Shown in pieces: positions 1 to 64,000 of a stretch of 64,000 nucleotides of DNA (the stretch's first letter is position 1; each line of letters opens with the position of its first letter). The stretch spans positions 1 to 64,000 of the forward strand of contig NZ_NJGU01000014.1 of assembly GCF_002213415.1 (NCBI RefSeq), in the 5' to 3' direction. This DNA comes from Herbaspirillum robiniae. GTDB taxonomy: Bacteria; Pseudomonadota; Gammaproteobacteria; Burkholderiales; Burkholderiaceae_D. A model generated the notes under the pieces. It did no database searches. It was not told the origin of the DNA and saw only the letters and a list, made by a program, of their open reading frames with translations. The position numbers and the translations under genes were made by a program.

Positions 1-23
1 ACAACAATAGCAACACTCCACCA

Positions 24-914
24 TCACCCCCGCCCCCCCGCAAACAACCCCTCACTCAACGCCATCCACGCCCGCGCAGCATGCGACAAATACCCCCCAC
101 GCGTGACATACGCCACCTGCCACTGCACCTCCGGCTCCACCAGGCGCACCGCCTGCAACTGGTCGGTAGCGATCCGGTGAATGAACGGCTCGGGCAACAG
201 GGCCGTGCCCATGCCCGCCAACGCCATGGCCACCAGCCAGTCCCATTGCCCGCTCTGCGCGGCGACCTGCGGTGAAATCCCCAGTTCGCGGAAACTGCCG
301 CGCAGGCTGCGCGTGAGGCCGAATTCGTTGTTCAGCATCACCAGCGGCATGCCGTCCAGCTGCGCGCAGCGCAGGGTGCTGCGGTTCTTCTGAAAGCTGC
401 CGGCCTGGGCCACGGCCCAGATCGGGTAGCGTGCCACCGGCATTACCTGCAGCTCCAGTTCCGGGTCGACCGGCAACACCGTCATGCCGATCTCCAGCTC
501 GCCGCTGGCCACGCGCTGCTCGATCTGCGGACCGGTGTCTTCCTTCAGGTTCATCGCGATATCGGGATGGCGCTCGCGGAAGGCCTTCAGTACCGGCGTG
601 CACAGGATGTTGATCATCGGCGGGATGCCGATGTCGAGATGCCCCTGGCGCAGCGCCTTGGTGTCGCGCACTTCGGCGTTGAGGCGCTGCATCGAGGCCA
701 GGATCTGCTGACCCTGCTCGTACACCACGCGCCCGGTGTCGGTCAGCTGCAGGCTGCGGCCGTCGCGGATCAGGAGCGGGGCGTCCACCTCGTCCTCCAG
801 CTGGCGCACCATCTTGCTGACGGTGGACTGGGTCACGTGCAAGGCGTCGGCGGCGCGGCTGAAGCTGTTCAGGCGCACCGTTTCGGTGAAATAGCGCAGG
901 GCGCGGATGTCCAT
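24..914 (-). CDS. LysR-family transcriptional regulator
   Basis: A 296-residue LysR-type regulator. The N-terminus (MDIRALRYFTETVRLNSFSR, then AADALHVTQSTVSKMVRQLE) is the usual winged helix-turn-helix, and the rest is a periplasmic-binding-like effector domain. I start it at the ATG ending at 914 because the longer reading adds 21 residues without LysR character, and MDIRxLRYF is the normal family start. It is divergent from the CoA-transferase at 1121, so it probably controls that gene and itself through the 206-bp gap, as LysR proteins commonly do. The effector ligand cannot be told from sequence. Confidence 0.93.
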   Translation of the reverse strand: MDIRALRYFTETVRLNSFSRAADALHVTQSTVSKMVRQLEDEVDAPLLIRDGRSLQLTDTGRVVYEQGQQILASMQRLNAEVRDTKALRQGHLDIGIPPMINILCTPVLKAFRERHPDIAMNLKEDTGPQIEQRVASGELEIGMTVLPVDPELELQVMPVARYPIWAVAQAGSFQKNRSTLRCAQLDGMPLVMLNNEFGLTRSLRGSFRELGISPQVAAQSGQWDWLVAMALAGMGTALLPEPFIHRIATDQLQAVRLVEPEVQWQVAYVTRGGYLSHAARAWMALSEGLFAGGRG

Positions 915-1120
915 GGCGGCAAGGCTTTCAGGCTCGGTTTGCGGGAAATCAAGGTATGCGTATTCCGACTGGAACAACGGAATTTAAATCATACAGCGCA
1001 TAGGTCCCGGCTCCTATACTGGACCGAAACAAGAATGCAAGAAGTCCGTTTGGGCCCGCCACACCGTCGCCCGCGCGGATGCACTTCACCCTTTCCAAAA
1101 GAAACCGAGCAGGAGCAAAC

Positions 1121-2611
1121 ATGGACAGCCAGCGCATCCGCCAGCCTGAACTGGCGGGCAAAGTCATGACGGCCGAAGCGGCCGCCTCTTTCTTCCACAA
1201 CGGCATGACCGTCGGCATGAGCGGCTTCACCCGCGCCGGCGACGCCAAGGCCATGCCGCGCGCGCTGGCCGAACGCGCGCAGCGCGAGGAGCTGCGCCTG
1301 ACCGTGATCACCGGCGCCTCGCTGGGCAACGGCAGCGACGGCCTGATGGCCGAAGCGGGCCTGCTGGCGCGGCGGCTGCCGTTCCAGGTCGACCCGACGC
1401 TGCGCAGGAAGATCAATGCCGGTGAAGTCATGTTCATCGACCAGCACCTCTCCGAGACCGCCGAGCAGCTGCGCAGCGGCTCGCCGTCGCAGGTCGACAT
1501 TGCCGTGATCGAGGCCGCCGCCATCACGGAGGACGGCATCGTGCCGACCATGTCGGTGGGCAATTCGGCCAGCTTCGTGGAGCAGGCGAAGATGATCATC
1601 ATCGAACTCAACACCAGCGTGCCGCCGGCGCTGGAGGGCCTGCACGACATCTACCTGCCGGCCGCGCGCCCGGAGCGCGGGGCGATCCCGCTGACCGCGC
1701 CGCAACAGCGCATCGGCCGCACCACCATTCCCTTCGATCCGGCCAAGGTGGCCGCCATCGTGCTGACCGAAACGCCGGACAGCCCGTCCACGGTGCTGCC
1801 GCCGGATGACGAGACCAACGCCATCGCGCGCCACGTCATCAGGTTCCTGGAGTGCGAGGTAGAGGCCGGCCGCCTGCCGCACACGCTGGCGCCGCTGCAG
1901 GCCGGCATCGGCACCATCGCCAACGCGGTGCTGCACGGGCTGGTGGAGTCGCCGTTCCGCAACCTGTCGATGTATTCGGAGGTGCTGCAGGATAGCGCCA
2001 TCGAGCTGCTGGATTCGGGCCAGCTGGCCTTCGCCTCGGCCTCGTCGATCACGCTGTCGCAGGCCCGGTACGAACACTTCATCGCCAACATCGAGCGCTA
2101 CCGCGACAAGCTGGTGCTGCGCCCGCAGGAGATCAGCAACCATCCGGAACTGGTGCGCCGGCTGGGCATCATCGGCCTGAACACGGCGCTGGAGTTCGAC
2201 ATCTACGGCAACGTCAACTCCACCCACGTGGGCGGCACGCACATGATGAACGGCATCGGCGGCTCGGGCGACTTCGCGCGCAACGGGCAGATTTCGATCT
2301 TCGTCTCCAAATCGGTGGCCAAGGACGGCGCGATTTCCAGCGTGGTGCCGATGGTCTCGCACGTTGACCACAGCGAGCATGACGTCGACGTGCTGGTCAC
2401 CGAATGGGGGCTGGCCGACCTGCGCGGCCTGGCGCCGCGCGAGCGCGCGGTGCGGGTGATCGACAACTGCTGCCATCCGGATTACCGGGCGCAGCTGCGC
2501 GACTACTTCACGCGCGCATGCGCGGCGGGCGGGCATACGCCGCATTTGCTGGGTGAGGCGTTCAGCTGGCACCAGCACTATGCGCAGCACCGGACGATGC
2601 GCCTGGGCTGA
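1121..2611 (+). CDS. Acetyl-CoA hydrolase/transferase family protein (succinyl-CoA:acetate CoA-transferase type)
   Basis: A 496-residue class I CoA-transferase of the Cat1/AarC/YgfH group, which moves CoA between succinyl-CoA and acetate or propionate in the cytoplasm. Visible marks are the glycine-rich GIGTIANAV stretch at about residues 262-270, followed by MYSEVLQD, whose Glu287 aligns with the catalytic glutamate of the family. The late GGTHMMNGIGGSGDFARNG segment is also typical. The start is the ATG preceded by AGGAG at 1111; an in-frame ATG at 1079 lacks this site. Length matches the family (about 490-505). The acceptor acid (acetate, propionate or other) is not resolved. Confidence 0.93.
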   Translation: MDSQRIRQPELAGKVMTAEAAASFFHNGMTVGMSGFTRAGDAKAMPRALAERAQREELRLTVITGASLGNGSDGLMAEAGLLARRLPFQVDPTLRRKINAGEVMFIDQHLSETAEQLRSGSPSQVDIAVIEAAAITEDGIVPTMSVGNSASFVEQAKMIIIELNTSVPPALEGLHDIYLPAARPERGAIPLTAPQQRIGRTTIPFDPAKVAAIVLTETPDSPSTVLPPDDETNAIARHVIRFLECEVEAGRLPHTLAPLQAGIGTIANAVLHGLVESPFRNLSMYSEVLQDSAIELLDSGQLAFASASSITLSQARYEHFIANIERYRDKLVLRPQEISNHPELVRRLGIIGLNTALEFDIYGNVNSTHVGGTHMMNGIGGSGDFARNGQISIFVSKSVAKDGAISSVVPMVSHVDHSEHDVDVLVTEWGLADLRGLAPRERAVRVIDNCCHPDYRAQLRDYFTRACAAGGHTPHLLGEAFSWHQHYAQHRTMRLG

Positions 2612-2763
2612 GCGCGGCCGGCGGGGCGGGCCGGGCGGGAACACGCGACGCTGACGATGCCGCGCCACCTGCGCCGGCCATCGTGCGCGCGTCTCTCACT
2701 GAACCGTCATCCCGGCGCAAGCGAAGCCCCCGGGGAGACGACTGCCGCTCGGGCTGGCCATCC

Positions 2764-3756
2764 TCAATCCTTCTGCTGCATCCTCTTCAACGCTTCCCAC
2801 CCCACCGCGCCGCTGACCGCCGCCGGCATCGCCTCCTTCATGGTGTCGATGAAGTGTCTCAAGCGCGCCGGATAAAAACGCGCGTAAGGGTAGAGCAGCG
2901 ACACCGGCAACGGATCCGGCCGCCACTGCGGCAGCAGTTGCACCAGCCGGCCGGCGGCCACGTCCTCGGCCAGGATCCATGACGAACCCACGGCCACGCC
3001 CATGCCCTCGATGGCGGCGTTGCGCAGCGCGTAGAGGCTGTCGGTGACCAGCTGCGGACGGAAGGCGACCTGGCCCTGTTCGCCGGTGACCTCATGCGTG
3101 AGCGTGACTTCGCGCCGGTAGAAGGCGGGAATGGCGATCCACGGCAGGGCCGCCAGCCCGGACGGATGCTGCGGCAGCGGACGTCCCTGCAGGAGCGCGG
3201 GCGAGGCCACCGTCATGCGCGGCACCTCGGCCAGGTGGATCGCCACCAGCGACGGGTCGCGCACGTCGCCGACCTCGATGGCGCAATCGATGCCGTGGGT
3301 GATGAAGTCGGCCGCGCGGTCGTGCAGCAGCCACTCCACGGTGATGCGCGGATGGCGGCGCATGAACTCGGCCAGCGGCCCGATCAGCTGCTTTTGCCCG
3401 AACGCGTGCGGCACCACCACCCGCAGCGAGCCTTCGGCCTCCAGCCGCGCGCCGCGCAAGTCGCTCTCAAACTCATCCCAGCCGGCCAGCAGATCCTTGG
3501 CGCGCTCGTAGCAGCGCTCGCCGTCCTCGGTCAGCTTCATCGCGTGCGTGGAGCGCTGCAGCAGGCGCACGCCCAGCGAGCGCTCCAGCGTCTGCAGGCG
3601 GCGGCTGATGGTGGGCTGGGTGGTGCCCAGCTGGGCGGCGGCGGCCGACAGGCTGCCGGCCTCGACGATGCGCACGAAGGTCTGCATCAGCTCGATGCGG
3701 TCGGTGAGACCGGCGGCGGAAAAGGGCGGGATGGCGGGAGAAATCGGCTTTGTCAT
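2764..3756 (-). CDS. LysR-family transcriptional regulator
   Basis: A 330-residue LysR regulator with the helix-turn-helix at about residues 20-80 (MQTFVRIVEAGSLSAAAAQL, then TTQPTISRRLQ). The C-terminal substrate-binding fold is of the CrgA/PBP2 group that often regulates an adjacent exporter. The reading frame stays open far upstream to 5676, but that part lies antisense to the transporter; MTKPIS at 3756 is the first start giving a normal LysR length. It is divergent from the MFS gene at 3901 across 144 bp, the standard arrangement for a LysR regulator and its target. Confidence 0.92.
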   Translation of the reverse strand: MTKPISPAIPPFSAAGLTDRIELMQTFVRIVEAGSLSAAAAQLGTTQPTISRRLQTLERSLGVRLLQRSTHAMKLTEDGERCYERAKDLLAGWDEFESDLRGARLEAEGSLRVVVPHAFGQKQLIGPLAEFMRRHPRITVEWLLHDRAADFITHGIDCAIEVGDVRDPSLVAIHLAEVPRMTVASPALLQGRPLPQHPSGLAALPWIAIPAFYRREVTLTHEVTGEQGQVAFRPQLVTDSLYALRNAAIEGMGVAVGSSWILAEDVAAGRLVQLLPQWRPDPLPVSLLYPYARFYPARLRHFIDTMKEAMPAAVSGAVGWEALKRMQQKD

Positions 3757-3900
3757 ACGCCCAACGTATATCAATTCTGCTTTTTGCGCTACTACCGTAT
3801 GCGAGTGCGGGAGCGGAGAATCCGGTTCAACGCTGGCAGAGGCGGCATGTTTCAGCCCTCGCAAGACCAGCAGCGACGCAAACACACCGGGAGTAACACC

Positions 3901-5172
3901 ATGAATAGCATTCCTAAGACGCATACAGCCGCCGCCGGCGTAGCCACGGGCACGACGGCCAAGGCCAAGGCCCATCCCCAACCCCACCAGCAGGCCGGCC
4001 TGTCGCCCGCGCTGATCGGCCTGCTGGCCACCGGCGCCGGCCTGGCCGTGGCCTCGCTGTATTACTCGCAGCCGATGCTGGGCGTGCTGGCCGACGACAT
4101 CGGCGCCTCCGAGCGCGCCGTGGGCATGGTGCCGATGTCGACCCAGCTCGGCTATGCGCTGGGCATCCTGCTGCTGGCGCCGCTGGGCGACCGCTACGAC
4201 CGCCGCCGCATCATCCTGATCAAGGCCGCCATCCTGACCGCCGCGCTGCTGCTGGCCGGGGCCGCCTCGGGCGTGGGCATGCTGCTGGCCGCGAGCCTGG
4301 CCGTGGGCCTGACCGCCACCATGGCGCAGGACATCGTCCCCGCCGCCGCCACGCTGGCGCCGGAGCAAAGCCGCGGCCGCATCGTCGGCACGGTGATGAC
4401 GGGCCTGCTGCTGGGCATCCTGCTCTCGCGCGTGGTCAGCGGCTTCGTGGCCGAGCACTTCGGCTGGCGCGCCATGTTCGTCGGCGCCGCCGCCAGCATC
4501 GCCGCCATCGGCGTGGCGGCATGGCGCGGCCTGCCGCGCTTCCACGCCACCACGCACCTGTCGTACGGCGCGCTGCTGGGTTCGCTGGCCACCTTGTTCA
4601 AGAAGCATGGCGCGCTGCGCCGCGCCGCGCTGGCGCAGGGCCTGCTGTCGATCGGTTTCTCGGCGTTCTGGTCGACGCTGGCGGTGATGCTGCATGGCGC
4701 GCCGTTCCACCTGGGCAGCGCCGCCGCCGGCGCCTTCGGCCTGGCAGGCGCCGCCGGCGCCCTGGCCGCGCCGCTGGCCGGCCGCATCTCGGACAAGAAG
4801 GGCCCTGAACTTGTGACCCGCCTCGGCGTTGGCCTGGCCACCGTGTCGTTCGCGGCGATGGCGCTGTCGCCATGGTTCTCGGCCGACGGCCAGCTGGTCC
4901 TGATCGCCCTGGCCGCCATCGGCTTCGACCTCGGCGTGCAGGCCACCCTGGTGGCGCACCAGACCATCGTCTACAGCATCGAGCCGGGCGCCCGCAGCCG
5001 CCTCAACGCCATCCTGTTCGTCGGCATGTTCATCGGCATGGCCGCCGGCGCCGCCCTGGGCAGCCTGGCCCTGGCGCAGTGGGGCTGGATCGCGGTGGTC
5101 TCGCTGGCCACGCTGACCTCGATCCTGGCGCTGACGGTGCGGCTGTGGCCGGGCGCGGCCAAGGCGCGCTGA
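3901..5172 (+). CDS. Major facilitator superfamily transporter
   Basis: A 423-residue integral membrane protein with about 12 hydrophobic segments. An MFS A-motif-like loop between TM2 and TM3 reads GDRYDRRR, with the repeat GRISDKKGPE in the second half. The N-terminal 35 residues are hydrophilic and rich in Ala, Thr and Lys. The start at 3901 is preceded by GGGAG. It resembles AraJ/YnfM-type drug or sugar efflux proteins, but no substrate can be assigned. It is divergent from the LysR at 3756, its probable regulator, and ends at a strong terminator at 5202-5232. Confidence 0.92.
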   Translation: MNSIPKTHTAAAGVATGTTAKAKAHPQPHQQAGLSPALIGLLATGAGLAVASLYYSQPMLGVLADDIGASERAVGMVPMSTQLGYALGILLLAPLGDRYDRRRIILIKAAILTAALLLAGAASGVGMLLAASLAVGLTATMAQDIVPAAATLAPEQSRGRIVGTVMTGLLLGILLSRVVSGFVAEHFGWRAMFVGAAASIAAIGVAAWRGLPRFHATTHLSYGALLGSLATLFKKHGALRRAALAQGLLSIGFSAFWSTLAVMLHGAPFHLGSAAAGAFGLAGAAGALAAPLAGRISDKKGPELVTRLGVGLATVSFAAMALSPWFSADGQLVLIALAAIGFDLGVQATLVAHQTIVYSIEPGARSRLNAILFVGMFIGMAAGAALGSLALAQWGWIAVVSLATLTSILALTVRLWPGAAKAR

Positions 5173-5201
5173 GTCCTCCAGCGGAAATAGGCTTTCCGAA
5201 C

Positions 5202-5232
5202 ACGGCCCCGGTGCGAACCGGGGCCGTTTTTT
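5202..5232 (+). terminator. Rho-independent terminator after the MFS gene
   Basis: An 11-bp GC-rich perfect stem (ACGGCCCCGGT, loop GCGA, ACCGGGGCCGT) is followed by a run of T. It lies 30 bp after the MFS stop codon and isolates that gene from the iron-regulated PepSY gene. Confidence 0.9.
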
Positions 5233-5255
5233 CATGCCGGCGCGGATAGATATTG

Positions 5256-5275
5256 GACAAGAATCATTCTCATCT
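5256..5275. promoter_or_regulatory. Putative Fur box before the PepSY gene
   Basis: The bottom strand reads GAGAAT-G-ATTCTT, an inverted repeat matching the 7-1-7 Fur half-site arrangement (TGAGAATGATTCT type). It lies about 80 bp before a PepSY membrane protein in an iron-uptake neighbourhood. Assignment rests on motif and context only. Confidence 0.65.
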
Positions 5276-5353
5276 ATAATCGGCCGGTCTGAAAACAGGG
5301 AGACGGCCGCGCACCGGGATCGCCGGACGCCGCGCGACGCCGGGGAGCCGATA

Positions 5354-6517
5354 ATGAAAAGTACGACCTTGCGCGGCTGGTATGCGGTACACCGCTGGAC
5401 CAGCCTGATCTGCACCATCAACCTGCTGCTACTGTGCGTGACCGGACTGCTGCTGATCTTCCACCACGAGATCGACGAGCTGCTGGGCCAGGACGCCCAT
5501 CCCGCCGCCGTCGCCGAAGGCGCGCCGCGGCCCACGCTGCAGCAGCTGGTGGACAAGACCCTGGCCGCCAATCCCGGCACGGCGATGCAGTCGCTGTCCT
5601 TCTTCGGCGAAGACGGCGAGCACTTCGTGGGCGTGCGCGTCGGCCCGCCGGGCGCGGCCAGCCTGCGCGAGGGCAAGTCGGTCTTCTATGACGCCGCCAG
5701 CGGCGAGACGCACAACATCGGCGGCGGCGACACCTTCACCGGCTTCATCCTGAAGCTGCATGTGAACCTGTTCCTGGGCTTCCCCGGCCAGCTGTTCATC
5801 GGCCTGGTGGGCATCGTGTTCGTGCTGAGCATGGTCAGCGGCATCGTGCTGTACGGCCCCTTCATGCGCAAGCTGGCCTTCGGCCTGGTGCGCTTCGGCC
5901 GCCAGGTGCGCATCGTGCAGGCCGACCTGCACAACCTGTCGGCCATCGCGGTGATGGTGTGGGCGCTGGTGGTGGGCCTGACCGGCACCTTCCTGTCGCT
6001 CTCGCCGCTGATCATCGGCATCTGGCAAAAGACCGAGCTGGCCGACCTGGTCCGCACGCTGCCAGCCACCGAGCCGAAGGCGCTGGTGGCGCCCGACCGC
6101 GCAGTGCAGGTGGCCAACGCGGCGGTACCGGGCAAGGACCTGGCCTTCGTCTTCTATCCCGGCACCGAATACGCCACCAAACGCCACTACATGGTGGTGC
6201 TGCGCGGCCATACCGAACTGGAAAAGCGCGTCTACAACATCGCCGTGGTCGACGCCGAAACCGGCGCGCTGGCCGACAGCCGCGGCATGCCCTGGTACAT
6301 GCAGGTGCTGCTGTTGTCCGGTCCTTTCCACTTCGGCGACTACGCCGGCATGCCGCTGAAGATCCTGTGGGCGCTGCTGACGGTGCTGACCACGCTGGCC
6401 ACGGTGTCGGGCTTCATCATCTGGATGAAGCGCAGCAAGAAGGCCATCCGCAGGATCGATGAGCGCAGCGCCGAGCGCGCCGCCATCGCCAACCCAAGCA
6501 TGAAGGAACAAGGATGA
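5354..6517 (+). CDS. PepSY-associated TM helix protein (siderophore-iron reductase type)
   Basis: A 387-residue inner-membrane protein. TM1 lies at about residues 17-36 (LLLLCVTGLLLIFHHEID), followed by a periplasmic PepSY-like domain (HPAAVAE... VFYDAASGETHNIGGGDTF), then further TM segments containing conserved histidines (FILKLHVNLFLGFPGQ; VQADLHNLSAIAVM; SGPFHFGDYAGMP). PepSY-TM proteins next to TonB receptors are thought to take part in ferric-siderophore reduction at the inner membrane, with histidines as possible haem ligands. A Fur-like box lies upstream, and the stop overlaps the next ORF by 4 bp (ATGA). The upstream ATG at 5234 lies before any coding-like sequence and was rejected. 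Confidence 0.88.
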   Translation: MKSTTLRGWYAVHRWTSLICTINLLLLCVTGLLLIFHHEIDELLGQDAHPAAVAEGAPRPTLQQLVDKTLAANPGTAMQSLSFFGEDGEHFVGVRVGPPGAASLREGKSVFYDAASGETHNIGGGDTFTGFILKLHVNLFLGFPGQLFIGLVGIVFVLSMVSGIVLYGPFMRKLAFGLVRFGRQVRIVQADLHNLSAIAVMVWALVVGLTGTFLSLSPLIIGIWQKTELADLVRTLPATEPKALVAPDRAVQVANAAVPGKDLAFVFYPGTEYATKRHYMVVLRGHTELEKRVYNIAVVDAETGALADSRGMPWYMQVLLLSGPFHFGDYAGMPLKILWALLTVLTTLATVSGFIIWMKRSKKAIRRIDERSAERAAIANPSMKEQG

Positions 6518-6696
6518 ACGGAACCTGGGGCTGGCCGCTGTTGCTGGCGGCGCTCACCTTCGGCGGTCTGGCCGCCGGCATCTTCGGCGACGGCGTGTGG
6601 GACTGGCTGTGCTGGGCCGGCCTGGCCGCGCCGGTGTGGGTGGTCGGACGCAAGCTGGCGCAGCAATGGCGTGGGCGGGAGCGTCCCGACGCCTGA
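6514..6696 (+). CDS. Small membrane protein coupled to the PepSY gene
   Basis: A 60-residue, Trp-rich protein with two hydrophobic segments (PLLLAALTFGGLAAGIFG and WLCWAGLAAPVWVVG) and a basic tail (RGRERPDA). It starts in the ATGA overlap with the PepSY gene, so translation is probably coupled. Small two-helix proteins of this kind are common partners of PepSY-TM proteins in iron-acquisition operons. The specific function is unknown. Confidence 0.75.
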   Translation: MNGTWGWPLLLAALTFGGLAAGIFGDGVWDWLCWAGLAAPVWVVGRKLAQQWRGRERPDA

Positions 6697-6756
6697 GAAG
6701 GATGCCTCCTCCTGCCGCATGCCCTGTTCCCGTTCTTGTCCTTGACGCCGTTTTAC

Positions 6757-6776
6757 TTGATAATAATTCTTGTTTA
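6757..6776. promoter_or_regulatory. Putative Fur box before the first FecI-like sigma gene
   Basis: TTGATAATAATTCTTG at 6757-6772 is AT-rich and close to the GATAATGATAATCATTATC consensus. It ends about 35 bp before the sigma-factor start, a position suited to repression by Fur-Fe2+. Confidence 0.7.
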
Positions 6777-6808
6777 CATTTGACGCGCGTTGCATCCAGG
6801 GAGGGAGC

Positions 6809-7357
6809 ATGACCGTCGGCGGCCTCAGCAAGAACGAATTCCTCAGCCTGCTGTTCCGGGAGCACCACGGGTGGCTCTCGGCCTGGCTGCGCAAGAAGAC
6901 CGGGTGCCCGCACCACGCCGCCGATCTCGCGCAGGAAGCCTTCACCCGCATCCTCTGCCTGGCCGATCCGGCCTCGCTGCAGCAGCCGCGCGCCTTCATG
7001 GTGACCACCGCCACGCGCCTGATCATCGACGAGGAACGCCGCCGCAAGCTGGAGCGCGCCTATCTGGAAGCGCTGGCGCAGATGCGCGATTCGCGCCAGG
7101 AATGCGCCGACAGCCCGGAACAGATCATGCTCGCGGTGGAGGCCCTCAACGCCATCGCCGCCATGCTCGAAGGCCTGGCCGAAAAGCCGCGCCGGGCCTT
7201 CCTGATGCACCGCCTGGACGGCGCGGCGCACGCCGACATCGCGGCCGCGCTGAACGTCTCGGCCAGCATGGTCAAGCAATACCTGGCCGCCGCCACGCTG
7301 CATTGCTACCGCGCCCTCTATCCCTCGACCCACCCCGCATCCGGCAAGGCCGCATGA
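6809..7357 (+). CDS. ECF RNA polymerase sigma factor, FecI-like
   Basis: A 182-residue extracytoplasmic-function sigma factor. Region 2 contains HHAADLAQEAFTRILCL with RAFMVTTATRLIIDEERRRK, and region 4 contains the helix-turn-helix HADIAAALNVSASMVKQYLA. The start at 6809 follows GGGAGG; an upstream in-frame ATG at 6770 lies in the Fur box. The stop overlaps the FecR start (ATGA), so sigma and anti-sigma are translationally coupled. It is expected to transcribe the TonB receptor gene at 8461 on signal from FecR. Members of this FecI branch respond to ferric siderophores. Confidence 0.93.
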   Translation: MTVGGLSKNEFLSLLFREHHGWLSAWLRKKTGCPHHAADLAQEAFTRILCLADPASLQQPRAFMVTTATRLIIDEERRRKLERAYLEALAQMRDSRQECADSPEQIMLAVEALNAIAAMLEGLAEKPRRAFLMHRLDGAAHADIAAALNVSASMVKQYLAAATLHCYRALYPSTHPASGKAA

Positions 7358-8361
7358 ACGCCGCCGACAACGCCATCCTGCCATCCCCGGCCGAACCCGA
7401 CCAGCGCACCGTCGAGCGCGCCATCGAATGGCTGGCCCGGCTCGACGCCGGCGATGCCGGTCCGGACGAGCGCGCCGCCTATCGCCGCTGGTGCGAGGAA
7501 GACCCGCGCCATGCGCTGGCCGCGCAGCGGCTCGAACACATGCTGGCGCGCTTCGACGGCCTGGCCGCCGGCCCCGCGGCCTCGGCGCTGGAAACGGTCG
7601 CGCCGCCGCGCCGCAAGCGCGGGCATTCCGGCGCGCGGCGCGCGATCGCCGCCGCCGTGCTGGTGGCTTTCGGCGCCGGGTGTTGGGCGCTGATGCCGCA
7701 GGCCCGCTACTGGAGCGCCGACTACCGCACCGCCGCCGGCGAACGCCGCACCGTGGAGCTGCCCGACCACAGCAAGCTCACCCTCAACAGCCGCAGCGCC
7801 GTCAACGTGCACTATGAAGCCGGCCGGCGCCGCATCGAACTGCTGCAAGGCGAGATCCTGGTCGACGTCGCCCACATCGAGCATCCGCGGGAGCGCCCCT
7901 TCGCCGTACGCACCGGCGACGGCGAGGCGCGCGCCCTGGGCACGCGCTACTTGGTGCGCGACGACGGCCGCGGCACCGTGGTCACGGTGCTGGAATCGCA
8001 GGTGCGCGCGCAGAGCGCGGACGGCGCATCCTCCCGCGTGCTGGCGCCGGGCCAGCGCGCCACCATCTCGCCGCACGCCGTCGGCCCCGCCGAGACGCTG
8101 GACGCCGACCTCGCCGCCAGCTGGACCGGCGGGCGCCTGGTGGCCGACGACATGCCGCTGGCCGACGTGCTCGACGAGCTGGCCCGCTACCGCGCCGGCA
8201 TGCTGCGCTACGACCGCGCGCAGCTGGCGCGGCTGCGCGTCTCGGGCGTGTTCGCGCTGGACGACCCGGACCGCGTGCTGCAAACGCTGCAGGCGGCGCT
8301 GCCGATCCGGGTCGAGCATTACTCGCCGCTGCTGGCGGTGGTCAGCGCGGCGCCGAAGTAG
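7354..8361 (+). CDS. FecR-family anti-sigma regulator
   Basis: A 335-residue transmembrane signal transducer. The cytoplasmic N-terminal DUF4880-like segment contains ERAIEWLARLDAGDAGPDE and RRWCEEDPRHALA. One TM helix lies at about residues 92-108 (AAAVLVAFGAGCWAL). The periplasmic FecR domain contains TLNSRSAVNVHYEAGRRRIEL and GEARALGTRYLV. It overlaps the sigma gene by 4 bp and is followed by its partner receptor after 99 bp. It should receive the signal from the receptor's N-terminal STN domain and control the sigma factor at 6809. Confidence 0.93.
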   Translation: MNAADNAILPSPAEPDQRTVERAIEWLARLDAGDAGPDERAAYRRWCEEDPRHALAAQRLEHMLARFDGLAAGPAASALETVAPPRRKRGHSGARRAIAAAVLVAFGAGCWALMPQARYWSADYRTAAGERRTVELPDHSKLTLNSRSAVNVHYEAGRRRIELLQGEILVDVAHIEHPRERPFAVRTGDGEARALGTRYLVRDDGRGTVVTVLESQVRAQSADGASSRVLAPGQRATISPHAVGPAETLDADLAASWTGGRLVADDMPLADVLDELARYRAGMLRYDRAQLARLRVSGVFALDDPDRVLQTLQAALPIRVEHYSPLLAVVSAAPK

Positions 8362-8386
8362 CCGAAAAATATTTTGTCCGCGCGCT

Positions 8387-8414
8387 GTCCCTTTGCATTT
8401 CTGCTTCGTCATGG
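8387..8414 (+). promoter_or_regulatory. Candidate ECF (FecI-type) promoter of receptor 1
   Basis: This 28-bp segment matches 18 of 28 positions, without gaps, to 13648-13675 upstream of the second TonB receptor. The shared pattern is TCC-n-TTT-n-C-n-TTT-n-T, five variable bases, then GTCATGG. Both copies end 46-47 bp before the receptor ATG. The position between fecR and the receptor is where cell-surface-signalling sigma factors act. Confidence 0.5.
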
Positions 8415-8460
8415 TCTGTGAACGCCGCGAAACCGCGCGGCAAACCAACCAGAGACCACC

Positions 8461-11007
8461 ATGACCCCTATCCCCCGACTTCGTCCCCTGCAGTTGGCCC
8501 TGCGCCTGGCACTGTGCGCCGCCACCGCCGGCGCGACGCTGGGCGCGGCCGTTCCGGCCCTGGCCCAGTCCGCCGCCGCGCAGCAGGACTACAGCATTCC
8601 CGCCGGCTCGCTGGCCGGGGTGCTCAACCGCTTCGCGGCCCAGGCGGGCGTGACCCTGGTGTTCGATCCCAAACTGGCCGAAGGCCTGGCCTCGCCCGGC
8701 CTGTCGGGCCGCCATGGCGTGCAGTCGGGCTTCGACGCCATCCTGCGCGGCAGCGGCCTGTCGGCCCAGGCGCAAGCCAACGGCGACTACCTGGTGCAGC
8801 GCGCCGCCGTCAAGACGCGGGCGGCGCAGGAGGGCGCCGCGCCCGCGCTCTCCGAGATCGTCGTGGTCGGCGCGCGCACGCCCACGCAGGTGACCGAGCT
8901 GCCGGCCACCACCTGGGTGATCGAGCAGGAACAGATCGCCGCGCAGGCGCGCGCCGGCGTGCCGCTCAAGGAGTTGCTGGGCAACCTGGTGCCGGGCCTG
9001 GACGTGGGCCCGCAGGGGCGCACCAATTACGGCCAGAACCTGCGCGGGCGCAGCGCGCTGGTGATGATCGACGGCATCTCGCTCAACGGCTCGCGCGCGC
9101 TGTCGCGCCAGTTCGACTCCATCGACCCGTTCAACATCGAGCGCATCGAAGTGCTCTCCGGCGCCAGCGCGCTGTACGGCGGCAACGCCACCGGCGGCAT
9201 CATCAACATCGTCACCAAACGTGCGCAGTCCGACGCGCTGCGCTTCACCAGCGAAGCCGGCTTTCGCTCGGGGCTGCACAGCGGCGACGATTTCGACTGG
9301 CACCTGGCGCAATCGGTCTCGGGCGGCAACGACCGCGTACGCGGCCGCCTCGGCGTGGTCTACAGCAAGAACGGCGGCGCCTATGACGGCAGCGGCAAGG
9401 CCGTCATTCCCGACATCACCCAGACCGACCTGCAGTACAACGAGTCGATCGACCTGCTGGGCAACCTCGACATCGATTTCGGCGGCGGCCAGAGCCTGAA
9501 GCTGACCGGCCAGCTGTACGACTCCGGCTACCAGCCGGGCAAGGCGCTGTACATGGGCCAGAACCTGGGCGGCGCGATCCAGCTCGGCGCCGCGCCGGTC
9601 AATCCGGCGCTGCTGGATGTGCGCGACGGCTTCAGTTCGGACGTGAAGCCGCGCACCCAGCGCGAGATGTTCTCGGCCGACTATCACGCGCGCGACGTGC
9701 TCGGCGGCCAGGACTTCTACCTGCAGGCCTTCGCCCGCTCCGAGAAGCTGGACTTCTATCCCTTCCCCGGCACCGACAGCTACACCATCGGCGGCGTGCG
9801 GCGCAGCGCGGTGTACTACAGCACCTCGCGCCAGAACACCGACACCTACGGCGCCAAGGCGGTGCTGGCCAAGCAGTTCGACACGGTCAAGCTGACCTAC
9901 GGCGTGGATTACGACCACGAGAAATTCACCGGCACCCAGGTGATGTTCAACACCGCGCAGGCGCTCTCCAGCGGCGGCCTGGTGTTCAACCGCTTCGCCG
10001 AGCTGGGCCGCTACCCGACCTTCCAGACCGACATCTACGCCTTCTACGGCCAGGCCGACTGGAAGCTGTCGGATCGCCTGACGCTGTCGGGCGGCGTGCG
10101 CCGCCAGCATGCCAACATCGAGGTCGGCGACTTCGTGCAGGTGGCGCAGCAGCGGCTGGTCGCCGCCGGCGTAGGCACCAGCGCGCAGGCCATCCCGGGC
10201 GGCAAGAACAGCTACGACGTGACGCTGTTCAACGGCGGCCTGCTCTACAAGCTGACCCCGCAGCAGCAGGTGTGGACCAATTATTCCGAAGGCTTCGAAC
10301 TGGCCGACCCGGCCAAGTACTACGGCCAGGGCAGCTACTCGCTGGTGGGCGGCGCCACCGGCACCTGGAACCTGCTGAGCTCGACCAACGTCGCCAATTC
10401 GCCCATGAGCGGCATCAAGACGCGCCAGGTGGAGGCCGGCTGGCGCCACAACGGCGGCGGGCTGACGACGCAGCTGGCGGCGTTCTATTCGTGGTCGGAC
10501 AAGGCGATCCAGATCAACCGCAGCACGCTCAACATCGACGTGGTCGACCAGAAGGTGCGCAACATCGGCCTCGAAGGCCAGCTCAACTACGCCTTCAGCG
10601 AGCGCTGGGACGCCGGCCTGAACTGGCTGGCCATCATCACCCAGCAGCAGTCCAACGGCGACTGGGCCAAGCGCGACGTGACCACTTCCAGCCCCTCCAA
10701 GATGACCGCCTACGCCGGCTGGAAAGAGAACAACCTGGCGCTGCGCTTGCAGGGCACGCAGGTGTTCGCGGTCTCCGACGGCGGCGGCAACCGTCTCGCG
10801 GGCTATGCGCTGTTCGACCTGCTGGGCGCCTACCAGCTGCCCAGGGGCACGCTCAGCTTCGGCATCCAGAACCTGCTGGACCGCGACTACACCACCACCT
10901 GGGGCCAGCGCGCCAAGATCCTGTACGGCAGCCTGGTGGCACAGCAGGCGCTGGACTACAAGGGCCGCGGACGAACCTTCGGCGTGAGCTATTCGCTGGA
11001 TTATTGA
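8461..11007 (+). CDS. TonB-dependent siderophore receptor, IutA (aerobactin)-like with signalling domain
   Basis: An 848-residue outer-membrane receptor. The signal peptide runs to about residue 36 (PALAQ), then an STN signalling domain at about 40-105 (DYSIPAGSLAGVLNRFA), TonB-box-like SEIVVVGA, a plug and a 22-strand barrel. Several blocks match what I remember of E. coli IutA: QGRTNYG, DSIDPFNIERIEV, STGG/ATGGIINIVTK, GRYPTF, AIPGG, DPAKYYG, GTLSFGIQNLLDRDYTT and WGQRAK. This suggests a citrate-hydroxamate siderophore, but IutA itself has no STN domain. The final residues SYSLDY end in an aromatic residue, as usual for barrels. It is regulated by the adjoining FecI/FecR pair. Confidence 0.9.
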   Translation: MTPIPRLRPLQLALRLALCAATAGATLGAAVPALAQSAAAQQDYSIPAGSLAGVLNRFAAQAGVTLVFDPKLAEGLASPGLSGRHGVQSGFDAILRGSGLSAQAQANGDYLVQRAAVKTRAAQEGAAPALSEIVVVGARTPTQVTELPATTWVIEQEQIAAQARAGVPLKELLGNLVPGLDVGPQGRTNYGQNLRGRSALVMIDGISLNGSRALSRQFDSIDPFNIERIEVLSGASALYGGNATGGIINIVTKRAQSDALRFTSEAGFRSGLHSGDDFDWHLAQSVSGGNDRVRGRLGVVYSKNGGAYDGSGKAVIPDITQTDLQYNESIDLLGNLDIDFGGGQSLKLTGQLYDSGYQPGKALYMGQNLGGAIQLGAAPVNPALLDVRDGFSSDVKPRTQREMFSADYHARDVLGGQDFYLQAFARSEKLDFYPFPGTDSYTIGGVRRSAVYYSTSRQNTDTYGAKAVLAKQFDTVKLTYGVDYDHEKFTGTQVMFNTAQALSSGGLVFNRFAELGRYPTFQTDIYAFYGQADWKLSDRLTLSGGVRRQHANIEVGDFVQVAQQRLVAAGVGTSAQAIPGGKNSYDVTLFNGGLLYKLTPQQQVWTNYSEGFELADPAKYYGQGSYSLVGGATGTWNLLSSTNVANSPMSGIKTRQVEAGWRHNGGGLTTQLAAFYSWSDKAIQINRSTLNIDVVDQKVRNIGLEGQLNYAFSERWDAGLNWLAIITQQQSNGDWAKRDVTTSSPSKMTAYAGWKENNLALRLQGTQVFAVSDGGGNRLAGYALFDLLGAYQLPRGTLSFGIQNLLDRDYTTTWGQRAKILYGSLVAQQALDYKGRGRTFGVSYSLDY

Positions 11008-11035
11008 GGCGCTTGCAGGTCGCCCGTCATGAACG

Positions 11036-11064
11036 AACCGCCCCGTCAGGGGCGGTTTTTTTAT
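11036..11064 (+). terminator. Rho-independent terminator after receptor 1
   Basis: AACCGCCCC, a short loop and GGGGCGGTT form a perfect stem followed by seven T residues, 29 bp after the receptor stop. Confidence 0.9.
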
Positions 11065-11101
11065 TTTTTCGGCGGGCAATAACCCTGTCGCCAGCCTCGT
11101 C

Positions 11102-11122
11102 AAATAATAATTGTTCTCATCT
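11102..11122. promoter_or_regulatory. Putative Fur box before the DUF2325 gene
   Basis: AAATAATAATTGTTCTCATC is an imperfect inverted repeat resembling two Fur half sites. The following CATCTATAATCG is identical to the sequence after the Fur box at 5256-5275, suggesting that both promoters share a -10-like TATAAT overlapped by the box. Confidence 0.65.
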
Positions 11123-11191
11123 ATAATCGAGCCCCTCCTCGCCGGAAGCAGCAGCAGACAAGGGAAGGCGAGGCCGCAACGGGAGATCCAG

Positions 11192-11824
11192 ATGAACGAC
11201 AAGACGCTTCCCGCGCCCGCCGCTTTCCGGCAAGACGACACCCCGGGCGCCGAACACGCGATGCTGGCGCGCCACCTGGCCGCCGCGCAACGCCGCTGCA
11301 GCGACGTGATCGCCCGCCAGGCGCGCGAGATCGCCGAACTGCGCGCGCAGGCGATGCAGATGCGCGCGGCCATCATCGCGCGCGACAGCGCGCTGGCCTG
11401 GGCATATGAAGACCGCGCCGCGCTGGAAGCGGCCAACCCCGACCTGGCGCCGCGCGTGACGCTGGCGCGCAAGGTGAGGGAGCTCAACCGCAAGCTGCAG
11501 GACCTGATGCGCGAGAAGATGCGCCCGCCGATGGGCGCGCCGCTGACTCCGGCCGCTCAGGCCCGGGCCGAAGGGGAGCAGATGTCCGACCTGGAAGCCA
11601 GCGTGGCCGCCGCCGACCTGGTGATCTGCCAGACCGGCTGCCTCTCGCATGGCGACTACTGGCGTGTGCAAGACCATTGCAAGCGCACCGGCAAGACCTG
11701 CGTGATGGTGGAACAGGCCGCCAACTTCCGCGTGGTGCGCATCCACCAGGACATGCGGGCGCACGCCGACAACGGCGCGCCCGCGTTGCCCAGGATGCCG
11801 GAGACGCCGGAAACCCCGGCCTGA
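11192..11824 (+). CDS. DUF2325 domain-containing protein, probably Fur-regulated
   Basis: A 210-residue cytoplasmic protein. The N-terminal half is alpha-helical and probably coiled coil (AAQRRCSDVIARQAREIAEL; ARKVRELNRKLQDLMREKM). The C-terminal part is a DUF2325 domain (DLVICQTGCLSHGDYWRVQD, then HCKRTGKTCVMVEQ). A conserved Cys in QTGC, the HGDYWR motif and a second Cys in HCKRTGKTC could bind a metal or be redox-active, but this is not shown. The start at 11192 follows GGGAGA. A Fur-like box precedes it and a terminator follows at 11866, so it is a single-gene unit between two siderophore-signalling sets. Confidence 0.85.
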   Translation: MNDKTLPAPAAFRQDDTPGAEHAMLARHLAAAQRRCSDVIARQAREIAELRAQAMQMRAAIIARDSALAWAYEDRAALEAANPDLAPRVTLARKVRELNRKLQDLMREKMRPPMGAPLTPAAQARAEGEQMSDLEASVAAADLVICQTGCLSHGDYWRVQDHCKRTGKTCVMVEQAANFRVVRIHQDMRAHADNGAPALPRMPETPETPA

Positions 11825-11865
11825 GCGACAGGATTTTTCAGAGCGTTTTTCAGAGCGTCCTTTTC

Positions 11866-11892
11866 ATGCCGGCGTAAGCCGGCATTTTTTTA
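11866..11892 (+). terminator. Rho-independent terminator after the DUF2325 gene
   Basis: ATGCCGGC, loop GTAA, GCCGGCAT and then a T run. It is directly followed by a TTATCCACA DnaA-box-like 9-mer at 11890-11898, probably by chance. Confidence 0.88.
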
Positions 11893-11947
11893 TCCACAGC
11901 AAACGCCGGCAGGCGGGCGAAAAACAACGCCGTCGGCGGCTTAACTG

Positions 11948-11970
11948 TTAATAGCAATCACTATCATTTA
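11948..11970. promoter_or_regulatory. Putative Fur box before the second FecI-like sigma gene
   Basis: AATAGCAATCACTATCATTT is an imperfect match to the Fur consensus, with ATCATTT as the best half. It lies about 100 bp before the sigma gene. Weaker than the other three boxes. Confidence 0.5.
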
Positions 11971-12065
11971 TACTTAGCGCTTCCCCTCCGCGCGACCTTG
12001 CCCGACGGCAAGCGGCAAACCCGGGCTGCGCGGCCGGCTCCATTTTTCCAGGGATGCGTTTTCCC

Positions 12066-12557
12066 ATGTCCATCGAAGCCCTCTACTGCGATCACCATTC
12101 CTGGCTCAAGGGATGGCTTGCGCGTCGGCTCGGCAACAGCGATCAGGCGGCCGACCTGGCGCACGACACCTTCATCCGCCTGCTCGGCAGCGAGCGCGTG
12201 CCGTCCGTGCTCAACGAGCCGCGCGCCTACCTGACCACCGTGGCGCAGAACCTGGTGTCCAACCTGTGGCGCCGCGAAAAACTGGAAAAGGCCTATCTTG
12301 AAGCACTGGCGCAGGCCCCGACCGGGCTGGCGCCCTCGCCCGAAGAACAGGCCATCCTGCTGGAAACCCTGATGGAGCTGGACCAATTGCTGGACGGCCT
12401 GCCCGCCGTGGTCAAGCGCGCCTTCCTGCTCTCGCAGCTGGACGGCCAGACCCACGCCCAGGTCGCCGCTGCGCTGGGCATCTCGATTCCCACCGTCAAA
12501 CGCTACCTGGTGAAGGCGCTGCAGCGCTGTTATTTCGCCGACGTTTCCTTCCTCTGA
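12066..12557 (+). CDS. ECF RNA polymerase sigma factor, FecI-like
   Basis: A 163-residue ECF sigma factor. Region 2 reads DQAADLAHDTFIRLLGSE with RAYLTTVAQNLVSNLWRREK, and region 4 reads THAQVAAALGISIPTVKRYL, with the typical ending KALQRCYFAD. I start it at 12066 because AGGGA lies 12 bp upstream; the in-frame ATG at 12054 sits inside that site. It is the first gene of the second sigma/FecR/receptor set and is expected to drive the receptor at 13723. Confidence 0.93.
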   Translation: MSIEALYCDHHSWLKGWLARRLGNSDQAADLAHDTFIRLLGSERVPSVLNEPRAYLTTVAQNLVSNLWRREKLEKAYLEALAQAPTGLAPSPEEQAILLETLMELDQLLDGLPAVVKRAFLLSQLDGQTHAQVAAALGISIPTVKRYLVKALQRCYFADVSFL

Positions 12558-12568
12558 TCGGGCCGAAC

Positions 12569-13594
12569 TTGTCCGCCTCGACCTGGTACCAGCACACGCC
12601 CGACGCCGCCGCCGTAACGCCGCAGGTGGCCGAGCGCGCGCTGGAATGGCTGGTCGAGCTGCAGTCGCAACCGGTGGCGCCGGAGACCCTGGCCGCCTGG
12701 CAGCGCTGGCGCACCGCCCATCCCGACCATGAACGCGCCTGGCAGCGCATCGAGTCGGTGCGCGGGCGCCTGCAGCCGCTGGCTTCGCCGGTCAGCTCCG
12801 CCATCGCCCAGGCCGCGCTGGCCCCGCGCGGCTCGCCGCGCCGTCGCCAGATCGTCAAGACCCTGGCCGTCACGCTGTTCGCCGGCGGCGCCGTATGGGG
12901 CGCGGCCGAACTCACGCCCTGGCGCGAATGGAACGCCGACTACCGCACCGCCGTGGGCGAGCGCCGCGCGCTGGTGCTGGCCGACGGCACCCACCTGACC
13001 ATGAACACCGCCAGCGCCGTAAACGTGGCCTTCGGCGCCGCCGAACGCCGGCTGCGCCTGGTGGCCGGCGAGATCCTCGCCGCCACCGGCAAGGATGCGG
13101 CCCGTCCCTTCATGATCGAAACGCAACATGGCACCGCTTACGCGCTGGGCACCCGCTACACCGTGCGCCGGCTGGATGCGAGCACCGAAGTCGCGGTGTT
13201 CGAGGGCGCGGTGCGCATCGAACCGCGCCATGGCGCGACCGGCGCCATCGTGCTGCAGGCCGGCGAGCAGGCGCGTTTCACCGACACCGACGTCGGCGCG
13301 GCAGGCCGCGCCGAGCAGGCCGACATCGGCTGGGTCGACGGCTTCATCGTCGCGCGCAGCATGCGGCTGGACGATTTCCTGGCGCAGCTGGGGCGCTACA
13401 GCCGCGACAGCCTGTCCTGCGACCCGGCGATTGCCGACATGAAGGTCTCGGGCTCGTTCCCGGTGGCCGACGCCGTCACGGTCGTCGAGTCGCTGGCCGC
13501 CACGCTGGCGGTCCGGGCCGACATGCGCGAGCGCTTCTGGGGCGGCCGCCGCATGCGCCTGGCGCCGCTGCCGGGCGCATCCCGCCGCGGCTGA
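12569..13594 (+). CDS. FecR-family anti-sigma regulator (TTG start)
   Basis: A 341-residue FecR homologue. The cytoplasmic part contains AERALEWLVELQSQPVAPET and WQRWRTAHPDHERAWQRIE; the TM helix is at about residues 95-112 (LAVTLFAGGAVWGAAEL); the periplasmic FecR domain contains HLTMNTASAVNVAFGAAERR and GTAYALGTRYTV. No ATG or GTG fits the conserved N-terminus, so a TTG start 12 bp after the sigma stop is the only reasonable choice. This may set low translation of the anti-sigma factor. Paralogous to the FecR at 7354. Confidence 0.88.
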   Translation: MSASTWYQHTPDAAAVTPQVAERALEWLVELQSQPVAPETLAAWQRWRTAHPDHERAWQRIESVRGRLQPLASPVSSAIAQAALAPRGSPRRRQIVKTLAVTLFAGGAVWGAAELTPWREWNADYRTAVGERRALVLADGTHLTMNTASAVNVAFGAAERRLRLVAGEILAATGKDAARPFMIETQHGTAYALGTRYTVRRLDASTEVAVFEGAVRIEPRHGATGAIVLQAGEQARFTDTDVGAAGRAEQADIGWVDGFIVARSMRLDDFLAQLGRYSRDSLSCDPAIADMKVSGSFPVADAVTVVESLAATLAVRADMRERFWGGRRMRLAPLPGASRRG

Positions 13595-13647
13595 GCCGCG
13601 CGTTTTAAAAAAATCCAAAAATAATCAAAAAATCCGGCCTGGGGCTG

Positions 13648-13675
13648 ATCCGTTTTCGTTTTTCGCGGGTCATGG
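13648..13675 (+). promoter_or_regulatory. Candidate ECF (FecI-type) promoter of receptor 2
   Basis: Counterpart of 8387-8414: 18 of 28 ungapped identities including the seven-base block GTCATGG, in the same place between fecR and the receptor, ending 47 bp before the receptor ATG. Confidence 0.5.
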
Positions 13676-13722
13676 GGATGGGGACACCGTATTCTTATCT
13701 TGCAAGGAGAGGTCGTAAGCAC

Positions 13723-16155
13723 ATGGGGCAGCAGAGGGCTTCCACGCGTCGCGCCCGCACAAGGGCCGCGCTGGCCTGCGCCGGGCGCCTGGCGCTGGGC
13801 GCGGCCGCCATGGCCGCGGGCCTGGCGCTGCCGGCCTTCTCCGCTGCGGCGGCGGCCCAGCCCGTCGCGCGCGCCTACGACATCCCGGCCGGTTCGCTGG
13901 AGGAGGTACTGGGCCGCTTCGGCCACGACGCCGGCATCCTGCTCTCGTTCCGCCCTGAACTCACCGCCGGCCTGCGCAGCGAAGGACTGCACGGCCACTA
14001 CGACGTCGAAGACGGGCTGGCCGCGCTGCTGGCCGGCAGCGGCATCCAGGCCGTGCGCCAGACCAACGGCAGCTATACGCTGGCGCGCGCCGCCGCTACC
14101 GGCGCCGCCGCGCCGTTGCCCACCGTCACCGTGGTCTCGCAGGCCGACCAGGACAGCGCGCCCTACGTCGGCGGCCAGGTCGCCCGCGGCGGCAGCCTGG
14201 GCATCCTCGGCACCTCCAGCATCATGGACGTGCCGTTCTCCACGATGAACTACACCTCGGCCCTGCTGCGCGACCAGCAGGTGCGCACGCTGGCCGACGT
14301 CGTCATCAACGACGCCTCGGTGCGCATGCTGACCTCCACCGGCGGCTTCGGCGAGACCTACCAGATCCGCGGCTACAACCTCACCAGCGGCGACGTCGGC
14401 GTCAACGGCCTGTTCGGGCTGGCCTCGGGCAGCCGCATGCCGGCCGCCATCATGGAACGGGTCGAGGTGCTCAAGGGGCCGGGCACGCTGATGAACGGCA
14501 TCAATCCCGGCGGCAGCATCGGCGGCAGCATCAACATCGTCACCAAGCGCGCCGGCGACGAGCCGCTGACGCGCCTGACCACCAGCTTCCAGAGCCGCGC
14601 CCAGCCGGGCGTGCAGGCCGACATCGGACGCCGCTTCGGCGAAGACAATGCCTGGGGCATCCGCGTCAACACGGTCTACCGCAACGGCGAGGCCAGCATC
14701 AAGGGCGGCCACCAGGAGCTGGGCGTGGGCACGCTGGCGCTGGACTACCGCAGCGCGCGCCTGCGCTGGTCGCTGGACGCCTACGCCCAGCACGAGGACA
14801 GCGACAACTTCCGCCCGCAGGTGGGCTTCGTCTCCGGCGTCACCTCGATCCCGGCGCCGCCGGCGGCGGACTTCAACTTCTTCCCCGACAACCGCCTGCA
14901 CCTGGACGACAAGGCCGCCGTCACGCGCCTGGACGCCGAGCTCGCCGATGGCCTCACCGCCTATGGCGCGATCGGCTACCGGCGCGGCTGGACCCAGCAG
15001 AACCTGCCGGTCGGCTCGGTCAACGAAGCCGGCATGGGCACGCAGCGCAACGGCTACTACGACACCTACAGCAAGACCGTGACCGCCGACGCCGGCCTGC
15101 GCCTGCAGCTCGACACCGGCGGCTTGCGCCACACGCTCTCGGCCGGCGCGACCCGGCTGCGGCAGGAGACCGGCAACGCCTACGTCACCGCCGGCAGCTC
15201 CACCGCCTACAGCATCTACGCCCAGAACGCGCTGGCGCCGATCACCGCCGACCGCACCGCGCCCAGGAAATCGGCCGACATGGTGCTCGACAGCCTCACG
15301 CTGACCGACGCCATGTCCCTGCTCGACGGCCGCCTGCGCCTGTTCGCCGGGGCGCGCCGGCAGAGCGTGCGCTACGACAGTTTCGACACCGTCACCGGCG
15401 CCCAGGTCTCGTCCTACAGCGCGAGCGCGGTGTCGCCGCTGTGGGGCGTGGTGGTCAAGCCCCATGACAGCCTCTCGCTCTACGCCAACTACACCGCCGG
15501 CCTCACGCGCGGCACCATCGTGCCCACCGGCATGGTGAATTCAGGCCAGATCCTGCCGCCTTACCGTTCGCGCCAGATCGAGACCGGCGCCAAGCTCGAC
15601 TGGGGCAATCTGCAGACCGGCCTGTCGGTGTTCGAGATCACCAACCCGAGCGCGGTGATCACCTTCCTCTCGAGCTCGCCGCAGACCAGCTCCTACGGCT
15701 ACGACGGCGAGCAGCGCAACCGCGGCCTGGAACTCTCGGCCTGGGGCGAGGCCGCGCCGGGCCTGCGCCTGCTGGCCAGCGGCACCTTCTACGACGCGCG
15801 CCTGACGCGCACGCAGAACGGCGCCAACGACGGCCGCAACGCGCCCGGCGTCCCCAAGCGCACCTTCAACCTCGCCGCCGACTGGGATGCGCCCTGGCTG
15901 CCCGGCCTGGCCTTCAACGCGCGCATGGTGCGCACTTCCTCGGTCTACTTCAACGCCGCCAACACCCTGAGCCTGCCCGGCTGGACCCGTTGGGACATCG
16001 GCGCGCGCTACCAGACCCGCTTCGCCGGCCACGCCGTGGTGCTGCGCGCGAACGTGGAGAACCTGTTCAACCGCAATTACTGGCTGCTGGACAACCCCTA
16101 CGTCACCGTAGCCGCGCCGCGCACCGTGCTGCTGTCGGCGCAGGTGGATTTCTGA
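13723..16155 (+). CDS. TonB-dependent siderophore receptor with STN signalling domain (ferrichrome/FcuA-like)
   Basis: An 810-residue receptor. The signal peptide ends near AAAAAQ at about residue 46. The STN domain (YDIPAGSLEEVLGRFGHDAG) is followed by TonB-box-like LPTVTVVSQ, a plug with QIRGYNL, MERVEVLKGPGTLMNG and GGSINIVTKRA, and a barrel ending in NVENLFNRNYW and AQVDF. The terminal Phe is the usual barrel-assembly signal. The plug and 'IVPTG' barrel blocks resemble FcuA/ferrichrome-type receptors rather than the IutA-like receptor at 8461. The start is the ATG at 13723, 11 bp after AAGGAGAG; an in-frame ATG at 13672 precedes the ribosome site. The substrate is not proven. Confidence 0.9.
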   Translation: MGQQRASTRRARTRAALACAGRLALGAAAMAAGLALPAFSAAAAAQPVARAYDIPAGSLEEVLGRFGHDAGILLSFRPELTAGLRSEGLHGHYDVEDGLAALLAGSGIQAVRQTNGSYTLARAAATGAAAPLPTVTVVSQADQDSAPYVGGQVARGGSLGILGTSSIMDVPFSTMNYTSALLRDQQVRTLADVVINDASVRMLTSTGGFGETYQIRGYNLTSGDVGVNGLFGLASGSRMPAAIMERVEVLKGPGTLMNGINPGGSIGGSINIVTKRAGDEPLTRLTTSFQSRAQPGVQADIGRRFGEDNAWGIRVNTVYRNGEASIKGGHQELGVGTLALDYRSARLRWSLDAYAQHEDSDNFRPQVGFVSGVTSIPAPPAADFNFFPDNRLHLDDKAAVTRLDAELADGLTAYGAIGYRRGWTQQNLPVGSVNEAGMGTQRNGYYDTYSKTVTADAGLRLQLDTGGLRHTLSAGATRLRQETGNAYVTAGSSTAYSIYAQNALAPITADRTAPRKSADMVLDSLTLTDAMSLLDGRLRLFAGARRQSVRYDSFDTVTGAQVSSYSASAVSPLWGVVVKPHDSLSLYANYTAGLTRGTIVPTGMVNSGQILPPYRSRQIETGAKLDWGNLQTGLSVFEITNPSAVITFLSSSPQTSSYGYDGEQRNRGLELSAWGEAAPGLRLLASGTFYDARLTRTQNGANDGRNAPGVPKRTFNLAADWDAPWLPGLAFNARMVRTSSVYFNAANTLSLPGWTRWDIGARYQTRFAGHAVVLRANVENLFNRNYWLLDNPYVTVAAPRTVLLSAQVDF

Positions 16156-16189
16156 ACGGCGCCTGCCGGGATCCGGTGTCTTTCGTTGT

Positions 16190-17080
16190 GCATCGATGGC
16201 CGCTGAACGACGCTGGATCCTGACTTTCGTCAGGATGACGGAGAAGAGGGGGGACGCCGGTTGGTCTCATCAATGTCTCCGATCTGCGAAGGGCGCGATG
16301 CGGTGGCGTTGTTCCACCGCCGGATTTCCTTCCATCTATGCCCGTCCTCCCATCTCCGTCATCCCGGCGCAGGCCGGGATCCAGTGGCTTTCGTTGCACA
16401 TCGACGGCCGCTGAACGACGCTGGATCCTGACTTTCGTCAGGATGACGGAGAAGAGGGGGACGCCGGTTGGTCTCATCAATGTCTCCGATCTGCGAAGGG
16501 CGCGATGCAGTGGCGTTGTTCCACCGCCGGATTTCCTTTCACCTATGACCGTCCTCCCATCTCCGTCATCCCGGCGCAGGCCGAGATCCAGTGGCTTTCG
16601 TTGCACATCGACGGCCGCTGAACGACGCTGGATCCTGACTTTCGTCAGGATGACGGAGAAGAGGAGGGACGCCGGTTGGTCTCATCAATGCCTCCGGTCT
16701 GCGAAGGGCGCGATGCGGTGGCGTTGTTCCACCGCCGGATTTCCTTCCATCTATGGCCGTCCTCCCATCTCCGTCATCCCGGCGCAGGCCGGGATCCAGT
16801 GGCTTTCGTTGCACACCGACGGCCGCTGAACGACGCTGGATCCTGACTTTCGTCAGGATGACGGAGAAGGGGTGACGCCGGTTGGTCTCATCAATGTCTC
16901 CGATCTGCGAAGGACGCGATACGCGTGGCGTTGTTCCACCGCCGGATTTCCTTCCACCTATGGCCGTCCTCTCATCTCCGTCATCCCGGCGCAGGCCGGG
17001 ATCCAGTGGCTTTCGTCGCACATCGACGGCCGTTGAACGACGCCGGATCCTGACTTTCGCCAGAATGACGGTGAAGAGGG
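16190..17080 (+). repeat. Tandem array 1 of about 207-bp REP/BIME-like units
   Basis: The sequence CGCTGAACGACGCTGGATCC recurs at 16201, 16409, 16616, 16824 and (with CGTTGAACGACGCCGG) 17031, a period of 208, 207, 208 and 207 bp: four full units and a partial fifth. Each unit carries two different palindromes facing each other, GGATCCTGACTTTCGTCAGGATGAC and (about 125 bp later) GTCATCCCGGCGCAGGCCGGGATCC. No protein signal was found; open frames here are by-products of the repeat. This fills the gap between the receptor and the GST gene. The same palindromes occur in inverted order at 32365-33150 and once at 61239-61336. Confidence 0.92.
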
Positions 17081-17131
17081 ATGAGCCGTTTTTCACGCCC
17101 GCGTGTCAATGAGATGAGAAGCTGTTTTTCT

Positions 17132-17159
17132 CCGCGCACGGCAGCGATGCCGTGCGCGG
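17132..17159. other. GC-rich hairpin
   Basis: Perfect 11-bp inverted repeat CCGCGCACGGC / GCCGTGCGCGG with a 6-base loop, without a following T run. Together with the terminator at 17197 it closes the repeat-array region. Confidence 0.7.
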
Positions 17160-17196
17160 CGGCCAAGGTCTGGCCGCGGCACGAGAAGGGTTTCAG

Positions 17197-17230
17197 ATGC
17201 CGTCCGGCGCAAGCCGGACGGCATTTTTTT
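17197..17230 (+). terminator. Rho-independent terminator reading rightward into the GST 3' end
   Basis: ATGCCGTCCGGC, loop GCAA, GCCGGACGGCAT and seven T residues on the plus strand. It abuts the stop codon of the leftward GST gene, so it blocks rightward transcription from the repeat array. The same stem may end the GST transcript on the other strand, but no T run follows there. Confidence 0.8.
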
Positions 17231-17850
17231 CAGCCCTCGATGCCTTCGGCCGCGAGCGCCGCGCGCACGGACGGGCGTTGCGCCATTGCCGCCATGAAGC
17301 GCGCCAGCGCCGGCCAGCGTTCCATCCCGATGCCGAAAAAGCGCAGCCAGCCCAGCACCGTGAAGAGATAGGCGTCGGCCACGCCGAAACGCTCGCCCAT
17401 CAGGTACGGCGTCGCCTGCAGCGCCTGCTCCACATGCGCGATGCGCCGGAACAGCCGTTCGCGAAACACCGCCTTGACCTCCTCGCCGAAACTGTCGGAA
17501 AACAAGGGACTCATGCCCGCATGCAGCTCGCTGGTGATGAAGCTCAGCATCTCCTGCAGGCGCACGCGCTCCCAGCTGCCGGCCGGCGGCGCCAGCGCGG
17601 CCTCGGGCCGCAGGTCGGCCAGGTATTGCAGGATCGCCGGCCCTTCGGTCAGCACGCGGCCGTCTTCCAGGCGCAGCGCGGCGACGTAACCCTTGGGGTT
17701 GATGGCGAGGAAATCCTCGCCGCGCGCGGTGCGCTTGCTCTTGTTGTCGACCTTGACGGCGTCGAAGGGCAGGCCGAGCTCATGCAGCACGATGTGCGGC
17801 GACAGCGAACAGGCGTGCGGGGCGTAGTACAGGGTCAGTGGCGATGTCAT
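17230..17850 (-). CDS. Glutathione S-transferase, beta-class-like
   Basis: A 206-residue cytoplasmic GST. The thioredoxin-fold N-terminus reads LYYAPHACSLSPHIVLHELG, the bacterial beta-class motif with catalytic/ligand Cys14. The cis-Pro region is NPKGYVAAL and the glutathione-binding motif EGPAILQYLAD. The C-terminal helical domain ends SVRAALAAEGIEG. It conjugates or reduces via glutathione; the substrate is unknown. It is divergent from the HxlR regulator at 17958 over 107 bp, a common pairing in which HxlR proteins respond to electrophiles. Confidence 0.92.
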   Translation of the reverse strand: MTSPLTLYYAPHACSLSPHIVLHELGLPFDAVKVDNKSKRTARGEDFLAINPKGYVAALRLEDGRVLTEGPAILQYLADLRPEAALAPPAGSWERVRLQEMLSFITSELHAGMSPLFSDSFGEEVKAVFRERLFRRIAHVEQALQATPYLMGERFGVADAYLFTVLGWLRFFGIGMERWPALARFMAAMAQRPSVRAALAAEGIEG

Positions 17851-17957
17851 GCTTCACTCTCGTCGGTGGAAAAGCCGGTATTCTGTCGGCCGCCGCACAC
17901 GCGCACAAGAACGCAGAATTTTGTGCCCAAGGCACAAATTTGTTACCGGAGAGCGAA

Positions 17958-18293
17958 GTGAAAGACAACGTATCGGGCTGTCCCGTGGAAGAGGCGATGC
18001 GCCTCCTGGGTGGTCGCTGGCGCCTGCTGCTGGTGTGGTTCCTGCTGGACGGCCCGAAGCGTTTCAACGAATTGAGGCGTCACCTGCCCACCATCTCGCA
18101 ACGCATGCTGACGCTGGACCTGCGCGCGCTCGAGCAAAGCGGCATGATCAGCCGCACGGTCTATCCGGAAGTGCCGCCGCGCGTGGAATACGCGCTCACC
18201 GAAGAAGGCCAGCGGTTGCGTCCGCTGGTAGGCGCGTTTCAGGATTTCGGGATGTGGCTGAAGGAGCGCGGCGCGTCCGGCCCGCAGAGCTGA
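17958..18293 (+). CDS. HxlR-family transcriptional regulator (GTG start)
   Basis: A 111-residue winged-helix regulator. Key pieces: CPVEEAMRLLGGRWRLLLVW (with the N-terminal Cys found in HypR/YodB-type thiol-sensing members), GPKRFNELRRHLPTISQRML and VPPRVEYALTEEGQRL. The GTG at 17958 is chosen because GGAGAG precedes it and the family is about 110 residues. Earlier in-frame starts would run through the divergent promoter. It probably controls the GST at 17850. Confidence 0.92.
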   Translation: MKDNVSGCPVEEAMRLLGGRWRLLLVWFLLDGPKRFNELRRHLPTISQRMLTLDLRALEQSGMISRTVYPEVPPRVEYALTEEGQRLRPLVGAFQDFGMWLKERGASGPQS

Positions 18294-18305
18294 TACCGGT
18301 GCGCT

Positions 18306-19184
18306 TCAATCCGCGCGCCGCGCCAGCGTCTCCACCAGCGCGTCGGGCAGGTAATGCGGCCCGTCGAAGATCGAGACCCGGTAGCCGCGATAAAGGTTGA
18401 CCTGCGGCCGGATCTCGTCGGCGGTGGCGCTGCGAAAACCCCCGCCCGGCATCGGCCGGAAGGCCTCGGCGATGATGCGCACGCGCTCGCGGCCCAGCCG
18501 TTTGGCAAGCACGTCGGCGTAGTGCAGGGCGACGCGCGGCTCGCGCGCATACACGCCCACGCCATCCTGGAAATACACCCCCACATCCGGCGGCAGCCAT
18601 TTCAGCAGGCCGTCGGCCAGCGCGTCGGGACCGACGTTGGCGCTGTCGTACACGGTAATCCACAGCGCGCGCGGCAGCTTGGCCAGCAAGGCGCCCAGGC
18701 GCGGCGCCTCGGCCCAGGTCGGATCGATCTCGACCGGAAAGTACCAGCCGGTCACGTGCAGCGGCGTGGGCAGCTTGGCCAGTTCGATGGAGTCGGCCAC
18801 CAGTTGCTCGATGCCGGCGCGCGCGGCCTTCTCGTCGAAGCGGCCGGCCAGCCCGAGGATCACGTCCTGCGCCCACGGCTCGCCGGCGATGCGATGCCAG
18901 TCCGGCATCTGCGGCGCGGCCGGCATCTGGCTGCCGGGCACGAAGGCCATGCCGTCCACCGCCGTCCATTGCACCAGCAGTTCGCGTGCGCCCAGTTGCT
19001 GCCATTTGCCGCGCGGCATCACGGTGGCATTGTCGGGCTGCCAGACCACCCCATCCACGCGCACCGGCGCGCGAGCAGCGGCGTCGAACGGATCGCAGCC
19101 GGCGCAGGCGGCCAGCAGCGAAGCCGCGCCTACGGCCAGCGCGGCGCTGCGCAAGGATCTGCTGATGCGGGGCAAGGGGTCCAC
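18306..19184 (-). CDS. Putative lipoprotein of the polysaccharide locus (possible glycoside-hydrolase fold)
   Basis: A 292-residue protein with a lipobox SLLAAC (Cys27), so probably an outer- or inner-membrane-anchored periplasmic lipoprotein. The body has TIM-barrel-like spacing of strands (WYFPVEIDPTW; LWITVYDSANVGPDAL; VGVYFQDGVGVYA; VRIIAEAFRP), suggesting a DUF4434/glycosidase-like fold with possible acidic residues in EID, QDG and EAF. This is inferred by eye. It is the last gene of the leftward operon, 22 bp after the NfrA-like gene, so a role in trimming or anchoring the exported polysaccharide is plausible. Confidence 0.78.
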   Translation of the reverse strand: MDPLPRISRSLRSAALAVGAASLLAACAGCDPFDAAARAPVRVDGVVWQPDNATVMPRGKWQQLGARELLVQWTAVDGMAFVPGSQMPAAPQMPDWHRIAGEPWAQDVILGLAGRFDEKAARAGIEQLVADSIELAKLPTPLHVTGWYFPVEIDPTWAEAPRLGALLAKLPRALWITVYDSANVGPDALADGLLKWLPPDVGVYFQDGVGVYAREPRVALHYADVLAKRLGRERVRIIAEAFRPMPGGGFRSATADEIRPQVNLYRGYRVSIFDGPHYLPDALVETLARRAD

Positions 19185-19206
19185 GGCCGGCTCCTGGAGG
19201 ATGGAT

Positions 19207-21795
19207 TCAGTAGGACAACGTGGTGGTCAGGAAGAATCCCTTGGCGCGATCGTCGCCGCCCATCCGGACGCGGTATTGCAGCGACAGGTCGAGGTAGGAG
19301 CGCGGGGCGTGATAGCGGTCTTCGCGGAACCAGTAGCGCACATTGACACCAGGACCGAAGCCGAACGCAGTCTTGTTGCCGTTGAGCGAGTTGTAATCGC
19401 CGTTCAACGTCAGGTGCGGGAACACCACCAGGTTCCGGCTCACGTTGTCGAGGCGGAAACTGCGGCCGGCCTGCACGGATGCCAGGCCATAGGTTTGCGG
19501 GTTCTGGACGTAGCGGCCGACCTCGCCGTACCACTGCGTGGTCCACCACGACGGCCGGTCCACCCGCAGGTCGGTGCCGATGCCGTCGGAGTAGGCCAGC
19601 TGCGCCAGCCAGTCGGAGGTGGACTGCGACCCCAGCGGCACCAGCCTGCCCAGCGAGACCACGATGTTCTGGCTGGCGAAGGGCTTCCAGCGTGCGCCGA
19701 TGGTGGCCTGCGCGGTCTGCGGTCCGGTGGCGCCGCCGGACTTGTCGTCCAGTGTCTGGAACACGCGCCCGAAGACTTCGAAGGTGCGCCCGTCCATATA
19801 GCCGAACGGCCGCCAATACGCTTCGGCGCCGGTCTGCCAGGTGCTGTCGCGGCTGGACGCGCCGGGGCGGCCGCTGTTGCCGGCGCTGGGCCCGCCGCCG
19901 CTGCGCGAGAGCGAAGCGATAAAGCCGAACTCGCGATCGATGGTCGAGATACTGCGACGGGTGTCGAAGCCCTGCTGCGCGGTCTTGTCGACGCGGCCCT
20001 CGTCGGCGGCATCCACGCTGCGTTTGAACCAGTCCAGCGCGCTTGACTCGTCGCGGTTATGGACGGCGGTGTAAGCGGCGTCTTCCAGCGCGCTGTCGGG
20101 CAGCTTGCCGGCGGCATCGGCCTTGCCGAAGGATTGCTGGGCGGCGCCGTTCTCGCCGGCGCGTGAGGCCAGGTAGGCCATCTGCAAATCGTCCAGGTCA
20201 TCCAGCGCGCCGGCGTCACGGCCGGCCAGGAATTTGGCGCGTGCTTCGGCCTGGTGGCCGGTGCGCGCCAGCAGGTCGATTTCGGTATCGAGCGGCAGGC
20301 CGCCTTGCGCCAGCGCATCGGCGTAATCCTGACGCACACCGGCGGCATTGCCGAGGCGCTCGCGAATGCCGCCGCGCTGGGCCAGCAAGGCGCCGTCTTG
20401 CGCCGTGCCTTGCTTCAGGGCGTCGGTGGCGGCCTGTTCGGCTTCCGGTAGGCGCTGCGCCGAGACCAGCGCGTTCAACAACAGCAGGCGGTAATCCATG
20501 TTCTGCGGCGCCAGCGCAATGGCGTCGCGCGCGCCGTCGGCGGCAGCGCCGTAGTCCTTGCGCTCCATGGCCTGGTAGGCCAGCAGCGCCTTGTCGTAAC
20601 CGGCGTCGCGCGGCAGCGCGCCCGGCACCACGCGGCAACCATTGGCGGCATCGGCGCCGGACGGATTGCAATCCAGCGCCGGCACCGGGAAGTCGCGCGC
20701 CGACAACGGTATGGCTTCATCGGCGGCCAGCGACAGCGAAGCGCGGCGATAGCGCGCCAGGTCCTGTTTGGCCTGTTGACGCGTCTGCCGCAGCTGGGCG
20801 GCACGCGCCTGGTCGGTCGTGGCGGCCTCGTCGATATCGGCCAGCGCATCGAGTGCGCGTTGCGGGCGATGCAAGGCCAGCTCGGCATCGGCCTGCAGCA
20901 GGCGCACATTGAGTTGCTCGTCGGGACGCGCCAGCTCGCGCGCGCGGCTGAAGTCGCTCTGCGCCGCCTCACCGCGCCCCAGCCGCAGGCGCGCATAAGC
21001 GCGCAGCAGCAGCGGACCGGCCTGCCATTCGTCACGCGCACGCGCTTCGTCGGCGGCAGCCTCGGCGTCTTGCAGGCGCTCGTTGCGCAGCAAGGCGATG
21101 GCCAGCATCAGGCGATACGACATTTCTTGCGGGGCGTACTCCACGGCGCGCTGCGCGGCGGCCAGTTCGGCGGCGGGGTCCCGGTCCTGCTGCGCGCGGA
21201 ACACGGCGGCCGCCTGCACCGCCGCCATCTCGCGGCGCAGTTCGATCTGGCGACGACGCAGCGGGCCGGCGTCGCGCACGTTGTCGACACCTTGCGCCAG
21301 CGCCGTCTCGGCATCATCGTAGGCATGCGTTTCGATCAGCGCATTGCCCAGCAACAGCCAGTAGGCATTGTTGCGCGGCGACTTTTCCACGGCACGGCGC
21401 GCCAGCGCGATGGCTTCGTCATAGCGCCTGGCGTTATAGGCGCGATAGGCGGCGGTGGCGTCGTTGTAACCGGCATCGCGCACGGCGCTGCGCATGGCGG
21501 CGCCGTTGCGTTCCAGGTCGCGCGTCTGGCGCAGTTGGCGACGCAACTCCATCGAATCCGGACGCAGGCGGATCGCCTCATGCAGTTGCGCCTGCGCATG
21601 GCGGAAATCGCCACGTGCGGCGGCCTGGTAAGCGTCTTGCGCCAGCTTGTAGGCGGGGCCGGACAGCGGCAACGGAATCACTTCCGTCTGCGCCTGCGCG
21701 GCGCCGGCGCTGAAGGCGGACGCCAGCAGCAACGCCAGCGCGCAGCGATGTGGAAGTGGCAGGCACAACGCGGAGGACGGTCGGTTTTTTCTCAT
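19207..21795 (-). CDS. NfrA-like TPR outer-membrane protein (polysaccharide export / phage N4 adsorption A type)
   Basis: An 862-residue protein with a signal peptide to about residue 36 (GAAQAQ). It has a long Ala/Arg-rich run of TPR-like helical repeats (YQAAARGDFRHAQAQLHEAI; YNARRYDEAIALARRAVEKS; ALIETHAYDDAETALAQGVD) and a C-terminal beta-barrel-like section after about residue 600 (AEAYWRPFGYMDGRTFEVFG; DRAKGFFLTTTLSY). E. coli NfrA (about 990 residues) has the same TPR-plus-C-terminal design. It follows the NfrB-like synthase by 36 bp. It should form the outer-membrane exit for the polysaccharide made by NfrB. Confidence 0.85.
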   Translation of the reverse strand: MRKNRPSSALCLPLPHRCALALLLASAFSAGAAQAQTEVIPLPLSGPAYKLAQDAYQAAARGDFRHAQAQLHEAIRLRPDSMELRRQLRQTRDLERNGAAMRSAVRDAGYNDATAAYRAYNARRYDEAIALARRAVEKSPRNNAYWLLLGNALIETHAYDDAETALAQGVDNVRDAGPLRRRQIELRREMAAVQAAAVFRAQQDRDPAAELAAAQRAVEYAPQEMSYRLMLAIALLRNERLQDAEAAADEARARDEWQAGPLLLRAYARLRLGRGEAAQSDFSRARELARPDEQLNVRLLQADAELALHRPQRALDALADIDEAATTDQARAAQLRQTRQQAKQDLARYRRASLSLAADEAIPLSARDFPVPALDCNPSGADAANGCRVVPGALPRDAGYDKALLAYQAMERKDYGAAADGARDAIALAPQNMDYRLLLLNALVSAQRLPEAEQAATDALKQGTAQDGALLAQRGGIRERLGNAAGVRQDYADALAQGGLPLDTEIDLLARTGHQAEARAKFLAGRDAGALDDLDDLQMAYLASRAGENGAAQQSFGKADAAGKLPDSALEDAAYTAVHNRDESSALDWFKRSVDAADEGRVDKTAQQGFDTRRSISTIDREFGFIASLSRSGGGPSAGNSGRPGASSRDSTWQTGAEAYWRPFGYMDGRTFEVFGRVFQTLDDKSGGATGPQTAQATIGARWKPFASQNIVVSLGRLVPLGSQSTSDWLAQLAYSDGIGTDLRVDRPSWWTTQWYGEVGRYVQNPQTYGLASVQAGRSFRLDNVSRNLVVFPHLTLNGDYNSLNGNKTAFGFGPGVNVRYWFREDRYHAPRSYLDLSLQYRVRMGGDDRAKGFFLTTTLSY

Positions 21796-21831
21796 CTTCT
21801 TGTTCTCATGTTTTTTTGTGGTGAAGCGTCG

Positions 21832-24000
21832 TCACGCAGATTGCCCGCCCTGCGCCAGCAGCTCGCGCTGGCGGCTCACGGCCTGTTCGATGGCTTCGCG
21901 CGAGATCACCGATTCGTTGACCAGGTAGTCGCCGATGCGGCCGTGGCGGTCGGGACGATAACGACGCATGGCGGCGTCGAAGGTCTCGCGCGAGAGCAGG
22001 CCGCTGGCGATCAGCAGGTCGCCCAGCAGCGGCACGCGAGCGTCGGTCTGTTCGCGGTCGAAGGCATTGCTCTGGCCGCGCAAGAGGCGCAGGCCGGCGG
22101 CGATCTCGGACTCGCGCGCCACCATCGCGAAGGGCGCGCGGCCCAGCGCGATCTCCAGTTCGGCGCGACCCTCGTCGGTCAGCGCGCTGGCTACCGCCAC
22201 GCGCGCCAGTCCGGCGTCGGGGCGGCCATCCACACCGGGCCCGATGTACAGCGCGCGCAGGCGGGCGCTGACTTCGTGCGGCAGCAGGCCGGCGTATTGC
22301 TCGACCATCTCGCGCGTGAGGCTCACGCGCGGCAGGCGCTCCTGGTAGGCCAGCGCCTCGGCCAGCGTTTCTTCATCCAGCCAGCCGTTGGTGACCATCA
22401 CGGTGCCCAGCGGCAGGTGGGTGCGGCGCTGCTCTTCCAGCGCGCGCGACAGCGTGGCGTCGTCCACCGCCTGCCAGGTCTTGAGCAGGTCGCCCAGGCG
22501 CAGGCGCGGACGCGCCTCCATGCCCTCGGTGGGGAAGTCGTGCATGGTCTTGTCCCAGGCCAGCGCCTTGCCCGCGAACAGGTAGAGCAGGAACAGCCGC
22601 CAGGCGCGCGCCACCGCCATGAAGTTGACGAAGTTCGACACCACCATGCGCGGCAGCGCCATCAGCCCGTGGCGCCAGCCGTACAGCTCGGCGGTGAAAT
22701 AGAAGCGGTGCGCGGCGCGGTTGAGCATGGCCAGCGCGTTCAACATCAGCACGGTGCGCCACCAGCCGTCGCCGGCCAGCAGCGGCGGATAGAACACGTC
22801 CCACAGGTTGAAGGTGGTGGCCGCGGAGAACAGGATGAACTGCAGCGCCAGCACATAGCCCAGCATGCTGATGAAGGCGGTGACGACGCCCTTGCGGTCG
22901 TGCAGCAGCAGGTAGCGCGAGGCCAGCGAACCCTTCCAGTCCATCTGCTCCCAGCTCTGCAGGCCGATGCCGATGACCCAGCGCGCCTTCTGGCGGTAGG
23001 CCTGGCGGAAGGTGTCGGGGAAATATTCGCGCACCGCCAGCGGCATCTCCAGCGTGCTCTCGACGGCGCGCTCTCGATCGCCGAAGAACCAGGGCTTGCG
23101 GCGCACCGTGAACTTCACCGGGAAGCGCGCGAAGATGGTCTGCATGCCCATCTGTGACAGCTTGGTGCCGACCTCGTAGTCTTCGGTAAGGCTGGCGATG
23201 TTGAAGGGCTCGCCGCCGGATTCTTCCATCAGGCCCTTGAGGGCCTTGCGCGAGAAGCAGGTGCCCACGCCCGCCGAGGGCACCATGCCGGCCACGCTCT
23301 CACGCACCATCATGTCCTTGGCGTGGCTCTCGGCGAACTCGTCCATGTAGGTGCCGGCCACCAGCTCGAACCACTCGCGCTCCAGCGAGGCCACCGGCAG
23401 CTGGATCATGTCCTTGCGCGGCAGCAGGTAGTTGAAGAACTTCAGCTCCAGCGGGTGCAGCACGTCTTCGCTGTCGTGCAGGACCACGCCGGCGAAATGC
23501 ATGTTCAGCTGCGTCTCGGCGGCGAAGATGGCCTTGACCACCCAGTTCAGGCAGTCGGCCTTGCAGGTCGGTCCGGCGTGCGGCACCTCGACGCGGTGCA
23601 GCTGCTTGTAGCGCACCCGCATGCGCTCGACCTCGGCGATGGTGGCCTCGTCGTTCATGTAGGTGCCGACGAAGATGTGGTAGCGGTGGTAGTCCAGCAC
23701 CGCCACCATGTCCTCGATCATCTGCGCGATGACGTCGGCTTCCAGCCATGCCGGGATCATGACGGCGATGGGCTGCTCGTCGCGCTCGCGCAGTTGCTCG
23801 ACCGTCAGCGGCGTGCGCGTGCGCTCGATGGTGAGCTTGCGGTAGATCCGGCGCGCCCAGTACCAGAGGTCGAAGAACAGGTCGTCGATCGCCGAGAGCA
23901 GGATCAGGACGGCCACCACGGCCGCCGCGATTTCCAGCGCCGAATAGTAATTGGCGAACAGGAAATTGAGCTGGGCCGTGGCGTTGGCGGTGGAAAACAT
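21832..24000 (-). CDS. NfrB-like GT2 glycosyltransferase with c-di-GMP-type MshEN repeats
   Basis: A 722-residue inner-membrane synthase. TM1 is at about residues 22-40; the GT2 domain shows IAVMIPAWLEA, CKADCLNW, the metal-binding HDSED (175-179) and RQKARW (about 337-342); more TM helices follow. The C-terminus has MshEN-type c-di-GMP-binding motifs: RLGDLLK...LEEQ...LPLG (about 498-555), and a second, more diverged one, LLGDLLIASG...GRIGDYLV (about 655-715). E. coli NfrB has this organisation, and its c-di-GMP binding activates polysaccharide synthesis. I start at 24000 (GGGGAA upstream); a longer reading overlaps the upstream gene. Confidence 0.9.
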   Translation of the reverse strand: MFSTANATAQLNFLFANYYSALEIAAAVVAVLILLSAIDDLFFDLWYWARRIYRKLTIERTRTPLTVEQLRERDEQPIAVMIPAWLEADVIAQMIEDMVAVLDYHRYHIFVGTYMNDEATIAEVERMRVRYKQLHRVEVPHAGPTCKADCLNWVVKAIFAAETQLNMHFAGVVLHDSEDVLHPLELKFFNYLLPRKDMIQLPVASLEREWFELVAGTYMDEFAESHAKDMMVRESVAGMVPSAGVGTCFSRKALKGLMEESGGEPFNIASLTEDYEVGTKLSQMGMQTIFARFPVKFTVRRKPWFFGDRERAVESTLEMPLAVREYFPDTFRQAYRQKARWVIGIGLQSWEQMDWKGSLASRYLLLHDRKGVVTAFISMLGYVLALQFILFSAATTFNLWDVFYPPLLAGDGWWRTVLMLNALAMLNRAAHRFYFTAELYGWRHGLMALPRMVVSNFVNFMAVARAWRLFLLYLFAGKALAWDKTMHDFPTEGMEARPRLRLGDLLKTWQAVDDATLSRALEEQRRTHLPLGTVMVTNGWLDEETLAEALAYQERLPRVSLTREMVEQYAGLLPHEVSARLRALYIGPGVDGRPDAGLARVAVASALTDEGRAELEIALGRAPFAMVARESEIAAGLRLLRGQSNAFDREQTDARVPLLGDLLIASGLLSRETFDAAMRRYRPDRHGRIGDYLVNESVISREAIEQAVSRQRELLAQGGQSA

Positions 24001-24016
24001 GGCGTGTTCCCCGGCC

Positions 24017-26314
24017 TTATTCCTGCTCGCGCTGCTTCTGCTTTTCCTGCTCCTGCTCACGCATGCGGCGACGGCGCGCGCGGCTTGCCAGCACCAGCAG
24101 CAGGATGAAGAGCCCGATGATGGTCATCGGCACCACCCACCACAGGATGTCGGGGATGGTGATCGAAGGCGCGTCCTGCACGTAGTCGCGGCCGGTGCTG
24201 TCGTTGGTGTCGATCTCCGAGAGCAGGCCCGACGACGCCACCGCCGCCACGTTGCCCGAGGACAGCGCGAAGGGCTTGGAGATCACCGGCCGGCTCTCGC
24301 CCACGCTGCGCCATACCACGCCCTGCTTGCCGCCGGCGCTGGCCACTTCGAGGATGCCGAGGCGGTTGAAGCCGGTCACGTCCAGCATGGGCTTGGCCGA
24401 GCTGTCGTTCATCACCAGCGTGTTGCCCTTGACCTGGACGATGCCCCGGCTGTCCTTGAAGGGCGTGTCGAAGGCCAGGAAGTCGCCGGAAGGTACGGCG
24501 TCCTTGCCGTCCTCGACCACGGTGAGCCTGGTCCTGGCCGCCGGCAGGCCGGCGCTGGCGGCCACCATGATCACGCGTTGCAGGCTGGCCGGAACGTCGT
24601 TCAGGTAAGACTTCGGCACCAGCAGTTCGGCGCCGGCGGCAAAGCGCCGCACCATGCCGGTGAAGTTGGCCTCATCCTTGGCCTTGGCCAGCTTGACGTG
24701 GCTGGAGACCAGCACCGCCACCGGGAAAGCCTGCGGCGTCTCGCGGCAATTGTCGCTGGAAGGCTGGCGCACGAAGGCCACGCGCAGCAGGTTCTGCGCC
24801 GCCAGCGCGCCCGGCGGGATGCGCGCGGTGATGCGCTCGCGCTGGCCGTTGGCCTGCAGGCTCCTGGCACCCAGCAGCACGTCGTTCAAGAACACCGAGG
24901 CCACCGGTGGCGTGCGGCCCGCGCCCGGCGCGGCCGACACGTCCAGCACCAGTTCCGAGGGCAGGCGGCCGTCGCTGGCGACTTCGGCGATGTCGAAGGA
25001 GGCGGTCCAGTCGGCGCGGCTCATGACGTCGAAGCTGCCCGGCGCGCCGCCGAGGTTCTTCAGCAGGATGAAGTCTTCGCCGGTGCCGGGCTTGTGCGCG
25101 GTGCGCGCGATCAGGTTGGGCGCGCCGCTGATGTTGCGCCAGTAGCTGTCGAACATGCTGGCGAAGGCGGTGCCGGCCTGCGGCCCGGCCAGGATCACCG
25201 GATGGCCGAAGGCCTGCGCCAGGCGCAGCTCCTGCGCATCCAGCCCGGCCGCCTGCGGCTGCACGCGCGCGCGCCAGTCGGCGAAGGCTGTGGCGGCATC
25301 GGGCGCGCCGGCCTGCACCTGCTGCTGCAGCGCGGTCATGGCGGCGTCGATGCCGGCCAGCAGTTTCTGGTCGCCGACCAGGATGTCGCCGCGCAGCTGC
25401 GCGTCGGCGCCGTTCTGGCCGACGGCCATCAGCGCGCCGATCTCGGCCTGGTCTTTCAGGACGTGCTCGCCGCTGCCGGAGAGCGCGGCGAACGCGGGAA
25501 TCGCGCGCAGTCCCTCAGGCACGGCAAGGCGCGAGAGGTCGATCTTGTCGCCCACCTGCGGCAGCACGGTGACGGTGCTGTGCTTGCCGGCGCGCTCCAG
25601 CGCCACGCCGATGCGCCAGGCGGTGTCGTAGGACTTCGGATCCAGGTCCTTGCCGGCCACCATGATGGAGGTGAGCGCCGGCAACGCGCCCCAGGCGGTG
25701 CGCAGGTCGCCGATGGCGCGGCTGTCGTAGCGGTAGCTGAAGGCCGAGCCCGGCGCCACGCGCAGCACATTGCCCGGCGTGCGCGGGTCGGAACACATGG
25801 TCAGGCCGGAGAGCATCGTGGTCCAGTTCACCGACATGCGCACGAAGCCGTTGGCGCGCGGCGCGCCGTCGATGCCCAGCGTCAGGCTGGCGTCGCCCTG
25901 GTCGGCCGTCATCGCGCGCGCGGCGGCCGGGAAGGTATCCACCGCCAGCACCATGGTGGTCCGGCCGCCGTCGGCGCGCAGGTATTTGGCATCCAGCTTC
26001 AGCGAGGCGTCCGACAGCGGCACGTTGGCCGGCACCGGCAGGTAGATCTCGCGGCTGCTGTCGTTGGAGGCCAGCACCAGCGGCGTGGTGAAGCCCAGCG
26101 TGGAGAGCGTTTCGCGGCGCTGGATCCAGGTGTCGTCGGCCAGCTTGCGCAAGGCGTCGGCGGCCGGCGAGGCGGCCTGCGCCGGCGCTATCGATGCGGC
26201 GCCCAGCAGCGCGGCGCCGGCGGGAATGAGCAACGCTGCGCGCAGCGCGTGACGGAGGGAAAGACGACGGGCGAGACGAACGGGACGAACGAAATCGGGT
26301 TGGCGGGCAATCAT
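24017..26314 (-). CDS. BcsB-like cellulose-synthase-type regulatory/periplasmic subunit
   Basis: A 765-residue exported protein. A long signal peptide ends near residue 47 (APAQAA), repeated carbohydrate-binding/flavodoxin-like modules follow (STLGFTTPLVLASNDSSREI; PLSDASLKLDAKYLRADGGR; LVLDVSAAPGAGRTPPVASV), and one C-terminal TM helix (VVPMTIIGLFILLLVLAS) plus a basic tail form the membrane anchor. BcsB tethers to the synthase and guides the nascent glycan in the periplasm. It lies 16 bp before the NfrB-like gene, so the two are co-expressed. E. coli NfrAB has no BcsB; this combination is unusual. The fold assignment is by pattern and context. Confidence 0.8.
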   Translation of the reverse strand: MIARQPDFVRPVRLARRLSLRHALRAALLIPAGAALLGAASIAPAQAASPAADALRKLADDTWIQRRETLSTLGFTTPLVLASNDSSREIYLPVPANVPLSDASLKLDAKYLRADGGRTTMVLAVDTFPAAARAMTADQGDASLTLGIDGAPRANGFVRMSVNWTTMLSGLTMCSDPRTPGNVLRVAPGSAFSYRYDSRAIGDLRTAWGALPALTSIMVAGKDLDPKSYDTAWRIGVALERAGKHSTVTVLPQVGDKIDLSRLAVPEGLRAIPAFAALSGSGEHVLKDQAEIGALMAVGQNGADAQLRGDILVGDQKLLAGIDAAMTALQQQVQAGAPDAATAFADWRARVQPQAAGLDAQELRLAQAFGHPVILAGPQAGTAFASMFDSYWRNISGAPNLIARTAHKPGTGEDFILLKNLGGAPGSFDVMSRADWTASFDIAEVASDGRLPSELVLDVSAAPGAGRTPPVASVFLNDVLLGARSLQANGQRERITARIPPGALAAQNLLRVAFVRQPSSDNCRETPQAFPVAVLVSSHVKLAKAKDEANFTGMVRRFAAGAELLVPKSYLNDVPASLQRVIMVAASAGLPAARTRLTVVEDGKDAVPSGDFLAFDTPFKDSRGIVQVKGNTLVMNDSSAKPMLDVTGFNRLGILEVASAGGKQGVVWRSVGESRPVISKPFALSSGNVAAVASSGLLSEIDTNDSTGRDYVQDAPSITIPDILWWVVPMTIIGLFILLLVLASRARRRRMREQEQEKQKQREQE

Positions 26315-26865
26315 AAATTCCTGTCGCGAGAGTGGCGCCTCAGCCCGTCGCTGTCGCTCGCCGGGCTAGCCGTCCCGGACGCGCCGCTGTACATGCACGG
26401 CGACGGTGGGACGAGGCTGGTTGTTATTCAAAACTTTTCTACTGCTCGGTTGTGGATTTACGACTTGGCAGCTCTACATTTTGTTGCAAGTCTTGCTGCA
26501 TTTTTCTGCTGTTCCTGAAGCTTCAACAGGTGTCGCAGGAGAGAAACCGGGCCGGTTTCCGGCCTCATTCCGGACACGACGACCTGCCTAATAAACAGGC
26601 AATCAGGTTTCACCAACACGCGCCCGGCGCAGGCGGAACGCGGCTTGCGCCGCCCGCCTGCGACCGTGTTGCGGGACGCGTTTCCCGGCACGGAGCAGGG
26701 CCACGGCCGCGCTTGGCCGCACCTCATCCGCGGCGCGGGAAAAGTGTTTCAAAATGTTTTCTTCTGTAGGAGAAACGCACCTGCCGCTGTGGGAAAAATT
26801 TATGAAATCTCACAGCCGCGGTGCGACCGGCGGCGCGCCTGTTTTACGCGCCGGGAATGGATGAG
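26315..26865. other. 551-bp gene-free gap upstream of the polysaccharide operon
   Basis: No credible coding region. The stretch from 26400 to 26600 is AT-richer than its neighbours (for example TTATTCAAAACTTTTCTACT) and should hold the leftward promoter of the bcsB/nfrB/nfrA operon as well as the end of wecB. No clear operator or terminator was recognised. Confidence 0.6.
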
Positions 26866-28017
26866 TCAGGCGGCGAAGGCGTGGAATTCGCGACCGAGGA
26901 TGGCGTCGACGATGCGCTGGCAGGCATGGCCGTCGCCGTAGGGATTGTGCTTGCGCGCGAAGCTCTTCCACAGGGCTTGTTCGCTTTGCAGCGTGGCCAC
27001 GGTGTCGACGATGCGGCCCATGTCGGTGCCTACCAGCTTCACGGTGCCGGCGGCCACCGCCTCGGGTCGCTCGGTGACGTCGCGCATCACCAGCACCGGC
27101 TTGCCCAGCGCCGGCGCTTCTTCCTGCACGCCGCCGGAGTCGGTGAGGATCACGTGCGCCTGCTGCATCAGCCGCACGAACTGGAAGTAATCCAGCGGCT
27201 CGATCAGGTGCAGGTGCCGCAAACCCGACAGCTCCTGCATCACCGGGCCGCGCACGTTGGGGTTCAGGTGCACCGGATAGACGATCTGCAGGTCGTCGCG
27301 CTGCGCCAGCTTGGCCAGCGCGCGGCAGATCTGGCGGAAGCCCTCGCCGAAATTCTCGCGCCGGTGGCCGGTCACCAGCAGCAGCTTGCGCGCGGGATCC
27401 AGCGCCGGCAGCTCACCGTCCAGGCGGCGGCGCAACGCGGCGTCGCCATCGATGCGCGCCACCGTCATCTGCAGCGCGTCGATGACGGTGTTGCCGGTCA
27501 CCAGCACGCGGCCCTGCAGGTTTTCCGCCTCCAGGTTGCGGCGCGACTGCTCGGTGGGGGCGAACATCAGGTCGCTCACCACGTCGATGGTGCGGCGGTT
27601 CATCTCTTCCGGCCAGGGCTGGTTGAGGTCGTGCGTGCGCAGCCCGGCTTCCACGTGGCCCACCGGGATGCGGCGATGGAAGGCCGCCAGCGCCGCCACC
27701 ATCGCGGTGGTGGTGTCGCCGTGCACCAGCACGCGGTCGGGCCGGGTGTCGGCCAGCAGCTGGTCGATCTCGGCGAACAGGCGCGAGGACAAGCCGTTGA
27801 GCGTCTGGTCCGGCACCATGACGTCGAGGTTGCGGTCGGCGCGGATGTCGAACAGGTCCAGCACCTGCGCCAGCATCTGGCGGTGCTGGCCGGTGGCGCA
27901 GACGATGGCGTCGATGCCCGGCTCGGCCTGCAGCGCCTTGACCAGCGGCGCCATCTTGATGGCCTCGGGACGGGTGCCGAAGATCGACAGCACCTTGATG
28001 GGGGTGGACTTGTCCAT
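26866..28017 (-). CDS. wecB: UDP-N-acetylglucosamine 2-epimerase (non-hydrolysing)
   Basis: A 383-residue cytoplasmic enzyme converting UDP-GlcNAc to UDP-ManNAc. Motifs: VLSIFGTRPEAIKMAPLVKA at the N-terminus, VHGDTTTAMVAALAAF, GHVEAGLRT, TGHRRENFGEGF and ILTDSGGVQEEAPALG, with active-site Asp, Glu and His residues in these blocks. The start at 28017 has GGAG 6 bp upstream. It lies on the same strand directly upstream of the bcsB-nfrB-nfrA operon. In E. coli the NfrAB-made glycan requires WecB, so this neighbour probably supplies the ManNAc precursor. Confidence 0.94.
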   Translation of the reverse strand: MDKSTPIKVLSIFGTRPEAIKMAPLVKALQAEPGIDAIVCATGQHRQMLAQVLDLFDIRADRNLDVMVPDQTLNGLSSRLFAEIDQLLADTRPDRVLVHGDTTTAMVAALAAFHRRIPVGHVEAGLRTHDLNQPWPEEMNRRTIDVVSDLMFAPTEQSRRNLEAENLQGRVLVTGNTVIDALQMTVARIDGDAALRRRLDGELPALDPARKLLLVTGHRRENFGEGFRQICRALAKLAQRDDLQIVYPVHLNPNVRGPVMQELSGLRHLHLIEPLDYFQFVRLMQQAHVILTDSGGVQEEAPALGKPVLVMRDVTERPEAVAAGTVKLVGTDMGRIVDTVATLQSEQALWKSFARKHNPYGDGHACQRIVDAILGREFHAFAA

Positions 28018-28399
28018 GTTGCTCCAATGCATGGCCCGCAAGGGCGGGCGGTTCACGTGGCTGCCGCGCGGGCCGGCATGGCGGGTAAGGCCATCATGCG
28101 GGGCCATCGATGGACGTTGCGCTGTTTCTGTTTGTTGTTTGCGTCAGCGCCGCGCCTGGCGCGCGGCCTTGAGATTCAGGCAGGGAGCGATGAGCTTCCT
28201 GCCTGTGTGATTGCGGTGCGGGCATTTGGTTTCGGATTTGCCGGCGGGGAACATGGCGCGCCGCGGTCGCCGCGCCTGCCAACATCTCTTATAATCGGGA
28301 GCAGGAGACAACCCATCGCGGCATTGTTGCCAGGCAGTCATCGCGCCCACCGGCGCCCGGCCGCCGGCGCACATGGCGCGGACAACGACGGTGAATGGC

Positions 28400-28627
28400 A
28401 TGGCACTGTATTTCAAGAACAAGAGACCGAAGACTTTCCTTGGCGCGCCCGTGGGCTGGCCGCTGATGTTCCTGATGGCGCTCGACCTGTGCATCGCCGG
28501 CCTGATGGCGCTGTCCGACCACGACTGGGCCGCCGTGATCCTGCTGTATCCGCCGCTGGCCTTCGCCATCGCCATGCTGGTCGACGCCCGCAAGGAAAAA
28601 CTGGCCGCCGGCCAGCGCCGCCGCTGA
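28400..28627 (+). CDS. Small two-helix membrane protein
   Basis: A 75-residue protein starting MALYFKNKRPK, with two hydrophobic segments (GWPLMFLMALDLCIAGLMAL and WAAVILLYPPLAFAIAMLV) and a basic tail. An alternative in-frame ATG at 28373 adds nine residues; neither has a clear ribosome site. It is followed on the same strand by the ABC ATPase at 28746 and might form a unit with it. I do not recognise a family. Confidence 0.6.
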   Translation: MALYFKNKRPKTFLGAPVGWPLMFLMALDLCIAGLMALSDHDWAAVILLYPPLAFAIAMLVDARKEKLAAGQRRR

Positions 28628-28745
28628 GCTTTCCACTTCATCTTTCATCGCATCTTCCATCGTTTGCCGATCGCCCTGCCGGCGATGCGCTTGCCCCGGG
28701 GCAAGCGGGCCACACGCACCACCGGACCGACACCTACTCCCGCCC

Positions 28746-29384
28746 ATGAGCACGCCCCAGCCCGACGCCGCACTGCTGCATGTCAGCCGCCTCAACTTCG
28801 CCTATCCCGGCCTTGAGCTGTTCAAGGATTTGTCGGCCAGCGTTCCGCCCGGGGTGACGCTGGTGCGCGGCGGCGACGGCCGCGGCAAGACCACGCTGCT
28901 GCAACTGCTGGGCGGGCTGATGCCGGTCAGGGACGGTGTGCTCGAACTGGACGGCATCCGCCTCGATGAAGACAGCGAGGCCTACCGCCGTCGCGTGTTC
29001 TACGTCGATCCGCGCACCGAAGCCTACGACCAGCTGAGCCCGCCGGAATTCTTCCGCGCCATGCGCGAGCGCTTCCACGGTTTCGACCAGACGCGCCTGC
29101 CGGCGCTGACCGAAGGCCTCTCGCTGACGCCGCACCTGGAGAAAAAACTTTTCATGCTCTCCACCGGCAGCAAGCGCAAGGTCTACCTGGCTGCGGCCTT
29201 CGCCGCCGGCGCCACGCTGAACCTGCTCGACGATCCCTTCGCGGGGCTCGACCGCGCCTCGATCAACTTCGTCACCGCCACGCTCAACGCCCAGCCGCAG
29301 AACGGCCGCCAGGCCTGGGTGGCGGCGATGTACGAAGCGCCGCCCGGCGTGGCGCTGGCGGCGACGATCGACCTGGGCGACTGA
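28746..29384 (+). CDS. Orphan ABC-type ATP-binding protein with altered motifs
   Basis: A 212-residue single ABC ATPase domain, CcmA-like in size. Walker A is GGDGRGKTT, the signature-like segment is MLSTGSKRKVYLAAA, and Walker B reads LNLLDDPFAGLD, where the usual catalytic Glu is Asp. The region where the H-loop His is expected reads AAMYEAPPG, without His. Activity may therefore be slow or absent. No permease gene is adjacent; only a two-helix protein precedes it. Transport, if any, is unassigned. Confidence 0.85.
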   Translation: MSTPQPDAALLHVSRLNFAYPGLELFKDLSASVPPGVTLVRGGDGRGKTTLLQLLGGLMPVRDGVLELDGIRLDEDSEAYRRRVFYVDPRTEAYDQLSPPEFFRAMRERFHGFDQTRLPALTEGLSLTPHLEKKLFMLSTGSKRKVYLAAAFAAGATLNLLDDPFAGLDRASINFVTATLNAQPQNGRQAWVAAMYEAPPGVALAATIDLGD

Positions 29385-29668
29385 GCCCGGACGCCGCATC
29401 ACATCACGCCGCGCTTTTGCGCGTGCGATGGCGGCGCGCCAACATTCCCCCACTGCAAGAAAAGCCGGCGGATTGCCTCGCTAATCCACCTTGGCGTTGC
29501 CGCTTCATCTTTCCTATGATGAAGAAGCACCGTCGCCACCGGTCCTGATCTTCCCATCCCGCCTTCCCGTCTACACCGGCGTGCGCCGCCAGGGTGCGGC
29601 AATGCGCGCGGCGCGTTGCACGTTTGCATTTCCATTACACATGTCGACCACGACTTGGGGGAACCACC

Positions 29669-31270
29669 ATGCGTATTTCCAACGTGACAATCCGCGCGCG
29701 CCTGTGGCTGGGCTTCGGCCTGCTGATGGCGCTGATGCTGGTGATGGCGGCGTCGGGCATCACCCGGCTGGGCCAGCTGAACCGGCAGATGACCGATGTC
29801 ATCCATGACAAGTATCCGAAGACGGTCGTGGCCGGCGACATCGTCGACCAACTGAACCTGGTGGCGCGCTCGGTGCGCAACATCCTGCTGCTGAAGGACG
29901 AGGCGCAGATCAGGAGCGAATCGGAGCGCATCACCGGCGCCGACAAGGCCACGCGCGAAGACCTGGCGCAGCTCGACAAGATGCTCACCGACGAGCCCAG
30001 CCGCGCCTCGCTGGCCAAGCTGCTCAAGGCGCAGGACGCTTACCTGCAAAAGCGCGACAAGGTGCTGACGATGGTCAAGGAGGGCACCAAGGACGGCGCC
30101 ATCGACGTGCTGATCGGCGAGGTGCGGCCGGTGCAGAGCGCCTACATGAACGCGGCCGATGCGCTCATCAGGCAGCAGCATGAAATGATGAAGGCCGCCG
30201 GAGACGAAGTGCAGGACAACTACGCGCAGGCGCGCAACCTGCTGGTGGCGCTGACCGCCGCCGGCCTGCTGGTGGCGGTGGCGATCGCGTGGATGATCAC
30301 GCGCAGCATCACCCAGCCGCTGGACCGCGCGGTGCGCGTGGCCGAGACGGTGGCCGCGGGCGACCTCACCTCCGAGATCGACCACAGCGGACGCGACGAG
30401 ACCAGCAAGCTGCTGCGCGCGCTCAAGAAGATGAACGACAACCTGCAGGAGATCGTCAGCCAGGTGCGCGTGTCCACCGACACCATCGCCACCGCCAGCA
30501 CCGAGATCGCGCGCGGCAATCTCGACCTTTCCTCGCGCACCGAACAGCAAGCGGCCTCGCTGGAAGAAACCGCCTCGTCGATGGAAGAACTCACCTCCAC
30601 CGTCAAGCAGAACGCCGCCAACGCCAGCCAAGCCAACAAGCTGGCCGACTCGGCCACTTCGGTGGCGCGCCAGGGCGGCACGGTGGTGGGGCATGTGGTG
30701 GACACCATGGGCGCGATCAACGAGTCGTCGAAGAAGATCGTCGACATCATCGGCGTGATCGACGGCATCGCCTTCCAGACCAATATCCTGGCCTTGAACG
30801 CGGCAGTGGAAGCGGCGCGCGCCGGCGAGCAGGGCCGCGGCTTTGCCGTGGTGGCCTCCGAGGTGCGTTCGCTGGCGCAACGCTCGGCCACCGCCGCCAA
30901 GGAGATCAAGGAGCTCATCGCCGACTCGGTAGAGCGCGTGGGCACCGGCAGCAAACTGGTGGAACAGGCCGGCGCCACCATGCATGAAGTAGTGGAGAGC
31001 GTGCAGCGCGTGAGCTCGGTGGTCACCGAGATCAGCGCGGCGGGACAGGAGCAGAGCAGCGGCATCGAGCAGGTCAACCTGGCCATCGTGCAGATGGACC
31101 AGGTCACGCAGCAGAACGCCGCGCTGGTCGAGCAGGCGGCCGCTGCCGCGCAATCGCTGCAGGACCAGGCGGCGCAACTGGCGCGGCTGGTGTCGGTGTT
31201 CAAGCTGACGCCGGCGCACGAACCGGCGCTGCGCACCATCGAAGCCCGGCCAACTTTACGGATTGCCTGA
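29669..31270 (+). CDS. Methyl-accepting chemotaxis protein
   Basis: A 533-residue chemoreceptor. TM1 is at about residues 10-30 ([20 protein letters not shown]), a four-helix-bundle-type periplasmic sensor follows to about residue 190, TM2 is near [20 protein letters not shown], then HAMP ([20 protein letters not shown]) and the cytoplasmic signalling hairpin with [20 protein letters not shown] at the tip, which binds CheA/CheW. Start at 29669 rather than 29594, which lacks a ribosome site and would precede the signal anchor. No C-terminal NWETF-type pentapeptide is seen. Confidence 0.95.
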
Positions 31271-31358
31271 CGGTATCTGCTGCAGGCGTCGGGGACGAAT
31301 GGCATGATGTGCCTGCACATGTATTGCCGTACATCGCCACCATTACAACGACGCCCGC

Positions 31359-32285
31359 ATGGATACTCCCCACAACTTCAATCCCATCCTCGAACAAGTC
31401 CTTGAAGAAGTCCGCCCGCTGACGCTGCAGGGCAAGGTGGCCAACTACATTCCCGAGCTGGGCCACGTCGACCGCAACAAACTCGGCATCGCGCTCTACC
31501 TGCCCGACGGCGGCACCTATACCGCGGGCGATGCGCACGAGCGCTTTTCGATCCAGAGCATCTCCAAGGTCTTCACGCTGATCATGGCCTACCGCAAGCT
31601 GGGCGACAGCCTGTGGCAGCGCGTGGGGCGCGAGCCGTCGGGCAATCCGTTCAACTCGCTGATCCAGCTCGAGACCGACCAAGGCATTCCGCGCAACCCG
31701 TTCATCAACGCCGGCGCGCTGGTGGTGACCGACGTGCTGTGCAGCCAGTACGTGAACCCGCACCTGGCGATCCTGGAATTCATCCGCCAGATCAGCGGCG
31801 TGGAAGACATCAACTTCAACCCGCGCGTGGCGCGCTCGGAGGCGCAGCACGGTTTTCGCAATGCGGCGATGGCCAATTTCATCAAGAGCTTCGGCAACCT
31901 GAAGTCGCCGGTGGAGAACGTGCTGGAGACCTACTTCCGCCAGTGCTCGATCGAGATGAGCTGCGCCGAGCTGGTGAGCGCGGCGCAGCTGCTGGTGCAT
32001 TACGGCACGGCGCTGGGCGTCTCCGAGGCGCTGCTCACGCCCAGCGAAGTGCGGCGCGTGGCCTCGATCATGCTGACCTGCGGCACTTATGACGCGGCCG
32101 GGGACTTCGCCTTTCGCATCGGCCTGCCGGCCAAGAGCGGCGTGGGCGGCGGCATCCTGGCGGTGGTGCCGGGACGCATGGCGCTGTGCGTATGGTCGCC
32201 GGCGCTGGACGCGCACGGCAATTCGCTGGCGGGCAGCCGGGCGCTGGAACTGTTCTCGGGGCGGACGGGGTTTTCGATTTTCTGA
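31359..32285 (+). CDS. glsA: Glutaminase A
   Basis: A 308-residue cytoplasmic glutaminase hydrolysing glutamine to glutamate and ammonia. The beta-lactamase-like fold is recognised by the Ser-X-X-Lys motif in FSIQSISKVF (catalytic Ser/Lys), by NPFINAGALVVTD and by AKSGVGGGILAVVPGRMALC. Length is as usual for the GlsA/YbaS/YneH family. It is a single gene after the chemoreceptor and is followed by repeat array 2. Confidence 0.95.
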   Translation: MDTPHNFNPILEQVLEEVRPLTLQGKVANYIPELGHVDRNKLGIALYLPDGGTYTAGDAHERFSIQSISKVFTLIMAYRKLGDSLWQRVGREPSGNPFNSLIQLETDQGIPRNPFINAGALVVTDVLCSQYVNPHLAILEFIRQISGVEDINFNPRVARSEAQHGFRNAAMANFIKSFGNLKSPVENVLETYFRQCSIEMSCAELVSAAQLLVHYGTALGVSEALLTPSEVRRVASIMLTCGTYDAAGDFAFRIGLPAKSGVGGGILAVVPGRMALCVWSPALDAHGNSLAGSRALELFSGRTGFSIF

Positions 32286-32364
32286 GGATTACGGATGTGG
32301 TTGGTTTGCTGCGGTTGGCGGTGTGCGATGAAGGTAGGGGGCGGTGTTGTTCGGCGGTGGTCGA

Positions 32365-33150
32365 TGCGCGACGAACGACGCTGGATCCCGGCCTGCGCCG
32401 GGATGACGGCGGTGGGGTGGGGGTTGTCGGGTTCGGTTTTTTTCGTTGGTCGCTGACGGCGTTTGAGAGCCCGACTGCCTCATCTCTCTTCTCCGTCATC
32501 CTGACGAAAGTCAGGATCCAGCGTCGTTCAGCGGCCGTCGAGGCACAACGAAAGACACTGGATCCCGGCCTGCGCCGGGATGACGGCGGTGGGGTGGGGG
32601 TTGTCGGGTTCGGGTTTTTCCGTTGGTCACTGGCTACGTCTGCAAGCCCAACTGCCCCATCCCTCTTCTCCGTCATCCTGACGAAAGTCAGGATCCAGTG
32701 TCGTTCAGCGGCCGTCGAGGCACAACGAAAGACACTGGATCCCGGCCTTCGCCGGGATGACGGCGGTGGGGTGGGGGTTGTCGGGTTCGGGTTTTTTCGT
32801 TGGTCGCTGACGGTGTTTGCGAGCCCGACTGCCCCATCCCTCTTCTCCGTCATCCTGACGAAAGTCAGGATCCAGTGTCGTTCAGCGGCCGTCGAGGCAC
32901 AACGAACGCCACTGGATCCCGGCCTGCGCCGGGATGACGGCGGTGGGGTGGGCGTTGTCGGGTTCAGGTTTTTCCGTTGGTCACTGACGACGTCTGCAAG
33001 CCCGACTGCCCCATCCCTCTTCTCCGTCATCCTGACGAAAGTCAGGATCCAGTGTCGTTCAGCGGTCGTCGAGGCACAACGAAAGACGCTGGATCCCGGC
33101 TTTCGCCGGGATGACGGCGGCGGGGTGGGCGTTGTCGGGTTCAGGTTTTT
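32365..33150 (-). repeat. Tandem array 2 of 177-bp REP/BIME-like units
   Basis: CTGGATCCCG recurs at 32381, 32558, 32735, 32912 and 33089, an exact 177-bp period in four steps. Each unit contains GGATCCCGGCCTGCGCCGGGATGAC and, about 100 bp on, GTCATCCTGACGAAAGTCAGGATCC: the same two palindromes as array 1, in reverse orientation and with a different spacer (GGTGGGGTGGG and TTGTCGGGTTC). The spacers are also nearly identical from unit to unit, so copies are recent or homogenised. No protein signal. It fills the gap between glsA and the DUF445 gene. Confidence 0.92.
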
Positions 33151-33254
33151 TCGTTGATCGCTGACGATGTTTGCGAGCCCGCCTGACGATCGCTGACGAC
33201 ATTTGCGATGTCTGCCCGACGATCGCTAACGGCGGCGCCATCAACCAGCCCGGC

Positions 33255-34529
33255 TCAATGCAAAGGCCCCCATCCAGCCAGCCGTTGCATCAACCACGAA
33301 GCCCCGAACAACAAAGCCCCCACCAGCGCGCCGACCACCGTCCCGTTGATCCGGATGTATTGCAGGTCGCGCCCGATATGCAGCTCGATCTGCCGCGACA
33401 GCTCCTGCGCGTCCCAGTTCTTGACGGTGTCGCTGATATGCCGCGTCAGGAACCCGGCCACCTCCGGACTGAGCGAGCCGATGGCCTGTTCCAGGTGGCG
33501 GTTCAGCGAGGCGCGCAGCTCGGCGTCTTCCAGCAGCGCCCGTCCTATCCACTGCGTGCCGCCCGCCACCTGCGCGTGCAACGCCGAGTCCTCGCGCGCG
33601 AGGTCTTGCCGTATCCACTCGCGCAGGCTGTTCCACAACCCTGCGACATAGGCGTTCACCGCCTCGCCCTCGAGCAGCTCGCGCTTGATCTCTTCGGCGC
33701 GTGCGCGCAGGCCTTCGTCTTCCTTCAGGCGCGTGACAAACCCGGCCACCTGTTTGTCGAAGGCTTGCCGCAATGAGTGCTGCGGATCCTGGGCGACGCC
33801 GGTCAGCAGCTTGTCGATGATGTCGGCCAGGGTCTCGGCGGACTTTTCGCCGATCCAGCTCGACGGCAGCACCTTCTCGATCTTGGGATATTCGCGGCGC
33901 AGCCACTCGACCATGCTCTGGGCGATGAAGGCGCGCGTCTGCTCGCGGTTGAGCAGCTCGACCACCTGCACGATGACGCGGTCCAGCAGCTGCTGGTGGC
34001 GGCCGTCCTGGGTCAGGGTGTCGAGGATGGCGGCCAGCGAGCGCGACAGGTCGACCTTGCCCAGCGCCGCATGCAGCGCATCGCGCACGAAACCCTGGAT
34101 CTTGCGGTCGTCGGTGAGCGTCAACAGCCCGGCCATGGCCTGCGCCATGTAGGCGCCCAGGCGCGCGGCGTTCTCGGGCGCGGCCAGCCAGGCGGCCAGA
34201 CGCTGCGCCGGATCGTGGCGGCGCACCAGTTCGGTCAGCGACTGCGGGCTGAGGAATTTCTCCTGGACGAACTGCGCCAGGTTGTCGGCGATGCGGTCCT
34301 TGTTGCGCGGGATGATGGCGGTGTGCGGCAGCAGCACCTTGCGAAACAGCGCCGTCACCGCGAACCAGTCGGCCAGTGCGCCGACCGTCGCCGCCTCGGC
34401 CATGGCGCGCAGCAGGTCGACCCACCACGCGCGCGGGGACAGCGAGGTCGCAACGAAGACCGCCACCGACGCCAGCAGGCAGAGCAGGGCGGCGCGTTTG
34501 GCGCGGCGCAGGGAGAGTTGTTTGTCCAT
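33255..34529 (-). CDS. DUF445 family membrane protein
   Basis: A 424-residue protein with an N-terminal TM (LLCLLASVAVFVATSLSP), a conserved ATVGALADWFAVTALF stretch characteristic of DUF445 (YjiN-like), long helical middle sections and a C-terminal hydrophobic segment (GTVVGALVGALLFGASWLMQ). The start at 34529 gives the normal family N-terminus; longer readings run into the divergent GntR promoter. Function of the family is unclear. Confidence 0.9.
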   Translation of the reverse strand: MDKQLSLRRAKRAALLCLLASVAVFVATSLSPRAWWVDLLRAMAEAATVGALADWFAVTALFRKVLLPHTAIIPRNKDRIADNLAQFVQEKFLSPQSLTELVRRHDPAQRLAAWLAAPENAARLGAYMAQAMAGLLTLTDDRKIQGFVRDALHAALGKVDLSRSLAAILDTLTQDGRHQQLLDRVIVQVVELLNREQTRAFIAQSMVEWLRREYPKIEKVLPSSWIGEKSAETLADIIDKLLTGVAQDPQHSLRQAFDKQVAGFVTRLKEDEGLRARAEEIKRELLEGEAVNAYVAGLWNSLREWIRQDLAREDSALHAQVAGGTQWIGRALLEDAELRASLNRHLEQAIGSLSPEVAGFLTRHISDTVKNWDAQELSRQIELHIGRDLQYIRINGTVVGALVGALLFGASWLMQRLAGWGPLH

Positions 34530-34741
34530 CCGGCTTGGAGAGAGGGTGGGCCCAGGAATTCCGCAGACGCCCCCATGATAGCCGCTCGACCCATGACGCC
34601 GCCGGCCAGGCGCGCGGCTTGCTAGAGAAACCGGATACGCAGCCCGCAACGATGCGGCCACGCCCATCGCCTGCGGAGCACGTTATGATACCGACCGGCC
34701 GACCCGGATCGGCCGCCCGATCGCAGCCTTGTCCGCCGCCC

Positions 34742-35428
34742 ATGAAACCGCAACGCGCCACCGCCGACCATCCCGAGACCCTCGACCAGAACGTGTACGA
34801 GGCGATCTTCAACGCCGTCATGCACGGCCGGCTCAAGCCCGGCACGCGGTTGCAGGAGGCCAGCCTGTGCGAGCAGTTCGGGGTCAGCCGCACAGTGGTG
34901 CGGCAGGCGCTGCGGCGCCTGTCGGAGCTGCGCATCGTCGATGTGGTGCCCAACAAGGGCGCGGCGGTGGCCACGCCGGGGCCGAAGGAAACGCGCGACG
35001 TGTTCGCCGCGCGGCGCGCGATCGAGGGCGCCATCGTGCGCGAGGTGGCGCGCCATATCGACCACGGCGACCTCGCGCGACTCAGACAGCGCCTGCAGGC
35101 CGAGCACGCCGCGCTGCACGAGGGCGACCACCCGCGCTGGGTGGCGCTGGCCGGCGGCTTTCACCTGGCGCTGGCGGAGCTCTCGGGCAACCAGGTGCTG
35201 GAGCGCATGCTGACCGAGCTGATGACGCGCTGCTCGCTCATCGTCGCGCTGTATGAGGTCCCCGGCGAGGCCAGCTGCGAGCACGACGAGCACGCCCGCC
35301 TGGTCGACCTGCTGGCGCTGCGCGACGGCAACGGCGCGGCGGCGGAAATGGAGCGCCACCTGCTGGCGCTGGAGGCGCGCCTGCGCCTGCCGGAAGAAAA
35401 ATCCGACGCCCTGCGCCGCGCCTTCTGA
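34742..35428 (+). CDS. GntR-family transcriptional regulator, FadR/FCD subfamily
   Basis: A 228-residue regulator. The winged helix is at about residues 15-75 (YEAIFNAVMHGRLKPGTRLQ, then CEQFGVSRTVVRQALRRL), followed by the all-helical FCD ligand domain (FAARRAIEGAIVREVARHI; HEGDHPRWVALAGGFH; CEHDEHARLVDLL) with His residues typical of metal/ligand binding. It lies upstream of and in line with the BMP/flavin reductase/deaminase operon and probably regulates it through the ATGTATAC sites at 35537 and 35617. Confidence 0.92.
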   Translation: MKPQRATADHPETLDQNVYEAIFNAVMHGRLKPGTRLQEASLCEQFGVSRTVVRQALRRLSELRIVDVVPNKGAAVATPGPKETRDVFAARRAIEGAIVREVARHIDHGDLARLRQRLQAEHAALHEGDHPRWVALAGGFHLALAELSGNQVLERMLTELMTRCSLIVALYEVPGEASCEHDEHARLVDLLALRDGNGAAAEMERHLLALEARLRLPEEKSDALRRAF

Positions 35429-35448
35429 TTCCTTTTCGTCAACGTCAC

Positions 35449-35501
35449 CCGCCGGCGTGCGCCTGCACCCGCCCGCGGCTGGTGCAGACGCACGCCGGCG
35501 G
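35449..35501. other. Long 21-bp-arm hairpin after the GntR gene
   Basis: Inverted repeat: the left arm 35449-35469 pairs with 35481-35501 over 21 bp with one mismatch around an 11-base loop. No T run follows, so it is not a classical terminator; it could be a strong RNA structure or factor-independent pause. Confidence 0.75.
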
Positions 35502-35536
35502 GCTGGCCGATGCCCGTTTTCGGCTCATTTCTCGAA

Positions 35537-35627
35537 ATGTATACAATCTATATAAGTTCAATAAATCCTTTTAAATCAGTAGTTTGATTTAATCTAAAGG
35601 CTGGCATTCAACTTGCATGTATACGAT
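35537..35627. promoter_or_regulatory. Promoter region with two ATGTATAC operator-like sites
   Basis: ATGTATACAAT at 35537-35547 and CATGTATACGAT at 35616-35627 share the palindrome GTATAC flanked by A/T, a form typical of GntR-FCD operators. They lie 80 bp apart, about 65-145 bp before the BMP-protein ATG, around an unusually AT-rich stretch (35537-35600) that should hold the promoter. Confidence 0.55.
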
Positions 35628-35681
35628 CAAGGCGAACCCTCGCCACCGATCGATATCACTCAGACAAGGAGTCCTGCCGCC

Positions 35682-36764
35682 ATGAACCGCCGTCAATTCC
35701 TGCTCGCTTCCAGCGCCGCCGCCCCGGCTGCGTCGTCGCAACCGTTCGCCGCGCTGGCAGCCGCCCCGAAACTGAAGATCGGCTTCATCTACCCCGGCCC
35801 GGTGGCCGACATCGGCTGGTCGTTCCAGCACGAGCTGGGACGCCGCATGCTGGAGAAGGAGTTCGGCGCCCGCATCGAGACGGTGTTCGTCGAACGCGTG
35901 CCGGAGACGCCGGAGGCCGAGCGCGTCATGCGCCAGCTGATCGACGACGGCTGCAAGATGATCTTCGCGACCTCGTTCGGCTTCATGAACCCGGTGCTGC
36001 GCGTGGCCAGGGACAATCCGGACGTGATCTTCGAGCACTGCTCGGGCTACACCATGGCGCGCAACGTCGGCCTGTACCAGACGCGCTTCTATGAAGGCGC
36101 CTACGTGCTGGGCACCATCGCCGGCCGCATGACCAGGACCAACACGCTGGGCTACATCGCGCCGATTCCCATCCCCGAGGTGATCCGCAACCTGGACGCC
36201 TTCGTGCTCGGCGCGCGCAGCGTGAACCCCAAGGTCAACACCAAGGTGGTGTGGATCAACGCCTGGTACGACCCCAGCCTGGAGCGCGATGCCGCCCAGA
36301 CCCTGGCCGGGCAGGGCGCCGACGTGTTCTACCAGAACACCGACTCGCCGGCGCCGGTGCAGGTGGCGGAAAGCAAAGGTCTGTACGCCTTCGGCCAGGA
36401 CTCCGACATGAGCCGCTTCGGCCCCAAGGCGCACCTGACCGGCAACACGCTGAACTGGGGCGTGTACTACGTGCACAAGGTGCGCCAGGTGCTGGAAGGC
36501 AAATGGAAGGCCGAGGACACCAAATGGGGCATGAAGGAAGGCATCGTCCAGCTCGCCCCCTACAACGCCGCGCTGCCCAAGGACGTGCTGGCGCAGGCCG
36601 AAGAACGCCGCAAGGCCATCGTCGCCGGCACGCTGCAGCCGTTTGCCGGCCCCATCAACAACCAGGCCGGCCAGCTGCAGATCGCCGCTGGCAAGGCCGT
36701 ACCCGAGTCCGAGCTGTGGACCATGAGATGGTATGTGGAAGGCATCCAGGGCAAACAGCCCTGA
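35682..36764 (+). CDS. BMP-family ABC transporter substrate-binding protein
   Basis: A 360-residue exported binding protein of the Bmp/PnrA-like (Med) family, which binds nucleosides, purines or related compounds. The N-terminus MNRRQFLLASSAAAPAA is a twin-arginine-type signal. Mature features include KIGFIYPGPVADIGWSFQHE, IFATSFGFMNPVLRVA, YEGAYVLGTIAGRMT and VWINAWYDPSLERDAAQTLA. The start at 35682 follows AAGGAG. No permease or ATPase genes are adjacent; they would have to be elsewhere. It is followed by a flavin reductase and a deaminase. Confidence 0.92.
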   Translation: MNRRQFLLASSAAAPAASSQPFAALAAAPKLKIGFIYPGPVADIGWSFQHELGRRMLEKEFGARIETVFVERVPETPEAERVMRQLIDDGCKMIFATSFGFMNPVLRVARDNPDVIFEHCSGYTMARNVGLYQTRFYEGAYVLGTIAGRMTRTNTLGYIAPIPIPEVIRNLDAFVLGARSVNPKVNTKVVWINAWYDPSLERDAAQTLAGQGADVFYQNTDSPAPVQVAESKGLYAFGQDSDMSRFGPKAHLTGNTLNWGVYYVHKVRQVLEGKWKAEDTKWGMKEGIVQLAPYNAALPKDVLAQAEERRKAIVAGTLQPFAGPINNQAGQLQIAAGKAVPESELWTMRWYVEGIQGKQP

Positions 36765-36820
36765 GCCCGGCCATATCATCGCCAAGGCCGCCGCACAGGG
36801 ACGCACAACATTGAACCGCC

Positions 36821-37450
36821 ATGACTGAAATCGACTTCTCCGAGATCGGCACCTACCAGCGCTACAAGCTGATGGCCAGCCTGATCGTGCCGCGCCCGAT
36901 CGCGCTCATCACCACCCTGGGCGAAGACGGCACGGTCAACGCCGCGCCGTTCTCCATGTTCAACATGCTGGGCGAAGACCCGCCGATCGTGATGGTCAGC
37001 ATCAACCGCCTGCAGGACAGCGCGCTCAAGGACACCGCCGCCAACATCCTGCGCACCGGCGAATTCGTCGTGCACCTGACCGACGAAGCCATGTGCGCGC
37101 AGATGGACGCCTGCGGCGCCACGCTGCCGCCGCACCAGAGCGAGCTGGAGCACGCCGGCCTGCGCGCGCTGCCCTCGCGCACCGTCAAGCCACCGCGCAT
37201 CTCCGAGGCACCGGTCGCCTTCGAGTGCGTGCTGCACGAGAAGCTGGAGACGCCCAGCCGCTACATCTTCATCGGCCGCGTACAATGGCTGGCCGCGCGC
37301 GATGGCCTGGTCGACACCGAACAATGGCGCGTGCGCCTGCAGGACTACCACCCGGTCGGCCGCTTCGGCGCCAGCTTCTACCTCAACGCCAGCGGCCGCT
37401 TCACGCTCGACAAAACGCAAGCCGCCACCACCCCCATCGACGAAATGTGA
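36821..37450 (+). CDS. Flavin reductase family (FMN-binding split-barrel) protein
   Basis: A 209-residue FMN-binding split-barrel protein. RPIALITTLGEDGTVNAAPF with SMFNMLGEDPPIVMVSI is the conserved flavin-binding start, and LRTGEFVVHLTDE and PVAFECVLHEKLE follow. Members reduce FMN or act directly on a small molecule. It lies 56 bp after the BMP protein and 8 bp before the nucleoside deaminase, so all three are probably one operon for uptake and breakdown of a base or similar heterocycle. Confidence 0.88.
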   Translation: MTEIDFSEIGTYQRYKLMASLIVPRPIALITTLGEDGTVNAAPFSMFNMLGEDPPIVMVSINRLQDSALKDTAANILRTGEFVVHLTDEAMCAQMDACGATLPPHQSELEHAGLRALPSRTVKPPRISEAPVAFECVLHEKLETPSRYIFIGRVQWLAARDGLVDTEQWRVRLQDYHPVGRFGASFYLNASGRFTLDKTQAATTPIDEM

Positions 37451-37458
37451 GGCCCGCC

Positions 37459-37932
37459 ATGACCACTGCTTTCACCGAACAGGACACCGCCGCCATGCAC
37501 CTGGCCATCGCCGCCTCCGCGCAGGCGCTCGCGCGCGGCGACATGCCCTTCGGCGCGACGATGGTCTCGCCGGCCGGCGCGGTGCTGATGACGGAGATGA
37601 ACAACCAGAACACCGCCGCCGACTGCACCGGCCACGCCGAAATGGTGCTGGTGCGCCGCGCGCAGAAAGAGCTGGGCCTGGAAGCGATGCGCGGCGCCAC
37701 CGTCTACGCCAGCGGCGAGCCTTGCGCGATGTGTTGCGGAGCGATGTTCTGGGGCGGCGTCGGGCGCGTGGTCTATGCCGCGTCCACCACGCAGATCGGC
37801 GAGGCCCTGGGCGGCCCGCTGTTGCCCTTGCGCGCCGCCGGCGTAGTCAATGGCGCGATGCCGGCGGTAACGGTCGAAGGACCGCTGTTGGGAGAAGACG
37901 CCGTGGCGGTGCTGCGCAGTTTTGAAGGCTAA
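37459..37932 (+). CDS. Nucleoside/base deaminase (cytidine deaminase-like zinc enzyme)
   Basis: A 157-residue member of the CDA fold (guanine/cytosine deaminase, TadA relatives). The zinc and proton-shuttle motif is TGHAEMVLV (His-Ala-Glu), and the two Cys ligands are in EPCAMCCGAMFWGGV. Preceding MPFGATMVSPAG is the conserved substrate-pocket strand. It ends 4 bp inside the convergent Sir2 gene. The operon context suggests it acts on an imported base; the exact substrate is unresolved. Confidence 0.92.
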   Translation: MTTAFTEQDTAAMHLAIAASAQALARGDMPFGATMVSPAGAVLMTEMNNQNTAADCTGHAEMVLVRRAQKELGLEAMRGATVYASGEPCAMCCGAMFWGGVGRVVYAASTTQIGEALGGPLLPLRAAGVVNGAMPAVTVEGPLLGEDAVAVLRSFEG

Positions 37933-38771
37933 GCCAGCAGCAACTGCAGACCCGCCAGCGCACCACAGGGCAGGCCGACCTGGTCGGCCCCGTTCACCTG
38001 CCACTCGCGCGGATTGATCCGCACCAGCGGCACGCCCAACCCCTCCCCCATCCTCCGCACCGACGGCACCGCCGTGCCGGCCCCGAGTTCGATCACCACC
38101 GGACGCTTCGCCTGGTCCAGCCAGGCGCGCATGCGCCGGTACTGCGCATCGGTGCGCCGCTCGTTCCAGCGATAGTCGTTGAACATCAGGATATTGGGCC
38201 GCGCCACCGCACCGCAGGAAGGGCACAGCGGCAGGGGCGAGCTCAGACGGCAATGCGCCATGTCCACCTGCGGCGCCACCGCATCGGCCGGCCAGATGGC
38301 AGCGCCCGCGCCGGAACAATCGTCGCTGCATTGCAGGTGATGGATGCTGCCGTGGCACTCGACGATGCGCTCCTCAGGCACGCCGGCCTTCTGGAACTGG
38401 CCGTCCACGTTGCTGGTGAAGACGAACATGCCTTGCGGCTTGGTCTTTGCCAATTCATTGAGCAGCGCAAACCCGGCGTGGGGAACGGTCTCGCGATACA
38501 GGTTCAGCCTGTGGCCGTAGAAACCCCAGGACAGCACGGGATCTTCGGTGAAGGCTTCGCCGTTGGCGATGTCGGTAAAGCTGATATTGGCTTTGGCCAG
38601 GGGCGGGTAGGCCTTCCAGAAACCCTCGTTGCTGCGGAAGTCGGGGAGGCCGGAGTCTACGCCCATGCCGGCGCCGGCGGTGATGATGAGGCTGTCAGAT
38701 TCTTGAAGCCATTGGCGGGCGCGGGTGAGTGTAGTCGCCCTAACCAAGGATAAGGTCTGCGTGGCTGACAT
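37929..38771 (-). CDS. SIR2-family NAD-dependent deacetylase
   Basis: A 280-residue sirtuin. NAD-binding motif: ITAGAGMGVDSGLPDFR; then FTSNVDGQFQKAG, the catalytic His in VECHGSIHHLQC, a zinc site formed by the QCSDDC and PLCPSC pairs, and NILMFNDYRW. GC content matches the host chromosome. It is convergent with, and overlaps by 4 bp, the deaminase gene. It borders the AT-rich island but does not look part of it. Confidence 0.93.
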   Translation of the reverse strand: MSATQTLSLVRATTLTRARQWLQESDSLIITAGAGMGVDSGLPDFRSNEGFWKAYPPLAKANISFTDIANGEAFTEDPVLSWGFYGHRLNLYRETVPHAGFALLNELAKTKPQGMFVFTSNVDGQFQKAGVPEERIVECHGSIHHLQCSDDCSGAGAAIWPADAVAPQVDMAHCRLSSPLPLCPSCGAVARPNILMFNDYRWNERRTDAQYRRMRAWLDQAKRPVVIELGAGTAVPSVRRMGEGLGVPLVRINPREWQVNGADQVGLPCGALAGLQLLLA

Positions 38772-38892
38772 CTTGGGCTCCTATTCATATAAGGCTTGAT
38801 AATGCTGAGAGCGCAATGGGACCGGGATCGTCAGCCGACATAGATAGCATGAGAGGCACAACCAATGAATCGGTATATTTTGAATAATGTTG

Positions 38893-38921
38893 TCTAAAAT
38901 TTACATATGGTTTTATTTAGA
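38893..38921. promoter_or_regulatory. Inverted repeat in the promoter of the island's XRE gene
   Basis: TCTAAA (38893-38898) and TTTAGA (38916-38921) are arms of an imperfect palindrome in an AT-rich stretch about 30-55 bp before the XRE start. This is the expected place for autoregulation by a controller-type protein. Confidence 0.4.
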
Positions 38922-38948
38922 TAATAGACCGTTACCCATTGGCGTCGG

Positions 38949-39224
38949 ATGCTTTTGGCGATGAAGAATATGGAAACTCTGCCGAGCGCACGCGAAATCT
39001 TTGGACTTAATGTTCGAAAAGCTCGTCGACTGAAGGAAATTTCGCAAGAAGAACTCGCTTTTCAGGCGGGTATTAGCAGGACTTACCTTAGTCAAGTAGA
39101 AGGTGGAACGAGAAATATTTCCGTAGACCACATGGAAGCTCTAGCAAATGCTCTAGAAATCGCGTTACAAAAGTTGTTGGATCCAGCGCTGTTTGTCATG
39201 ACCTCTGTTCACTTAGAAGATTGA
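38949..39224 (+). CDS. XRE-family helix-turn-helix regulator (controller-like)
   Basis: A 91-residue single-domain HTH protein: VRKARRLKEISQEELAFQAG, then ISRTYLSQVEGGTRNISVDH. This matches the size and sequence style of C (controller) proteins of restriction-modification systems. In-frame ATGs at 38949, 38961 and 38970 are all possible; none has a strong ribosome site. Base composition is clearly AT-richer than the chromosome. It is the first gene of the island and may regulate the downstream kinase-like gene or the methyltransferase. Confidence 0.88.
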   Translation: MLLAMKNMETLPSAREIFGLNVRKARRLKEISQEELAFQAGISRTYLSQVEGGTRNISVDHMEALANALEIALQKLLDPALFVMTSVHLED

Positions 39225-39401
39225 ACTCCCGAGAAGGGAACGACAATTCAGAGTTTGGCTTCGTTCCAGATATATCTTCCATGCGATTATTCTTATCATC
39301 TGGTAAATTCGTGTTACGTAAAAATTGTAACTTCTGAGCGAGCCGTTCAAGGGGGCCATGTGGCAATCGTCGGTTCATAACAAGAAAACATGGGGGGTTA
39401 A

Positions 39402-41576
39402 ATGGCGAAACTACGCCCACGAGCAAGAATTATTAGAACTATCGGAGATCAGCTTATTAGCGGCCCCGAAGCGGCTCTCATAGAGTTGGTAAAGAATGCA
39501 TATGACGCAGACTCACCTTTGGTTCACATTACTATTACTCCCCAAAATAGCGACCGGGCCAGTAAAGACTCCATCGTGGTCATTGATCGAGGTCACGGAA
39601 TGTCGGCATCAGATTTGACAGAGAAGTGGTTTGAGCCGGCCACTAGCGACAAGGTTGAGCGACGTAAAAGCCCAGGTGATCGGACAATGTTAGGAGCAAA
39701 AGGGGTCGGGCGATTCGCCACGGCGAGACTCGGCTCCTATCTAAATCTAAAGACCGTCAAGAAGTCAGAGGCTAAAACTGAAGTGAGCGAAATCACCCTA
39801 AATTGGGCCGATTTCGAGCACAGTAAATATTTGGATGAGGTCGATATTGAGGTCCGAACACACCCTGGAAATATCCATGATGTTCCTGGCGTCACACTAG
39901 AAATTAAAGACCTAAGAGACTCATGGACAGAGAACCAGCTAAGACAGTTAGTTAAGGAACTACGTCGGATTGCGTCTCCTATTGTTGCTCGGGAAGATCA
40001 ATTTAAGATTTATCTTGACATCTCGGCATTCAATTCGGACATCCATGGTTTTGACGGTCAAGCACTAGTTTCTGGTGCGAATCGAGAATCCGACAGCGAT
40101 GATATTGATCCAACTGAAATCCGGCCATTGCCCATCGGCGAAATCTGTCATTACACGGTCAACGGAATTTTCAAGAATGATGGTTCGTTTTCTGGAACAT
40201 TCATAAATCGCCGCGGCGACCACAAACCTCAACCAATAGAAATAAGTGCCACGGACCTTACGACAGATGAAGCAGCTTGTGGAAGCCTGCAATTGAAATT
40301 GAACATCTATGATCGCGAAGGAGATGCTGTAGTAGATCTTTTTCAGGCGTTGGGTTTAGGTGCAATTGGGCGACTCGAGGCGAAAAAAGTACTTGATGAA
40401 AATATAGGCATCGGTATCTATCGGAATGGTTTTCGCATCCGCCCTTATGGCGATGCAGAGACAGACTGGCTAGAGTTGGAAAGAATGCGCGTTCAGAATC
40501 CCTCAAAGAAATTAGGCCTCAATCAGGTATGGGGGATGGTAGAAATTGAAGATGAATTCTCGTCTGGATTGATAGAAAGAAGTAGTCGTGAGGGCTTAGA
40601 ACACAACGGTTCCTTCGAGCGCTTGCAAAGGCTAATCACCGACCTACTCACCATTGTGGAGACAATTCGCCAAGACTTCCGTCAAACGGCAGGCCTCAGT
40701 AGAAAAACAAATGTAGACACTGATGAAGTAAAGGAACGCGCCAATCTTAGAGCGACTACTCGCGCTATCTCCGATCTACCCGTGAAATATAGGGAGAAGC
40801 TAGAACGAGCAATGAAGCAAGACAGCTTGGCGTTGAAAACATCTATTGGAGAGCTCGAAACATATCAACAAGCGCTTGCATCTCACTCAACATTGGGCTT
40901 GGTTGTTGCTCAAGTTTTGCACGATGGAAGACGCTTCCTTTCTGATGTGACTACTCGTTCAAAACGTTTGGTAGAAGGAGCACCTAGACTTGAAGAAAAC
41001 TCCAAGTTTGGGGAGCACTTCCGCAATACTTTTAATGGCGAAGCCAGCTCTATTCACTCATCAGCGGGACAGCTGAACAAGTTATTCAGAACCCTTGATC
41101 CAATTTCTGGAAAGAAGCGGGGACGTCCAAAAAACTTTGCTCTTACAGACGTATTGGATAGATGTATTGGTTTGTTCAGCGATTCCATAAAGGACCACTC
41201 CATAGAATTAGAAATACTTGGTGCGGAGGAACAGCCGTTAGTTGTCGGCTATGAAGCGGATCTAATGGCTGCCCTGCTGAACATAATTGATAATGCAATT
41301 CATTGGCTGGGTGTGAGTTCTTTAAAGCCTCGCAAATTGAAGCTTTCCACTGTTCATTCAAAAAAGTACGTCCGATTAAGTATTTCGAATAATGGCGCGC
41401 TGATAGATGAGAGATTCTATCCTCGACTTTTTAGCCCTGGTTTCTCGCTAAAAACAGAAGGATCAGGAATTGGGTTGGCCATAGCCAGGGAAGCTATGCG
41501 AGCAAGTAAGGGGGACGTTGCTTTTGACCCTGACGCTGACGAAACAACTTTTGTTATTGAGATGAAGAGGGCGTAA
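39402..41576 (+). CDS. Double-GHKL protein: Hsp90/MutL-type ATPase fused to a histidine-kinase-like module
   Basis: A 724-residue cytoplasmic protein without TM segments. N-terminal GHKL ATPase: N-box LIELVKNAYDAD (Glu28, Asn32), G1 VIDRGHGM (Asp62, Gly64, Gly66), and G2 GAKGVGRFA (98-106), as in Hsp90, MutL and MORC. A central region of unknown fold follows (to about 450), then a helix with VLHDGRRFL whose His507 could be a phospho-acceptor, then a second GHKL domain: NIIDNA (627-632), LFSPGFSLK, and GSGIGLAIARE (687 onward). The second G1 box is degenerate (SNNGALID). The stop overlaps the receiver-gene start (TAATG). Start at 39402 follows GGGGGG. AT-rich and foreign-looking. Confidence 0.85.
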   Translation: MAKLRPRARIIRTIGDQLISGPEAALIELVKNAYDADSPLVHITITPQNSDRASKDSIVVIDRGHGMSASDLTEKWFEPATSDKVERRKSPGDRTMLGAKGVGRFATARLGSYLNLKTVKKSEAKTEVSEITLNWADFEHSKYLDEVDIEVRTHPGNIHDVPGVTLEIKDLRDSWTENQLRQLVKELRRIASPIVAREDQFKIYLDISAFNSDIHGFDGQALVSGANRESDSDDIDPTEIRPLPIGEICHYTVNGIFKNDGSFSGTFINRRGDHKPQPIEISATDLTTDEAACGSLQLKLNIYDREGDAVVDLFQALGLGAIGRLEAKKVLDENIGIGIYRNGFRIRPYGDAETDWLELERMRVQNPSKKLGLNQVWGMVEIEDEFSSGLIERSSREGLEHNGSFERLQRLITDLLTIVETIRQDFRQTAGLSRKTNVDTDEVKERANLRATTRAISDLPVKYREKLERAMKQDSLALKTSIGELETYQQALASHSTLGLVVAQVLHDGRRFLSDVTTRSKRLVEGAPRLEENSKFGEHFRNTFNGEASSIHSSAGQLNKLFRTLDPISGKKRGRPKNFALTDVLDRCIGLFSDSIKDHSIELEILGAEEQPLVVGYEADLMAALLNIIDNAIHWLGVSSLKPRKLKLSTVHSKKYVRLSISNNGALIDERFYPRLFSPGFSLKTEGSGIGLAIAREAMRASKGDVAFDPDADETTFVIEMKRA

Positions 41577-42649
41577 TGGAAAGTTTTGCCGAACTGCGCA
41601 TATTGGTCGCTGAAGACGAAGAGTCAAAAATCAAAGAATGGGTCGACGCAATTGCGGCACACAATGTTGACGTCGAAAACAAAAAATTCTCTGTCAATGC
41701 ACAATTTGCAAAAAGCGTCCAAGGCGCATTGTCGCTAATCGGTCAATTCCGTTTTGACGCGGCAGTCGTTGATCTTCGCCTGGAGATCGAAGACGGCGTA
41801 GAGGAAAACAATACGAATGGGAACGACTTGGTGCGCCATATTCTTGTAACAGAGCCTATGGGTGTGGTGGTATACACCGGTCAACAATCCGAAGCGGACG
41901 ACTATCGTGTACCGCAAGTCCGGATAATGAACAAAGGTGAAGGGCTAGCCCAAGTATTTGATTGGCTTTCTTCTAATAAAGATCTGTTCTTACGACTACG
42001 CGCTGCAAATCAGACGTTCAATAGGGAAACAGCCAAAATCTTCTTCGGATCTATTTGGCCGCGTTGGAATCACTGGACAAGCGACTCTCTGCCTGGCAAC
42101 CAGAGCCTGACGGATGTTCTTGCTCGACACGTGGTCGCTCACGTACATGACGCGTTGCTCGATGCCAGCGGAGATCGTACTCATCCAGAGGAGACTTACT
42201 TCGTTCCCCCAATAAAAAACCGGCTTGATACCGGAGATTTAGTAAATATAGATGGTGACGTTTGGATTGTTGTAACCCCGAGATGTGATCTTGCTTCCGC
42301 CGGAAAAGTTGAGACCATCCTCTTGGCTAAATGCAAGGATGTTTCTGAGTTATGGGCGGCAGCATTGGGCGCTGGCGCAAAAAGCGAAAGAAAATGCAAT
42401 GAGCTTATACAGCACGAACGAATGCCAAAGCAGCATTTTCTGCATCCGATGAGGGACAACAATAGCCAAACGCACGGCCCATGGATGGCACAGTTTCACC
42501 ATATCAGAGCTTTACCTGCAGCAGAGGCGGTAGTACAGCTGCTTCCACTGCGATTCGCTTCACTATCGCCGCTTTTTGTCCCTTCACTTGTAGAACGTTT
42601 TGGAGCCTACTTCAGCAGAATCGGCACACCTGCATATTCTAGCGAGTAA
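41576..42649 (+). CDS. Receiver-domain protein with an unrecognised C-terminal domain
   Basis: A 357-residue protein. Residues 8-130 look like a response-regulator receiver: LVAEDEE (acidic pocket, Glu13/Asp14), AAVVDLRL (phospho-acceptor Asp66), VVVYTGQ (Thr101) and IMNKGEG (Lys120). Past residue 150 there is no known DNA-binding output domain; the section has GDLVNIDGDVWIVVTPRCDL, with a Cys-Asp pair, and ends VERFGAYFSRIGTPAYSSE. Start and preceding stop overlap by 1 bp, so it is translationally coupled to the kinase-like gene and is probably its partner. The C-terminal domain could be an effector. Confidence 0.83.
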   Translation: MESFAELRILVAEDEESKIKEWVDAIAAHNVDVENKKFSVNAQFAKSVQGALSLIGQFRFDAAVVDLRLEIEDGVEENNTNGNDLVRHILVTEPMGVVVYTGQQSEADDYRVPQVRIMNKGEGLAQVFDWLSSNKDLFLRLRAANQTFNRETAKIFFGSIWPRWNHWTSDSLPGNQSLTDVLARHVVAHVHDALLDASGDRTHPEETYFVPPIKNRLDTGDLVNIDGDVWIVVTPRCDLASAGKVETILLAKCKDVSELWAAALGAGAKSERKCNELIQHERMPKQHFLHPMRDNNSQTHGPWMAQFHHIRALPAAEAVVQLLPLRFASLSPLFVPSLVERFGAYFSRIGTPAYSSE

Positions 42650-42675
42650 GAATATAGTGATGGCGCTTGACGAGA

Positions 42676-44250
42676 TTAGCTAATCTCGTCAAGCGCCATC
42701 TTAACGATAAGGCCAATCTGGCACGCCAAAAACGGGGGAACCGCGTTACCAACCTGATGATATTGCTGTGTTCGATTTCCCTGAAAGAAATAATTATCTG
42801 GAAATGTCTGAAGCCTAGCAGCCTCTCGCACTGTTAAGCTACGGCACTGCTTAGGATCTGGGTGGATGAAGTAATGGCCATCTTTGGAGATATGACTAGT
42901 GACAGTTGTTGAAGGTCCGGACCACATCTGAACTTTGAATCTGTCAGCAAATTTCCCGCTTTCCCAATTTGCATGGGCCGGCTTAAGGCCTTCCGCCATA
43001 TTAAAATCCTCATGCCCTTTTGGAGAACGACCTTGGACATGGGCGTAAGTGGTTGCATATGCATAACGCATCAGATCTGAGGCCATGTGGCCACGCGCTT
43101 CGTGGTTTAGCCACACCGCTAAGCTTTTATCTTCATACCATTGATTTAAGGCACCGCTTTTCCCTAACGTTAATGTGGGCCGTGCTTTCGCTATTCGAAG
43201 TCCTCCTATTGAATAGCGCCCACTGATAAGCGTCGCGTTGCGCGCGAGTTCTTTTTCAAGTTCAACGGCCCCTTTTTCTTTGGCAGCTCTGCTCAATATC
43301 TCGAACTGCTGCTTTACTGTCTTAGTCCACTCGTTGGCGTCGTCAACTCGCCGGCTCAAATGACTACGCAGTGGAGGCAGAGTCTCAATTGCCTCTTTTA
43401 CCGACGACGGCTGCGCACGGCGCTTTAGCAGTGTTATTTTTTTCAGCCCTAGATCTCTTCTTACGCCAACAAGAATGACTCTGTGGCGCGCTTGAGGTAC
43501 GCCGTATTCTTCAGCGCGAACAATGAATTTACGGGGATCTAATTCGCTAAAATCGGAATCAGCGTCAAAATAGATATCGTGGGACAAGGAAAAAATCCGA
43601 TAGCCGGATTTTTTAGACTTCACTCCTATTGCTTGGTCCGGATCTGCAAGATCTTCAAGTATCGACTTGAACATCTGCTTATTAGCCACCGACGCTGAAA
43701 GAATACCTTTTACGTTCTCCATGACGAATATCGCTGGACGATACTTTTGGATAATCCGTAAGTACTCTTTATAAAGAAAATGACGATGATCATTTTCTGG
43801 ACGATAGTCGCTATTTCCCTTATTTCTGGAGCGTCCCACCAAGGAATATGCTTGACACGGTGGCCCACCAATCAAAACCCAAGGCTTTCTGTCGCTTAAG
43901 CCAGCATCACTAATAATCTTATCCAAGCGCTCATTATCTTTTTCATCTCCAAGCGTGAGACGCAGCGCCTCAGCTTCAGCTTTTTGCTGAGCAGCACGAA
44001 TTGTGGGTGTGACGGGAAAGACCTCGGCTCGATTGCAGAACGCATAGTAGTGAATAAGCTCTGCTGGCGTCTCTCTTTTCAATATTCGATAAAACGCCCT
44101 CAGCATCAAGGTGCGATGCGCGAACTTATCCATTTCGGCGGACACTAGGATCCGAAAAGGGTCCGTTGCCACTGAAGAAAAACCTTCGCCCAGCCCCCCC
44201 GGGCCAGCGAATAAGTCCACTATGGGGATGACTTTTTTGCTTGAACTCAT
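42676..44250 (-). CDS. DNA (cytosine-5)-methyltransferase
   Basis: A 524-residue C5-MTase with motifs in order: I DLFAGPGGLGEGF (12-24), IV GGPPCQAYSLVGR (catalytic Cys132), VI MENVKG, VIII QARHRVILVGVR, IX TVREAARLQTFPD and X QVGNAVPP. About 90 extra residues lie between motifs I and IV, making it longer than minimal Dcm. The target-recognition region is between VIII and IX; the sequence recognised is unknown. It is convergent with the receiver gene (27 bp) and divergent from vsr (44 bp to its ATG). AT-rich. With Vsr it gives the methylation plus G:T repair half of a modification system; no partner endonuclease is recognised. Confidence 0.95.
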   Translation of the reverse strand: MSSSKKVIPIVDLFAGPGGLGEGFSSVATDPFRILVSAEMDKFAHRTLMLRAFYRILKRETPAELIHYYAFCNRAEVFPVTPTIRAAQQKAEAEALRLTLGDEKDNERLDKIISDAGLSDRKPWVLIGGPPCQAYSLVGRSRNKGNSDYRPENDHRHFLYKEYLRIIQKYRPAIFVMENVKGILSASVANKQMFKSILEDLADPDQAIGVKSKKSGYRIFSLSHDIYFDADSDFSELDPRKFIVRAEEYGVPQARHRVILVGVRRDLGLKKITLLKRRAQPSSVKEAIETLPPLRSHLSRRVDDANEWTKTVKQQFEILSRAAKEKGAVELEKELARNATLISGRYSIGGLRIAKARPTLTLGKSGALNQWYEDKSLAVWLNHEARGHMASDLMRYAYATTYAHVQGRSPKGHEDFNMAEGLKPAHANWESGKFADRFKVQMWSGPSTTVTSHISKDGHYFIHPDPKQCRSLTVREAARLQTFPDNYFFQGNRTQQYHQVGNAVPPFLACQIGLIVKMALDEIS

Positions 44251-44294
44251 TCTTTTAACAAGAATTCATTGTTTTAGTATGCGTGACGAATGCC

Positions 44295-44756
44295 ATGGAT
44301 ATTGTCGATAGCACAATCCGATCTCGAATGATGGCCAACATTCGCTCTAAAGACACGAAACCAGAAATGGCTGTTCGTAGATATCTACATGCCAATGGCT
44401 TCCGATATCGACTACATGATCGTCAGCTGCCAGGAAAACCCGATTTATCTTTACCCAAATACAGGACTGTCATCTTTGTCCATGGCTGCTTTTGGCATCA
44501 ACATGAGAGCTGCAACAGAGCTTATATGCCCAGTTCTAGAAAAGAGATTTGGCAAAATAAATTCGCGAACAACAAGCGCAGAGATGTACGAGTTATTCAA
44601 GAACTAGGGGAATTAGGTTGGCGAGTGATTGTGATCTGGGAATGTGGCTTGGCGAAGTCTTCGACTGCCACATCCTTAGACTGGCTGCCCGCGAAAATCA
44701 AACAAAGCGAAGAGCCATTTTTAGAATGGCCCTGTACCCCAACCAAACACCCGTAA
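44295..44756 (+). CDS. vsr: Very short patch repair (Vsr) endonuclease
   Basis: A 153-residue mismatch endonuclease that nicks at T:G mismatches formed by deamination of 5-methylcytosine. Motifs: IRSKDTKPEMAVRRYLH, PGKPDLSLPKY (catalytic Asp), VIFVHGCFWHQHESC (catalytic His and zinc ligands) and VIVIWECGLAKS (zinc Cys). An in-frame GTG at 44283 adds four residues; the ATG at 44295 fits the family better. It is divergent from the methyltransferase, the standard Dcm-Vsr partnership. Its stop codon lies inside a terminator stem. Confidence 0.94.
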   Translation: MDIVDSTIRSRMMANIRSKDTKPEMAVRRYLHANGFRYRLHDRQLPGKPDLSLPKYRTVIFVHGCFWHQHESCNRAYMPSSRKEIWQNKFANNKRRDVRVIQELGELGWRVIVIWECGLAKSSTATSLDWLPAKIKQSEEPFLEWPCTPTKHP

Positions 44757-44793
44757 CCGCAATGAGCCTCATCGAAATGCTGCCGGGTGTTTT
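44745..44793. terminator. Bidirectional terminator-like hairpin between vsr and gyrB
   Basis: AAACACCCG (44745-44753) pairs with CGGGTGTTT (44784-44792), with an internal ATGAG/CTCAT stem. It overlaps the vsr stop and is followed by T residues on the plus strand; a T run also follows on the minus strand, so it may end both vsr and gyrB transcripts. Confidence 0.6.
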
Positions 44794-44817
44794 AACAATC
44801 TTTGCTTGAACAACCCA

Positions 44818-47334
<2,517 letters not shown>

Positions 47335-47405
47335 CTAGCCAAACGACTAGAGAACTGCGAAAAAACGACAGGGAACTGCTTAAAACGGAATTCTTAAAAG
47401 CGACT

Positions 47406-47430
47406 GAGGGGCCGTCTCGGACGGCCCCTC
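47406..47430. other. Hairpin between dnaN and gyrB
   Basis: GAGGGGCCGTC / GACGGCCCCTC is a perfect 11-bp stem with a 3-base loop, 22 bp beyond the dnaN stop on the minus strand. It has no immediate T run, so partial termination or attenuation is possible. Confidence 0.65.
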
Positions 47431-47451
47431 GTTCGCTTGAAGCGGTAATGC

Positions 47452-48558
47452 TCAGATACGCATCGGCATGACGACGTATTTGAAGTCGGCGTTTTCCGGG
47501 ATGGTGATCAGGGCCGACGAGTTGGCATCGCCCAGGGCGATGTTGACGTAGTCGTTCTTGAGGTTGTTGAGGACGTCGAGCAGGTAGCTGACGTTGAAAC
47601 CGATGTCGACGGTGTCGCCGCCGTAGTCGATTTCCAGCTCTTCGACCGCTTCTTCCTGGTCGGCGTTGGTGGAGCTGATCTTCAGGCTGCCGGGAGCGAT
47701 CACCCAGCGCACGCCCTTGAACTTGTCGCTGGTCATGATGGCGGCGCGCTGCAGCGAACGCAGCAGCTGTTCGCGACTGATGGTGAAGCCGTTCTTGTAG
47801 CCCTTGGGCACCACGCGGGTGTAGTCGGGGAACTTGCCTTCGACCAGCTTGGAGATCAGCTCGATGTCGGCGAAGGTCAGCTTGACCTGGTTGTTGGCGA
47901 TCTCCAGCTTGACTTCATCGTCGCTCTCGTCGAGCAGGCGCTGCAGCTCGATGATGGTCTTGCGCGGGATGATGACTTCCTGGCGCGGGAAGTCCTGTTC
48001 GGTGGCGACCTGGCAGAAGGCCAGGCGGTGGCCGTCGGTGGCGACCGCGATGACGTTCTTGCCTTCGACCACCAGCAGCAGGCCGTTGAGGTAGTAACGG
48101 ATGTCCTGCTGGGCCATGGCGAAGTGGACCATGTTGAACAGGTGCTTCAGGGTCTTTTGCGGCAGGGTGACCTGGGCGTTGTACTGCTCGGCCTGGGCGA
48201 CGGTGGGGAATTCTTCCGCGGCCAGGGTCTGCAGCGCGAAGCGCGACTTGCCGGACTGCACCGTCATGCGCTTGTTGGCCAGGGAGATCGATACTTCGCC
48301 GGAGTCAGGCAGGGCGCGCAGGATGTCGAGCAGCTTGCGCGCAGCCACGGTGGTGGCGACCGCGTCGCTGCCGGAACCGACTTCGGCGTGCGTGGTGATC
48401 TGCACTTCGATGTCGGTGGACAGGAAAGACACCTTCTCGCCGTCCTTGCGGATGAGGATATTGGCCAGAATCGGCAATGTGTGCCGACGCTCGACAATAC
48501 CGCTCACGATCTGCAGAGGACGCAGGAGCGTGTCTCTTTGGGTTTTAACCAATTGCAT
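47452..48558 (-). CDS. dnaN: DNA polymerase III beta subunit (sliding clamp)
   Basis: A 368-residue processivity clamp. It begins MQLVKTQRDTLLRPLQIVSG, the conserved family start, preceded by AAGGA at a suitable distance; ten extra upstream residues are possible but poorly supported. Typical sections are RRHTLPILANILI, FATDGHRLAF-type VATDGHRLAFCQ, and the C-terminal YVVMPMRI. Length agrees with the 366-371 usual for the family. It is the second gene of the dnaA-dnaN-gyrB block, but separated from dnaA by 1.1 kb. Confidence 0.97.
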   Translation of the reverse strand: MQLVKTQRDTLLRPLQIVSGIVERRHTLPILANILIRKDGEKVSFLSTDIEVQITTHAEVGSGSDAVATTVAARKLLDILRALPDSGEVSISLANKRMTVQSGKSRFALQTLAAEEFPTVAQAEQYNAQVTLPQKTLKHLFNMVHFAMAQQDIRYYLNGLLLVVEGKNVIAVATDGHRLAFCQVATEQDFPRQEVIIPRKTIIELQRLLDESDDEVKLEIANNQVKLTFADIELISKLVEGKFPDYTRVVPKGYKNGFTISREQLLRSLQRAAIMTSDKFKGVRWVIAPGSLKISSTNADQEEAVEELEIDYGGDTVDIGFNVSYLLDVLNNLKNDYVNIALGDANSSALITIPENADFKYVVMPMRI

Positions 48559-49081
48559 AGTCTGTTTGTCCTTGCTAGTAGTGGTCATTAAAGGATGCCA
48601 TTGGCGGGCTTCCGGTCATGCAAATGTCGCGCGTGTTCCTCCTCTGGTGAAAAACAGCTGCATGCAGCCGGAACCTGCCTGAATACGCAACGCTCCTGCA
48701 TTTGCATGTCCGGCCGCCGCCGGTCCGAAACCCGTTCCGAAGAAGCCGGCAAGTCGGCCGCGGCGGATTGTTGCGGGCTTCTCAACGATCCTTGGCGACG
48801 CTATGCACTGGCCACACGTTATGAACATTTGGAGGTTAATTCCCGTTTTTAAAGGGATTTTCTCCGAAGTTTCCGTGATACCCCGCGGATTTTCTGCGTT
48901 CTGGGCGGCCCTTGCGTCCGCCGGCGAAATATCGTCTGACATTGTACCAATCATCCCCCTTTCCGAGTAGTCGCTTGAGCCTCGGAAGAGGGCTTTTACG
49001 AAGGAAATTGATGGGGCGGCGCGGGTGCTTTGCGGAATGCGCCGGCCGCTCGCCGGGCGGCGCGGGGATGGGCATGCGCGT

Positions 49082-49666
49082 TGTGGATAAGTCGGGTTTG
49101 GCGAGCGGCGTTGTGCCGCTTTTTTGTGCACGGATGGGGTGGCGACTTGATGCGCCGGTTGGCTTAGGTTTGTGAGGATTTGTGGATAAGTTATGTTTTC
49201 CACATTGCCTGTTTGGCTATGCCTTCTTTGTCGAGGGCGCCCTTGGCTATCGTTGTGTATAAGTCATCTTGTTCACAGGCGATTTTTTTGACTTCTCTTG
49301 GCTCGCTGAGTTGTTCACAAGTTCGCCTAGTGAATGCGGGTGTGGGTAAGTCGATGCCTGCGTCGCCAAACGCCCGCCGCTGCCTGCTGTGGATAATCCT
49401 TGGTGCCCGCGGGACGCGGGTTTCGGGCTGATGGATGGATCTTGCCGCACGCGTCTGACGTGCCGGCTTGTGGATAAATTGACCGGCGGGCCAAACCCGC
49501 ATTCTTTCCGGCAAGTTGATTTATCCACCGCCGGAAATACGCGCCGGCCCGCTGGCGCAAGGTGCTGTGGACAAATCATCGTCCCCAACAAAAATGCCGC
49601 CCGGTTTGCAGCCGGGCGGCATTTTCATTTTCCGTGGGCGATGTGGACAAGATTTCCTTGTCCACA
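49082..49666. other. DnaA-box cluster between dnaN and dnaA (candidate oriC)
   Basis: The 1.1-kb gap 48559-49680 has no gene. Exact TGTGGATAA boxes start at 49082, 49181, 49388 and 49469; one-mismatch forms at 49254 (TGTGTATAA), 49341 (TGTGGGTAA), 49566 and 49642 (TGTGGACAA); and reverse-oriented TTATCCACC at 49521 and TTGTCCACA at 49658. The first six are all in one orientation, spaced 99, 73, 87, 47 and 81 bp. This is the expected position of a chromosomal origin, though no strongly AT-rich unwinding element is obvious inside it. Confidence 0.75.
49586..49625 (-). terminator. Terminator of dnaA
   Basis: On the minus strand AAAATGCCGCCCGG, a short loop and CCGGGCGGCATTTT form a 14-bp stem ending in T residues, 56 bp past the dnaA stop. 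The symmetric A/T flanks would let it work in both directions. Confidence 0.88.
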
Positions 49667-49680
49667 AGCGCCGGCGGCCA

Positions 49681-51081
49681 TCATCCCTTCAGGGTCTGCT
49701 CCAGCACGTGCAGCTCGTGGTTGCACTCCGGGCTCTTGGCGCGGTCGGCGGCGATCTTGCGCACCGCGTGCAGCACGGTTGTATGGTCGCGGCCGCCGAA
49801 GAGGTCGCCGATCTCCGGCAGACTCTTCTGGGTCAGCTCCTTGGCCAGGTACATGGCGATCTGGCGCGGGCGGGCGATATTGGCCGGGCGCTTTTTCGAG
49901 TACATGTCGGCGACCTTGATGTTGAAGAAGTCGGCCACGGTCTTCTGGATGTTTTCCACCGAGATCTGGCGGTTCTGCACCGACAGCAGGTCCTTCAACG
50001 CTTCCTTGACGACATCGATGGTGATGTCCTTGCCGTGGAAACGGGAGTAGGCCAGGATCTTGCGCAGCGCGCCTTCCAGCTCGCGCACGTTGGAGCGCAG
50101 GTGCTTGCCGACGAAGAAGGCGACGTCGTCGGACAGCACCACGTCTTCGGCAGCAGCCTTTTTCATCAGGATGGCCACGCGCATTTCCAGCTCGGGCGGC
50201 TCGATGGCCACCGTCAGGCCGGAGTCGAAGCGGGAAATCAGGCGATCGTCCATGCCGGTGATTTCCTTGGGATAGGTATCACTGGTGATGATGATCTGCT
50301 TCTTGGCGGCGATCAGCGCTTCGAAGGCGTAGAAGAATTCTTCCTGGGTGCGGCTCTTGCCGCCGAAGAACTGGATATCGTCGATCAGCAGCAGGTCCAG
50401 CGAGTGGTAGTAGCGCTTGAAGTCGTCGAAACCCTTGCGCTGGTAGGCCGTGACCACGTCGCGCACGTATTGCTCGGCGTGGATGTAGCGGATCTTGGCG
50501 CCCGGGTTATCCACAAGCACCTGGTTGCCGATGGCGTGGATGATGTGGGTTTTACCCAGGCCCACGCCGCCGTACAGGAACAGCGGGTTGTACGAGGTGC
50601 CGGGGTTGTTGGCGACCTGCGTGGCGGCGGCGCGCGCCAGTTGGTTGGCCTTACCGGTGACCAGGTTGTCGAAGGTCAGCACCGGGTTGATGCGCGACTG
50701 CTCCTGGCGAGGCGCCACCGCGCGCACCGGCGCGGCCGGCTCCGGATCGAGGTGCAGCTGCTCGTGCGTCGGCAGGCCCAGGCCCGATGCGCCGCCGCCG
50801 CCTGGCTGGGCGCTGGCCGACGCGCGGCGCGCCTGGCCGATGCGCGGATCGAGCACGAACTGGACTTCGGTGGGCGCTTCCCAGTACTCGCTGGCGAGGT
50901 TGGTGATGCGGTTGGCGAACTGGGCCTTGACCCAGTCCAGCTTGAAGCGATTGGGCGCGGCGATGCGCAGCAAACCGTCTTCGTAGTCGAGCGGAATGAG
51001 CGGCTTGATCCAGGCGCTGTATTGCTGAGGCGTCAGCTCCTGCTCAAGCTTGGTGGAGCAGGTCTGCCAGAAATTTTCCAT
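49681..51081 (-). CDS. dnaA: Chromosomal replication initiator protein DnaA
   Basis: A 466-residue initiator. Domain I begins [20 protein letters not shown], domain II is a short Ala/Pro/Gly-rich linker (about 85-130), domain III AAA+ has Walker [16 protein letters not shown] and Walker [12 protein letters not shown], and domain IV has the DnaA signature [18 protein letters not shown]. An exact TTATCCACA box lies within the coding region at 50507-50515. It is transcribed leftward toward dnaN and gyrB. Confidence 0.98.
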
Positions 51082-51487
51082 GAAGCTTTCTTATTGAATG
51101 AGGTGCGGCGCCGGGGTAGCGGTTCGGGGTCGGGGTGGCCGAGATAATGAACCGGGCACGAACGAGGGACGCATTTTACCCTGATGCGGAGAAGTTATCC
51201 ACAGGCGATGAGGCAATTTGCCAGAGTAAAAAATAATATCCACAGGCGGGAAATGCGGGGTTCGTGCATTATTTTTTTGACAAGCCTCAGCCCGACGCTG
51301 CTCACAGGGGGACAGAGTCAATGGATTGCTGTTTGAGCAACTGTTTATTTGGGGACAATGTTGCTGGTGATCTACACGCCGATTTAGGGGAGACCTTGTG
51401 ACTTTGTCCCTTTTGTCGTTTTTTTGGCTGACAACCGGCCCCGAAATGGGGCCGTTGAGCGGCGAAAATGAATAATCCGCCGCGTTT
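51082..51487. promoter_or_regulatory. dnaA upstream region with DnaA boxes
   Basis: This 406-bp gap lacks genes. It holds an exact TTATCCACA at 51195-51203 and a one-mismatch ATATCCACA at 51236-51244, about 115-160 bp upstream of dnaA on its promoter side, suited to autorepression. A CGGCCCC/GGGGCCG hairpin at 51436-51454 follows the amidotransferase gene. Confidence 0.7.
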
Positions 51488-52255
51488 TTATTCCACCACC
51501 TCGCCGTCGACGAAGACCTTGAGCTCGCCGGGCTGGTATTGCGTCCACACTTCGTTGTCGGTCAGCGGCTGAGTGACGATGACGGCCACGCGGTCGTTGA
51601 CGGTGGTGACCTCCGAGAAATCGACCGAGAGGTCGTCGTCGGAGAGCTTGGCGCGGGCGAAAGGATGCTTGCGGATGATGTAGTAGAGGTTGGTGGAGCA
51701 GTGGGTATAGAGCGCCGAGCCGTCCGAGAGCAGCATGTTGAAGGTGCCGTGGCCGGCGATGTAGTCGGCGATCTCGCGCAGCGCGGCGCGCAGCTCGGCC
51801 AGCGGGGGCAGGGCGTCGCCGAAGCGCTTGCGGATCTCCTGCAGGATGTAGCAGAAGGCCAGCTCGCTGTCGGTGGTGCCGACCGGACGGAAGGGGCCGT
51901 CGAGCTGCGGCGTGAAGTTCTTCAGGTCGCCGTTGTGGGCGAACACCCAGTAGCGACCCCACAGCTCGCGCACGAAGGGATGGCAGTTGGCCAGCGTGAC
52001 GCGGCCCTGGGTGGCCTTGCGGATGTGGGCGATGACGTGCTGCGACTTGATCGGGTAGCGCTTGATCAGCTCGGCCACCGGCGAGTCGACGGCGGCCTGG
52101 TGGTCGACGAAGGTGCGCACGCCCGAGCCCTCGAAGAAGGCGATGCCCCAGCCGTCGCTGTGGTGGTCGGTGAGTCCTCCGCGCGTGGCGAAACCGGTAA
52201 AGCTGAAGACGATATCGGTCGGGGTGTTGCAGTTCATCCCAAGGAGCTGGCACAT
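51488..52255 (-). CDS. Class II glutamine amidotransferase, YafJ-like
   Basis: A 255-residue protein with the N-terminal nucleophile Cys2 (MCQLLGMNCN) of class II (Ntn) glutamine amidotransferases. Other catalytic-pocket pieces are HSDGWGIAFFEG, HVIAHIRKATQG, FAHNGDLKNF and TDSELAFCYIL. It resembles YafJ/DUG3-type stand-alone domains; the acceptor reaction is unknown. A TGTGGATAA box starts at 52266, just upstream of its start. A position next to dnaA is not typical. Confidence 0.92.
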   Translation of the reverse strand: MCQLLGMNCNTPTDIVFSFTGFATRGGLTDHHSDGWGIAFFEGSGVRTFVDHQAAVDSPVAELIKRYPIKSQHVIAHIRKATQGRVTLANCHPFVRELWGRYWVFAHNGDLKNFTPQLDGPFRPVGTTDSELAFCYILQEIRKRFGDALPPLAELRAALREIADYIAGHGTFNMLLSDGSALYTHCSTNLYYIIRKHPFARAKLSDDDLSVDFSEVTTVNDRVAVIVTQPLTDNEVWTQYQPGELKVFVDGEVVE

Positions 52256-52340
52256 GATGGTCGGGTGTGGATAAGTATTTCCGGGTCGACAACGTTATCA
52301 CGATTGCCGCGCGCTGCAACACCGCTTCTTGCGGGCACAT

Positions 52341-52403
52341 AAAAAAAGCCCCGCGAGCTTGCGCTTGCGGGGCTAATCCTTCCTAAAGAGGGAGGAGGAG
52401 ACA
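52341..52403 (-). terminator. Terminator plus conserved 3' element of small gene 1
   Basis: On the minus strand, a near-palindrome (TCCTCCCT, TTTA-type loop, AGGAAGGA) is followed by a perfect AGCCCCGC/GCGGGGCT stem and a T run. The 30 bases at 52374-52403 are identical to 53230-53259, which sits in the same place relative to the second small gene. Confidence 0.8.
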
Positions 52404-52475
52404 CAGTACGTACTACAAAACCTCAGACTACTTACAGACCAGAAGCCGGTCGGCCTCGAGCTGCGGGCGGGGCGC

Positions 52476-52793
52476 TCAGTCGCGCGCGGCCATGTTGCGC
52501 AGTTCGGCGGCGAAATTGGGTTGGGTCATGCTGTATTCGTTGGCCATGCGGTTGAGCATGCGCTTGCCGCTGAACTTGTGCGCCAGGATGCGTTGCTCCA
52601 GCGACTTGCGCGGCTTGACCAGCAATACGGCGGCTTGCGCCAGACCCATGATCAGCGGCTTGAACACCATCAGGAAGGTCACCAGAGCGCCCAGTCCCAG
52701 GGCCGGGCGCAGGTAGGCGGCCAGCATGCCGACCAGGGCCTGCGCGAAGGGAATCGCGGTTTCGGCGGGGAAGGCAAGGTTCAGGAAGGACAT
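52476..52793 (-). CDS. Small membrane-associated protein, paralogue 1
   Basis: A 105-residue protein starting MSFLNLAFPAETAIPFAQAL, with a hydrophobic stretch (LGALVTFLMVFKPLIMGLAQ, then AAVLLV) that may be one or two TM helices. The hydrophilic C-terminus contains LNRMANEYSMTQPNFAAEL, closely matching the C-terminus of the 77-residue protein at 53469. The start is the ATG preceded by AGGTAGAAAT on the minus strand. Family not recognised; gene duplication with divergence of the N-terminus is evident. Confidence 0.8.
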   Translation of the reverse strand: MSFLNLAFPAETAIPFAQALVGMLAAYLRPALGLGALVTFLMVFKPLIMGLAQAAVLLVKPRKSLEQRILAHKFSGKRMLNRMANEYSMTQPNFAAELRNMAARD

Positions 52794-53468
52794 GATATTT
52801 CTACCTCTGATAATTCTGTCGCGACACGGTTTCGCGGCGTTCAATCTCACTGTTGTTGCGTCGCAGTATGGCTGGTGGCGGCTTGTATGACTACTTTAGA
52901 GTTCTCATATCAGATATAGCTTTGGTGAATGAGGGTGTGAGATTTGCGCCGGGATCTGGCCTGCCGGCCGGAGAGCCTTTTCCGTGGCGGGATTGCGACC
53001 GCCACGCCACGTCAGTTTTGGGCGCTGCAACGACCGCGCGGAGGGCGCTGAAGCGAAAATACAACGCCACGTTGTGGTTTTCCCGCGCGGCGGTGAATAT
53101 CTCCGAGAATGAGGGCGCAGGCGGCGCCGTCCGCGCCTGGGGATAATCCGGTCGCAGCCGGCGCCGGCCACGCGGCTCGCAACCCGTCGCAGGCACGAAA
53201 AAAAACCCCACAGGCTGAGCCTGCGGGGTTAATCCTTCCTAAAGAGGGAGGAGGAGACAACGGATCGGAGTCCTGACGCGTTGATCGAATCAGCGTCAAC
53301 ACAAGCGCCGTACGCGCCGGAACAACCGAAATCCTTTACTACCAGGGCGACGGCCGGTTAGGCCTTTCGCCGGGTCGCGCAGCCGATGGGGCGCAACCGG
53401 TAAAACTTGAATCCTGAACTACTGTCGGCCTGCCGGCGCCTCAAGTCGCCGGCCGGTCGGTGCGACGA
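52794..53468. other. 675-bp intergenic region between the two small paralogues
   Basis: No gene supported. It carries the promoter side of small gene 1 and the 3' end of small gene 2. A copy of the conserved 3' element lies at 53199-53260. The remainder has only short, poor open frames. Confidence 0.55.
53199..53259 (-). terminator. Terminator plus conserved 3' element of small gene 2
   Basis: On the minus strand, the same 30-base element as 52374-52403 (53230-53259) precedes an AACCCC...GGGGTT stem (53204-53230) and a T run. It lies over 200 bp past the stop of small gene 2, giving a long 3' UTR if used. Confidence 0.75.
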
Positions 53469-53702
53469 TCAGCCGCGGGAAGCGATGAAGCGCAGTTCGG
53501 CGGCCAGGTTCGGCTGGGTGGCTTCGAACTTGTCGGCCATGCGGTTCAGCTGGCGCGAACCGGCAACACGATCCTGCTCGGCGGCGACCAGAGCGACGGC
53601 TTGCAGCTCGTGGGCCTTCACGAAGTGGATGAAGATGTTGCGCATGACGGCTGCGAACTTGCTCTTGAAAGTGCTGTTGGTGCTTTGTGCGATGGTTGCC
53701 AT
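53469..53702 (-). CDS. Small protein, paralogue 2
   Basis: A 77-residue protein starting MATIAQSTNSTFKSKFAAVM, without a clear TM helix (unlike paralogue 1). Its C-terminal 26 residues (LNRMADKFEATQPNLAAEL...) match paralogue 1: LNRMA, TQPN, AAELR and a final basic residue are shared. The ATG at 53702 is chosen over a longer reading that runs through AT-rich promoter-like sequence. Function unknown; DNA- or membrane-binding cannot be decided. Confidence 0.75.
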   Translation of the reverse strand: MATIAQSTNSTFKSKFAAVMRNIFIHFVKAHELQAVALVAAEQDRVAGSRQLNRMADKFEATQPNLAAELRFIASRG

Positions 53703-53858
53703 GATTCGATCCTTGACGATGTGTGTTATGTTGCATTGCAGTGTAGTGAACTCACATTTGTTTGACCAATTTCCTTTTCGGATATCAGTTATATAATCCG
53801 TGAATAGCAATTCGACGATGTTGTTCGCGATCCACTTTCAGCCGCAAAGGCCCGCCCT

Positions 53859-54818
53859 ATGAGCTTTCTCACCCTGGACCTGAACCTGCTGCGCGTATTC
53901 GACGCGGTCATGACCGAGCAAAACCTGACGCGCGCCGCCAACCTGCTGGCGATGACCCAGCCGGCTGTCTCCAATGCGCTGCGTCGCCTGCGCGACACGC
54001 TCAACGACGACCTGGTGATCCGCACCGCCCACGGCGTGAAGCCGACGCCACGCGCCGAGGAGCTGTGGCCGACGGTGCGCCGCGCGCTCTCCGAGCTGGA
54101 AGCGGTGATCGCGCCGGAGAGCTTCGACATCTCGCGCGCCCAGAACACCTTCCGCATGGCCATGGTGGACGCCACCGCCGCGCTGTGGCTACCGTCGCTG
54201 GTGCGCACCATCATGCGCGACGCCCCGCGCATCAAGATCCGCATGATGCCGCTGACCACCCGCGACCCGCGCGCCATGCTGCTGCGCGGCGACATCGACC
54301 TGGCGGTGGGCTTCTTCCCGGGCGTGACCGCCCAGCTGGCCGACGGCCAGGGCATGGCCAAGACCCAGATCAGCCACGCCCGCCTGTACACCGGCCAGTA
54401 CGTCTGCGTGATGAACAAGAACCACCCGCTGGCCGGCCAGCCGCTGACGCTGGACACCTACTGCGCCGCCGACCACCTGCTGGTGAGCCTGTCGGGCAAA
54501 CCGCACGCGGTGATCGACGACGTGCTGGCGGGCATGAACCGGGAGCGCAAGATCCTGCTGACGGTGAACCAGTTCTTCACCGCCGGGCGCATCGTGGCCA
54601 GCTCGGAGCTGCTGACCGTGCTGCCGCGCCACCTGGTGGCGGCCACCGGCATGGCCGATGTGCTGGTGGTCAAGGAACTGCCGTTCCAGACCCCAGAAGA
54701 GCATGTGGACATGTTGTGGCACGAGCGCGACGCCCGCAATCCGGCCCATAAATGGCTGCGCGCCCACCTTTCTGCAACAACTCACGACGAATTCGGTCGT
54801 ATCAACATGAAGCGCTGA
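53859..54818 (+). CDS. LysR-family transcriptional regulator (NodD/NahR-like)
   Basis: A 319-residue LysR protein. It starts MSFLTLDLNLLRVFDAVMTE, with the helix-turn-helix TRAANLLAMTQPAVSNALRR typical of the NodD/NahR/DntR branch, and an effector domain with LLRGDIDLAVGFFPG and GRIVASSELLTVLP. It is divergent from small gene 2 (156 bp between starts), which it may regulate. Inducer unknown. Confidence 0.93.
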   Translation: MSFLTLDLNLLRVFDAVMTEQNLTRAANLLAMTQPAVSNALRRLRDTLNDDLVIRTAHGVKPTPRAEELWPTVRRALSELEAVIAPESFDISRAQNTFRMAMVDATAALWLPSLVRTIMRDAPRIKIRMMPLTTRDPRAMLLRGDIDLAVGFFPGVTAQLADGQGMAKTQISHARLYTGQYVCVMNKNHPLAGQPLTLDTYCAADHLLVSLSGKPHAVIDDVLAGMNRERKILLTVNQFFTAGRIVASSELLTVLPRHLVAATGMADVLVVKELPFQTPEEHVDMLWHERDARNPAHKWLRAHLSATTHDEFGRINMKR

Positions 54819-54959
54819 TGCGGCGCGCGCAGGCTTAACACCCGTCTTGTCCACAGGCCTCCCCGGAGACAGGAGGCCGGCGGGTGCGCCTGCACCGAAA
54901 AAATTCGGCGGCCGCGGCATCGGCGCATGTTGATCAACCCTCACGGGAAGACCGAACCT

Positions 54960-57008
54960 ATGCCGCGCCCGCTAAAAATAATCCTGTGGCTGCTTGCCAG
55001 CCTGATCCTCGTGATCGCCGCCGCGATCATCTTCATCCTCACCTTCGACTGGAACCGGGCCAAGCCCTGGATCAACAGCCACGTCTCTGAATCGATAGGG
55101 CGCCAGTTCGCCATCAACGGCAACCTGTCGCTGCACTGGCAGCGCGCCGAGCCGACCACGCCACCGGTGACGGGCTGGTCGCGCTGGGTGCCGTGGCCGC
55201 GCCTGCAGGCCGACGACATCACGCTGGCCAATCCCGAGGCCTTCGCCCAGTCCGACAAGATGGCCACGGTGCAGCAGATCACCTTCACGCTCAATCCGGT
55301 TCCGCTACTGGTGCACGACATTTCCGTGCCGACGCTGGAAATCAGGAATCCCGACGTCTCCCTGCTGCGCAACAAGGACAGTGTGAACAACTGGACCTTC
55401 AAGACCAGCGACAGCGGTCCCTCTCCGTGGAACCTGAAGCTGGGGCGCCTGATCCTGCGCCAGGGCAAGCTGGCGCTCGACGACGCCACGCAAAAGATCG
55501 ACATCAAGGCCGAGATCGACACCCTCGACCCGGACCGGGAAAAGGTCTACGGCCTGGGCTGGAAGCTCAAGGGCAGTTTCAACGGCGCGCCGGTCGCGGG
55601 CGAGGGCAAGGCCGGCGGCGTGCTGTCGCTGCAGGACCAGTCGCAACCCTATCCCCTGCAGGCCAACGTCAAGGTGGGCAAGACGGCGATCGGCGTGCGC
55701 GGCACGCTGACCAAACCCGCCGAACTGGCCGCGCTGGACCTGCGCCTGTCGGTGTCGGGCGCCAGCATGGGCAATCTCTATCCGCTGACCGGCGTGCTGC
55801 TGCCGGAGACGCCGCCCTTCGCCACCGAGGGTCGGCTGGTGGGCAAGATCGACGCCAAGCACAGCGAATGGAGCTATGAGGAATTCACCGGCAAGGTCGG
55901 CGCCAGCGACATCGGCGGCAGCCTGTTCTACAACACCGCCGGCCAGCGGCCGCGGCTGGATGGCGCGATCACCTCCCAGCTGCTGCGCTTCGACGACCTG
56001 GCGCCCCTGATCGGCGCCGACTCCAACACCGAGAAGGCCAACCGCGGCGCCGAGGAGCGCCAGCCGACGGACAAGGTGCTGCCGGTCAAACCCTTCAGCA
56101 CCGAGGCCTGGGGCGCGCTGGACGCCGACGTCAAGCTGACCGGCAAGCGCATCCTGAAGGAAAAGGACCTGCCCATCAGCGACCTGCAGGCGCACCTGAT
56201 CCTGAAGGACAAGGTGCTCACGCTCGATCCGCTGAACTTCGGCGTGGCCGGCGGCAACCTGACCTCGACCATTCGGCTCAACGGCCAGGACAAGCAGATG
56301 AAGTCCGACATGAAGCTGTCGGCGCGGCGCCTGAAGATTCAGCAGCTGTATCCGGAGCTGGCCTCATCCAAGACCAGTTTCGGCGAGATCAACGGCGACG
56401 CCCGGCTGTCGGCGACCGGCAACTCGGTGGCGGCCATGCTGGGCTCGGCCAACGGCGAGGTGAAGACGCTGGTGAGCCAGGGCGCGATCAGCAAGTTCCT
56501 GCTGGAGGCGGCCGGGCTGAATGTGGGCAATGTGGTCATCAGCAAGCTGTTCGGCGACAAGGAAGTAAAGCTGAACTGCCTGGCCGGCGACCTGCCTGTG
56601 AACAACGGCGTCATGCAGGCCAAGACCCTGATCCTGGACACCGAAGACGCGCTGATCCTGGTCGACGGCACGGTGGACATGAAGCAGGAGAAGTTGGACC
56701 TGAACGTGCATCCCAAGAGCAAGGGCCTGCGCATCATCTCGCTGCGCTCGCCGCTGTACGTGAAGGGCACGTTCAAGAACCCGGATGTCGGCGTCAACGC
56801 CGGCGTGCTGGCCTTGCGCGCCGGCGGTGCGGTGGCGCTGGGCCTGCTGGCGCCGGTCACGGCCATCCTGCCGCTGATCAATGTGGACGGCGAACAGAAG
56901 GCCGATTGCGCCAACCTGCTGGAAGAGGTGAAGAAGGCGCCGCAGGCCCCGCCGCCGGGCAAGAGCCCGGCGAAAAACAGCAGTGGAAAAGTTGCGCCCA
57001 AAAAATAG
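54960..57008 (+). CDS. AsmA family protein
   Basis: A 682-residue protein anchored by an N-terminal TM helix (IILWLLASLILVIAAAIIFI) with a long periplasmic part. The AsmA-type N-domain contains INSHVSESIGRQFAINGNLS, and the C-terminal AsmA_2-like part contains LSARRLKIQQLYPELASSKT and INGDARLSATGNSVAAMLGS. It ends in a Lys/Pro-rich tail. AsmA proteins are implicated in phospholipid traffic to the outer membrane. The ATG at 54960 fits a signal anchor; another at 54927 lacks a ribosome site. Confidence 0.9.
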   Translation: MPRPLKIILWLLASLILVIAAAIIFILTFDWNRAKPWINSHVSESIGRQFAINGNLSLHWQRAEPTTPPVTGWSRWVPWPRLQADDITLANPEAFAQSDKMATVQQITFTLNPVPLLVHDISVPTLEIRNPDVSLLRNKDSVNNWTFKTSDSGPSPWNLKLGRLILRQGKLALDDATQKIDIKAEIDTLDPDREKVYGLGWKLKGSFNGAPVAGEGKAGGVLSLQDQSQPYPLQANVKVGKTAIGVRGTLTKPAELAALDLRLSVSGASMGNLYPLTGVLLPETPPFATEGRLVGKIDAKHSEWSYEEFTGKVGASDIGGSLFYNTAGQRPRLDGAITSQLLRFDDLAPLIGADSNTEKANRGAEERQPTDKVLPVKPFSTEAWGALDADVKLTGKRILKEKDLPISDLQAHLILKDKVLTLDPLNFGVAGGNLTSTIRLNGQDKQMKSDMKLSARRLKIQQLYPELASSKTSFGEINGDARLSATGNSVAAMLGSANGEVKTLVSQGAISKFLLEAAGLNVGNVVISKLFGDKEVKLNCLAGDLPVNNGVMQAKTLILDTEDALILVDGTVDMKQEKLDLNVHPKSKGLRIISLRSPLYVKGTFKNPDVGVNAGVLALRAGGAVALGLLAPVTAILPLINVDGEQKADCANLLEEVKKAPQAPPPGKSPAKNSSGKVAPKK

Positions 57009-57254
57009 GCATCAGGGAAATTGACGTTTTGACCATCCGGGGCCGGGGGATAACTCTCCCGGCCTCGTCTTTTTTCGATCACTTTTTTGATCTGTGCACA
57101 GGCGCACAAAAATGCGCTGCCCGGTGAAAACATCAAAAAATGCTCTGGAATAAGCTCAACAGGTGGGAAAAACGACCGGAAATCAGCCCGAAACGGCCAG
57201 AAATGCGGGATTCCGGAAAATTGCCCGGCCGATCAGGTTTTCGGCCGGACGAAA

Positions 57255-57490
57255 ATCAGCCTGTGGATAAAGTTCTGAATAACTTTTTCACGGATTGGGG
57301 ACAAGCCCGAAAGTTATCCAAAGCCGAAAATTTATCCAAGAAATATTCGGGCGCCATACAGGCCTTGCCAAGTGTTTATACTTTTCGCAAGCGCCTGATT
57401 TTTTTCCGGTAAACCAAGTTATCCACAGAAAGTGGCGAGTGTTAACCATTACCTACTAATTTTATATACAGACTTATTCTAAAAGCCTGA
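57255..57490. repeat. DnaA-box module, copy A
   Basis: Within the gene-free gap 57009-57716. Boxes: TGTGGATAA 57262-57270, TTATCCAAA 57314-57322, TTATCCAAG 57332-57340 and TTATCCACA 57419-57427, then GTTAACCATTAC at 57441 and an AT-rich tract (ATTTTATATACAGACTTATT). Intervals between box starts are 52, 18 and 87 bp, against 53, 18 and 88 in copy B at 58065-58340. The arrangement of R-type boxes next to an AT-rich tract resembles an origin unwinding unit. Another TTATCCACC occurs at 57667-57675. Confidence 0.8.
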
Positions 57491-57716
57491 AAACCCGAAC
57501 TTCGGCGGCGAACGCGAAAAGCGGTGCGTAAAACACCGCAGATGTTGTTCTTCAGGAAAGACCTGTTGATGCAAGACGAATGCGTTTTCCTGACTTCTGC
57601 GAAGCGCAGGCACTCGGCAATGAAAAAACGCTTGTGGAGAAGTGAAAAGCCGGCGCGCGGGATAAGTTATCCACCGCCGATGGCGGCCAAGGCCCGCCAA
57701 GGCATCAAAACGGCCC

Positions 57717-58019
57717 TCAGCCCTTCAAGTCGACGGCGTCCGGGACCTCCAGCACCAGATCCGACTCGGCCTGCGCTACGCAGGGCAGGATCCATCCTTC
57801 GGCTTTTTCCTCCCTGGTCAAACCCGGCCATTCGATCTGGTAACTGATTTGTCCACTGCCGAGCTTGCACATGCAGGTCCGGCAGGTGCCGTTGCGGCAG
57901 GAATTGGGCAGGCGGATCGACTGCGCCAGCGCCGATTGCAGCAAGGACAGCTTGTTTTGTTGCTCGAATTGCATGCCCGAAGGCTGGAGTTGGATGAGAT
58001 GCGGTCGATCGGGACTCAT
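57717..58019 (-). CDS. 2Fe-2S ferredoxin
   Basis: A 100-residue plant-type [2Fe-2S] ferredoxin. The cluster ligands are in SCRNGTCRTCMCKL (three Cys of CX4CX2C, the fourth in ILPCVAQAESD about 30 residues later). Small size and lack of other domains indicate a stand-alone electron carrier, probably serving an oxygenase or reductase encoded elsewhere. An upstream in-frame start to 58032 is possible. It sits exactly between the two copies of the DnaA-box module. Confidence 0.92.
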   Translation of the reverse strand: MSPDRPHLIQLQPSGMQFEQQNKLSLLQSALAQSIRLPNSCRNGTCRTCMCKLGSGQISYQIEWPGLTREEKAEGWILPCVAQAESDLVLEVPDAVDLKG

Positions 58020-58064
58020 GGCGCGTCAACAAGCCTTTTTATTTGGTCTTTTTACCGATTTTTG

Positions 58065-58340
58065 GGCGGCCTGTGGATAAGTCTTTGCATATCAGGCGCA
58101 TGGATTGGGTATATCTAGGCAAAGTTATCCAGTGCCGAAATTTTGTCCAAGATCTGTTCCTCGACAATCCCAAAGCTTACCAAGCGTTTATCAAGGACGT
58201 AAACGACTGATTCTTTTCATGTAAACCAAGTTATCCACAGAAAAATCCGACGTTAACCATTACTACTATCCTTATATATATCCTTTTAACTTAAAGAACA
58301 GAAACCAGGGAACAGCGTGGACAACTCAACTTCCACGTGA
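58065..58340. repeat. DnaA-box module, copy B
   Basis: Within the gene-free gap 58020-58506. Boxes: TGTGGATAA 58072-58080, TTATCCAGT 58125-58133, TTGTCCAAG 58143-58151 and TTATCCACA 58231-58239, then GTTAACCATTAC at 58252 and AT-rich TTATATATATCC. Shared sequence with copy A includes GTAAACCAAGTTATCCACAG and GAAACCCGAAC-like ends. Mean distance between copies is about 810 bp, same orientation. Confidence 0.8.
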
Positions 58341-58506
58341 AAAACAGGAAACCCGAACCGCTCAAGGCCTTGACCAGCACGGTGTTGCAACGAAGGTCCT
58401 TTGGGTTCGGCAACAAAGACGATGAAACCTGGCAAGCAGTCTGCTCCAGCACTGCAGGCTGGATGCGACGTCCCGATGTCCGTCAGATCGAGCTGGGTTG
58501 AGCAGT

Positions 58507-59391
58507 TCAGTGCTTCCAGACTTCCTGCAATACCTGGAACACCGCCTTGACGGTGTCGTTGTTCTTTTGTCTATCCAGGGAAATGAAGCTGAGCTCTGTG
58601 GACAATTCAACCGCGTCCGCAATGACCAACCCGTGGGCATGCGCCTGGCTCAGGGCGATCGACTCGCGCGCCAGCGACAGGCCGACCCCGGATTTCACCA
58701 GGTCCAGCATCGAAGACTCCTGGTCGACCAGGGCGACGGTGTCGGGTTTGACCTTGTGTTCGGCAAATACCTTGGACAGCAGCCGGTGGTGCGCGGACTC
58801 GGGCGGGGTCCAGATCCAGGGCAGGCGCGACAATTCCTTCCAGCCTTTGCCGGCGACCCGGCTTTTCCAGCCGGCCGGGGCGATCACGTTGTAGGTGAAG
58901 GGCGTCAAGGTCATGGCGTGAAAGCCCTTGCCCGGATCGCCGAGGAAAAAGCCGACATCGAGCCGGCCTTCGCGGATTTCATTCAAGACCGAACCCGACA
59001 TGTGGTGCGACAGCTTGGTCGAGAGTTGCGGATGGCGTTCGACCAGCAGTTTGAGGAAGGCGCCCAGCCGGATGAACTCCGGGTCGAGGATGGTGCCGAT
59101 GGCAAGCGAGCCGGCGATATTGGTCCCGCTTGCCTGCAGTGCCGCCGCGTGGCGGCGCAACTCCTGAAGATCGGCCAGTACCCGCTCTGCCAGCGGCAAC
59201 AGTTTGTTGCCTTCGACCGTCAACACCATGCCGCCGGCGCTGCGCGTGAACAATTGAAGTCCCAGGTGTTCTTGCAGGGATTTGATCTGCAGGCTGACCG
59301 CGGGTTGGGTTACGTGCAGCTTCTCAGCGGCGCGGGTCAGGGTGCCTTCACGTGCGACGCTGATAAATGCACGTAATTGAATGATATCCAT
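58507..59391 (-). CDS. LysR-family transcriptional regulator
   Basis: A 294-residue LysR regulator starting MDIIQLRAFISVAREGTLTR, then AAEKLHVTQPAVSLQIKSLQ (helix-turn-helix), with effector domain blocks GSLAIGTILDPEFIRLG and VDQESSMLDLVKSGVGLSLA. Divergent from the methylmalonate-semialdehyde dehydrogenase gene over 323 bp, so that gene and perhaps the GMC oxidoreductase behind it are candidate targets. Confidence 0.93.
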   Translation of the reverse strand: MDIIQLRAFISVAREGTLTRAAEKLHVTQPAVSLQIKSLQEHLGLQLFTRSAGGMVLTVEGNKLLPLAERVLADLQELRRHAAALQASGTNIAGSLAIGTILDPEFIRLGAFLKLLVERHPQLSTKLSHHMSGSVLNEIREGRLDVGFFLGDPGKGFHAMTLTPFTYNVIAPAGWKSRVAGKGWKELSRLPWIWTPPESAHHRLLSKVFAEHKVKPDTVALVDQESSMLDLVKSGVGLSLARESIALSQAHAHGLVIADAVELSTELSFISLDRQKNNDTVKAVFQVLQEVWKH

Positions 59392-59714
59392 CGCTAAGTT
59401 CTGCCAATTGCAATAAATAGAGGTTTAACAAGTCTGTGGATAAACAGTGGAAAGTCCATGTATATCTCGTGCATATCCTCTGTATAAGCCCGGTATATCC
59501 CGGTGGATAGCATGTGGGCAAGTCGCCGGATCCAGGCAAATCAATTATAAGTATTTTTTATGTTGTTGCTGATAATTACTCATTGGATAGGATGGCGTTG
59601 CAGCGCTATTCTTGCTCCGACCGATTGACAGTCATTGCCCGCATCCATCGCCGGGCCACCGGATCAGGAGACGGATCCGGCTCGGTTCTACGGAAAATAA
59701 CCAAAGGAATACTT
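59392..59714. promoter_or_regulatory. Divergent promoter region with a DnaA box
   Basis: This 323-bp gap separates the LysR and mmsA-like genes. It contains an exact TGTGGATAA at 59435-59443 and AT-rich runs (TATAAGTATTTTTTATG near 59545) likely to hold promoters. LysR-type T-N11-A sites cannot be singled out by eye. Confidence 0.5.
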
Positions 59715-61226
<1,512 letters not shown>

Positions 61227-61238
61227 GTACAAGGATGT

Positions 61239-61336
61239 GTCGTCCTGACGAAGGTCAGGGCCCAGTGTCGTTCGTCGTTCGGCAGCCGTCGAGCCACGAT
61301 GAACGACACTGGATCCCGGCCTGCGCCGGGATGACG
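61239..61336 (-). repeat. Single REP/BIME-like unit
   Basis: One compact pair of the palindromes found in the arrays at 16.2 and 32.4 kb: GTCCTGACGAAGGTCAGG (61242 onward, slightly diverged) and GGATCCCGGCCTGCGCCGGGATGAC (about 61311-61335), in the orientation of array 2 but with only about 50 bp between them. It lies in the gap between two genes and shows the un-amplified form. Confidence 0.85.
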
Positions 61337-61392
61337 ATGAATGGATGGCGACCAGCGCCGACAATAACAACGACAATAACACCGGAGACACC

Positions 61393-63015
61393 ATGCAATC
61401 GGCAGGGCAATACGACTACATCATCATCGGCGCCGGCACGGCCGGCTGCGTGCTGGCCAACCGGCTTTCCAAACAGCCCGGCGTGAAGGTGCTGCTGCTG
61501 GAAGCGGGCGCCAAGGACGACTACATCTGGATCCACATCCCGGTCGGCTATCTCTATTGCATCAACAATCCGCGCACCGACTGGCTGTTCCGCACCGAGG
61601 CCGATCCGGGGTTGAACGGACGCAGCCTGATCTACCCGCGCGGCAAGGTGCTGGGCGGCAGCTCCTCGATCAACGGCATGATCTACATGCGCGGCCAGGC
61701 GCGCGACTACAACGAGTGGGCGCAGCTGACCGGCGACGACAGCTGGCGCTGGGAGAACGTGCTGCCGCTGTTCAGGAAGAGCGAGGACTACTACGGCGGC
61801 AGCGGCGAATTCCACGGCGCCGGCGGCGAATGGCGAGTGGAGAAGCAGCGCCTGCGCTGGGACATCCTCGACGCCTTCCGCGAGGCGGCGGCCGAAACCG
61901 GCATTCCCAAGATCGACGACTTCAACCGCGGCGACAACGAGGGTTGCGGCTACTTCGACGTCAACCAGAAACGCGGCGTGCGCTGGAACGCGTCGAAGGC
62001 TTTCCTGCGCCCGGCAATGAAGAGCGGCAACCTCGACATCATGACCGGTTCGCACGTGAAGAAGCTGCGCTTCTCCCAGGGCGAGAACGGCCCGGTGTGC
62101 ACCGGCGTGGAGTTCACCGGCGGCGGCGGCGAGTGGTTCGCCGAATCGAAGAAGGAGACCATCCTCTCGGCCGGCGCGATCGGCTCGCCGCATATCCTGC
62201 AGATGTCGGGCATCGGCGCGCCGGAGCTGCTGGCCAGGCACCAGGTGCCGGTGGTGCACGCGCTGGCGGGCGTGGGCGAGAACCTGCAGGATCACCTGCA
62301 GATCCGCACCGCCTTCAAGGTCAGCGGCGCCAAGACGCTCAACGCGATGGCGTCCAGCCTGGTGGGCAAGATGATGATCGGGCTTGAATACATGTTCAGG
62401 CAGAGCGGACCGATGTCGATGGCGCCGTCGCAGCTGGGCGCCTTCGCCAAGTCCGATCCGTCGCAGGCGACGGCCAACCTCGAGTACCACGTGCAGCCGT
62501 TGTCGCTGGAGAAGTTCGGCGATCCGCTGCATGCTTTCCCGGCCTTTACCGCCAGCGTATGCAACCTGCGGCCGACCTCGCGCGGCCATGTGCGGCTCGC
62601 ATCCGTGGACCATGCGCTGGCGCCGAAGATCACCACCAATTATCTCGCCACGCAGGAAGATCTGAAGGTCGCGGCCGACTCGCTGCGCCTGACGCGACGC
62701 ATCGCCGCGGCGCCCGCGCTGGCCAGGTACAAACCTGAAGAATTCAAGCCGGGCCTGCATTACGAGACCGAAGAGGATCTGCATCGCGCCGCCGGCGAAG
62801 TGGGCACGACGATATTCCATCCCGTGGGCACTTGCCGCATGGGACGGGACGACGACGCGCTGGCCGTGGTGGACTCGCAATGCCGTGTGCGCGGGGTGGC
62901 AGGACTGCGTGTGGCAGACGCTTCCGTGATGCCTTCCATCACGTCCGGTAATACCAACTCGCCGACGGTGATGATCGCCGAGAAAGTCGCTTCCCATCTG
63001 CTTTCCGGGCGCTGA
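61393..63015 (+). CDS. GMC family oxidoreductase (choline/alcohol dehydrogenase-like)
   Basis: A 540-residue FAD enzyme. The dinucleotide-binding motif is [18 protein letters not shown], then GMC signatures [20 protein letters not shown] and [17 protein letters not shown]; the C-terminal active-site region has [11 protein letters not shown] (catalytic His) and the Asn of [17 protein letters not shown]. It is BetA/AlkJ-like, oxidising an alcohol to an aldehyde. Start at 61393 follows CGGAGA; a 16-residue longer reading overlaps the repeat unit. Substrate unknown. Confidence 0.92.
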
Positions 63016-63227
63016 AACTAAATTTTGCGAGGGCTGACCAATACGGTACTTATACGTATTGTAGGAATGGTACGACTCGGCTACTATGCGCCAAATATTA
63101 AAACGAGCTTCTCGAATCGCCAGATAAGAACGGCGGTCCCTTATGCCAAAAGCGTCAGGAGATCCGCGGAAGGGCAGGCCTTGACGACCGGATCACCGGC
63201 GCGGGCATCAAAGGGAAAGATGAGACT
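63016..63227. promoter_or_regulatory. Intergenic region before the ABC transporter operon
   Basis: This 212-bp gap has AT-rich sequence (ACGGTACTTATACGTATTGTAG and AAATATTAAAACG) where the promoter of the rightward operon is expected. No specific operator was recognised. Confidence 0.45.
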
Positions 63228-63998
63228 ATGACAGACGTCATTCTGGAGACACGGAACCTGACGAAGGAATTCAAGGGTTTCACGGCAGTAAGCGCGGTCA
63301 ACCTCAAAATTGAGCGCGGCCACATTCATGCATTGATCGGCCCCAACGGCGCCGGCAAGACTACCTGTTTCAACCTGCTGACCAAGTTCCTGGTGCCGAC
63401 CTCGGGCCAGATCCTGTTCAACGGCAAAGACATCACCATGGATGCTCCCGCGCAGATCGCGCGCCAGGGCATCATCCGTTCGTTCCAGATCTCGGCGGTG
63501 TTCCCGCACATGAGCGTGCTGGAGAACGTGCGTATCGGACTGCAGCGCAAGCTCGGCACTTCCTTCCATTTCTGGAAGAACGGCGAGAGCCTGAAGCAGC
63601 TCGACGAGCGCGCGATGGCCTTGCTCGACGAGGTCGACCTGACCAGCTTCGCGCACACCACCACGGTGGACCTTCCCTACGGCCGCAAGCGCGCCCTGGA
63701 GATCGCCACCACGCTGGCCATGGAGCCCGAGCTGATGCTGCTGGACGAACCCACCCAGGGCATGGGCCACGAAGACGTGGACCGCGTCACCGCGCTGATC
63801 AAGAAGGTCTCGGCCGGCCGCACCATCCTGATGGTGGAGCACAACATGAGCGTGATCGCAGGCATCTGCGACCGCATCAGCGTACTGCAGCGCGGCGCCT
63901 TGCTGGCTGAAGGCACCTACGCCGAAGTCTCGCGCAACCCGCAGGTGATGGAAGCCTACATGGGCACCGCCGCCACCGAACTGCAGGGAGCGCACTGA
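63228..63998 (+). CDS. Branched-chain amino acid-type ABC transporter ATP-binding protein (LivG-like)
   Basis: A 256-residue ABC ATPase. Walker A GPNGAGKTT, Q-loop in IIRSFQISAVFP, the LivG/LivF-type signature LPYGRKRALEIA, Walker B LMLLDEPTQGMG and H-loop His in ILMVEHNMSVIAG. These proteins pair with LivF and the LivHM permeases for uptake of branched-chain amino acids, amides or urea. The stop overlaps an ATG at 63998 (TGATG), the start of the next gene, which runs off the window and is probably livF. Confidence 0.92.
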   Translation: MTDVILETRNLTKEFKGFTAVSAVNLKIERGHIHALIGPNGAGKTTCFNLLTKFLVPTSGQILFNGKDITMDAPAQIARQGIIRSFQISAVFPHMSVLENVRIGLQRKLGTSFHFWKNGESLKQLDERAMALLDEVDLTSFAHTTTVDLPYGRKRALEIATTLAMEPELMLLDEPTQGMGHEDVDRVTALIKKVSAGRTILMVEHNMSVIAGICDRISVLQRGALLAEGTYAEVSRNPQVMEAYMGTAATELQGAH

Positions 63999-64000
63999 TG

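Follow-up and report, generated by a model that had tools for sequence, protein, structure and literature searches.

The locus described here raises the question of where a Herbaspirillum chromosome begins to replicate, and what is signified by two similar clusters of DnaA boxes on either side of a small gene. The window, that is the whole stretch of DNA analysed, comprises 64,000 nucleotides and opens its contig, in an assembly of 5.53 Mb in 31 contigs. Herbaspirillum is a genus of the Oxalobacteraceae, which is the family referred to in all counts below. On the minus strand of the window lie gyrB (44818–47316) and dnaN (47452–48588), both named from reading their translations, and dnaA (49681–51081), confirmed by Pfam. 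The gap between dnaA and dnaN (48589–49680) is the usual place for an origin to be annotated, but it is not favoured in this case; it holds 11 DnaA-like boxes, four of them perfect and most on a single strand. The two similar clusters are found in gene-free stretches around a [2Fe-2S] ferredoxin gene (Pfam Fer2; 57717–58019, minus strand), bounded by an AsmA-family gene and a LysR-type gene. This locus is very likely the replication origin, and the pair of units it contains is probably the chromosomal oriC of this Herbaspirillum in doubled form, each unit of ~220 bp possessing the components of a complete oriC. Relatives have two or three copies of the unit at the apparent replication start of the chromosome, often at a great distance from dnaA.

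Unit A occupies 57260–57479 and unit B 58070–58291, each read on the plus strand from box 1 to an AT tract. Each opens with box 1, a perfect DnaA box on the minus strand which is DUE-distal and faces outward (57262–57270 in A; 58072–58080 in B). On the plus strand there follow two weak DnaA-like sites, box 2 (57314–57322; 58125–58133) and box 3 (57332–57340; 58143–58151), then an IHF-like site recognised by comparison of the sequence with the consensus (YAANNNNYTGATW in A, 57388–57400; in B, 58200–58212) and situated 18 bp before box 4, and then box 4 itself, which is perfect and DUE-proximal (57419–57427; 58231–58239). Beyond box 4 come GTTAAC, CTA repeats and the AT tract, together forming the putative unwinding element (57441–57479; 58252–58291). 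Box starts are spaced by 52/18/87 bp in unit A and 53/18/88 bp in unit B, the outward-facing perfect end boxes lying 157–159 bp apart. An earlier note on this DNA had credited each copy with four DnaA boxes. Boxes 1 and 4 deserve the name, but boxes 2 and 3 are weak (TTATCCAAA / TTATCCAGT; TTATCCAAG / TTGTCCAAG), and box 2 is unrecognisable in one Herbaspirillum clade. Similarly GTTAACCATTAC, which had been said to lie 21–22 bp after the last box, is indeed common to both units, but the distance (22 bp in A, 21 bp in B) is counted from the start of box 4, and the sequence begins 13 and 12 bp, respectively, past its end. The IHF-like site is a conserved element absent from that account.

The duplication on which the note was founded, with modules starting 810 bp apart and sharing the order, orientation and spacing of their boxes, is real. 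The local alignment of A with B scores 116, whereas none of 2000 first-order Markov shuffles exceeds 29, and 157 of its 227 columns are identical. Identity reaches 96% in boxes 1 and 4 and 86% in the tract, falling to 66% in the rest of the unit, which bears out the impression that the boxes have diverged less than their surroundings. Within the 64 kb, A and B are the only pairs of outward-facing perfect boxes less than 400 bp apart. They are also the only matches in the 5.53-Mb genome to the unit model, which was built with A and B included.

The same organisation is found throughout the genus. Searching the loci with a profile made of units A and B yielded 80 matches, reduced by de-duplication to 55 copies; 23 duplicates (one unit carrying two locus ids) and the locus L001 of the window itself were left out of this set and of the tree. 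The 55 copies come from 28 genomes including that of the window, of which 27 contribute two copies each and the remaining one a single copy. None of the 55 has a mismatch in box 1 (TGTGGATAA) or box 4 (TTATCCACA), and these two boxes are always 157–159 bp apart. Every one of the 55 likewise has GTTAAC 21–22 bp after the first base of box 4 and, following it, CTA-rich and TATATA-like sequence; the tract is present on both copies in all 27 genomes in which both were read. In 42 of the 55 copies the IHF-like sequence is separated from box 4 by exactly 18 bp, compared with 0.3% of shuffled stretches. Boxes 2 and 3 keep their position across the genus but not their sequence. The conserved core consists of the two end boxes and the spacing between them, together with the tract and the IHF-like site. 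Units A and B are equally conserved and equally constrained, identity outside the end boxes being 0.701 among A copies, 0.705 among B copies and 0.661 between A and B of the same genome. The tree places the A and B copies of the main clade together, apart from those of the second clade, whilst A and B separate within each clade; this pattern is compatible with an ancient duplication followed by exchange, and also with independent duplications. The ferredoxin gene is missing between the copies in some Herbaspirillum genomes, and the best 10 named loci with a relative of this gene are all from Herbaspirillum.

Across the family, a sequence-only unit model (R1) applied at E ≤ 0.01 found matches in 356 of 371 genomes. 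According to a hand count from the match listing, in which overlaps were checked only in 40 complete genomes, 319 genomes have two or more matches (116 of these three or more), 37 have one and 15 have none; the last two figures stand as evidence against the origin reading. In the 40 complete genomes, which were picked by the authors and are related, so that the counts are not independent, there are two or three separate copies in 38, a single copy in one and no copy in one. The separate copies lie within ~3.1 kb of each other, and their orientation is direct in 34 of the 38, convergent in three (G166, G167 and G173) and divergent in one (G160). Two copies lie only 40–70 bp apart, leaving no room for the ferredoxin gene, in G016, G017 and G024; elsewhere one copy and a fragment (G027), three copies (G036) or two convergent copies (G035) are found. 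Because copies may be direct, convergent or divergent, the variation in orientation suggests that the units are self-contained. The internal layout was followed in 101 family copies, obtained from 103 matches by setting aside a partial one (L188, 8–110) and a weak one (L273, 1600–1737). Box 1 and box 4 are 156–160 bp apart in 99 of these; conservation of the spacing in relatives was a check proposed in the earlier note. A perfect box 4 is present in 91 and a perfect box 1 in 86 of the 101, the remainder having one mismatch. A run of at least three NTN triplets is present in 87 of the 101 copies, and one of at least five in 54, as against 15% in shuffles.

In relatives, the distance between the unit cluster and dnaA allows the two to be compared as candidate sites for the start of replication. 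They are 108–790 kb apart in 28 of the 45 complete genomes tabulated. The position of dif and the orientation of 5S genes were used for mapping because GC skew, the check by which the earlier note's reading was to be refuted, is too weak and noisy to decide: it fits the cluster weakly in G265, has the opposite sign in G296, shows no trend in G344 and has its minimum 62 kb away from the cluster in G015. G265, G296 and G344 were retained in the dif and 5S counts. The dif pattern was matched in 46 of 47 genomes, and the reversed pattern, run as a control, in none; the tabulation omits G185, which has no unit match, and G376, which has no dif match, and ignores a second, weaker dif-like match in G081. 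The antipode of dif is closer to the cluster than to dnaA in 27 of the 28 genomes with a separation above 100 kb, and in 22 of 22 for which the exact length was used. With exact lengths, the median deviation from the antipode is 0.54% of the chromosome for the cluster and 5.75% for dnaA; over all 28 genomes it is 0.63% versus 5.78% (Wilcoxon p = 5e-8, which is indicative only, the genomes being related). Lengths are rounded for G034, G100, G179, G212, G304, G323 and G358, six of which are among the 28, and it is in G304 that the dif antipode favours dnaA. The chromosome arms are unequal with either site in G031, and very unequal with both in G296.

The orientation of 5S genes was examined in 20 genomes chosen by the authors for a large distance between dnaA and the units, which are related and give counts that are not independent. 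Here 138 of 140 5S genes are directed away from the cluster and 131 of 140 away from dnaA. Nine genes discriminate between the sites: eight favour the cluster (in G107, G134, G142 and G374, three of these four genomes belonging to one genus) and one favours dnaA (in G296). G296 has only two 5S genes, both against the direction expected from the cluster. In the relatives, then, it is the unit cluster and not dnaA which maps to the inferred replication start. In the seven complete Herbaspirillum genomes tabulated the cluster is ~7 kb from dnaA, and because the two are so close, we infer the origin assignment in this genus by transfer from its relatives, through homology of the unit. As a separate observation, the cluster, dnaA and dif of G296, a complete genome, are out of balance with one another in a manner pointing to rearrangement or misassembly.

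Each unit has the arrangement expected of an oriC. Typical origins, as outlined in published accounts, have outward-facing end boxes with an AT tract beyond the DUE-proximal one, and in the units a DnaA-box cluster lies beside an AT-rich unwinding element, with an R1-like box facing that element and the distal box opposed. The proposal in the earlier note of an origin-type unwinding unit is supported, since the last box lies beside trio-like repeats and an AT tract family-wide and the relatives' cluster is at the replication start. The E. coli oriC, according to published descriptions, has strong boxes R1 and R4 at its ends, an IHF site close to the DUE-proximal one (the published consensus being TAAnnnnTTGATW), weak sites in between and an unwinding element beyond R1. 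The units have in common with it the strong end boxes, an IHF-like site, weak inner sites and an unwinding element, whereas the unit of the family is doubled or tripled. The E. coli unwinding element carries 13-mers where the units carry trio-like CTA repeats, and the E. coli oriC lies at mioC–gidA, a locus unlike that of the units. The basal unwinding system (BUS) consists of a DnaA box, a spacer and DnaA-trios, for which a published search gave 13 bp as the commonest spacer and 16 bp as the limit. As in this system, the box of the unit precedes repeats whose complementary strand shows the 3'-GAT-5' trio consensus, at least three trios (NAN) being found there in 87 of the 101 family copies. 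By contrast, box 4 and the trio-like run are separated, as read from the sequences, by 18–25 bp, which exceeds the published limit and counts against the origin reading.

From this layout we infer that DnaA and IHF bind, that the DNA unwinds there and that both copies are active. DnaA would bind the two strong outward-facing end boxes, box 4 beside the AT tract acting like R1 of E. coli and the distal box 1 like R4, whilst IHF would bend the DNA just inside box 4. ATP–DnaA would fill the weaker sites between the end boxes, and a DnaA filament beginning at box 4 would spread over the CTA/TAG repeats, after which the AT tract would melt and the helicase be loaded. Either unit could start, the other being copied passively by its fork. 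It is plausible, on an even balance, that both copies would be competent origins. It may also be, with somewhat less than even probability, that the family uses two or three complete, independently competent origins side by side, moved away from dnaA, any copy of which may fire, and that copy number and orientation have been repeatedly reshaped with most lineages keeping at least two.

Matches to the unit model are also found more widely. In a sample of the order, 102 of 299 genomes were matched, 11 of them in the family; among the 91 outside it, 66 were matched once. Some double matches outside the family are overlapping opposite-strand matches to one near-symmetric unit and not two copies. 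The unit lies at most ~90 bp behind dnaA in G038, G039, G041, G051 and G052, and is not directly behind it in G040 and G056, all outside the family. Because the unit adjoins dnaA in five of these seven genomes in which the place of dnaA is known, a single oriC behind dnaA is suggested to be the older state, the unit having moved and multiplied in the Oxalobacteraceae. Two neighbouring same-strand matches were noticed outside the family in G476, G532, G579, G543, G456 and G488; doubling may have taken place more than once.

The main rival to a doubled oriC is an origin at the same locus with one working unit and one regulatory copy, the latter being an auxiliary DnaA-binding subregion which loads, titrates or bridges DnaA. 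The bipartite origins of Bacillus subtilis and of Helicobacter pylori and other Epsilonproteobacteria provide the model: in published accounts of these, only one of the two halves is unwound, and dnaA is the gene between them. Both systems have two box clusters around a gene, which DnaA could bridge. Here, in contrast, each half appears complete, and between them lies a ferredoxin gene or no gene; a bipartite origin carries its unwinding element on one cluster only, while both copies of the unit carry the tract. The bipartite origin suggested in the earlier note fits only in part, since both copies carry all the elements, some relatives have three and orientations vary. The rival can draw on the difference between A and B at a third of positions outside the boxes and on their separate grouping within each clade of the tree, yet every element, the AT tract included, is kept on both copies and equally conserved, and copy number and relative orientation vary across the family. 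A single starting unit is considered unlikely.

A different rival would move the origin to the dnaA–dnaN gap (~49 kb) and leave the units as DnaA-regulating sites akin to datA or DARS. The H. seropedicae genome paper does place the probable origin in this gap or upstream of dnaA, and the 11 boxes of the gap, together with the unit directly behind dnaA in five of the seven sampled genomes of other families in which both places are known, lend it some appeal. Set against these are the lack of an intact unit in the gap and the position of the cluster, rather than dnaA, opposite dif in the relatives, and this alternative is judged highly improbable. Identity with datA or DARS, which the earlier note had entertained, was rejected in view of the inferred replication start at the relatives' cluster and of the AT tract which each copy possesses. 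A further reading, in which the repeats serve the ferredoxin gene as a pair of promoters under DnaA control or are the remains of a mobile repeat, is scarcely credible. Direct repeats do surround one small gene here, but the closely spaced pairs in G016, G017 and G024 have no room for it, only two copies exist in the genome and at a single place, and the conserved elements hold family-wide.

The reading of the pair as a doubled oriC bears on published assignments. The Janthinobacterium sp. HH01 paper assigns the origin by G+C skew together with dnaA, dnaN and gyrB; if the present reading is true, the origin assignments for both this strain and H. seropedicae, which relied on skew and on these genes, would move. 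More than one predicted oriC per bacterial chromosome has been reported by Gao 2015 (PMC4403523), who listed four single cases of putative double oriCs, whereas here one unit is multiplied family-wide at one inferred replication start. No description of doubled oriC units in the Oxalobacteraceae was found in the open-licence literature searched, so that novelty is not proven. The units would represent a natural, conserved multiplication of an origin unit in culturable soil and plant bacteria, in which the firing of both units, once-per-cycle control and the reason why selection keeps more than one are directly testable.

Several minor features of the neighbourhood may be recorded. The boxes of the dnaA–dnaN gap may be what is left of an older origin, or may serve to titrate DnaA or to regulate dnaA. 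To the right of unit B, the stretch 59430–59560 has a single perfect box at 59435 (minus strand) together with several sequences close to a box, and at 59539 the 40-mer richest in AT within the interval 44–64 kb; it matches the unit model weakly (~4–5 bits) and is perhaps a worn third unit or nothing. Beside gyrB, the low-GC interval 37929–44250 encodes a SIR2-domain protein, an unassigned protein, a C5 cytosine methylase and a GHKL/HATPase protein with weak matches to type II restriction enzymes, and is likely a restriction-modification (defence) island. Finally, near 10 kb in L221 (G265) and L131 (G036), genes resembling a GMC oxidoreductase and a branched-chain-type ABC ATPase adjoin the units and by eye resemble the right flank of the window, though dnaA is elsewhere, so that one side of the origin neighbourhood looks conserved in these loci.
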